Made by a program: the position numbers and the translations under genes
Origin: an uncultured Oscillochloris sp.
Lineage (GTDB): Bacteria > Chloroflexota > Chloroflexia > Chloroflexales > Chloroflexaceae
Assembly (NCBI GenBank): GCA_903920315.1
Contig: CAIXLU010000526.1
Location: forward strand, 1 to 33,999
Reading direction: 5' to 3'
Length of the DNA: 33,999 nucleotides
Part shown: positions 1 to 33,999 of the stretch, in pieces
Layout of the letters: the number at the start of each line of letters is the position of its first letter
Position numbering within the stretch: position 1 is the first letter of the stretch
Notes under the pieces: model-generated
Told to the model about the DNA's origin: nothing
Database searches by the model: none
The model's input: only the letters and a program-made list of their open reading frames with translations

Positions 1-10
1 GTTATGGATC

Positions 11-26
11 GCCGGGACGCTTCGCT
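11..26 (+). repeat. Copy of a 16-bp REP-like arm
   Basis: The 16-mer GCCGGGACGCTTCGCT occurs here and again, identically, at 3762-3777, where it forms one arm of a perfect hairpin. The following 50 bases (a GTGACA-like stretch, GGTTAC, then CGGTATTG) also resemble the sequence after the second copy. The two copies therefore flank the carboxylase gene pair as direct repeats. No second arm is visible to the left because the window starts here. Confidence 0.6.
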
Positions 27-76
27 GCGCTCTGCGTGACATGCGTCATAGGGTTACCTTTGCGGTATTGCGTAAA

Positions 77-105
77 CCTGAACCCTGGCACCTGAAACCT
101 TGTCT
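77..105 (-). repeat. Short heptamer array (CCTGAAC/CCTGGCA/CCTGAAA/CCTTGTC)
   Basis: Four consecutive 7-bp units in register occupy 77-104. The last 15 bases, CCTGAAACCTTGTCT, are identical to the right end of the 305-bp inverted-repeat unit at 32477-32491. It lies just upstream of the promoter region of the carboxylase operon. Confidence 0.7.
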
Positions 106-140
106 CCGTTACCCCAAACAGCCAAGGGTAGGGAATCTGC

Positions 141-146
141 TATACT
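141..146 (+). promoter_or_regulatory. Candidate -10 element for the carboxylase operon
   Basis: TATACT sits 45 bp before the chosen ATG. No convincing -35 hexamer lies 16-18 bp upstream, so this is only a candidate. The ribosome binding site AGGAAGGAA at 176-184, seven bases before the ATG at 192, is strong. Confidence 0.4.
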
Positions 147-191
147 CTCCCTGAAAATTTGCACTATCAGACAACAGGAAGGAACGTTGTC

Positions 192-1646
192 ATGCAACGA
201 AGCATCCGCAAAGTGTTAGTGGCTAACCGTGGAGTCCCGGCTGTCAGGATCATGCATACGTGCCGAGATCGCAAGATCCCGACGACTGCCGTGTACAGCA
301 CACCTGATCGGCTTGCCTATCACGTCTTCATGGCCGATACCGCCATCCATATCGGCGAGGCACCGCCGATTGAGTCGTATCTGAATGCGGATAAGATCAT
401 CGAGGCCGCACTGATCAGCGACTCGAACGCCATTCATCCGGGCTGGGGTTTTCTGGCCGAGAATGCCGAGTTTGCCCAGAAGGTAGTTGATGCCGGCCTG
501 ATCTGGATCGGCCCCACGCCGGCGGTGATCAGCCTGATGGGCGATAAAATCCGAGCTAAGGAGATCGCCAAGCAGTCGAATGTACCAACCGTGCCGGGGA
601 TCGAGAATGTCACCAGCGCCGAGCAGATTACCGACTGGATGCAGGCCGAGGGCGTTCGATTCCCGATCATGATCAAGGCAGCCTCCGGCGGCGGCGGTAA
701 GGGCATGGTCAAGGTTGATCAACCTGACCAGATCGTGGGGGCACTCGCCCAGGCTCGCTCCGAGGCCAAGAAGTCATTTGGCGACGAGACCGTTCTGGTC
801 GAAAAGTATATCGAGCATGGTCGGCATATCGAGGTGCAGGTGGTGGCCGACGAGTTCCATCACGTCGTTCACCTCTTTGAGCGCGAGTGTACGCTCCAGC
901 GCCGCAACCAGAAGATTATCGAGGAGGCACCCTCGACGCTCGAAAACGACCTGCGCCAGGAGATTTGTGTCACCGCAGCGCGCCTGATGCGCCGGATCGG
1001 CTACACCTCAGCGGGCACGGTCGAGTTTATCTTCGAGCCTTCCACCCAGAGTTTCTACTTTTTGGAGGTCAATACCCGCCTCCAGGTTGAGCATGGGATC
1101 ACCGAGTTGATCACCGGTCTGGACATTGTCAGCATTATGCTCGATGTCGCCGAGGGTAAGCCCTTGCCGATCAAACAACTCGATGTTGTCCCCAACCGCT
1201 GGGCACTTGAGGTGCGGCTGAACGCTGAGGACCCCAAGACCTTTGGCCCCTCGTTCGGCACGATTACTCGCCTGCGCGCCCCGATGGGCCCGAAAGTGCG
1301 GGTTCTCCTTGGCGCAGCGGAGGGTGAGGATATTCCGCCCTACTACGACTCGCTCTTTATGCTCTTGATGACCTCGGGCACCGACCGGGCCGATGCGCTT
1401 CGGGTGATGGATCGGGCCATCACCGGGGATTTGCGGATTGAGGGTATCAAGACCCTCGCGCCGCTGCTGTTGAGCATCATCAGGCATCCCAAGTTTATCA
1501 GTGGCGATTTCTCGACCAAATTTATCGAGCAGCATATGCCCGAGCTTGTCTCCGGTTTTCGGGAGAGTACCAGCGAGGATGAGATGCTCCGGGTCGCCCG
1601 CTATGTGGCCGAGATTTCTGCCCTGGGTACACAGGGATGGATGTAA
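192..1646 (+). CDS. Biotin carboxylase subunit (AccC/PycA-like), divergent
   Basis: A 484-residue ATP-grasp biotin carboxylase that would carboxylate biotin on a carrier protein using ATP and bicarbonate in the cytoplasm. The ATG at 192 is preferred over the upstream TTG at 159 because AGGAAGGAA precedes it by 7 nt. Family signatures are present in order: VANRG near the N-terminus (with VPAVRI instead of EIALRI), HPGWGFL, GDK with Lys119, the glycine-rich loop SGGGGKGM, RHIEVQV, QRRNQK around 236-241, EVNTRLQVEH and RLNAEDP. Length matches the family. Two deviations stand out: Asn239 replaces the His of the usual QRRHQK, and HGITE replaces HPVTE. The stop overlaps the ribosome binding site of the next gene, which encodes the carboxyltransferase and biotin carrier, so the two subunits almost certainly form one enzyme. 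Whether the substrate is pyruvate or another acid cannot be told. Confidence 0.88.
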   Translation: MQRSIRKVLVANRGVPAVRIMHTCRDRKIPTTAVYSTPDRLAYHVFMADTAIHIGEAPPIESYLNADKIIEAALISDSNAIHPGWGFLAENAEFAQKVVDAGLIWIGPTPAVISLMGDKIRAKEIAKQSNVPTVPGIENVTSAEQITDWMQAEGVRFPIMIKAASGGGGKGMVKVDQPDQIVGALAQARSEAKKSFGDETVLVEKYIEHGRHIEVQVVADEFHHVVHLFERECTLQRRNQKIIEEAPSTLENDLRQEICVTAARLMRRIGYTSAGTVEFIFEPSTQSFYFLEVNTRLQVEHGITELITGLDIVSIMLDVAEGKPLPIKQLDVVPNRWALEVRLNAEDPKTFGPSFGTITRLRAPMGPKVRVLLGAAEGEDIPPYYDSLFMLLMTSGTDRADALRVMDRAITGDLRIEGIKTLAPLLLSIIRHPKFISGDFSTKFIEQHMPELVSGFRESTSEDEMLRVARYVAEISALGTQGWM

Positions 1647-1658
1647 GGAGGAGTGATC

Positions 1659-3704
1659 ATGACGAGCAACCCATCCCAGCCCACGAGCTCTCTGGGAGAG
1701 TATATCTTCGTTCGGCCCGGTATGACGGCGCGAGAAATTGTCCAGGCCGTGCGTGATTTGCCGGGCGTCTGTCTTACCTCGGTGAGCATGCGTGACTCCG
1801 GACAGTCCGACTTCAAGAATCGCCATCGGAGCTACGATCTGAAAACCCTGGCCCCGATATTCAATGGCATGGGCCTGTTTAGTGCCGAGTGTCACGGCGG
1901 AGCCCGCTGGCACGTCGGGATTATGAACCGCCGCGAGAGCCCCTTCGAGGAGGTGCAGGATCTGCGGAAGCTGATGCCGAATGTGCTGCTGCAAACCCTG
2001 GTACGCGAGACGAATCTGTGGGGTTATCGGCCCTACCCCAAGAACGTGATCGAGCGCGCCGTCTCGCAGGTTGATATTGATGTCTGGCGCTGTTTCTCGT
2101 TTCTCAACGACATACGCAACATGCGGACGGTGGCCGAGACGGTGATGAATCGCGGGCGTCTGTTTGAGCCGGCGATCTCGTTCACGGTGGCCGACTGGGC
2201 CACTGATGCGTACTACCTGGGCGTGGTGCGCGAAATCGTCTCCCTGTGCGGTGGCGTTGATGAGATCATCCTGTGCATTAAGGACATGGCCGGGGTCGGA
2301 AACCCGGTGCGGATCGGCCAGTTGGTGACGACGATCAAGCAGCACTACCCCGAGTTGCTGATCCACTACCATCGCCATGTCACTGATGGGTTGGCCCTTC
2401 CCGCGCTGTTTGCCGCTGCTCAGGCCGGCGCGAAGATCGTTGATGTCCAAGAGGACGCCATGGTGCGCTTCTACGGCCACCCGCCCATTCTGGGGGTACA
2501 GGCGTACTTTGAGGAGAGTGGCATCCGCGTGAACCTCAACCGGCCCGCCGCCGAGATGGCGAATGAGAAGGTGCGCGAGTGGATCGGCCATTACGAGTGG
2601 GCCGAGTCGCCCTTCAAGGGGTATGACCACGGCGTCACCAAGCATCGTATGCCGGGTGGAGCCTTCCCAAGCTCGTTTGAGCAGGCTGAAAAGGGCGGAT
2701 TCTTCCACCTGATGCCCGCGATCTTGCGCGTGATGTCGCTCTATAACCAGATCGTGTGCTACTTTGACGTCACCCCTGGCTCCCAGATCACCTGGGTTAC
2801 CTGTAGCGGGATCGTCAACCGCTACGCCAAGGAACGCGGTGAAGTTGGTGTCAAACGCCTGATTGCGCTGCTCAGTAAGTTTGTCGAGGAGCAGGATCAG
2901 GATATTGAGGCCATGACCGATGCGGAGCAGGACGAGTTGTTGCAGCTCTTCCGCAGCGCACCCGGCGACTTCAAGAGTCTGCTGGTGGGACACTATGGCA
3001 GGCTACCGGTCGGCTGGCCCGCCGATTGGGTCTACGAGAGTGCCTTCGGCGATGAGTGGGAGGCGAAGATTCAGGGGCGAACCGATCTCTCCCCCCTTGA
3101 TACGCTCAAGGAGGACGACCTCACCAAGCTTCGTCAGACCCTGACGGATGCTCTGGGCCGTGCGCCGAACGAGGAGGAGTTTGTCCTGTATCTGATGCAC
3201 CCCAAGGACGCCCTCAGCTTCATTGAGTTCCGCGAGAAGTATGGCATGGCCCCGCTCGTGCTGCCGACGGATATCTGGCGCTATGGCCTGCAACGCTCTG
3301 GTCAGAAGGTTGATTTCCAGCTCGATGGCAAGCCCTATTGTGTTGAACTGGTGTCGGTTGGTGCCGAACACGAAGGCATGATCCACGTGGTGACCAAGGT
3401 CAATAATGTGACCCGCGTCTACCCCGTTGCGACGCCCCGGGCCAAAAAGGTTGAGATTCGACTCGCTCAGGGTACACGTCATATCGGTGCCCAGATTAAC
3501 GGCAATGTGTGGCGGATCGGCAACCCGCAACGCGGGCCAATCCACGTTGGCGATGTTGTCCATAAAGGCGAGGAAGTGGCGAATCTGGAGGCGATGAAAA
3601 TGGAGAATGCCATTCTCGCCCCCTTTGATGGTCGGATTGCCGAGGTCTGTGTCAAACTGAACGATATTGTTCAGGAAGGACAATTGCTCTTTGTGCTGGA
3701 GTAA
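1659..3704 (+). CDS. Carboxyltransferase plus biotin carrier subunit (pyruvate carboxylase subunit B type)
   Basis: A 681-residue protein with an HMGL-like TIM-barrel carboxyltransferase domain (about 15-300), a conserved carboxylase region (about 310-500) and a C-terminal biotinyl domain (about 610-681) with EAMKMEN; Lys647 is the biotin site, 34 residues from the end as is usual. The ATG at 1659 is preferred over the GTG at 1653 because AAGGAGG at 1645-1651 is correctly spaced only for the ATG. Metal ligands expected from pyruvate carboxylase are recognisable: Asp46 in MRDSGQS, Lys208 in CIKDMAG (normally carbamylated), and His236 and His238. The surroundings are atypical: HYHRHVTDG replaces HTHDT(S/A)G, and PGGAFPSSF replaces PGGQYTNL, so the catalytic Thr is not in place. 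It transfers carboxyl from biotin to an organic acid, probably pyruvate or a relative, or runs the reverse reaction. It is co-transcribed with the biotin carboxylase. Confidence 0.87.
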   Translation: MTSNPSQPTSSLGEYIFVRPGMTAREIVQAVRDLPGVCLTSVSMRDSGQSDFKNRHRSYDLKTLAPIFNGMGLFSAECHGGARWHVGIMNRRESPFEEVQDLRKLMPNVLLQTLVRETNLWGYRPYPKNVIERAVSQVDIDVWRCFSFLNDIRNMRTVAETVMNRGRLFEPAISFTVADWATDAYYLGVVREIVSLCGGVDEIILCIKDMAGVGNPVRIGQLVTTIKQHYPELLIHYHRHVTDGLALPALFAAAQAGAKIVDVQEDAMVRFYGHPPILGVQAYFEESGIRVNLNRPAAEMANEKVREWIGHYEWAESPFKGYDHGVTKHRMPGGAFPSSFEQAEKGGFFHLMPAILRVMSLYNQIVCYFDVTPGSQITWVTCSGIVNRYAKERGEVGVKRLIALLSKFVEEQDQDIEAMTDAEQDELLQLFRSAPGDFKSLLVGHYGRLPVGWPADWVYESAFGDEWEAKIQGRTDLSPLDTLKEDDLTKLRQTLTDALGRAPNEEEFVLYLMHPKDALSFIEFREKYGMAPLVLPTDIWRYGLQRSGQKVDFQLDGKPYCVELVSVGAEHEGMIHVVTKVNNVTRVYPVATPRAKKVEIRLAQGTRHIGAQINGNVWRIGNPQRGPIHVGDVVHKGEEVANLEAMKMENAILAPFDGRIAEVCVKLNDIVQEGQLLFVLE

Positions 3705-3732
3705 CGGTTTCCACACAACGTAACCGGCGCTA

Positions 3733-3777
3733 AGCGAAGCGTCCCGACAGCTCATATCGCTGCCGGGACGCTTCGCT
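3733..3777. repeat. REP-like perfect hairpin after the carboxylase operon
   Basis: AGCGAAGCGTCCCG at 3733-3746 is exactly complementary to CGGGACGCTTCGCT at 3764-3777, a 14-bp stem with a 17-nt loop. Weaker complementarity continues outward (AACGTAACCG against CGGTGTGACAGCGTT). No T-tract follows, so it is not a classical intrinsic terminator, although it lies between convergent genes. The right arm recurs at 11-26. Confidence 0.7.
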
Positions 3778-3869
3778 CGGTGTGACAGCGTTACTTCTGT
3801 CGTATTGTCTAAGAACTTTAGCCTTGAGCTGTTGCAAAATCCTCAGATTGCCGCCTGCCCAGCCCCCTT

Positions 3870-4676
3870 TTACGTGATTGCCGCCACACAGGTCGCCTCA
3901 TACACCACCCGGTGCGCCTCGGCAGGCGCTGGCTCCCAGGTTGGCGTGCGCCGCGCCGTCACCTGTAGCCCCGCTGCCTCCAGCGCCGCCACTACCTCGT
4001 TGTCGTCCCACGCACGCTCGTGGTGAATCTCCTCGCCGCGCCACCAGCGGTCAATCTCGCGCACAAACCAAACGATCCGCCCCCTGGCGATACGATGCTC
4101 GGCATCGTAGCTCAGTTGATTGTAGACCAGCAGGTTGGGTGAATCGAAGACAACCTGGTCGGTGTCGTCCCAGTGTTCGAACTCATAAATCGTGTTGAGA
4201 TCAAACACAAACCGACCGCCGGGGCGGAGCAGGCGGGCCGCGCCCGCGCAGACCGTCGCGAGGTCGTGCGCTGCACTGAGGTAGTTAAGGCTATCGTAGA
4301 GGCATGTAATCAGGTCGAAGGATGCCGGGCGGAGTGCATCGTGCGTTGCCGAGCGCCGACTCAGGCTGCGTATATCGGCGGACACCCAGCGTACCGACAG
4401 GCCGCGATCACGGGCACGGGCGCGAGCGATCCGCAGCATCGCCGACGAACAATCCACCCCCACTACCTGCACCCCAGCCGTCGCTAGGGTCAGGGCGGCC
4501 GCCCCCGTGCCGCAGGCCAGATCTAGCGCACGGCGGGGCGGCTCTGCCAGCGACCCCAAAATATGCGCCGTCAGACCCTCCGCGAACGCGCCTTGGCCGA
4601 TGGCATCGTAGATCGGGGCGTAGGAATCGTAGATTTTCAAGATCCTCCGGCGGGGTTTGATCTCTCTATCAATCAC
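3870..4676 (-). CDS. Class I SAM-dependent methyltransferase
   Basis: A 268-residue soluble protein with a Rossmann-type methyltransferase core. Motif I, LDLACGTG, is at residues 51-58; VVGVDCSSAML follows as the acidic second strand, then VSADIR and FDLITCLYDSLNYL, and LLRPGGRFVFDLNT. The C-terminal half (about 160-268) resembles the cap seen in small-molecule methyltransferases of the Methyltransf_25 type. The methyl acceptor cannot be told. The start is a GTG at 4676 that overlaps the TGA of the upstream gene (GTGA), implying translational coupling. It is the last gene of a three-gene unit led by the hybrid histidine kinase. Confidence 0.85.
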   Translation of the reverse strand: MIDREIKPRRRILKIYDSYAPIYDAIGQGAFAEGLTAHILGSLAEPPRRALDLACGTGAAALTLATAGVQVVGVDCSSAMLRIARARARDRGLSVRWVSADIRSLSRRSATHDALRPASFDLITCLYDSLNYLSAAHDLATVCAGAARLLRPGGRFVFDLNTIYEFEHWDDTDQVVFDSPNLLVYNQLSYDAEHRIARGRIVWFVREIDRWWRGEEIHHERAWDDNEVVAALEAAGLQVTARRTPTWEPAPAEAHRVVYEATCVAAIT

Positions 4677-5224
4677 GCCTGAAAAAAGACATAGCGCCAG
4701 TAGTCGAGTGCAGCACGCAGCACATCAAGAAGATCCAACACCGCTGTCGGCGTCGGTGTACCGTATGCCCGCAGACCCTGGTCGTGCGCCACCTTCAGGC
4801 TTAACAACTGGTCGGCGGGGGCGCTCGCTACCAGCACACTCTGCGCACCACCGCTGCGGGCTGCGGCGAGGGCGTCGAACAGGGACTCGCCCTCGGCGAT
4901 GATCGTGATGGCAGACTCGGGCATCCCGAGGGCGATCAGATCGGTTCTGGCCTGCCCGCGCCCCGGCCCAGCCAACGCCAGTCGCACTGCGTAGCCCCGC
5001 CGGTAGAGGTCGAAGCTATGGTCAATCAGAGCGGCGGACGGCAGATCGGGCGCGATGACAAGCAGCTGATCCGCGTTGTGTGTCTCGTCGCGCTGAACCT
5101 GGATGGCAATGGCGGCGACGGTTATGCCCATTGCGAGCAGCCCGATAAGAAGCAGCAGCGATGCCATGCGCGCCATCTGTCCACCTGCTGCATGCCATAC
5201 TGCTCGCTCCCGCAGCACCTTCAT
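4673..5224 (-). CDS. Membrane-anchored DUF218/YdcF-like protein
   Basis: A 183-residue protein with one N-terminal transmembrane segment (about 20-42, rich in Leu, Ile and Ala) followed by a soluble alpha/beta domain. The pattern LLVIAPDLPSAALIDHSFDLYRRGYA, then LGMPESAI, EGESLFDALAAA and SVLVASAP matches the layout of the DUF218 (SanA/ElyC/YdcF) fold, whose members are linked to envelope maintenance; their chemistry is not well established. The ATG at 5224 is chosen over the ATG at 5251 because it overlaps the stop of the kinase gene as ATGA. The C-terminus overlaps the methyltransferase start. Assignment to DUF218 is by pattern only; no Shine-Dalgarno is obvious, in line with coupling. Confidence 0.65.
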   Translation of the reverse strand: MKVLRERAVWHAAGGQMARMASLLLLIGLLAMGITVAAIAIQVQRDETHNADQLLVIAPDLPSAALIDHSFDLYRRGYAVRLALAGPGRGQARTDLIALGMPESAITIIAEGESLFDALAAARSGGAQSVLVASAPADQLLSLKVAHDQGLRAYGTPTPTAVLDLLDVLRAALDYWRYVFFQA

Positions 5225-7923
5225 CGTCGCACCGTTGATGTTAGCATGCACGGGGAGCTACCGTTAATATGTCTGACACGCTGCCGCTGAAGATCCGCGA
5301 TCATCTGGCGTAAGCGCGTGGCGTCGAACGGTTTTGCGACAACCGCATCCGCGCCGCGCAGGCGAGCATCGTCAGCGTTGATCTGCTCACCCCAGCCGGT
5401 AATCAGAATCGTCATCATACAGGGGTATGTGGCACGAACATGGGAGATCAGATCCCACCCCGACATTTCTGGCATGCCTAGATCGGTGCAAAGTAGATCG
5501 AACCGCTCGTTTGCCATCAGTTCAATTGCGCTGCGGCCTGAAGCGATATCAACAACATCATGACCAACCTTGCGCAAGATCTGTGCCAGCACCCGGCGCA
5601 CGGCATCATCATCCTCCACCACCACAATACGCATCGCGTGGGCTGGCACAACCACTTCTGGAATTGGCTGTGTGAACGCACGCGGAGCGAGGCTGCGCAC
5701 CGGTAGCCGAACCTGGAAGGTACTCCCGTGTCCCGGCACGCTCTCGACGCTGATGCTGCCTTGGTGACGCTGCACGATGCCGTAGGCCATCGCGAGGCCC
5801 ATGCCGGTGCCGCTGGCTCCCTTGGTTGTGAAGAAGGGGTCGAAGATACGCTGCCGCACGTCGGCGCTCATACCCACGCCTGTGTCGGTCACTTCGATCA
5901 GGGCTGTGGGGCCATCGTCATCATGCAGCAGCGCCGTGCGCAGGCGCAATTCGCCGCCATCGGGCATGGCGTCTAGGGCGTTGAGGATCAAATTCGTCAC
6001 CATATCCCGCAATGCCGGGCCGTCTCCTACCATTGGTGGCAGGTCGCCAAGGGTACGGATGATCCGCATCTGAAGCCCCTGGCTCTGCATGCTGTCGCGC
6101 CAGCGTGGTCGGGTGATCGCCAGACTCTCGATAATAATCTCATCAATTCGCACCTCTTCGGTCGGGAGCGAACGGTTTGTCTGAGCGAAGTTCTGGAGGC
6201 GGCGCACGGTATCCGCACCGTTGTGAGCCGCCTGCTCGATGATCCGCAGCCCCTCGGCGGTTGTCGGCTCCTGCGTCTGGTCAATCAGCAGTTGGGCGTG
6301 ACCAAGGATGCTTGCCAGTAAATTATTAAAATCGTGGGCGATTCCGCTGGCGAGTTCTCCCAGGGCATGCAGCCGTTCGCTGTGCAGCAGATGCTCCTGG
6401 GTGCTGCGCAGTTCCTCGTAGCGTAGAATGTTTGCCAATGCCACCGCCACCTGCCCGGCCAGCGACTCGGCGAGGTAAACATCGCTCTGATTAAAACTTC
6501 CGCTGATATTGCCCTCAATATCAATGATGCCCAAGATCGTCTGGCCCTGCCGGATTGCCACAACGAGTTCCGAACGTGTGTCGTTCAGGCCATCCACCGC
6601 AACGTAGCGCGAGTCCTTCGAGACATCATTGACCAGCAGCGTCTCGCCGTGGCGGGCCACCCAGCCCGTGAGTCCACTCGTCATGCGACTGCTCATAAAC
6701 GAGCCAAACTCGGAGACATCGTTCACGATGCCCCGCGCCGCCTTCAGTACCAGATAATCGCCCTCCACGAGAGCAACTCCCACCTGGTAGTAGCCAAAGG
6801 TGCGGTGGAGCAGGCCCGCCACCTCATCAAGGAGGGTCTGCACATCGCTGATTGCACTCAATCGCTCGCTCAGTTGGTGGATCACCTGGAGTTGGCTGGA
6901 TCTGGCCTTAGCCTCGCGCAGCAGCCGGGTGTTATTGATCGCGACGGCCATGTGATCGCCAAACATCTGGGCCACCTGGACATCGGCGACATTGAAGGCG
7001 TTGGGAGTCCACTTGTCAATCGTCATCACACCAATGGTGTCCTCGTTAACCACCAAGGGCACACCAATCCAGGCCCGGATGGTCTCGCTGTCGGACATGT
7101 TCTGCCAATCGGCAATCTGCTGGACATCGGGGATGTAGGTGGCCTGCTGGTCATGCTCGACCACCCAGACAGGCGAACCCGGCCCGGTCGTGAGGACGAA
7201 GATCTGGTCGGGCTGGTGGTGATAGCCGCGCCCCGCCACGAGCCGGGCATACTGTTCATCGTGAAAGAGAAAAACCCCGGCTGAGTCGTAGGACACAAAG
7301 CGGGCCAACTGCTCAAGGATGAAGTCGAGTACCCGATCCTGGTCAATCATGGCGTTACAGGCGTTAGCCAGTTGACTGAGGGCGGTCGTCAGGTCGTGCG
7401 AGCGTTGCTCGCGGGCAACCGCGTAGCGCAGAGCAGAGGTAGCGTCCGCGTTCGAGATCGCAATCGCGGCGTGGCCGGCAAAGATTTCGATTACCTGGGC
7501 CACATCGGGGCTAAACGGCTCGGAGGTGAATCGCCGAGCTAAGTTAAGTGCGCCGAGGGTACGGTCGTGAACACGCAGCGGCAGCGAGAAGAGCAACCGT
7601 CGCGTATCAGGCACAATATGTGCGTAGCGCGGGTCGCTGACGGGGTTCGCCACCTGGATTGACTGACCGTGCAGTACCGCCCATCCCGCGAACCCCTCGC
7701 CCACCCGCAGCCGCAGGCGCTCACAGATTTGTGGGTTAATCCCCTGCGAGGCGACGATCTTCAGATGATCGCCGCTATCGTCGAGCAACATGATCGAGAT
7801 CTCTTCGGCCGCGCTCAGGTCGGCGACAGCCGCAATCACCCGGTCAAGCACCTCTCTCATATCAAGAGACGCACAGACGAGGCGGCTCAGATCAAGCAGG
7901 GCAGCCATCGTTGTTGGTTGCAT
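5221..7923 (-). CDS. Three-GAF hybrid sensor histidine kinase with C-terminal receiver
   Basis: About 900 residues, no transmembrane segment, so a cytoplasmic sensor. Three GAF domains lie at about 5-155, 190-335 and 365-500 and probably bind small ligands or respond to redox state. HisKA follows with GIAHDFNN, where His530 is the phospho-acceptor, then an HATPase domain with NLILNALDAM (N box), DTGVGM (G1) and GTGMGLAMAYG (G2). The C-terminal receiver has acidic residues in VVEDDD, Asp814 in CTDLGMPE, the Thr in LITGWG and the Lys in VAKPFD, all intact. The ATG at 7923 is preferred over the GTG at 7953 because a promoter -10 lies at 7962-7967 and the GTG would sit at or before the transcript start. 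No separate DNA-binding regulator is nearby; the co-transcribed genes encode a membrane protein and a methyltransferase. Confidence 0.88.
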   Translation of the reverse strand: MQPTTMAALLDLSRLVCASLDMREVLDRVIAAVADLSAAEEISIMLLDDSGDHLKIVASQGINPQICERLRLRVGEGFAGWAVLHGQSIQVANPVSDPRYAHIVPDTRRLLFSLPLRVHDRTLGALNLARRFTSEPFSPDVAQVIEIFAGHAAIAISNADATSALRYAVAREQRSHDLTTALSQLANACNAMIDQDRVLDFILEQLARFVSYDSAGVFLFHDEQYARLVAGRGYHHQPDQIFVLTTGPGSPVWVVEHDQQATYIPDVQQIADWQNMSDSETIRAWIGVPLVVNEDTIGVMTIDKWTPNAFNVADVQVAQMFGDHMAVAINNTRLLREAKARSSQLQVIHQLSERLSAISDVQTLLDEVAGLLHRTFGYYQVGVALVEGDYLVLKAARGIVNDVSEFGSFMSSRMTSGLTGWVARHGETLLVNDVSKDSRYVAVDGLNDTRSELVVAIRQGQTILGIIDIEGNISGSFNQSDVYLAESLAGQVAVALANILRYEELRSTQEHLLHSERLHALGELASGIAHDFNNLLASILGHAQLLIDQTQEPTTAEGLRIIEQAAHNGADTVRRLQNFAQTNRSLPTEEVRIDEIIIESLAITRPRWRDSMQSQGLQMRIIRTLGDLPPMVGDGPALRDMVTNLILNALDAMPDGGELRLRTALLHDDDGPTALIEVTDTGVGMSADVRQRIFDPFFTTKGASGTGMGLAMAYGIVQRHQGSISVESVPGHGSTFQVRLPVRSLAPRAFTQPIPEVVVPAHAMRIVVVEDDDAVRRVLAQILRKVGHDVVDIASGRSAIELMANERFDLLCTDLGMPEMSGWDLISHVRATYPCMMTILITGWGEQINADDARLRGADAVVAKPFDATRLRQMIADLQRQRVRHINGSSPCMLTSTVRR

Positions 7924-7961
7924 CGCTAGGTTGCTCGTGTGGTACGAAATCACGCAAGCTC

Positions 7962-7990
7962 ATTATACGTCCGCGTAAAGGAGGGCGCAA
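7962..7990 (-). promoter_or_regulatory. Promoter of the histidine kinase operon
   Basis: Read on the minus strand: TTGCGC (7985-7990), 17-bp spacer, TATAAT (7962-7967). Transcription would start near 7955, leaving a leader of about 32 nt before the ATG at 7923. Confidence 0.6.
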
Positions 7991-8036
7991 AAGGGTGCGT
8001 AACTTTCCCCCGTCCTCGCCCGGTACAGATAGCGAC

Positions 8037-8054
8037 GCCGATAGCCGTATCGGC
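8037..8054. promoter_or_regulatory. Perfect palindrome in the ssb upstream region
   Basis: GCCGATA-GCCG-TATCGGC is a 7-bp inverted repeat with a 4-nt loop, 47 bp before the ssb start. A second, GC-rich partial repeat (CGGCCC/GGGCCG) follows. It could be an operator or a leader hairpin; no T-tract follows. I could not identify a convincing ssb promoter on the plus strand. Confidence 0.4.
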
Positions 8055-8100
8055 CCACGGGGGCCGACGAAAATGCTGGCCTATCTACAGGAGAATCACC

Positions 8101-8502
8101 GTGAACGCAGTCAAGGGAACCCTGAACCATGTCGAGCTCATTGGCCGGCTAGGTGCCGACCCGGAGATGCGCTTTCTGTCGAGCGGAAAAGCCCTCTGCC
8201 GCTTTAGCTTGGCCACCAATCGCATCAGCGGCCAAGACGCACAGGGAATCCGGCTCTACGAGACGGACTGGACTCACATTGAGACCTGGGAACACCTCGC
8301 CGAACTGTGCAACACGTACTTGCACAAGGGCCGCCGCGTCCGGGTGGTCGGCAACCTGCGCAACGATAGCTGGGTTGATAAGGAGAGCGGACAGACCCGC
8401 TACCGCGCATTTGTGCGTGCCCAGGAGGTCATGTTCCTCGACCCGCGCCCCGAACAGGCCGATGCCCCTGCCGAGGCCGCTGAGGAGGAGGTGCCGTTTT
8501 AG
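8101..8502 (+). CDS. ssb: Single-stranded DNA-binding protein
   Basis: A 133-residue OB-fold protein that coats single-stranded DNA during replication and repair. It begins MNAVKGTLNHVELIGRLG, the typical first strand, continues with CRFSLATN and TDWTHIETWEHLAELCNTYLHKGRRVRVVG, and ends in an acidic tail closing with EEEVPF, the usual partner-protein docking tip. The linker between OB fold and tip is very short, so the protein is at the small end of the family. The GTG at 8101 is preceded by AGGAGA (8089-8094, 6 nt spacing); no good upstream ATG exists. Divergent from the kinase operon. The stop codon is followed after one base by a heptamer repeat array. Confidence 0.93.
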   Translation: MNAVKGTLNHVELIGRLGADPEMRFLSSGKALCRFSLATNRISGQDAQGIRLYETDWTHIETWEHLAELCNTYLHKGRRVRVVGNLRNDSWVDKESGQTRYRAFVRAQEVMFLDPRPEQADAPAEAAEEEVPF

Positions 8503-8503
8503 C

Positions 8504-8538
8504 GATTGTAGATTGTAGATTGCAGATTGCCGGATGCA
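8504..8538 (+). repeat. Heptamer array (GATTGTA/GATTGCA), five units
   Basis: Units in register: GATTGTA, GATTGTA, GATTGCA, GATTGCC, GGATGCA, starting one base after the ssb stop codon. The 18-mer at 8519-8536 (ATTGCAGATTGCCGGATG) is repeated exactly at 8697-8714, bracketing the ssb-helicase spacer with direct repeats. Confidence 0.85.
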
Positions 8539-8555
8539 GGGCTGATGGACGCATC

Positions 8556-8630
8556 CTGGTGCAGAATCTCCCCTCTCCCCCGGTGGGAGAGGGGCAGGGG
8601 GTGAGGGGGCCAAGGCTGATTTTGCACCAG
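8556..8630. mobile_element. 75-bp MITE/REP-like element with terminal inverted repeats
   Basis: CTGGTGCAGAATC at 8556-8568 and GATTTTGCACCAG at 8618-8630 are inverted repeats (12 of 13 matches). They enclose a 10-bp perfect hairpin, CCCCTCTCCC (8570-8579) with GGGAGAGGGG (8585-8594), and a GGGGGTGAGGGGG tract. Related hairpin sequences recur at 30085-30136 and, more decayed, near 32085-32120. There is no coding potential, so it would be non-autonomous if mobile. Confidence 0.6.
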
Positions 8631-8652
8631 CCCTGGTCGAATGTTCCCGCAA

Positions 8653-8681
8653 TCGGCAACTGGCAATGCCTGTGGTATGAT
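8653..8681 (+). promoter_or_regulatory. Candidate promoter of the UvrD-type helicase
   Basis: TCGGCA (8653-8658), 17-bp spacer, TATGAT (8676-8681). The predicted transcript starts near 8688, so the leader of about 70 nt would consist almost wholly of the palindromic heptamer repeat at 8697-8754. Confidence 0.45.
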
Positions 8682-8696
8682 GTGTCCCTTCTCGCT

Positions 8697-8754
8697 ATTG
8701 CAGATTGCCGGATGTTCCCGCAATCTGCAATCCGCAATCCGCAATCCGCAATCG
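8697..8754. repeat. Palindromic heptamer array at the helicase start
   Basis: ATTGCAGATTGC (8697-8708) is perfectly complementary to GCAATCTGCAAT (8720-8731) across an 11-nt loop. The right side continues as five heptamers: GCAATCT, three GCAATCC, GCAATCG (8720-8754). The helicase ATG follows four bases later at 8759, with no Shine-Dalgarno between. ATGTTCCCGCAATC at 8712-8725 is also found at 8641-8654. Confidence 0.85.
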
Positions 8755-8758
8755 TACT

Positions 8759-10687
8759 ATGGACGCACTCAGAGGACTTAACCCCGAACAGCGGGCGGCG
8801 GTGATCGCCCCGATTGGCCCTGTCCTCGTGCGCGCTGGCGCAGGCAGCGGTAAAACCCGCGTGCTAACCCTGCGTATCGCCCATTTGATCGGGGCGGGTG
8901 CCAAGCCCACCCAGATTCTGGCCCTCACCTTCACCAATAAGGCGGCCAAACAGATGCGCGAGCGCCTGCGCGCCCAGCTCGGCGGTAAGTCGCGTGGCTT
9001 GGTGGCCGGTACGTTCCACGCTGTCTGCGCCCGCATCCTGCGCGAGCAGATTACCGGGCGTATTGGGAACTACACCGCCGACTTTAGTATCTACGCCGGT
9101 GATGATCAACTCCAACTGGCCACGGCAGCCCTCGACGCCGCCACTGAGCGCCCGCCCATGCTCCTGGAACCCGACGAGGTGCTGCGCCGTATCTCGCGGG
9201 CCAAGAGCCGCCTGCTTACCCCACGACTTATGGCCCGCTTCTCGCCCGACCCGGTGGATCGCTTTGTGGCCGGCTGCTACCGCCGCTACCAGCGCGCTCT
9301 GGAGCAGGCTAACGCCCTCGACTTCGATGACATGATTCTGCTGACTCACCGCCTGCTCACCGAACACCACGATGTGTTGGAACAGATCCAGGATCGCTGG
9401 CATCATGTGCTGGTGGACGAGTATCAGGACACGGACCCCAGCCAGCATGCCTTGATCGAGCTACTCACCCGCCCGGCGAGCGGGCGTCCTCGCTCGTTAT
9501 TTGTGGTTGGCGACGGCATGCAGAGCATTTACGGCTTCCGCAACGCCGATCACAGCATTATCACCCGCTTCGCCCACGACTTCCCTGAGTCTCAGGTGAT
9601 CGAACTGTCTACCAACTACCGCTCGCGCCAGCCCATCCTCGACGCCGCTTTTGCCGTGATCCGCCACAGTCAAGCGATTGCGCCTATGGCCCTGCGCGCC
9701 GCCGGTACCACGGCTCCCGGCGAACGCTGTGTGCTGATCCATGAGTCAAAGGATGGGCGTGAGGAGGCCGAGCAACTCGCCCGCAGCATTAACGAACTGC
9801 ACGGGCAGGGCCGCCACTTACGCGAGATCGCCGTCCTCTATCGCACTCGCCATATGAGCCGTATCATCGAGGCTGCCCTGCGCCACGCCAAAATTCCCTA
9901 TAGTGTGCGCGGCAGTGTCGGATTCTACGACCGGGCCGTGGTACGGGACACGCTCTGCTACCTGCGGGCTATTGCCAATCCAGCCGATAACCTCAGTCTG
10001 GTACGGATCATCAATGTGCCGACCCGTGGCCTGGGCGCTCAGGCTATTGCCAGCCTCTCCGCTTTTGCCGCCCAGAACGATATTTCCCTTTCTAATGCCC
10101 TAAACCGTCCCGATGCCATCGCGCTACTCTCGCCAAAGGCTGCCGAGGGAGCCAAACGTATGGCATCCATGCTCTCCCGCTGGCGACGTATGGCGACGGG
10201 TACGGCCTCGCCCGATCACCTGCTGGCCGATGTGCTGGAGCAGAGCGGCTACATGGCCGCCCTGGAGAACCGGATCAGTCCCGAGGATCTGCCCGACGCT
10301 CGTGGCCACCTCCAGGAATTGATGGTCGCCGCTGAAGAACACGAGAGTCTGTCGAGCATGCTCCAGGAGATCGCCCTGCTCACCAATGCTGATGAGAAGG
10401 AGAGCGAGCGCGATCAGGTGCAACTGCTTACCATCCACGCCGCCAAGGGTCTGGAGTGGGCCTTTGTCTTTGTGACTGGCCTAGAGGAGCGCACCCTGCC
10501 CCATGAGCGCAGCCTGGGGACGCCCGACGGCATCGAGGAGGAGCGCAGGCTCTGCTACGTGGCGCTCACCCGCGCCGCCGAGCGGCTCTACCTCTCCTGG
10601 GCACCGGGCCGCAACCGTGGCCAGATCCTCAAGCCGTCACGCTTCCTCGACGAGATCGTGGCCTACGGGAGAGAGCGGGCCGGATAA
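8759..10687 (+). CDS. UvrD/PcrA-family 3'-5' DNA helicase
   Basis: A 642-residue superfamily 1A helicase. Motifs in order: Walker A AGAGSGKT at 26-33, LTFTNKAAKQM (Ia), VDEYQDTDPSQ near 218 (II), VGDGMQSIYGFRNAD (III), ELSTNYRSRQ (IV), LLTIHAAKGLEWAFVFV (V) and RRLCYVALTRAAERLYL near 593 (VI). It ends soon after motif VI, so it is shorter than typical PcrA/UvrD (about 720) and lacks their C-terminal polymerase-binding tail. Motif III reads VGDGMQ where PcrA has VGDDDQ. The first convincing start is the ATG at 8759 (MDALRGLNPEQRAAV), directly after a heptamer repeat and without a Shine-Dalgarno. Role: unwinding DNA during repair, possibly alongside the upstream ssb. Confidence 0.9.
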   Translation: MDALRGLNPEQRAAVIAPIGPVLVRAGAGSGKTRVLTLRIAHLIGAGAKPTQILALTFTNKAAKQMRERLRAQLGGKSRGLVAGTFHAVCARILREQITGRIGNYTADFSIYAGDDQLQLATAALDAATERPPMLLEPDEVLRRISRAKSRLLTPRLMARFSPDPVDRFVAGCYRRYQRALEQANALDFDDMILLTHRLLTEHHDVLEQIQDRWHHVLVDEYQDTDPSQHALIELLTRPASGRPRSLFVVGDGMQSIYGFRNADHSIITRFAHDFPESQVIELSTNYRSRQPILDAAFAVIRHSQAIAPMALRAAGTTAPGERCVLIHESKDGREEAEQLARSINELHGQGRHLREIAVLYRTRHMSRIIEAALRHAKIPYSVRGSVGFYDRAVVRDTLCYLRAIANPADNLSLVRIINVPTRGLGAQAIASLSAFAAQNDISLSNALNRPDAIALLSPKAAEGAKRMASMLSRWRRMATGTASPDHLLADVLEQSGYMAALENRISPEDLPDARGHLQELMVAAEEHESLSSMLQEIALLTNADEKESERDQVQLLTIHAAKGLEWAFVFVTGLEERTLPHERSLGTPDGIEEERRLCYVALTRAAERLYLSWAPGRNRGQILKPSRFLDEIVAYGRERAG

Positions 10688-10692
10688 TAGAA

Positions 10693-10731
10693 TCGGGTGA
10701 TATGACCAGCTTCGCTGGTCATATCACCCGA
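10693..10731. terminator. Long perfect hairpin between convergent genes
   Basis: TCGGGTGATATGACCAGC (10693-10710) pairs perfectly with 10714-10731 across a TTC loop, an 18-bp stem. No plus-strand U-tract follows; on the minus strand the sequence after the stem is only moderately T-rich. It follows the helicase stop and precedes the repeat at the end of the opposing gene. It may act as a bidirectional terminator or RNA stabiliser; the architecture matches the hairpin at 26867-26915. Confidence 0.55.
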
Positions 10732-10750
10732 AAACAAGGCGCTCTGCCTC

Positions 10751-10785
10751 CTGACCCCTGACCCCTGACCCCTGACCCCTGACCC
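10751..10785. repeat. Five perfect CTGACCC heptamers
   Basis: Exactly five identical 7-bp units fill 10751-10785. The next three bases, CTA, are the stop codon (TAG) of the minus-strand GIDE gene, so the array begins at its last base. Confidence 0.92.
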
Positions 10786-11550
10786 CTATCCGGCGATCAG
10801 TCCCACAATCGTTAGGATTACGCCGAGGATTACGGAGGCAATGGCGGCGTACTTCATATAGCTCGCCCATGCCGCCGCCGCGTCGGCCAACTCGCGCTCG
10901 CTCTTGCGGCTCACCATAAAGCGATGATCCGTATCGGTAGGGTGGCGGGCAATCGCCGGGACGCCTTTATGATCCACGGCGCAGCCCAGAATGTAGACCG
11001 ATGTACCCGGCGCCAGGCTCTGCTCGACGTGGCGCATGCCGAGCGGGTGGGTCTGTCCCGACCAGGGCTGCTGCACCGTATCAAAGCGGTTGCCGCTCTC
11101 GGCAAGATCAAGCTCGGCACCCTCGGGTAACACCAGCGTGCGCCCAGTAGAGTCGCGCACATAGAAGTTCATCCGTCGATCATCGCTCTTCATCTGCTCA
11201 CTGCGCCGCTCTACCGTCGTCTCCTTCTTCCCCTCATCGTTGGTTTTCGTTACCCGCTCCTCGTACTCACGTGTCTGAGTGTAGGTGTAGGCCACGCAGG
11301 GATTTTTGGAAATCGGGGCGGTGAGCGGAGTGGAACATTCAATGCTGCCTGTAATTTCACAGGGCAATACCAGTGCGTCCGCACCGACGTTAGCGGCAAT
11401 TTTCTTGTACGCCTCACTCAAATCCTGGGCCGTGTAGGTATCGGTCGCATTCATCGCGTCAAGGGCATTGGTATTTGAGCGGGCGACGAAGAAACAGATC
11501 ACGGCAATGACCAGAAAGACAACGCCAGCGATGATCATGGTGTACTCCAT
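10786..11550 (-). CDS. GIDE-domain membrane protein (MUL1-like domain, no RING)
   Basis: 254 residues with a transmembrane helix at about 5-24, a soluble middle domain, and a second helix at about 231-252. The middle part carries the pattern of the GIDE domain of eukaryotic MUL1 and its prokaryotic relatives: CEITGSIECSTPLTAPISKNPCVAYTYTQTREYEERV, MNFYVRD..G, a GxxH-x6-G segment (SGQTHPLGMRHVEQSLAPGTSVYILG), and a final HRFMVSRKSERELA. MUL1 has the order helix, GIDE, helix, RING; here the RING is absent. The function of bacterial members is not known to me. The ATG at 11550 begins just before the first helix; its Shine-Dalgarno is weak. The gene is monocistronic, and its stop codon abuts the CTGACCC array. 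Confidence 0.72.
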   Translation of the reverse strand: MEYTMIIAGVVFLVIAVICFFVARSNTNALDAMNATDTYTAQDLSEAYKKIAANVGADALVLPCEITGSIECSTPLTAPISKNPCVAYTYTQTREYEERVTKTNDEGKKETTVERRSEQMKSDDRRMNFYVRDSTGRTLVLPEGAELDLAESGNRFDTVQQPWSGQTHPLGMRHVEQSLAPGTSVYILGCAVDHKGVPAIARHPTDTDHRFMVSRKSERELADAAAAWASYMKYAAIASVILGVILTIVGLIAG

Positions 11551-11610
11551 CTTCTACAGAATGTGAAAAGCTCGTGGGTGACGGGATCGTTCACTTGTAC
11601 TCACATGGGC

Positions 11611-11616
11611 AGTATA
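11611..11616 (-). promoter_or_regulatory. Candidate -10 of the GIDE gene
   Basis: On the minus strand TATACT lies about 60 bp upstream of the start codon. No recognisable -35 is spaced correctly. The rest of the spacer 11551-11797 shows nothing further except the divergent promoter at 11721-11750. Confidence 0.3.
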
Positions 11617-11720
11617 GGACATTTGTAGTGATTTTTGTGATGGTCATATAAAATTTCCTTCCAATGAGCCGTGGAACCGTGATACCGTCAGTATAGCAGA
11701 CCTCTGGCGGCTTTCATCTC

Positions 11721-11750
11721 TTGTGCGTGAGCCTGCTCATAAGGTATAAT
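11721..11750 (+). promoter_or_regulatory. Promoter of the uracil-DNA glycosylase gene
   Basis: TTGTGC (11721-11726), 18-bp spacer, TATAAT (11745-11750). Transcription would start near 11757, about 40 nt before the GTG start. Confidence 0.6.
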
Positions 11751-11797
11751 GAAAGCAGATGAGACGATGGTTTGTGCTGAAAGTGAGCGTTTGACTC

Positions 11798-12439
11798 GTG
11801 TCTGCCGAGAGCATCCAGATGATCGCCCAAGAGGTGCGGAGCTGCACGCTGTGTGGTCTTGCCGCCGGGCGAACGCATGCAGTTCCCGGTGAAGGCCCCG
11901 CTGATACAAAGATCATGTTGATTGGCGAGGGGCCGGGCTACAACGAAGATCGTCAGGGCCGCCCCTTTGTCGGTGCATCCGGCCAACTACTTGAGGATCT
12001 GCTCGGTATGGCCGGCCTCGCCCGTGCCGATGTCTTCATCGGTAATGTGGTGAAGTGTCGCCCGCCCAATAACCGCGATCCGGAACCCGCTGAGATTGCG
12101 ACATGCACTGAAGCATACTTGTTCCGCCAGATCGAGGCGATTAACCCTCCGGTGATCGTCACCCTCGGGCGTTTTTCGATGAGCCTGTTCCTGCCCGGCG
12201 AGCGAATTATGCGTATCCACGGTCAGCCCCGAAAGGTGGGCAGCCGTTTGATTGTACCGATGATGCATCCAGCCGCCGCCCTGCACCAGCCGCAGAATCG
12301 CCCGCTTATCGAGGCCGACTTTCGCAGCCTGCCCGCGATCCTCGCTCGTGCGGAGGCTGAACATGTTGCCGCGAAGCCTGCGCCAGAGCAGCCAAAGCCT
12401 GTAGATGATCGGCCTCCTGAGCAGATGCGTATGTTCTAA
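11798..12439 (+). CDS. Type 4 (family 4, Fe-S) uracil-DNA glycosylase
   Basis: 213 residues; removes uracil from DNA. Four cysteines typical of the [4Fe-4S] cluster are present: Cys16 and Cys19 (CTLC), Cys87 (NVVKCRPP) and Cys103. The catalytic-loop region reads GEGPGYNEDRQGRPFVGASGQLL near 43-65, and the second uracil-site motif is MMHPAAALHQP. After about residue 190 the sequence becomes a Pro/Ala/Glu-rich tail with no clear domain. The start is a GTG at 11798 with a modest purine stretch (AAAGTGAG) upstream. A small membrane protein and RNase J follow on the same strand, but gaps of 83 and 196 bp suggest independent signals. Confidence 0.9.
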   Translation: MSAESIQMIAQEVRSCTLCGLAAGRTHAVPGEGPADTKIMLIGEGPGYNEDRQGRPFVGASGQLLEDLLGMAGLARADVFIGNVVKCRPPNNRDPEPAEIATCTEAYLFRQIEAINPPVIVTLGRFSMSLFLPGERIMRIHGQPRKVGSRLIVPMMHPAAALHQPQNRPLIEADFRSLPAILARAEAEHVAAKPAPEQPKPVDDRPPEQMRMF

Positions 12440-12490
12440 ATAGGGTGCGGTATTTTCCAGGAAAGGGCAGGCTTCAGGACGGGCGAGGCC

Positions 12491-12521
12491 CGCCCTAGCC
12501 GGCCCTCACTAGGCGATTTTT
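12491..12521 (+). terminator. Possible terminator after the glycosylase gene
   Basis: CGCCCTAG (12491-12498) can pair with CTAGGCG (12509-12515) with one bulged C, followed by ATTTTT. The T-tract ends two bases before the ATG of the next gene, so it could equally be a regulatory hairpin over that start. Confidence 0.3.
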
Positions 12522-12522
12522 C

Positions 12523-13071
12523 ATGAAGACATATAGACTCTCGCCCGCCGGTCGCCGCACGTCGCTCGTGCTGCTGGTGGGCGCATTGCTGATCTGGACA
12601 TTCGCCCTGTGGAGTTTCGCAAGTACGCTGAAACTCACCTATAACCCGACGCAATTCTGGTCATCCCTCCAGGCGAGCCTGGACGCTGGCCTTGGAGTCG
12701 GTCAGGTGGTACCGGCTCTGCTTATGCTTGTGCTGATTGTCGCGACGCCGTTGCTGATCTGGAACCTGCTTGAGGAATGGTCTGCGGCCTATACCCCCGA
12801 CGACGATGGACTGCACTTCGAATCACTCGGGATTGTGATCTTCTGCCCCTGGTCGGCGGTGACCGGCATTCGCTCCGCCGATGAAGACGGCGACGAGCCT
12901 CTGGACGAGATTCTGTTCAACCAGGATGCTACCGCCCACATTGCGAACCCGCTCCTGCGATTTCTGCACCGTCAGGCGTATGGCCGCAGGCGTCTGCCCG
13001 TCTATGCTGGTCTTGAGGATCGCGCCGATCTACTGAGCGCAATCCGCCAGCATACCGTTGTTGCCGTGTAA
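12523..13071 (+). CDS. Small two-helix membrane protein, PH-like C-terminal part
   Basis: 182 residues. Two hydrophobic segments (about 13-33 and 62-85) are followed by a soluble part starting WSAAYTPDDDGLHFESLGIVIFCPWSAVTGI. This strand pattern (a residue-type switch, then PWSAV and an isoleucine) resembles bacterial PH-domain proteins, but I do not recognise a family with certainty. The ATG is the first codon after a hairpin and T-tract, and there is no clear Shine-Dalgarno. No catalytic motif is visible. Neighbours are uracil-DNA glycosylase and RNase J; there is no obvious functional link. Confidence 0.65.
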   Translation: MKTYRLSPAGRRTSLVLLVGALLIWTFALWSFASTLKLTYNPTQFWSSLQASLDAGLGVGQVVPALLMLVLIVATPLLIWNLLEEWSAAYTPDDDGLHFESLGIVIFCPWSAVTGIRSADEDGDEPLDEILFNQDATAHIANPLLRFLHRQAYGRRRLPVYAGLEDRADLLSAIRQHTVVAV

Positions 13072-13267
13072 AAAACGGTGCTTGCCACCGTATAAGCTCA
13101 TAGGGAGTGGCATCACTCACGATGTCGCTGTATGGTGTCGCTTGGAGCCGCCTGTCGTAAGGGCGCTCTGTCTATAAGTCAGTGAAAGCAGCTAGGCTGC
13201 GTCGGCCCGCCCTGCGGGTAGCGACGTGGCCGTTATGAGCGTTGTGCTCAATCCCAGAAAGAAGATT

Positions 13268-14944
13268 ATGGCAAAACAGCGAATCCGCATCCTGCCCCTC
13301 GGCGGTGCCGGTGAGGTGGGGAGAAACATGTGGGTGCTTGAGTATGGGGACGAAATCCTTATCCTCGACTGCGGCGTGATGTTTCCCGAGGCCGAGATGC
13401 TCGGCGTTGACCTGGTGCTACCCGACATTACGTACCTGCGTGAGAAAACCGATAAGATCAAGGCGATCCTGCTCACCCACGGTCACGAGGATCATATCGG
13501 TGCCGTGCCCCATCTCTCCGCCGACCTTGGCTTCCCGCCGGTCTACGCCACCCGACTCACCCACGGTATCCTTGGCAATAAGCTGAAGGAACACCGCCTG
13601 CTCGATAAGGTCAATCAGATCACGATTGATGATAAGACGCCCTTCCAGATTGGCGGGTTCACCATCGAGCCATTCCATATCGCGCACTCGATCCCCGACG
13701 CGGTTGGTTTTGCCATCACCTGCGCCGGTGGTCTGGTGATCTACCTGACGGACTGGAAGCTGGATCATACGCCGGTGGACGGGAAGCCGACCGATTTGGT
13801 GAAGCTTGCCGAGTTGGGTCAGCGCAAGCCGCTGGCGCTGATCACGGATTGTGTGCGTGTGGAGAGCAAAGGCTACACCCCCAGCGAAACCAGCGTGGGG
13901 GAGGCGTTCGATAACATCTTTGCCGTGGCCCCCGGTCGCGTGATTGTGGCTACCTTCGCCTCGAACATTAGCCGTGTCCAGCAGGTGATCGAGTCGGCGG
14001 AGGCATATGGTCGTAAGGTTCTCTTGCTCGGGCGCAGTATGGAGAATAATACGCGCATCGCCCTTGAAATGGGCTTTCTCCACGCCGCCGGGGGTACGGT
14101 TATCCGTCCCCACGAGATGAATGCCTACCCCGATGACCAGATCGCGATTGTCTGCACGGGTAGTCAGGGCGAGCCGATGGCGGCCCTGAACCGCATGGCC
14201 AACCGCGACTACCCGAACGTCAAGGTTAAGCAGGGCGATACGGTGGTAGTTTCGGCCACGCCCATCCCTGGCAACGAGGTGTCGGTCAGCCGGGTGATCA
14301 ACAATCTGTTCCGCCTGGGTGCCGATGTGATCTATGGCAACCAGGCTCAGGTTCACGTTTCGGGACACGCTGCCCAGGAGGAGCTGAAACTGGTGCTGGC
14401 CCTGCTCCGCCCCGACTTCGTGGTGCCCTTCCACGGCGATTACCGCCACGTGATGCTCTACCGCAAACTGGCCACCAGCCTCGGCAGTATGTACACCGAT
14501 GAGAATGTGCTGATCGCCGAGGGCGGCACGATCATGGAGTTTGGCCCTGGCTTCGGCAAGGTCACGGGCAAAGCTCCGGTTGGCTATATTTATGTGGACG
14601 GGACAACGGTGGGGGATGTGGGGAATGTGGTGGTGCGCGACCGCCAGATGCTGGCCAAGGACGGCATGCTGATCGTGGTGGTGAGCATTGACGGCACCAC
14701 AGGCGAACTGGTAGCCGGGCCGGACGTGGTTTCACGCGGCTTTGTCTACATGCGCCAGAGCCAGGATCTGATCGAGTCAACCAAGGAGACGGTGCGGGCG
14801 GCACTGACGAATAAGAACGGCGGGGGCTCCATCCAGGGCGACAGCCAGTTTGTCAGCCGCAAGATCAAAGACGTGGTGGGTGAATACCTCTACCGCGAGA
14901 CAAAGCGCCGCCCAATGGTGCTGCCGGTGGTGATGGAGGTGTAG
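13268..14944 (+). CDS. rnj: Ribonuclease J
   Basis: 558 residues; metallo-beta-lactamase/beta-CASP RNase with endo- and 5'-3' exonuclease activity in mRNA decay and rRNA maturation. Zinc-binding HGHEDH is at 71-76, with later motif residues in HSIPD and LTDWK. The beta-CASP part contains LLGRSMENN, CTGSQGEPMAALNRMA and HVSGHA, and FHGDYRH follows. The family's C-terminal domain completes the usual length (about 555). The ATG at 13268 (MAKQRIRILPLGGAGEVG) is preferred to the upstream in-frame GTG at 13226; a purine-rich AGAAAGAAG precedes it. The upstream spacer 13072-13267 contains only a weak 6-bp hairpin (ACGGTG/CACCGT at 13075-13091), and I see no clear promoter. Transcription ends at a strong terminator at 14969. 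Confidence 0.94.
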   Translation: MAKQRIRILPLGGAGEVGRNMWVLEYGDEILILDCGVMFPEAEMLGVDLVLPDITYLREKTDKIKAILLTHGHEDHIGAVPHLSADLGFPPVYATRLTHGILGNKLKEHRLLDKVNQITIDDKTPFQIGGFTIEPFHIAHSIPDAVGFAITCAGGLVIYLTDWKLDHTPVDGKPTDLVKLAELGQRKPLALITDCVRVESKGYTPSETSVGEAFDNIFAVAPGRVIVATFASNISRVQQVIESAEAYGRKVLLLGRSMENNTRIALEMGFLHAAGGTVIRPHEMNAYPDDQIAIVCTGSQGEPMAALNRMANRDYPNVKVKQGDTVVVSATPIPGNEVSVSRVINNLFRLGADVIYGNQAQVHVSGHAAQEELKLVLALLRPDFVVPFHGDYRHVMLYRKLATSLGSMYTDENVLIAEGGTIMEFGPGFGKVTGKAPVGYIYVDGTTVGDVGNVVVRDRQMLAKDGMLIVVVSIDGTTGELVAGPDVVSRGFVYMRQSQDLIESTKETVRAALTNKNGGGSIQGDSQFVSRKIKDVVGEYLYRETKRRPMVLPVVMEV

Positions 14945-14968
14945 GGGGAATTGCCTGCTGGGACATAT

Positions 14969-15008
14969 AAAACGAGAGGAGGCGGCAATGCCGCCCCCTC
15001 TCGTTTTT
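14969..15008. terminator. Bidirectional rho-independent terminator
   Basis: AAAACGAGAGG (14969-14979) and GGCGGCA (14981-14987) pair with TGCCGCC (14989-14995) and CCTCTCGTTTT (14997-15007), with a single A/C mismatch. It is flanked by A's on the left and T's on the right, so it works for RNase J on the plus strand and for the membrane-protein operon on the minus strand. Confidence 0.92.
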
Positions 15009-15027
15009 GCTTTGTGCGCGAACAGAG

Positions 15028-15477
15028 CTACTTCATGACTGTGCGACGCAGGCCATCAATCGCACCACGAGCCGTGGTGATATAGGTGCCATAGACGTTC
15101 GCCCGGCCCATAATCAACGGGGTGGCAATGCCGACCAGGAGCAGCGCCGGGATCCAGAGCAGCAGGCCAAAGAACTGGGCCAACCACGCGCAGATGAGTC
15201 CGCCGCCCACGAGCAGGTTGAGCAGCGCGGTGCTGCCACGCTGGGAAGATGACATCCCGATCAGCTCGCGCAGGTTCGCCACGATCAGAAGCGCACCGGC
15301 GAAGGCACCGAAGTGCATCACCAGACTTGTATCCAGAAACCTCATCACAAAGTAGATCGCCACGACGACGGCGATGATTCCTGCGACGTAGAGGTAGATC
15401 GGTTTGACCCGGAACCCACCGACGCTGGTGTAGTTGCCGTTGCCGTTATAGCTCCCATTGCCATTGCCGTTATACAT
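15028..15477 (-). CDS. Small polytopic membrane protein with Asn/Gly-rich N-terminus
   Basis: 149 residues from the ATG at 15477, chosen over the GTG at 15531 because a purine-rich AGGAAAGGG precedes it. Residues 1-20 are an Asn-Gly-Tyr repeat (YNGNGNGSYNGNGNYTS), followed by about four hydrophobic segments (28-47, 52-70, 83-100 and 104-121). I do not recognise a family; no catalytic motif is visible. It is the last gene before the terminator in a run that starts at the flavin oxidoreductase, 105 bp after gatC. It could be a small inner-membrane structural or stress protein; this is a guess. Confidence 0.7.
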   Translation of the reverse strand: MYNGNGNGSYNGNGNYTSVGGFRVKPIYLYVAGIIAVVVAIYFVMRFLDTSLVMHFGAFAGALLIVANLRELIGMSSSQRGSTALLNLLVGGGLICAWLAQFFGLLLWIPALLLVGIATPLIMGRANVYGTYITTARGAIDGLRRTVMK

Positions 15478-15582
15478 CGTCTCGCCCTTTCCTAACCAGA
15501 GGCCCGTAAACATTACGAGCAACACCGGCACATATCTAGGCAGTATGACGATGGCAGCAAGGGTGAGTGTTGCAGACGGTGA

Positions 15583-15870
15583 CTACTCGAAGACGGCCTT
15601 CACGCGAAACATACCGTCCTGCGAATCAGGTGCGTTTGCCAGCGCCTCTTCCGGCGTGAGTTTGCCGATGACAGCATCAGGACGCATCACACTCACGAGG
15701 CCCGTCACCTGAGATGTGGTGGGGACGCCGCTTACGTCTACCTCCTGAAGCATGGCGATATAGTCTAGGATATGCGAGAGTTGGCCGCGCATCTGCTCAA
15801 GCTCATCCGGGCTAAGGCGCAGGCGGGCCAGGCGGGCGACGTACTCAACTTCGGTGTAGGTCAGTGACAT
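15583..15870 (-). CDS. gatC: Aspartyl/glutamyl-tRNA amidotransferase subunit C
   Basis: 95 residues; small subunit of GatCAB, which converts Glu-tRNA(Gln) and Asp-tRNA(Asn) to the amidated forms. It begins MSLTYTEVEYVARLARLRLSPDELEQM, with a characteristic QLSHILDYIAMLQEVD and a conserved RPD (MRPDAVI) in the region that wraps GatA. The ATG at 15870 has GGAGG (15877-15881) at 6 nt. gatA and gatB are not in the window, so gatC is separated from them. It lies 35 bp after the CDP-alcohol phosphatidyltransferase on the same transcript. Confidence 0.93.
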   Translation of the reverse strand: MSLTYTEVEYVARLARLRLSPDELEQMRGQLSHILDYIAMLQEVDVSGVPTTSQVTGLVSVMRPDAVIGKLTPEEALANAPDSQDGMFRVKAVFE

Positions 15871-15905
15871 AGGAAACCTCCGCAGAGCGAAATATAAGAT
15901 CAGGT

Positions 15906-16532
15906 TCAGTTTTCGTGTACTTCATGAGGAAGATCTGCCTGCATGAGCATCTGGCGAGTATAGCGCATGCGTTGGAATGCGGTGATGTGTGAGGCGATAC
16001 CGACGATAATAACTGCCCATTCGAGAACTTGTCGCTGCGGAAGCAGTGGCTGTGCCAGAAGCCCGCAGATCAGCAGGGCGAGCTTCTCTTGACGACCAGC
16101 AATCCCCACATTACAGGATGTAATTTTACCGGTAGATTCCGCCCTGGCACGCACATAACTTGCCATCACCATCCCAAAGAGCGCAAACAGTACCCAGATC
16201 GGCGCAACCGTCCCAGAGAGCAGCACGCCCGCGAAGATAAAAAACTCAGCGTAGCGATCAGTGATGTGATCGAGAACTGTCCCATACTGGCTCGCTGTCC
16301 CGGTTGCTCGCGCTGTTGCGCCATCAAGCATATCGGCCAGGCCAACCAGGAGGATGACGAGGACACCCCACCAGAACAGGGCGTGTGCGATCAGATAACC
16401 GGCACCAACACTCAGGGCGAGGCTCAGATAGGTGAGCATATTTGCGGTTAAGCCAGCGCGTGCGCAGATACGCCCGAGCGGGAGCGTTACCTGCTCGTAG
16501 GATTGACGGACACGCGCTAGGATCGGCACCAT
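15906..16532 (-). CDS. CDP-alcohol phosphatidyltransferase
   Basis: 208 residues and about six transmembrane helices. The signature D-x2-D-G-x2-A-R-x8-G-x3-D-x3-D is complete (DMLDGATAR...GTVLDHITD). The LADMLDGA-type motif and the length resemble phosphatidylinositol-phosphate or archaetidylinositol-phosphate synthases more than PgsA, but substrate choice cannot be read from the sequence alone. It would transfer a phosphatidyl group from CDP-diacylglycerol to an alcohol at the inner membrane. The ATG at 16532 has GGGG about 9 nt upstream. It follows a PfkB-type kinase gene with 19 bp between. Confidence 0.87.
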   Translation of the reverse strand: MVPILARVRQSYEQVTLPLGRICARAGLTANMLTYLSLALSVGAGYLIAHALFWWGVLVILLVGLADMLDGATARATGTASQYGTVLDHITDRYAEFFIFAGVLLSGTVAPIWVLFALFGMVMASYVRARAESTGKITSCNVGIAGRQEKLALLICGLLAQPLLPQRQVLEWAVIIVGIASHITAFQRMRYTRQMLMQADLPHEVHEN

Positions 16533-16551
16533 AGAATCTTACCCCTTATCC

Positions 16552-17454
16552 TCACAACGAGAGCAGCGTATCTAATCGCCGCGTAACCTCCTCCACGGTA
16601 ATCGGAGCCTCCGGGCCAGTATGTTCAATCCAGATCGAGGCAACTGCGGCTCCCATACACCCGGCGCGATAGAGGTTATCAGGATCATCCAGGTATGCGT
16701 GGATAAACCCGGCCATGTAGGTATCCCCCGCGCCCGTCGGATCACGCGCCTCGGTTGCATACGCCGGGATCGCGAACTGCCGTACCCCATCGTCAATACA
16801 TGATCCCGCTTCCGCAAGGGTTACGATGGCGATAGAGCAGCCCAGGGCACGCAAGGCCCGCGCAGCACCGACAGCATCTGCCCGAGGATCAATCCCCGTA
16901 AGCACATGCGTCTCTAGCTCATTCGCTTTAATGACCGTACATCGGCGAGCGACAGCGCGTATGTTATCTGGCAGATAATGTTCAATCCGTCCATCAGTGC
17001 CGATACGCCGCAACATGCCCTGGGGATCAAGGAAGAGAGGGGCGGAACTCACCTGCTGGATCGCCTCAATCAGAGCGAGCGGAGTTTCCTGCAAGACAGG
17101 GCCGATCAGGATCGCCAGCGCATCAGTGCAGACAGATGGAACTTCGGTGATGGGGCCAGCGACCCCCAGCACATCAAGGGTACGATCCCCACGCCGATCA
17201 TAGACAAGGCGGAATCCACCTGTGTGGAGATCCGCCGATGTGTGGGATGTGACCCCGAACCTGGTCATTTCGGTGATGAACCGATCCTGAAGATCGTGGC
17301 CAATGCGACCAACAAGTGCAGCCTGGCGACCGAGGCGAACCAGTGCGAGGCAGGCATTTGTCGAGCAACCCGAAAGAACCCGGCCAGGGGTTGTGAGAAC
17401 CGGAGTGGTAATCTCATCGTAGACTGGATTGCCAAACGCGACAACGAGACTCAT
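16552..17454 (-). CDS. PfkB-family carbohydrate kinase
   Basis: 300 residues, ribokinase-like. The first signature region is GCSTNACLALVRLGRQAALVGRIGHD (about 29-54), and the second is DPTGAGDTYMAGFIHAYL (about 240-257), with the catalytic Asp in GAGD. It phosphorylates a sugar or polyol alcohol group; the substrate is unknown. The ATG at 17454 (MSLVVAFGNPVYDEI) is chosen because the open frame upstream runs into heptamer repeats and the accA gene and has no family character. No clear Shine-Dalgarno is present. The CDP-alcohol phosphatidyltransferase follows immediately, which suggests a phosphorylated alcohol made here could feed lipid head-group synthesis; that is inference. Confidence 0.85.
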   Translation of the reverse strand: MSLVVAFGNPVYDEITTPVLTTPGRVLSGCSTNACLALVRLGRQAALVGRIGHDLQDRFITEMTRFGVTSHTSADLHTGGFRLVYDRRGDRTLDVLGVAGPITEVPSVCTDALAILIGPVLQETPLALIEAIQQVSSAPLFLDPQGMLRRIGTDGRIEHYLPDNIRAVARRCTVIKANELETHVLTGIDPRADAVGAARALRALGCSIAIVTLAEAGSCIDDGVRQFAIPAYATEARDPTGAGDTYMAGFIHAYLDDPDNLYRAGCMGAAVASIWIEHTGPEAPITVEEVTRRLDTLLSL

Positions 17455-17466
17455 CTGCGGTGATTC

Positions 17467-17549
17467 GGGAGCCGGGAGCCGGGAGCCGGGTTCCGGGAGC
17501 CGGGTTCCGGCCACCGGCCACCGGCCACCGGCCACCGGCCACCGGCTCC
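17467..17549. repeat. Composite heptamer array (GGGAGCC/GGGTTCC and GGCCACC)
   Basis: Eleven 7-bp units in unbroken register occupy 17467-17543: three GGGAGCC, GGGTTCC, GGGAGCC, GGGTTCC, then five GGCCACC. The ends GGAGCCGG and CCGGCTCC are mutually inverted, so the array can fold back. It begins 13 bp upstream of the kinase start, between accA and the kinase. The remaining spacer to accA (17550-17620) shows only a weak CCCCG/CGGGG hairpin. Confidence 0.92.
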
Positions 17550-17620
17550 ACAACCCCGTGCGAACTTCCGGGGAGCTGTATTGGGGAATGGGGATCGGAC
17601 GGTGGCGGAATCCTGCCCGA

Positions 17621-18466
17621 TCACCTTCCAGCCTCAGCGTACTGGCCGATAACGCGGTACTTCTGGTAGCGCTGCTTAAGCAGTGCGGGGATCTCGATTT
17701 GTGAGATCGTATCGAGGTGTGCGCGGATGCGCGCACCGAGGGCGGTGATCGCCTCCTGCGGACTCTGGTGGGCACCGCCAACCGGCTCGGGGACGACCTC
17801 GTCAATAATACGCAGTTCGTAGAGATCGCGGGCGGTAAGTTTGAGGGCGCGGGCGGCATCGGGTGCCTTGGCCGAATCACGCCAGAGGATAGAGGCTGCC
17901 GCCTCGGGGGGGGCCACCGAGAAGATGGCGTTCTCTTGCATCAGGATGCGATCCGCGACGCTGATCGCCAAAGCACCACCGCTGCCACCCTCGCCGATCA
18001 CGGCGGCGACAATCGGCACGCGCAGGTTGGTCATTACCAGGATGCTCTCAGCAATGGCATTACCCTGACCGCGCTCCTCAGACTCCTTCTTGGGGTCGGC
18101 AGCGGGCGTATCAACGAAGCAGATCACCGCCATCCCAAACTTCTCAGCCTGACGCATGAGTCGCTGGGCCTTGCGGTAGCCTTCGGGGTGCGACATCCCG
18201 AAGTTTCGCTTCATATTTTCGCGGGTATCGCTACCCTTCTGATGGCCGATCACCATTACCGTGCGCTGGTTAAAGGTGGCAATTCCGCCCACAATCGCAG
18301 GGTCATCGCCAAAGCGACGATCTCCGTGGAACTCAACAAAATCTTCGCAGAGGGCGGCGATATAGTCGAGCGTGTGGGGGCGCTGCGGGTGGCGGGCCAG
18401 TTGTACGCGATCCCAGGGCGTAAGTTCCGGCGTCTCTGTGGGATGGGGGTGTGTCGTTTCGTCCAT
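17621..18466 (-). CDS. accA: Acetyl-CoA carboxylase carboxyltransferase subunit alpha
   Basis: 281 residues; with AccD it transfers carboxyl from biotin to acetyl-CoA, giving malonyl-CoA. Recognisable blocks: WDRVQLARHPQRPHTLDYI, FVEFHGDRRFGDDPAIVGG, GHQKGSDT, NFGMSHPEGYRKA, EERGQGNAIAESI, GEGGSGGALAI and SILWRDSAKAPDAA. Two active-site loops differ from the usual sequence: CFVDTPAADPKKESEERGQ where DTPGAYPG-x2-AEERGQ is expected, and FSVAPPEAAAS where SVISPEGCAS is usual. The ATG at 18466 lies 12 bp after accD; its Shine-Dalgarno is poor. In Chloroflexales this enzyme can serve both fatty-acid synthesis and the 3-hydroxypropionate bicycle; which applies here is unknown. accB and accC partners are not adjacent. 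Confidence 0.92.
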   Translation of the reverse strand: MDETTHPHPTETPELTPWDRVQLARHPQRPHTLDYIAALCEDFVEFHGDRRFGDDPAIVGGIATFNQRTVMVIGHQKGSDTRENMKRNFGMSHPEGYRKAQRLMRQAEKFGMAVICFVDTPAADPKKESEERGQGNAIAESILVMTNLRVPIVAAVIGEGGSGGALAISVADRILMQENAIFSVAPPEAAASILWRDSAKAPDAARALKLTARDLYELRIIDEVVPEPVGGAHQSPQEAITALGARIRAHLDTISQIEIPALLKQRYQKYRVIGQYAEAGR

Positions 18467-18478
18467 ATGTAAGATGCG

Positions 18479-19405
18479 CTACGCTCGACCATTCAGGTAG
18501 GGGATTGCACCGATCAGCTCCTCGACCGGATCGCGCTGTGCGACCGGATGGCGGCGCGCACCGTAGAGTCGAATCAGCCGACCGATGGTATCGCGGAGCA
18601 GGTTGCGCTCCACGACCATATCAATCATGCCGTGCTCCAGCATAAACTCAGCAGTCTGGAACCCGGCGGGCAATTTCTGGCGCATGATCTGCTCAATCAG
18701 GCGTTTGCCGGCAAAGCCGATGTTCGCCCCTGGCTCGGCGATGATCACGTCAGCCACCGAGGGGTAGGATGCGGTGACACCACCGTAGCACGGGTCTATC
18801 AGCAGCGCGATATGCGGCTGTCCCGCCTCAGATAGCCGGGTGAGGGCCATCGTCACTTTGGCCATTTGCATGAGGGCGATCACTCCCTCTTGCTGACGCG
18901 CTCCGCCTGATGTGTTGATCGTCAGCATGGGAATGCCCAGGTCGGCAGCACGCTCGGCAGCACGCGACATCTTCTCGCCATAGACGCTGCCCATTGACGA
19001 ACCCATAAAGGCGAAGTCGCCCACGGCCAGGGCCAGGTGTTCGCCGCCGATCATGCCCAGGCCAGAGAGTACCGCGTCGGGCATTCCTGTGCGCTGCTGG
19101 GCCTTCGCCAGCTTCTCGGCGTAGCTCTCATCGAGCGAAACAAAGCCGAGCGGGTCAGTCGGCAACAGGTTCGCGTCCATCTCGCTAAAGGAACCCGTAT
19201 CAAGCAGGCCAATCCACTCGTGGGCGCTCATACGCATGTGGTGGCCGCATTTCGGACAAACCTTCAGGTTGTCGTTCAGCTCTTTTTTATAGACAAGCTC
19301 CCGACATGCCGTGCATTTAACCCACATGTCGTCGGGAACGGGGTTGCCCTCAGGCTGTCCACCCGTGGTGAAGCTCGTCTTTCTGCGTCGGAAAAACTCT
19401 TTCAC
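18479..19405 (-). CDS. accD: Acetyl-CoA carboxylase carboxyltransferase subunit beta
   Basis: 308 residues. The N-terminal zinc ribbon is complete: Cys31, Cys34, Cys50 and Cys53. The crotonase-like core contains MGSSMGSVYGEKMSRAAE, NTSGGARQQEG and DPCYGGVTASYPSVADVIIAEPGANIGFAGKRLIEQ. DPCYGG replaces the more usual DPTTGG. The start is a GTG at 19405 preceded by a purine run (GAAAGAGAAAG). It is co-transcribed with accA, 12 bp downstream, from the extended -10 promoter at 19498-19506. The leader of about 85 nt has a weak CAGTGC/GCACTG hairpin (19426-19445). Confidence 0.94.
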   Translation of the reverse strand: MKEFFRRRKTSFTTGGQPEGNPVPDDMWVKCTACRELVYKKELNDNLKVCPKCGHHMRMSAHEWIGLLDTGSFSEMDANLLPTDPLGFVSLDESYAEKLAKAQQRTGMPDAVLSGLGMIGGEHLALAVGDFAFMGSSMGSVYGEKMSRAAERAADLGIPMLTINTSGGARQQEGVIALMQMAKVTMALTRLSEAGQPHIALLIDPCYGGVTASYPSVADVIIAEPGANIGFAGKRLIEQIMRQKLPAGFQTAEFMLEHGMIDMVVERNLLRDTIGRLIRLYGARRHPVAQRDPVEELIGAIPYLNGRA

Positions 19406-19497
19406 CGAAGCTTTCTCTTTCTGCGCAGTGCCATCTGCCGCACTGGTATCAGGCGGAATGACCTTGTCGTTTCTATCACGAAAAATACGTGCGTGTT

Positions 19498-19506
19498 ATT
19501 ATAGCA
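19498..19506 (-). promoter_or_regulatory. Extended -10 promoter of accDA
   Basis: On the minus strand TGCTATAAT fits the extended -10 consensus (TGnTATAAT). It overlaps the TAA stop of the flavin oxidoreductase gene; no good -35 is visible, as is allowed for this promoter class. Confidence 0.55.
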
Positions 19507-20965
19507 CTTCTTGGGCGGAACCCCTGTAGGTTGCCTGCGCACCCTGCTCATCGCTATCGAGGAGGTAGGCGACCACATCGGCGGCGCTGTAGCTGCTGCG
19601 GCCATCGAGATAGGCTCCCATGAGCTTCAGGTCATCGCCGCTGGTGAGCAGTGGCGGCTCGACCTTGCCATCATCGCGCAGTTGCTCAAGACCAATGTTG
19701 GCCATCAGGGCGTTACAGAGACACTTGCGGCCCTCGGTCTCTTCACCATTTCCACCCTTGGAGAGGTAGGTATCAATCGGCTCAGAGGCGCAGCGGAAGC
19801 GGATTTTCCCGTCAGGGCCGTGGTAGGCGCTGCGCAGATAGCCCAGATCGCAGATACGCTCGCGATGCTCCCAATCGGCGGGGTTCTCGTCCCAGTTCAC
19901 CACCTTGAAAGGGAAGCCCGTGGGCGAGGCGCGGGGGTCAGTGATCACATCAACCGCATTGCGGGCGGCAGCCGAGATCACCGACGCCTTGAGGTTTGCG
20001 GCGTGGCCGGACTCCTCGCAGTACGCGAAGAGCGTGCCGACCTGGATGCCAGCGGCACCTTCAGCGAGAGCTTGGCGCAAACCCTCAGGGCTGCCCTTCC
20101 CCCCGGCCAGCCAGAAGGGCAGACCCAGTTCGCGCATCTTGGCGAGGTCAACCTGATCACGTGGGCCGTAGATCGGCTCGCCGCGCTCGTTGAACTGGGG
20201 CTGGCCACGCGGCGGTGCGTTATGTCCGCCGGCGGTCGGCCCCTCGATAATAAAGCCGTCCACGCGACCGCCAGACTTGCGGGCCATCACCGTAGCCAGC
20301 GAGTTACTGGCGATGATCGGCAGGAACAGAGGGCGATGCAGAGTAGACGGCGTCACCTCCCAGTGAACAGCCGGATCAAACGTGATATGAGTCGTCTCGC
20401 CTGCGGGCATACCTTCAACATCAAAGGCGCTGGTTGCAACCCGATGCTCAGCCAGGGCATCGAGAGCCACCGGAAACTCACGCGGGATACCCGCACCCAT
20501 CAGCACCGCATCCACCCCAGCGAGCATGGCTCCGTAGAGGGTTGCCAGGTTCGGCTGCTGGATCTTGGTGAGCAGATTCATCCCGACCGGGCCGGTGTGA
20601 CCCTCTTTCGCCAGGTAAACCTCGACAAAGGAGGAGAGCATGAGCAATTGCTGGCGCTCGACGTTCATCTCGGCCTTGAAGAGAGGCAGGAGAGCGTAGG
20701 ATTCGCCAGCCTGTCGGCCACTCGCGTTGAAGTAGGTCGTCAGGATACGCTCTGCCACCGCAGGGATGGGGAACTGCGCCATCGCTCGCCGCATATGCCC
20801 ACCGACATCGCCGTCCTGGAGGCGTCGGATGAGGATCGTATCGAGCGCGGTACCAGAGACCACACCCAGTTGTCCGGCACACGAGACGGCATTGGCCAGG
20901 CGCCAATCAGAAACTCCGGCACCCATACCACCCTGGATGATCATTGGCAATGTGACGGGCTGCAT
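19499..20965 (-). CDS. NAD(P)H-dependent flavin oxidoreductase, nitronate monooxygenase family
   Basis: 488 residues from the ATG at 20965 (MQPVTLPMIIQGGMGAGVS), chosen for GAGGAGA at correct spacing; the open frame extends 26 codons further upstream without support. It is an FMN-binding TIM barrel with IIQGGMGAGVSDWRLANAVS, VGMNLL, VLMGAGIP, IIEGPTAGGHNAPPRG, FWLAGGKGSPEGL and AAGIQVGTLFAY. It is longer than nitronate monooxygenase or FabK (about 310-350) because of a C-terminal region of about 130 residues with Cys-rich RFRCASEP and GRKCLCNALMANIGL. The family includes nitronate monooxygenases and enoyl reductases (FabK, PfaD). The adjacent accDA makes a lipid role possible, but this is not proven. 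Confidence 0.83.
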   Translation of the reverse strand: MQPVTLPMIIQGGMGAGVSDWRLANAVSCAGQLGVVSGTALDTILIRRLQDGDVGGHMRRAMAQFPIPAVAERILTTYFNASGRQAGESYALLPLFKAEMNVERQQLLMLSSFVEVYLAKEGHTGPVGMNLLTKIQQPNLATLYGAMLAGVDAVLMGAGIPREFPVALDALAEHRVATSAFDVEGMPAGETTHITFDPAVHWEVTPSTLHRPLFLPIIASNSLATVMARKSGGRVDGFIIEGPTAGGHNAPPRGQPQFNERGEPIYGPRDQVDLAKMRELGLPFWLAGGKGSPEGLRQALAEGAAGIQVGTLFAYCEESGHAANLKASVISAAARNAVDVITDPRASPTGFPFKVVNWDENPADWEHRERICDLGYLRSAYHGPDGKIRFRCASEPIDTYLSKGGNGEETEGRKCLCNALMANIGLEQLRDDGKVEPPLLTSGDDLKLMGAYLDGRSSYSAADVVAYLLDSDEQGAQATYRGSAQEVL

Positions 20966-20981
20966 AAAAATTCTCCTCAAG

Positions 20982-20987
20982 ATTATA
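20982..20987 (-). promoter_or_regulatory. Candidate -10 of the flavin oxidoreductase gene
   Basis: TATAAT on the minus strand, 16 bp upstream of the start codon; transcription would start just before the GAGGAGA site. No good -35 is visible. The spacer from here to 21275 also holds the palindromes listed next. Confidence 0.4.
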
Positions 20988-21135
20988 ATATCAGCAGACG
21001 ACAACTGCACCGAAGCCGCATCATGCGCCGGTGACAAGGACACGTCGCCATACTGGCGTAAAAGACACGCGAAACTCCCCTAGTGTACGCATTGAGTAGT
21101 AATTACAGAGTACAGACTCTGACAGATCGCCGCAA

Positions 21136-21148
21136 GTGTCGCCAGACA
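21136..21148. promoter_or_regulatory. Candidate operator, distal site
   Basis: GTGTCGCCAGACA, partly palindromic (TGTC/GACA). It differs by one base from the 13-mer GTGTCGCAAGACA at 21179-21191, 43 bp (about four helical turns) downstream on the same face of the DNA. Confidence 0.45.
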
Positions 21149-21176
21149 TATTTTAAGCGAATTTTGACCACCTGAT

Positions 21177-21194
21177 ATGTGTCGCAAGACACAT
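21177..21194. promoter_or_regulatory. Candidate operator, proximal site
   Basis: ATGTGTC-GCAA-GACACAT is a perfect 7-bp inverted repeat, and its core repeats the distal site. It lies 44 bp upstream of the -35 element of the ligase-fusion gene. Confidence 0.5.
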
Positions 21195-21210
21195 CGCGTT
21201 GTGGCGCATG

Positions 21211-21232
21211 GGGAACAGACAATTCTGTTCCC
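21211..21232. promoter_or_regulatory. 9-bp perfect inverted repeat next to the -35 element
   Basis: GGGAACAGA-CAAT-TCTGTTCCC ends 5 bp before TTGACA at 21238. The position is that of a repressor or activator site. Confidence 0.6.
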
Positions 21233-21237
21233 TCACA

Positions 21238-21266
21238 TTGACATCCGCCCAGGCCAAGGCTATACT
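21238..21266 (+). promoter_or_regulatory. Near-consensus sigma-70 promoter, probably leaderless transcript
   Basis: TTGACA (21238-21243), exactly 17 bp, TATACT (21261-21266): only one base away from consensus. Initiation about seven bases after the -10 falls at about 21273, two bases before the ATG at 21275. No room for a Shine-Dalgarno exists. Confidence 0.8.
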
Positions 21267-21274
21267 CGGCCACG

Positions 21275-24200
21275 ATGAACGCCCCGTTCGCATTTCGTCA
21301 CCCACGGGCAGGAGCAGCGATAGCTGTACTCCTGCTTTTTGCCTTGATCGCCGCCCTGTCTGCTACAGTCTGGCTGGATAATGCGACCAATCGCGGTGTT
21401 ACCTACCGCGCTGGCGCAGATCCCATCCCCTTCACCGACGGCCCGAGCGTGGGCGTCAATCTCTACAACCTCCCGTTTGAACCCGACCCTGCGGTGGTGG
21501 ATCGCAGCTTCGCGCTGGCCCACGATCTCGGGGCGCGCTATGCGCGTATGCAGGCACCCTGGGAAGATATTGAGATCCACGCCAGAGGCGATTTTGAGGA
21601 TCGGCGAAATCTGGCGACGCTGGGCGCGATCTCGGCATGGGCCAAGTACGACCGGATCGTGGCCGCCGCCAACGCCGCCGGGGTCGAGTTAATCTTGCGC
21701 TTGGAGCGCCCGCCAGACTGGTCACGCCAGCGGTCTCTAGCCTCGCCTGAGTTCCAGGCGGGCCTGAATCTCGATGGCAACTCGACCGGCCCGCCCGACG
21801 ACTTCGCCGATTACGCTCACTTCGTGCAAGCACTGGTGGAACGCTATGACGGCGACGGTGTGGATGACGCGCCCGCCCACCAGCGGGTGCGCTTCTTCCA
21901 GCTCTGGAACGAGCCAAACCTGATGGGCGAGTGGAACTGGCAGACGCCTAGCCCCGAAGATTTTGTGGCCCTGTTGCGTGCCGGGGCCGCCGCCGCACGT
22001 GCGGCCAATCCCCAGGCCGTCATCCTCTTCCCCGGCCTCGCCCCCACCGATGGCCTCGACTGGCGCGCACCCATGACCGAGCTAGAGTACCTCGACCGAG
22101 TCTACAAGGCCGGTGGAGCAGACTCTTTCGACATTATGGCCGCCCAAAGCTACGGCCTGGGCCAGTCGCCCTCTGAACACCGCTACGTCTTCCTGCGCGG
22201 GCGCAGCAACTGGAGCTGGAACCAGCCGATTGACACGCGCAGCGACGTGAGCCGGGTGGTGCTGCTGCGCGAAGTGATGGAGCGCAACGGCGATGCGGGT
22301 ACGCCGGTGTGGGTGACGGAATTTGGTTGGAACAGCGCGCCGGAACACATTCCGCCCGAACGCCGGAATACATGGGGCCAGCCGGTCTCCGAGCAGCAGA
22401 AGGGCGATTACCTTGTCGAACAGGTCGAGCGGGCACGCCAGGAATGGCCGTGGATGGGGGTGATGAACGTGTGGATGCTGCGCTACGGCGGCTACACCGA
22501 TCCAAACCCGGAAGACCCCACGCCCTACTTCGCCCTGGTGAGCCGCGACTGGCAGCCCCTAGAATCGTACCGCATCCTCCAGACGTACCTAGCCCGTCCA
22601 GCCACGGCGGGAGTCGGTGCCCATAACTGGCAGAGTCAGGCGGTAGAACGGATTGATGGCGGCTGGCGGGTGCGCTTCAGCGGAGCGCGGATCAGCCTGG
22701 TGGGCGGCATAGCCGATCCGTACACGGTGATCATTGACGGGCAGGCGGCGATCACGACCCGCGACGAGGCCGATGGGCACCAGACCCTGCACTCGGCGTG
22801 GCTACCCGAGGGCGAGCACATGCTAGAACTGCACGGCACAGCGGCACCCGATACGTTTACGGTGGATCGGGCGAGACCCTGGGGCTGGTTCTGGGATTAC
22901 GGGCCGCTGGCGGTGCTGATTACCATTGCGGTGAGCGGTGCGATAGCGATGGGCAGAATCTTCACTGTTGTCATGTCGTGGATGGATGTACCAGCGAAGC
23001 TGACACATCTATCCACGATAGTACGAGTTTTTAAGAGTAGGATTCGCCCCGATACTCTCTTCCTCTTCGCTATGGGCCTTGGCCTGCTGATCGCCTACCG
23101 AGCCTCGGCGCAACTGCCGCTGACCGCACTAGGTCTGGTCATCTTTACGCCCCTGGCCCTCTGGCGACCCGATCTAGCCCTGGCATACGTGCCCCTCACA
23201 GTGACACTCTACTTCATGCCCAAGGGCCTATTCGATGCCCGCTTCGGCATCCGCGACAACGGGATCTACCTGCCGCTGCACGAGGTTGTCCTGGTGATTA
23301 CCGCCATCAGCTCCCTACGCCATGCCCCTCGCCTCTCGCCTCCTGCCTCTCGCCTCCTGCCTCCTGCCTCCTGCCTCCCGCCTCCTACCCCCCGCCTCCT
23401 ACTCCCCGCCTCCCTCTTCGCCCTCGCCGGCATGTGGGGCTTCCTGATTGCCGGGGACAAAGGCCCGGCCCTGCGCGAGTTGCGCTGGCTGATCATCGAG
23501 CCGCTGATCTTCTGCGGGCTGCTGATCTTCTACGCACGCAGGCGCGAGCCGGGATATGTGACGCTGATTATTGGTTTTTGGCTGGCGGGCGGGGCAATGA
23601 GCGGGCTGGTGGGAATTCTTCAGTTTTTTGGGCTGAATCTGGCTCCGCTGATTGGCACGAAGGTGGGCTTCAGTAACGACACCATCCCGGTGGAGGGTGT
23701 GCTGCGCGTAACCGGACTCTACGGCCACCCGAATAACCTTGGCCTCGCCATGGGCCGCTTCTGGCCGCTGGCAGCGGCCCTGGCCCATGTGGCCTTCTGG
23801 AACGGGCCGGGCGGCATGGCGCGTATCCGCCGATCCTGGCCGATCCTGCTGGCGACATTGCTGTGCCTGGGCGGGTTACTCGTCTCGTTCTCACGCGGAG
23901 CCTACCTGGGCGCGGCAGCGGGCGCGGTGGTACTCGGGCTGCTGCTTGTCGGGCGGGAGGCGGGAGGCGGCAGGCGGGAGGCGGGAGGCGGCAGGCGGCA
24001 GGCGGCAGGCGGCAGGGAGCCTTCCCCCCGCTTCCTGCCTCCTGCCTCCCGCCTCCTGCCCCTGATTCTCGGGGCTGCGGTCAGTCTCACAGTTCTCGGC
24101 GGACTGGCCCTGTTGGCCGTGAACGTGCAGCGCTTCAACCTGCTCGGTGCCAGCAGCGGGATCAGGGTGCAGACCTGGGCGTCGGCTCTGGCGATGCTGC

Positions 24201-24553
24201 GCGATCATCCCCTCGGCGTGGGTCTTGACCAGTTCGGGCGGCTCTATCCGCAGTATATGGATCCAGCCCTAGCCGGTACCAACGAGATCAACACGGCCCA
24301 CCCGCACAACCTGCTGCTCGACATTGCCCTGCGCATGGGGCCGCTGGGCCTGCTGGCCTTCACCTGGCTGCTGGTGATTTTCTACCGGCGCATGATTCAG
24401 CACACGGGCGCACCCCTGCGAATCGGGGCGATGGCAGCGATGACGGCAGCCCTTGTCCACGGGCTGGTGGACTCTTTCTACTTCTGGCCGGATCTGGCCT
24501 TCGCCTTCTGGCTGATGATCGCCTTGAGCATGATTGCGCCCAGCGCAGACTAA
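21275..24553 (+). CDS. Glycosidase-like domain fused to O-antigen-ligase-like membrane domain
   Basis: 1092 residues. An N-terminal helix (about 14-32) leads to an exported TIM-barrel glycosidase-like domain (about 60-440) with both catalytic-type glutamates: LWNEPN (Glu213) and VWVTEFGWN (Glu349). A beta-rich module follows (about 455-540), then a transmembrane helix (about 547-567) and a polytopic domain (about 600-1092) with GHPNNLGLAMGR, FSRGAYLG (Arg874) and HPHNLLLD (His1009/His1011), the conserved features of WaaL/Wzy_C ligases. It may polymerise or transfer an exopolysaccharide and trim or sense it with the outer domain. Two loops between membrane helices (about residues 686-713 and 894-930) are encoded by heptamer repeats. 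Transcription appears leaderless. It converges on the S41 peptidase gene with 6 bp between. The functional link of the two halves is inference. Confidence 0.85.
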   Translation: MNAPFAFRHPRAGAAIAVLLLFALIAALSATVWLDNATNRGVTYRAGADPIPFTDGPSVGVNLYNLPFEPDPAVVDRSFALAHDLGARYARMQAPWEDIEIHARGDFEDRRNLATLGAISAWAKYDRIVAAANAAGVELILRLERPPDWSRQRSLASPEFQAGLNLDGNSTGPPDDFADYAHFVQALVERYDGDGVDDAPAHQRVRFFQLWNEPNLMGEWNWQTPSPEDFVALLRAGAAAARAANPQAVILFPGLAPTDGLDWRAPMTELEYLDRVYKAGGADSFDIMAAQSYGLGQSPSEHRYVFLRGRSNWSWNQPIDTRSDVSRVVLLREVMERNGDAGTPVWVTEFGWNSAPEHIPPERRNTWGQPVSEQQKGDYLVEQVERARQEWPWMGVMNVWMLRYGGYTDPNPEDPTPYFALVSRDWQPLESYRILQTYLARPATAGVGAHNWQSQAVERIDGGWRVRFSGARISLVGGIADPYTVIIDGQAAITTRDEADGHQTLHSAWLPEGEHMLELHGTAAPDTFTVDRARPWGWFWDYGPLAVLITIAVSGAIAMGRIFTVVMSWMDVPAKLTHLSTIVRVFKSRIRPDTLFLFAMGLGLLIAYRASAQLPLTALGLVIFTPLALWRPDLALAYVPLTVTLYFMPKGLFDARFGIRDNGIYLPLHEVVLVITAISSLRHAPRLSPPASRLLPPASCLPPPTPRLLLPASLFALAGMWGFLIAGDKGPALRELRWLIIEPLIFCGLLIFYARRREPGYVTLIIGFWLAGGAMSGLVGILQFFGLNLAPLIGTKVGFSNDTIPVEGVLRVTGLYGHPNNLGLAMGRFWPLAAALAHVAFWNGPGGMARIRRSWPILLATLLCLGGLLVSFSRGAYLGAAAGAVVLGLLLVGREAGGGRREAGGGRRQAAGGREPSPRFLPPASRLLPLILGAAVSLTVLGGLALLAVNVQRFNLLGASSGIRVQTWASALAMLRDHPLGVGLDQFGRLYPQYMDPALAGTNEINTAHPHNLLLDIALRMGPLGLLAFTWLLVIFYRRMIQHTGAPLRIGAMAAMTAALVHGLVDSFYFWPDLAFAFWLMIALSMIAPSAD
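23331..23414 (+). repeat. Twelve in-frame heptamers (GCCTCCT/GCCTCTC) inside the ligase gene
   Basis: Twelve 7-bp units in register, totalling 84 bp or 28 codons, so the frame is kept. They encode a Pro/Ser/Leu/Arg-rich loop of low complexity. Confidence 0.9.
23955..24057. repeat. Inverted heptamer arrays (GGGAGGC/GGCAGGC facing GCCTCCT) inside the ligase gene
   Basis: Nine GGSAGGC units (23955-24017) face about four GCTTCCT/GCCTCCT/GCCTCCC units (24030-24057) across a 12-bp centre. The two arrays are largely complementary and can form a hairpin. They are translated as an Arg/Gly/Ala-rich, then Pro-rich, loop between two membrane helices. Confidence 0.9.
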
Positions 24554-24559
24554 CCCCGC

Positions 24560-25846
24560 CTACCGACTCGCCGCCTTCGTCGCCAGTTCTATCGCACGAA
24601 CAAGCTGAACATCGGCGCTGCCGCGTAGTTGGGCGGCGTCGAGGGCTGCTGCCTCTACCGGAGAGAGCGGATCGGCGTCAATCGGCAGATCAACCTTTTC
24701 ATCAGGTGTGATGCCCTGGCCACGGATCAGCCGACCCGCAGGGGTGAGCCACTGCTGCGTGCCCAGCAACAGCCGCCCGCCCCCGGCGACATGGTACGGC
24801 GTAAGTACCGTACCCGTGCCATACGTTGGTGTCCCCACCAGAGTCGCTCGGCCCGCATCTTGGAGCGCCCCAGAGAGAATCTCCGACGAGCTGGCCGAAT
24901 TATGGTTCACCAGAACGACCAGAGGCAGATCGAGGACCTCACCGCCAGATCGTGTCTTAGTAGGCTGGCGCTCACCAGCGCGGTTCGCCTCTAGCAGCAC
25001 CGTCGTTCCCTCCGGCAGGAATTGGCTAGCCACACTCACCGCCTCGCCGAGCAACCCGCCGGGGTTATTGCGCAGATCTAAAATGATCGCCCGTGCGCCC
25101 TTACCCTTCGCATCCTGAAGCGCCTGCTTCATCTGGGTGCCAGAACTCTGATCGAAAGAACTCAGTCGCACCAAGGCCACGTGGTCGGGGAGCATACGCC
25201 AACTCACGCTCGGCACAACCACCTTCGCTCGTTTAATCGTCACAGTGGTCGGGGTACTCTCACCGACATGGCGGATGCTCAGTACCACCGGCGTACCTGC
25301 TGGCCCACGCACCCGCGACGAAAGCTGTTCGACGGCCCACCCCTCCGTTGAGACGCCGTCCACCGAAAGGATCGCGTCGCCCGCCTTAATTCCGGCCTGC
25401 TCTGCCGGCGATCCCTCAATCGGACTAACCACCATCGTCTGCCCATTGCGAACATCAATGAAGACCCCGATGCCCTCGAAGGTGCCGTTCAGCGACTCGT
25501 CCCAGGCTGCAGCCTCGTGGGCACTGAGGTAGCGGGTGTGCCCCTGATCGCCCAGGGTGTCGAGCATGCCGTTGATCGCCCCGTTCGTCATCTTCTCGGG
25601 ATCAATCTCCTTCGGGTCAACAAAATTCTCGCGGGCGAGTTTCCATGTCTCCCAGAAGGCCGTAAACTCCTGACAGACCTCGGGTGACTCGGGGCAGTTG
25701 GCCGGACGATTGAGGAGATAGCCGACCAATACTCCGCCGCCGGCGCCGAACAGCAAAGTGAAGATTAGTAGCGGCACCACGAGCCAGAGCGGCAGGCGCA
25801 GGCGCACTATCGCAAGCGGCGGCAGATCACGCGGGAGGTCTGACAT
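24560..25846 (-). CDS. S41-family C-terminal processing peptidase-like protein lacking the catalytic lysine
   Basis: 428 residues; a single N-terminal membrane helix (about 19-45), a linker, a PDZ domain (about 110-195, FEGIGVFIDVRNGQTMVVSPIEGSPAEQAGIKAGD), then the S41 protease core. The nucleophile region HNSASSSEILSGALQDAG is intact with Ser319, but the Lys normally found in GKGTVQ is Thr344 (YGTGTVL). The codon is ACG, one base from AAG. Catalytic dyad spacing (25 residues) matches E. coli Prc Ser452/Lys477. It is therefore either inactive, uses another base, or contains a sequencing error. The ATG at 25846 is chosen because the helix follows directly; the upstream GTG adds nothing family-like. 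It would act on the outer face of the membrane. Confidence 0.87.
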   Translation of the reverse strand: MSDLPRDLPPLAIVRLRLPLWLVVPLLIFTLLFGAGGGVLVGYLLNRPANCPESPEVCQEFTAFWETWKLARENFVDPKEIDPEKMTNGAINGMLDTLGDQGHTRYLSAHEAAAWDESLNGTFEGIGVFIDVRNGQTMVVSPIEGSPAEQAGIKAGDAILSVDGVSTEGWAVEQLSSRVRGPAGTPVVLSIRHVGESTPTTVTIKRAKVVVPSVSWRMLPDHVALVRLSSFDQSSGTQMKQALQDAKGKGARAIILDLRNNPGGLLGEAVSVASQFLPEGTTVLLEANRAGERQPTKTRSGGEVLDLPLVVLVNHNSASSSEILSGALQDAGRATLVGTPTYGTGTVLTPYHVAGGGRLLLGTQQWLTPAGRLIRGQGITPDEKVDLPIDADPLSPVEAAALDAAQLRGSADVQLVRAIELATKAASR

Positions 25847-25875
25847 AGCGAGTGGCCTCGGCACTAAAATACAGC

Positions 25876-25896
25876 GCGGCACCACAGTTGTGCCGC
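25876..25896. promoter_or_regulatory. Leader hairpin of the S41 gene
   Basis: GCGGCAC and GTGCCGC form a 7-bp perfect inverted repeat with a 7-nt loop between promoter and start codon. Confidence 0.45.
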
Positions 25897-25904
25897 TTCT
25901 AGGC

Positions 25905-25932
25905 AGTATATCACCGCCTGTCAGTTACCCAA
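25905..25932 (-). promoter_or_regulatory. Candidate promoter of the S41 gene
   Basis: Minus strand: TTGGGT (25927-25932), 16-bp spacer, TATACT (25905-25910). Confidence 0.5.
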
Positions 25933-25949
25933 GGCCAAAGTAGAGATGC

Positions 25950-26819
25950 CTACGCACCTTCGCGGAAAATGCGCTCAATGGCTGCACGGCTAAGGGCACG
26001 GTAGATATTGCGCAGGGCCAATTCACTCTCGCCAGGGGGCGGGCCATAGCGGCGCAGCAAGGCTGTCTCCACTTCAGGGGCGGCGATGTGGGGCGTCAGT
26101 TCGGCCAGTTCGGGGCCAAGTTCGTCGAAGGAGCCAAGATAGTCTGCCAGGGCAGGAACTGGCTCAACCGGAGGCACCGCCACGCTAACCGGATCGGTTG
26201 CCTCGGCCCGACGGGCGCGCAGGGCAGCGATAATCTGATCTTTGCTGCGCCCGCGCAGTTCAAAAATCAGGAAGGGGTCGTCATCAAATCGCTCGCCAAG
26301 CAGAAAGTAGACGGCGGCGATATGCTTGCAGGGATTGGCGAAGTCTGGGCACGAGCAGGTGGTCGCCAAGTCACCAGAATGCGCCGGGAAGAGATCAACA
26401 TCAGCCGCCGCAAACGCCTGCTCAATCTCCTGGGGCATCTCACCGGCCAGGAGCTTGGCGGCGAAGATAGCCTGCTCAGACATGGCATCGGTAGCCTGCT
26501 CCCACTGCGCCTTTGAGAGCGGGATAATCGAGATCGCCACCTTGTAGGGCGTGCGCTGCGACCCCTGCACCCGCGCCGTTACCTGGCCGGATGCGATGTC
26601 AATATTGAGTACAGAGCCGTTGCGGGCGTAGCTACGGCCACGGGTGAGTCGGCTACCAAAGCCGAACCCCTCCAGCACGCTAATCCAGCGTCTGGCCCAC
26701 CACGACTCGCCGAAGTCGCCGCGCTGGCTCTTGGCCTTGATCCCATCAGCGGGGATACGCGGGCGGTACTCCGGCCAGCCTTCATCATATCTGCTGCCTT
26801 TACGGCGGGGACGAGGCAT
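25950..26819 (-). CDS. SWIM zinc-finger protein
   Basis: 290 residues. The SWIM motif CxC-x6-CxH is complete: Cys155, Cys157, Cys164 and His166 (CSCPDFANPCKH). The N-terminal part (WWARRWISVLEGFGFGSRLTRGRSYARNGSVLNIDI) is typical of the bacterial SWIM proteins encoded next to SNF2 ATPases. The ATG at 26819 has GGAGG with 6-nt spacing; the open frame upstream runs through hairpins. It lies 100 bp downstream of the SNF2 gene on the same strand and probably works with it on DNA or nucleoprotein. No enzymatic motif is visible. Confidence 0.9.
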   Translation of the reverse strand: MPRPRRKGSRYDEGWPEYRPRIPADGIKAKSQRGDFGESWWARRWISVLEGFGFGSRLTRGRSYARNGSVLNIDIASGQVTARVQGSQRTPYKVAISIIPLSKAQWEQATDAMSEQAIFAAKLLAGEMPQEIEQAFAAADVDLFPAHSGDLATTCSCPDFANPCKHIAAVYFLLGERFDDDPFLIFELRGRSKDQIIAALRARRAEATDPVSVAVPPVEPVPALADYLGSFDELGPELAELTPHIAAPEVETALLRRYGPPPGESELALRNIYRALSRAAIERIFREGA

Positions 26820-26839
26820 GGGACACCTCCGGTGGGGTA

Positions 26840-26860
26840 TGGGGCGGCTGCGCCGCCCCA
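26840..26860. repeat. 9-bp GC-rich hairpin upstream of the SWIM gene
   Basis: TGGGGCGGC and GCCGCCCCA pair perfectly with a TGC loop, 21 bp before the SWIM start. On the minus strand it lies between SNF2 and SWIM and may tune expression of the second gene. Confidence 0.55.
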
Positions 26861-26866
26861 GAGTGT

Positions 26867-26915
26867 CTTTTTTCTTCGATGTTGGTGGCTTCGCCACCAA
26901 CATCGAAGAAAAAAG
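26867..26915. repeat. 22-bp perfect hairpin between SNF2 and SWIM genes
   Basis: Positions 26867-26888 (CTTTTTTCTTCGATG...) pair without mismatch with 26894-26915 across CTTCG. The stem begins in T's and ends in A's on both strands, so the U-tract of a normal terminator is inside the stem rather than after it. It starts four bases from the SNF2 stop codon. Confidence 0.7.
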
Positions 26916-26919
26916 AGAT

Positions 26920-29900
26920 TTAGTTCCGCAGGGCTACCAATTCGCGCAGTTGGGCGGTACTCAGCTCGGTGAGCCATGCCTCGCCCGCGCCGAGTACCTG
27001 AGCCGCCAGGGCGCGTTTGCCCTCGATCATCTCGTCAATCTTCTCCTCAAGGGTGCCGCCGCAGACGAATTTGTGAACCTGCACGTTCTTGGTCTGGCCG
27101 ATGCGGAAAGCTCGATCCGTAGCCTGATCCTCCACCGCCGGGTTCCACCAGCGGTCAAAGTGGAAGACGTGCGAGGCCCGGGTGAGGTTTAGGCCCACGC
27201 CGCCGGCCTTGAGCGAGAGGATGAAGATCGGTGGCCCTTCGGGAGCCTGGAAGCGGCGCACCAGTCCATCGCGGGATTTGGCCGGGGTGCCGCCGTGGAG
27301 GAAGAGTGCCTCAGCCGAGAGCCGCTCGCTCAGGTGGGCCTGGAGCAGGTTGCCCATTTCAGCGAACTGGGTGAAGATCAGCGCCCGGTCATCGGCGGCA
27401 ATCACCTCTTCCAGCATCTCGTCCAGGCGGGCCAGCTTGCCCGAGCGGTCGTCGAGGGCCGATCCATCCTTGAGGAAGTGGGCCGGGTGATTGCAGATCT
27501 GCTTGAGCTTGGTGAGCATGGCCAGCACCAGGCCGCGCCGCCGCGCCTTCTCGCCCTCATCATCAGCACCCTCGATCTGGCTCAGGGCGTCGCGCACGGT
27601 GGCCTCGTAGAGCGTGGCCTGCTCCTGGGTGAGCGGCACAAAAACCTTCATCTCCAGCTTGTCGGGCAGGTCGTTGATGATGCTGCGGTCGGTCTTTAGG
27701 CGGCGCAGGATGAAGGGCGCGGTGAGGCGGCGCAACTGGGTGGCGGCATCGGCGTCACCGGCGCGCTCAATCGGGCGGGCGAACGTGCGCCGAAATTCGG
27801 TTTCGCCACCGAGGTAGCCGGGATTGAGGAACGCCATAATGCTCCACAGTTCGCTCAGGCGATTCTCTACCGGCGTGCCGGTGAGGGCCAGACGACCATC
27901 GGAGCGGATGGCGCGGGCCGCCTGGGCCTGACGGGTCTCGCTATTCTTGATGTTCTGGGCTTCATCGAGAACGGCCAGCCGCCAGGTCATTGTCGTCAAC
28001 GCCTCGCGGTCGCGGGCCAGCAACGGGTAACTGGTGATCACCACATCATAATTACCTGCTACCTGCTCAAGCTCATCGCCACGATGGCGCTCGGCCCCCT
28101 GGTGAGTGTGGACGCGCAGCGAGGGTGCGAAGCGGGCCAGTTCGCGCTGCCAGTTGCCCACCACCGAGGTCGGACAGACCAGCAGAGTCGGCCCGCCATC
28201 CGGGGCGATGTCTCGCTCGTAGAGCAAGAGGGAGATGGCCTCCGCCGTTTTGCCGAGTCCCATATCGTCAGCCAGACACGCCCCCATGCCGAAGCGGCGC
28301 ATAAAGGCCATCCATGCCAGACCGCGTAGCTGGTAGGGGCGCAGGGTGCCCTGGAAGGCATCGGGCTGCGGCAGCGGCGTAATCGACTCGGTATTGGAGA
28401 GATCTCGCAGGAGCATGCCTAGGTCGCCTTCGGCATCAACCCCACCAAAGGCCATGCCAGTGGGCAGCCCGTCGGAGATACCGCCGAGGCCCATGCGCAG
28501 CAGTTCGGCCATGCTCAGCTCGCCACCTTTGGTGAACAGATCCATCGCCTTACGGGCCTGTTCGGGATCAAGCACCACCCACTCACCGCGCACCTGGACA
28601 AGAGGCTGCTTTAGTTCGACAAGACGCTCAAATTCGGCACGATCAATCGGTTGCTCGCCGACGCTGAGTTCCCAGCGGAAGTCAATCATGCTCTGGAAGC
28701 TGAGGCGTCCGGGGCCGTCGTTGCGCTTCCCCTTACGCGGGGACGCCTTGGCGCGGGCTTTGAGGCGGCCAGAATTGCCCCACCATGCGGGCACCAGCAC
28801 GCCAAATCCGCTCTGTTCCAGCAGCGGTGCGGCGTCCTTGAGGAAGCCAAACGCCTCCTCCACGTTCATACTGGCGTGGTCGGGAGCCTTACCGCGCAGG
28901 CTGCGCTCGATGGGCGGGACGAGGCGGGCGGCGAATCCCAGGCCGCGCAGCAGCCGTTCCTGGGGATGATCAAAGCGCCGGTCGAGGTAGGTGAAGTGCT
29001 GGCCGCGCTCGCGCCAGAGCTGGGCGGCAGGCACCAGCAGGCTCGGGTCGTCGGTGGCCTGAAGCAGATAACTGAGTGACCAGGGCGCACTGGCCTCGGT
29101 GGGCGGCTCTAGCCGGAAGGTAATGCGGAAACTCTCGTCGCCGGCCACCTGCTCCTGACCAGCCCATGCCTGCCATGCTTTAAACAGTTCGTCGGCAGGG
29201 CGACCGCGCAGGGAGAGTCCAGGGTCGCGGCCAAGCAGGGCGACCATCCAGGCCGATCCGGGGGTGGGCGGAATGCTGCGCCACACACTGAGTTGTGCCG
29301 AGGCGGTCGGATCATCGGCGGCGATCTGACGGGCCAGGGCGTCCACGGTGGCGGCCAGAAAACTATCAACGAGGGCGCGTGGTGCGGGGGCGGCAGTTGG
29401 GTTCTCGGTGATAGCGCGGCAGAGGGCGGGCATACCGCTGCGCAGGGCCGCAATTTTGCGGGCGGTGGCGGGGACAGGTCGCGGCTCCCAGCAGGCCCGC
29501 AGGTTGCTACCCTCGCGCACGAGGGCGGGGAGAATCTGCTGACCGGCCACCAGTTCCACGGCCAAGAGCGCGGCCATGCGCCAGACCCGCAGGTCGGCCC
29601 CGAGACCGTGGTCGGGTGAAGGGGGCAGCAGCAGATCGAGGGCCTGGGCCGCACTGAGCAGCAGGCCGCGCACGCGCCAGGGGGCCAGCGTCGGCTCGCC
29701 CTCGGCAATCTCAGCTCCCGCCTGACGCAGCTCGCGCAGCGGCAGAGGTGCGCCGCCCACCGAAGGGAGCCAGATCGTCTGCTCGGTGTGGGCCATCGTA
29801 CCCGCGTTCGGGTGTAGCTCGGCCAGACGCTCAAACAGTGCCTCGGGCTGGGCGTGAGCCGGGTGAGCCAGATGCCCTGGCCGTCGCCGCTGTCGGCCAC

Positions 29901-30000
29901 GCCGCGCCGCCCGCTCGGCAAGCTCGCCCCACACGAAAAGCCGCCCCTCGTTGGGCAGCCATGTGCCGTGAATCACGGCGGGGAGTGCCGCATTGGACAT
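26920..30000 (-). CDS. SNF2/Rad54-family ATPase
   Basis: 1026 residues; a double-stranded DNA translocase of the bacterial SNF2 type. The N-terminal half (about 1-520) is the accessory region typical of bacterial SNF2 proteins (DUF3670-like at about 380-510). Motor motifs: Walker A DDMGLGKT (Lys584), LLVCPTSVVGNW, LDEAQNIKN (Asp679), LTGTPVENRLSELWSI, FTQFAEM, and ILSLKAGGVGLNLTRASHVFHFDRWWNPAVEDQATDRAFRIGQ. All appear intact. The ATG at 30000 (MSNAALPAVIHGTWL) is chosen because upstream sequence runs into heptamer and hairpin repeats; the Shine-Dalgarno is weak. The partner SWIM protein follows. The pair is known to be conserved in many bacteria, with no settled role. Confidence 0.92.
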   Translation of the reverse strand: MSNAALPAVIHGTWLPNEGRLFVWGELAERAARRGRQRRRPGHLAHPAHAQPEALFERLAELHPNAGTMAHTEQTIWLPSVGGAPLPLRELRQAGAEIAEGEPTLAPWRVRGLLLSAAQALDLLLPPSPDHGLGADLRVWRMAALLAVELVAGQQILPALVREGSNLRACWEPRPVPATARKIAALRSGMPALCRAITENPTAAPAPRALVDSFLAATVDALARQIAADDPTASAQLSVWRSIPPTPGSAWMVALLGRDPGLSLRGRPADELFKAWQAWAGQEQVAGDESFRITFRLEPPTEASAPWSLSYLLQATDDPSLLVPAAQLWRERGQHFTYLDRRFDHPQERLLRGLGFAARLVPPIERSLRGKAPDHASMNVEEAFGFLKDAAPLLEQSGFGVLVPAWWGNSGRLKARAKASPRKGKRNDGPGRLSFQSMIDFRWELSVGEQPIDRAEFERLVELKQPLVQVRGEWVVLDPEQARKAMDLFTKGGELSMAELLRMGLGGISDGLPTGMAFGGVDAEGDLGMLLRDLSNTESITPLPQPDAFQGTLRPYQLRGLAWMAFMRRFGMGACLADDMGLGKTAEAISLLLYERDIAPDGGPTLLVCPTSVVGNWQRELARFAPSLRVHTHQGAERHRGDELEQVAGNYDVVITSYPLLARDREALTTMTWRLAVLDEAQNIKNSETRQAQAARAIRSDGRLALTGTPVENRLSELWSIMAFLNPGYLGGETEFRRTFARPIERAGDADAATQLRRLTAPFILRRLKTDRSIINDLPDKLEMKVFVPLTQEQATLYEATVRDALSQIEGADDEGEKARRRGLVLAMLTKLKQICNHPAHFLKDGSALDDRSGKLARLDEMLEEVIAADDRALIFTQFAEMGNLLQAHLSERLSAEALFLHGGTPAKSRDGLVRRFQAPEGPPIFILSLKAGGVGLNLTRASHVFHFDRWWNPAVEDQATDRAFRIGQTKNVQVHKFVCGGTLEEKIDEMIEGKRALAAQVLGAGEAWLTELSTAQLRELVALRN

Positions 30001-30019
30001 AATGTAGTAGCTGCTCTCG

Positions 30020-30081
30020 CTAGACAAGGGTACAGGGAGTGAAGTGTATTTTAGATTGCAGATTTTAGATTGCAGATTCGG
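30020..30081. repeat. CTAGACAAGG motif followed by GATTGCA heptamers
   Basis: CTAGACAAGG at 30020-30029 matches the end motif of the 305-bp unit at 32188. Four heptamers follow at 30054-30081: GATTGCA, GATTTTA, GATTGCA, GATTCGG. This lies in the SNF2 leader. Confidence 0.7.
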
Positions 30082-30084
30082 CCC

Positions 30085-30136
30085 CCTCACCCCCTGCCCC
30101 TCCCCCTTTATGGGAGAGGGGGCTGGGAGGTGAGGG
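30085..30136. repeat. REP-like C/G-rich imperfect hairpin
   Basis: A CCCTCACCCCCTGCCCC arm faces GGGAGAGGGGGCTGGG and GGTGAGGG across a TTTAT loop. Same family as the hairpin inside 8556-8630. It occupies the spacer between divergent SNF2 and the unknown gene at 30218. Confidence 0.65.
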
Positions 30137-30173
30137 TTGAGTAGAATCAGGCGACTATCGTGAAGGCTAGCCA

Positions 30174-30182
30174 TGCTATCAT
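30174..30182 (+). promoter_or_regulatory. Possible extended -10 for the gene at 30218
   Basis: TGCTATCAT fits TGn plus a near-consensus -10, 35 bp before the start codon. No clear -35 is visible. Confidence 0.3.
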
Positions 30183-30217
30183 GCCACAGCGGTGCAAAGA
30201 CAGCAAACGAGGTCATC

Positions 30218-30886
30218 ATGGGCAAGAAACAGCAACAGAAAAAGGGTGCGGCACCACCAGCGAAGCCGGTGGGCGGCATGGCGATCACCGTCGGCTGGTC
30301 GATCTACGAGGTGCTACTCTCGCGGGACTGGAATCAAGAGGGAGCCCTTGCCTCCGTCCTGGTGGCCCGGATATCGCCACGCTCAGGCAAAGTGGCGGCC
30401 GCGTCGTACCTAGTCGATCTGGCCTGCCTGGGTGTGAAAAGTACGCAGGTGATGATGTTCAAAGATCCGAATGAGTATGCCGTCGGACTGCGTACCCATA
30501 TCCTCCAACTTATGCCGATGGCACCCTCCAACATCAACCTAGCGGCGAAGATCGTCGGCACCGGCTACCAGTACGCCGCTCGCCTAGGCTTCCCGCCCGA
30601 CCCGATCTTCTCCCAGTCGTGCTATCTGCTTGAGGGCGCAAACCCAGACGCCGAACCAACGCCGGTCTATACGGGCGGCAGGGACGGCAAGCCTCTCTTT
30701 ATCAACGGGCCAAACGACAATGTTGCCCATGTGATCGCCCAACTTCGGCGCACGGTCGGCGAAGGCAACTACCATTTCCTGATCGGCGGCGATCCCTCTG
30801 GCATGCATGTGCTTCGCGATAACGGCGGGTTACTCCTTGATGATGACGATGATCTGATCATCAACCACGATCCCGACGAGAAGTAA
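30218..30886 (+). CDS. Uncharacterised protein
   Basis: 222 residues, no signal peptide or membrane helix. I do not recognise it firmly. The N-terminus is Lys/Gln-rich (MGKKQQQKKGAAPPAK), then comes a globular part with WSIYEVLLSRDWNQEGALASVLVARISPRSGKVAAASYLVDLACLGVKST, a pattern (VVAR...GKV..A.YLVD..CLGVK) that I associate with uncharacterised bacterial proteins sometimes carrying SEC-C motifs; none is present here. The C-terminus is strongly acidic (LLLDDDDDLI...DPDEK). The ATG at 30218 has GAGGT 4 nt upstream; the upstream in-frame start at 30173 lies in the promoter region. It ends 12 bp from the convergent DAHP synthase gene. Confidence 0.7.
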   Translation: MGKKQQQKKGAAPPAKPVGGMAITVGWSIYEVLLSRDWNQEGALASVLVARISPRSGKVAAASYLVDLACLGVKSTQVMMFKDPNEYAVGLRTHILQLMPMAPSNINLAAKIVGTGYQYAARLGFPPDPIFSQSCYLLEGANPDAEPTPVYTGGRDGKPLFINGPNDNVAHVIAQLRRTVGEGNYHFLIGGDPSGMHVLRDNGGLLLDDDDDLIINHDPDEK

Positions 30887-30898
30887 CCGGCAGGTTCC

Positions 30899-31960
30899 TT
30901 ACCGCTCGCGCAGAGCCAAGTGCGCCTCGTGCAGCAGACGCTCGCTGGTCTCCCAGCCAATACAGCCATCGGTGAGCGAAACGCCGTACTTCAGGTGTGA
31001 GTGGTCGGCGGTAAGGGTCTGCTTCCCTTCGATCAGGTTGCTCTCAATCATCACGCCGACGATGGGGCCGACTTTGCGGATCACCCCATCAATCACCGTG
31101 TGTAAGACGGCCTCCTGGCGGCGGAAGTCGCCGCTGGCGTTGGCGTGGCTACAATCCACCATTACCGCCGGGTTCAGGTGAGCCTCGCGCATCAGGCGAG
31201 CGGCCTGCACCACATACTCCTCATGGTAATTCGGTTCGGCCCGCCCGCCCCGCAGAATGACAAAGCCGTCGGGATTGCCGGTGGTCTTTACCACGGAACT
31301 GTGCCCGCCATCGTCAATGCCCAGGAAGCTATGCTGCCCGGCTGCCGAGACACAGGCGTGAACCGCAACCTGAATGCCGCCGTCGGTGCCATTCTTAAAA
31401 CCTACCGGCATCGAGACGCCGCTGGCCAGGGCACGGTGAGTCTGGGCCTCGGTGGTGCGTGCGCCAATTGTCGCAAGGCTGATCTGATCGTCAATATACT
31501 GCGGGCTGATCGGGTCGAGCATCTCGGTGGCCACGGGCAAGCCCATACCGTTAATCTCCAGCAGCAGGGTGCGGGCGATGGTCAGTCCCGCACCCATGTT
31601 AAAGCTGCCGTCGAGGTACGGATCGTTGATCAGACCGCGCCAACCCACCGTGGTACGCGGCTTCTCCAGGTAGACACGCATTATCAGAAAGAGTCGGTCG
31701 CCCAGAGTAGCCTGAAGAGCCACAAGGCGACGGGCGTAGTCAAGGGCGGCCTCGGGATCGTGGATCGAGCAGGGGCCAATCACCACCATCAGCCGGGGGT
31801 CTTCACGGCGCAGGATGCGTCGGATGGTTGCCCGCGATTCGGCCACCGTGCGGGCCACCGCATCGCTCAGTGGCAACTGAGCCTTTAGCTCGCGTGGCGG
31901 CAGGAAGGGCGTCAACTCGCGAACATGCAGGTTGGCAACTTTATGTCTATCGTTGGGCAT
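30899..31960 (-). CDS. aroF: 3-deoxy-7-phosphoheptulonate synthase, class I (AroF/G/H type)
   Basis: 353 residues; joins phosphoenolpyruvate and erythrose 4-phosphate in the first step of aromatic amino-acid synthesis. Family blocks: VVIGPCSIHDPEAALDYARRL, RVYLEKPRTTVGWRGLINDP, ATEMLDPISPQYI, IGARTTEAQTHRALASG, GFKNGTDGG, MVDCSHANASGD, and a C-terminal IEGKQTL/YGVSLTDGCIGWE. Metal- and substrate-binding Cys, His and Glu positions appear intact. Length matches E. coli AroG (350), so feedback control by an aromatic amino acid is likely, but which one cannot be told. The ATG at 31960 has GAGGA about 9 nt upstream. It appears monocistronic. Confidence 0.95.
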   Translation of the reverse strand: MPNDRHKVANLHVRELTPFLPPRELKAQLPLSDAVARTVAESRATIRRILRREDPRLMVVIGPCSIHDPEAALDYARRLVALQATLGDRLFLIMRVYLEKPRTTVGWRGLINDPYLDGSFNMGAGLTIARTLLLEINGMGLPVATEMLDPISPQYIDDQISLATIGARTTEAQTHRALASGVSMPVGFKNGTDGGIQVAVHACVSAAGQHSFLGIDDGGHSSVVKTTGNPDGFVILRGGRAEPNYHEEYVVQAARLMREAHLNPAVMVDCSHANASGDFRRQEAVLHTVIDGVIRKVGPIVGVMIESNLIEGKQTLTADHSHLKYGVSLTDGCIGWETSERLLHEAHLALRER

Positions 31961-31974
31961 AGATCAGAGTCCTC

Positions 31975-32010
31975 TTAGACAAGGTTTCAGGTGTGAGGTT
32001 TCAGGTTTCA
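31975..32010 (+). repeat. TTAGACAAGG end motif with GGTTTCA heptamers
   Basis: TTAGACAAGG (31975-31984) runs into GGTTTCA, GGTGTGA, GGTTTCA, GGTTTCA (31983-32010). The following bases to about 32035 (AGGTC...CACCAGGATGCCA-like) match those after the left end of the unit at 32188, so it is a partial direct copy. It lies 15 bp upstream of the DAHP synthase start. Confidence 0.8.
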
Positions 32011-32035
32011 GGTCAAGTGCATCAGGATGCCACAT

Positions 32036-32187
32036 TCTGGCCTGAACTGTAAAGTATCTGCGAACGTTGTCTTAACTGCGGAATCTTCCCTCTTCCCTTG
32101 GGAAAGGAATTAGGGTGAGGGCCAGATGCCCGCCAGTATACCTGAGAATTCCTGCTGTGCTGACATAACGCGAGGCAAATTCTGGCA
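32036..32187. other. Non-coding spacer with a decayed REP-like hairpin
   Basis: Within the 528-bp gap between DAHP synthase and the EAL gene, this part holds only TTCCC-TT-GGGAA (32093-32104) with AGGGTGAGGG after it, a decayed member of the 8556-8630 family. I see no gene or clear promoter. Confidence 0.45.
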
Positions 32188-32492
32188 CTAGACAAGGTTT
32201 GAGGTTTCAGGTTTCAGGTGCCAGGTCGAACGCACCAGGATGCCAGATTTCGCTCTGAGACATGGTTCAATCCAGCTTTACAGTTTGGGCTGCGCGTCGT
32301 ACGGGCTTCCAGCCCACCAGATGTGCATCGGCAGGATGGAAGCTTGCACGACAAACTGGCACGCTGAAACCTGGCACCTGAAACCTGGCACCTGAAACCT
32401 GGCACGCTGAAACCTGGCACCTGAAACCTGGCACCTGAAACCTGGCACCTGAAACCTGGCACCTGAAACCTGGCACCTGAAACCTTGTCTAG
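32188..32492. mobile_element. 305-bp heptamer-built unit with terminal inverted repeats
   Basis: It begins CTAGACAAGG followed by GGTTTGA, GGTTTCA, GGTTTCA, GGTGCCA (32196-32223), and ends in the inverse, CCTGGCA, CCTGAAA, CCTTGTCTAG (32483-32492 being the inverted end motif). The right arm is expanded to nine alternating CCTGAAA/CCTGGCA pairs (14-bp period, 32364-32490, one 15-bp unit). About 130 bp of non-repetitive sequence lies between the arms and has no gene. The terminal CTAG contains the stop codon of the EAL gene. Confidence 0.75.
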
Positions 32493-33999
32493 CTCTGAGT
32501 ATGTTCGATGCCCGATCCCGAGAGGAGCTTGCGGACACCCTCGTTATCGAGGCCGGGAGCGAAGAGCCAGCCCTGACCAAGGCCACAGTGCAGGTTGCGC
32601 AGTTGTTCGTACTGCTGCTCCGTCTCAATCCCCTCGGCCACGACCTCCATGCCCAGGGTGTGAGCGAGACCGATGATCGTTTGCACGATCTCGTTCTGCC
32701 CATCCGGCAGGCCGAGGCGACGAATGAACGAGCGATCAATCTTCAACGTGCTTACCGGGAAGCTGTAGAGGTAACTCAGGGACGAGTAGCCAGTGCCGAA
32801 GTCATCAATGCAGAGGTGAATGCCCAGATCGCGGATGTGCTGGAGGGTCTGGCCTGTTTCGCCGCTCAGATCAACAAAATTGTGTTCGGTAATCTCCAGC
32901 TTCAAGCTCGATGGGGGCAGGCCACTAATCTCAAGGGCATCAGCGATCTGGGACACAATATCGGGTTCGGCGAAGAGTCGGGCCGAGAGGTTCACGTTCA
33001 CCGCGAGGGCCGGATCAGACAAGAATTCATCCTGCCACTCACGCGCTCGCATGCACGCTTCGCGCAGTACCCACCAGCTTATCGGTACGATGAGGCCGGT
33101 CTCCTCTGCCATATCGAGAAAGGAGCCGGGGTAAAGCAGCCCGCGCTGCGGGTGCTGCCAGCGCAGCAGAGCCTCGAATCCGCTCACCGCGCCGCCCGCC
33201 AGAGTGACAATGGGCTGGTAGTGCAGGCGCAGTTCATCGCGTGCTAGTGCCTCGCGCAGGTCGCTCTCAAGCTGAAGATTCGCCATAGCCTGGGTGTGCA
33301 TTTCCGGAGTGAAGATAACATGGCGATCCTTGCCTCCCATCTTCGCGTGGTACATCGCGGTATCGGCATCACGGATCATCTCAGTCGCACTCGCATATTC
33401 TAGGGCACTCGTCGTCACCCCGATGCTCACCGTGGTGAATGCCTGATGATCGCCCAGCATAATCGGATCGGCAATTGCGCGCTGAATGCGATTGATGATG
33501 ACATCAACCGACTGCTCATCAAGAAGATTTTCAACCAGGATAGTGAACTCGTCACCGCCGAGTCGGGCCACGGTGTCGCCAGGGCGCAGACAGCCCTGGA
33601 TGCGCTGAGCGATAATGGTGAGTAATTCGTCGCCCTTGGCGTGGCCAAGGCTATCGTTGATTGTCTTGAAGCGATCAACGTCAATGAAAAGTACCGCGAA
33701 ACTGTGTTCCTTCTCGCGGCGGGCGATAGCGATGGCACGGTCGAGCCGATCAATAAAAAGGGCGCGATTGGGCAGACCCGTGAGCAGATCGTGCAGAGCA
33801 TCGTACTGAAGCTGCTGCTCAACCGTGTGACGGAGAGTAATGTCCGTCTGGGAACCGGCGATACGTGTGGCCTGGCCAGATTCATCCCAGACTGCCATGC
33901 CACGACAGAGCATCCAGCGGTAGGCGCCGGTGCGATGGCAGATACGGTACTCGTACTCAAAGAAGCTGAGCAGTTTGCGAAAATGGGCGGACAAACGTA
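32489..33999 (-). CDS. PAS-GGDEF-EAL cyclic-di-GMP protein (N-terminus beyond the window)
   Basis: At least 503 codons; the start lies past the right edge, because the first visible residues (FEYEYRICHRTGAYRWMLCRGMAVWD) are the second half of a PAS/PAC domain. GGDEF domain: DALHDLLTGLPNRALF, DVDRFKTINDSLGHAKGDELL, and RLGGDEFTIL, with an RPGD inhibitory site five residues upstream. EAL domain: SGFEALLRWQHP, LEITEHN, IDDFGTGYSSLSYL, LKIDRSFI and AEGIE, all the usual catalytic and metal residues. Both activities therefore look intact: synthesis and breakdown of cyclic-di-GMP under control of the PAS sensor. The stop codon TAG is inside the terminal CTAG of the adjacent repeat unit, so the last codons may have been set by repeat insertion. 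Confidence 0.92.
   Translation of the reverse strand, partial: RLSAHFRKLLSFFEYEYRICHRTGAYRWMLCRGMAVWDESGQATRIAGSQTDITLRHTVEQQLQYDALHDLLTGLPNRALFIDRLDRAIAIARREKEHSFAVLFIDVDRFKTINDSLGHAKGDELLTIIAQRIQGCLRPGDTVARLGGDEFTILVENLLDEQSVDVIINRIQRAIADPIMLGDHQAFTTVSIGVTTSALEYASATEMIRDADTAMYHAKMGGKDRHVIFTPEMHTQAMANLQLESDLREALARDELRLHYQPIVTLAGGAVSGFEALLRWQHPQRGLLYPGSFLDMAEETGLIVPISWWVLREACMRAREWQDEFLSDPALAVNVNLSARLFAEPDIVSQIADALEISGLPPSSLKLEITEHNFVDLSGETGQTLQHIRDLGIHLCIDDFGTGYSSLSYLYSFPVSTLKIDRSFIRRLGLPDGQNEIVQTIIGLAHTLGMEVVAEGIETEQQYEQLRNLHCGLGQGWLFAPGLDNEGVRKLLSGSGIEHTQS

Follow-up and report, generated by a model that had tools for sequence, protein, structure and literature searches.

A 305-bp inverted-repeat unit on an Oscillochloris contig as a probable chimeric copy of a Chloroflexales MITE family with a heptamer arm

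What kind of unit occupies positions 32188–32492 of a contig from an uncultured Oscillochloris sp., where two inverted arms built of heptamers face each other over 305 bp? The window, i.e. the whole stretch of DNA analysed with its 33,999 nucleotides, represents the entire contig C526 of a 5.5-Mb genome in 716 contigs, here called G000. In the sequence of the window, the motif CTAGACAAGG at 32188–32197 recurs as its reverse complement at 32483–32492, the place of both ends according to the original prediction, and the GGTTTCA-type heptamers which it had described occupy both arms, with arm-to-arm pairing over 52 nt (83%). Allowing at most one mismatch, TAGACAAGG is found 11 times in the window versus 3.3 times expected, a number reached in none of 100 shuffles. 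The suggestion of a non-autonomous element is borne out by the checks proposed along with it: copies are numerous and have defined ends, 3 bp of the target are duplicated, and empty sites exist. With a probability of roughly 0.9, the unit is one copy of a non-autonomous MITE family of the Chloroflexales. The element and its immediate flanks are:

32188–32190, no strand: left flank CTA, with TA common to the right flank
32191–32489, plus strand: element without its flanks, GACAAGG...CCTTGTC, 299 bp, a chimera of two members of the MITE family
32490–32492, no strand: right flank TAG, with TA common to the left flank and the 3-bp duplication not intact

The standard member of the family, delimited by the pairing of inward-facing GACAAGG ends, is exactly 94 bp long (GACAAGG...CCTTGTC), non-coding and asymmetric in its interior. 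Alignment of 30 such copies, with a mean column identity of 90% and defined ends, yields the consensus GACAAGGTTTCAGGTGCGAGGTTTCAGGTTTCAGGTCGAGCGCATCAGGATGCCACATTCTGGCCTGAACTGTAAAGTATCTGCGAACCTTGTC with terminal inverted repeats of 9 bp, GACAAGGTT...AACCTTGTC. One end of the element constitutes the heptamer arm, while the opposite end reads GACAAGGTTCGCAGATACTTTACAGTT. From the left end, the 7-base units GACAAGG-TTTCAGG-TGCGAGG-TTTCAGG-TTTCAGG run in register, such that the arm has the terminal repeat as its first heptamer. Subfamilies extend from approximately 86 to 300 bp, with the longer ones (118–134 bp, up to approximately 300 bp) keeping the ends and differing in the interior. Besides the unit under study, the window harbours one complete and one truncated member:

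31975–31977, no strand: target site duplication TTA, left of the 94-bp copy
31978–32071, plus strand: complete 94-bp copy with the right end mutated to CGTTGTC (98.0 bits)
32072–32074, no strand: target site duplication TTA, right of the 94-bp copy
60–104, minus strand: end of a third element with a TTTCAGG-type arm, cut by the contig start (profile R1 positions 1–45, 26.3 bits)

Three additional occurrences of the end motif had been listed in the original prediction, of which the one at 31975–31984 marks the left end of the complete 94-bp copy and the one at 98–104 on the minus strand is a true element end, while the one at 30020–30029 has neither a partner end nor a score with the 94-bp profile. 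Behind this lone CTAGACAAGG, the region 30020–30175 continues with GTACAGG and ATTTTAGATTGCAG heptamers; an old copy may have left this remnant.

A genome-wide search for TAGACAAGGTTTCAGG with at most two mismatches gave 176 matches versus 2 for the reversed pattern. Copies counted with a sequence-only profile amount to at least 116 in G000, at least 113 in G001 and at least 115 in G015, followed by 81 in G003, 45 in G004 and 38 in G005, and G002, a relative of the same genus, scores zero. Carried some 115 times or more by three genomes and absent from this relative, the family provides clean presence/absence markers. Bulk carriers of the motif are Oscillochloris-like Chloroflexales, of whose intergenic repeats the family makes up a large, apparently undescribed share; plasmid and phage collections contained no match to it. 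Matches of a 17-mer in unrelated bacteria and of a 16-mer in viral contigs occurred in numbers that chance predicts for such collections.

The family leaves a footprint upon insertion. Exactly 3 bp are shared by the flanks in 86 of 159 candidate end pairs and 4 bp in one, compared to a mean of 29.9 and a maximum of 47 pairs with 3 bp upon shuffling, a figure that is high because TTA or TAA make up most flanks. The duplicated trinucleotide is TTA in 34 and TAA in 29 insertions (63 of 86), followed by TAT, ATA, TAG and others, and about half of the insertions are preceded by C and followed by G. Three empty sites were observed. The 94-bp copy at 31978–32071 has no counterpart in G001 between the same two genes (83% over 235 bp), with the junctions CTCTTA|ACTGCGG in the window and CTCTTGCTGCGG in G001 one base apart. 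Another 94-bp copy, L264:4484–4577 (target site duplication TTA), interrupts a dispersed repeat at GGCTTTA|GCCGG, of which over a dozen uninterrupted copies exist, many of them base-perfect at the junction. Finally, the 132-bp member L005:2525–2656 (target site duplication TCA) interrupts a 94-bp copy, which has over 20 uninterrupted counterparts. The element inserts into TWA in the context C|TWA|G and duplicates 3 bp, and its presence or absence varies at orthologous as well as paralogous sites. The repeat interrupted in L264, TAGCAATCCTCTTGGGGTTGTTG...GGCTTTAGCCGGATAAGGCCGCCTAAAGG, is dispersed as well and measures at least 75 bp; both G000 and G001 possess it. It was seen in the flanks of L264:4484–4577 and in L008, L113, L230, L232, L239 and L248, with one element insertion.

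These duplications, 3 bp long and mostly TTA or TAA, do not support CTAG as the target, which the original prediction had considered; in a set of 86 end pairs, CTA...TAG flanks occur once, namely at the 305-bp unit itself. As the flanks of this copy share TA only, its own duplication is not intact and a claim on CTAG does not follow from it. The missing duplication and the empty site in G001, which aligns poorly at the junction, speak against the assignment of this copy to the MITE family. The shared TA and the two perfect ends would also suit one self-contained element of IS630/Tc1-like type with a CTAG target and a 2-bp TA duplication, but insertions of the family duplicate 3 bp, the profile fits only the first 68 bp with a second element starting at 32259, and G000 does not contain an IS630-type DDE_3 domain, which makes such an element very improbable. 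An IS630/Tc1 origin with a TA target was rejected, as insertions share 3 bp instead of 2 bp and the 305-bp copy displays TA alone.

The interior of the unit, assigned here to the MITE family, consists of the following parts:

32191–32258, plus strand: first 68 bp of the 94-bp element, ending with TGA (profile R1 positions 1–68, 46.4 bits)
32259–32489, minus strand: inner element of 231 bp, starting with GACATGGTTCAATCCAGC (88% identity to L004:5089–5220)
32356–32485, minus strand: expanded arm, a tandem array of TTTCAGGTGCCAGG 14-mers that keeps register with the terminal GACAAGG, approximately nine copies

The match to the 94-bp profile ends at 32258, and immediately after the TGA, at 32259, the second element begins with GACATGGTTCAATCCAGCTTTACAG; its 88% identity to the 132-bp inner element of L004 extends over the first 128 bp. 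The latter is part of a 200-bp unit (L004:5021–5220, on G000:C403) that shares its 68-bp left part and its TGA junction with the 305-bp unit and is flanked by TTA on either side. In L005:2496–2724 (G000:C510) the nested form is intact, and L118 in G001 represents a further chimera at the same TGA, such that the internal TGA of the 94-bp element is a repeated site of nested insertion. The profile stop at 32258, together with the junction common to L004, L005 and L118, shows that in the 305-bp unit a second, longer family member is attached, at the internal TGA, to 68 bp of a 94-bp element, and that chimeras with this junction are recurrent. What had been described as a single unit hence possesses real element ends, but is two elements fused; nor had the original prediction recognised the neighbouring 94-bp copy as the standard form.

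The chimera presumably arose from a nested insertion after which the outer element lost its other end, because AACCTTGTC repeats recombined or because the two TTTCAGG-type ends were mobilised jointly. The chimera at 32191–32489 could have transposed as a whole or, alternatively, the outer 29 bp could have been lost by recombination in place. With 231 bp versus 132 bp, its inner element is 99 bp longer than that of L004, which corresponds to approximately seven TTTCAGGTGCCAGG 14-mers; these additional units account for the right arm being far more expanded than the left, as had correctly been noted at the outset. The arm probably grew by replication slippage of the 14-mer.

Tandem heptamers are not restricted to the elements. 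In 597 kb of G000, a sample biased to element-bearing contigs, approximately 304 tandem arrays were counted, of which 198 have a period of 7, 14 or 21, and period-7 arrays are found outside elements too. Heptamers are therefore not specific to transposition, a point against the MITE assignment, and as period-7 arrays are the commonest tandem repeats sampled, arm expansion probably reflects a tendency of the whole genome to which the element is subject, and not a feature of its transposition. It has been reported that heptanucleotide repeats outnumber the other classes of short repeats in most genomes (PMC4679880), and those of cyanobacteria and Beggiatoaceae are, as here, tandem 7-base units in mostly intergenic positions (PMC4679880), although the units described here make up the arm of an element that is mobile and has fixed ends. 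Together with the fact that the right arm is such an array, these observations would be compatible with a heptamer tandem repeat, an STRR-like slippage array which is palindromic by accident and not mobile. The 94-bp copies, however, have fixed ends, a conserved non-repeat interior, 3-bp duplications and empty sites, the last of which refute a slippage array as the whole explanation; while extremely improbable in this role, slippage is the likely cause of the arm length.

Other period-7 arrays in the window are located at 8504–8529, 8718–8753, 10750–10787, 17466–17546, 23323–23414, 23952–24064 and 30048–30078, with the units GATTGTA, CCGCAAT, CCTGACC, CGGGAGC, CCGGCCA, GGCGGCA and ATTTTAGATTGCAG. 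The arrays at 23323–23414 and 23952–24064 are contained in the open reading frame 21275–24553, which is kept open with a 21-bp periodicity, and the latter array consists of a forward array followed by its reverse complement, resembling an inserted palindromic unit.

For an arm that belongs to the MITE family and whose heptamers are in register with GACAAGG, a more far-reaching role can be conceived. The arm might serve as a tunable transposase-binding array, whereby chimeras with two arms, i.e. the 200-bp unit on G000:C403 and the 299-bp element of the window, would move as a new lineage and slippage would set mobility; we regard this as rather unlikely.

The element of the window is otherwise intergenic, with an overlap into a neighbouring gene:

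32489–32491, minus strand: stop codon TAG of an EAL/GGDEF gene, composed of the terminal base of the element and the flanking TA

In G001, the copy of the EAL/GGDEF protein stops two codons earlier. That the element provides the stop codon of a gene, and that the 305-bp strand folds strongly as RNA (z −7.2), as long inverted repeats generally would, could point to a regulatory or structural intergenic repeat such as an RNA hairpin, a terminator or a recombination site, kept for its function. But the covariation signal from 30 copies is weak (term −0.35), the window has no Rfam match and the sites examined are not common to different species, so that this explanation is judged quite improbable. 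A conserved RNA structure was discarded as a candidate, given the covariation term and the missing Rfam match in the window. The family also illustrates how nested insertion combined with slippage gives rise to new forms of an element, and how a gene can receive its stop codon from the end of one.

The family resembles bacterial MITEs in being short and non-coding, with terminal inverted repeats, a target duplication, a high copy number, empty sites and nested copies. It differs from them in that no parental insertion sequence with the same ends was found, and in that one arm, of highly variable length, is composed of heptamers that keep register with the terminal inverted repeat. Presumably, a DDE transposase supplied in trans acts on the GACAAGG ends and moves the elements, and this enzyme probably belongs to the IS5/PIF-Harbinger-like group with its TNA targets or to ISAzo13. 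A screen of terminal inverted repeats for the autonomous partner covered PF01609, PF13340, PF13359, PF13586 and PF07592 loci; among the DDE_Tnp_1, DUF4096, DDE_Tnp_4, DDE_Tnp_1_2 and ISAzo13 loci screened in these fragmented draft genomes, none displayed GACAAGG ends, which counts against the MITE assignment. The autonomous partner could have been lost, could be rare or could have escaped assembly from short reads. Among long-range end pairs at distances of 0.4–5 kb, only host genes lie between copies. An example is L092:253–2491, where a two-component sensor/regulator pair is enclosed by two family ends that face inward and have TTA on either side, which may be due to chance or represent a composite element.

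Elements of the IS1031 group of IS5 have a TNA target and exclusively 3-bp repeats (PMC12016507), while TWA or C|TNA|G is the target of PHIS elements (PMC4482050). The TNA/TWA 3-bp duplication in the context C|TNA|G is thus common to IS5 elements of the IS1031 and IS427 groups, eukaryotic PIF/Harbinger (PHIS) elements and the family described here (PMC12016507, PMC4482050). The resident IS5-type elements examined do not match the family in their ends: an 865-bp element of this type in G023, with a TTA duplication, ends with GARGCTGTCTGAAAAGG as compared to GACAAGG of the family. Likewise, ISAzo13 copies in G004, G023 and G030 are located on TTA/TAA 3-bp duplications as family members are, but end with GGGTTCATAAA or GGGCTCATAAA. 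A literature search did not retrieve a description of the family, weak evidence of absence as this is; while MITEs are a known kind of element, this family is apparently undescribed, and it stands out by its recurrent chimeras and by a heptamer arm that keeps register with the terminal repeat.

In L180/L203 (G023:C83), L157 and L291, IS5-type copies (GARGCTGTCTGAAAAGG) and ISAzo13 copies (GGGTTCATAAA) are located on TTA/TAA duplications and can adjoin each other or a MITE end, which indicates that TWA sites are common to several transposon types. A related end, GGCATGTTTC (outward GAAACATGCC), often adjoins a GACAWGG end across a shared TWA, for example in L128, L140, L142, L152 and L154 among others, where family members insert side by side at one TWA.
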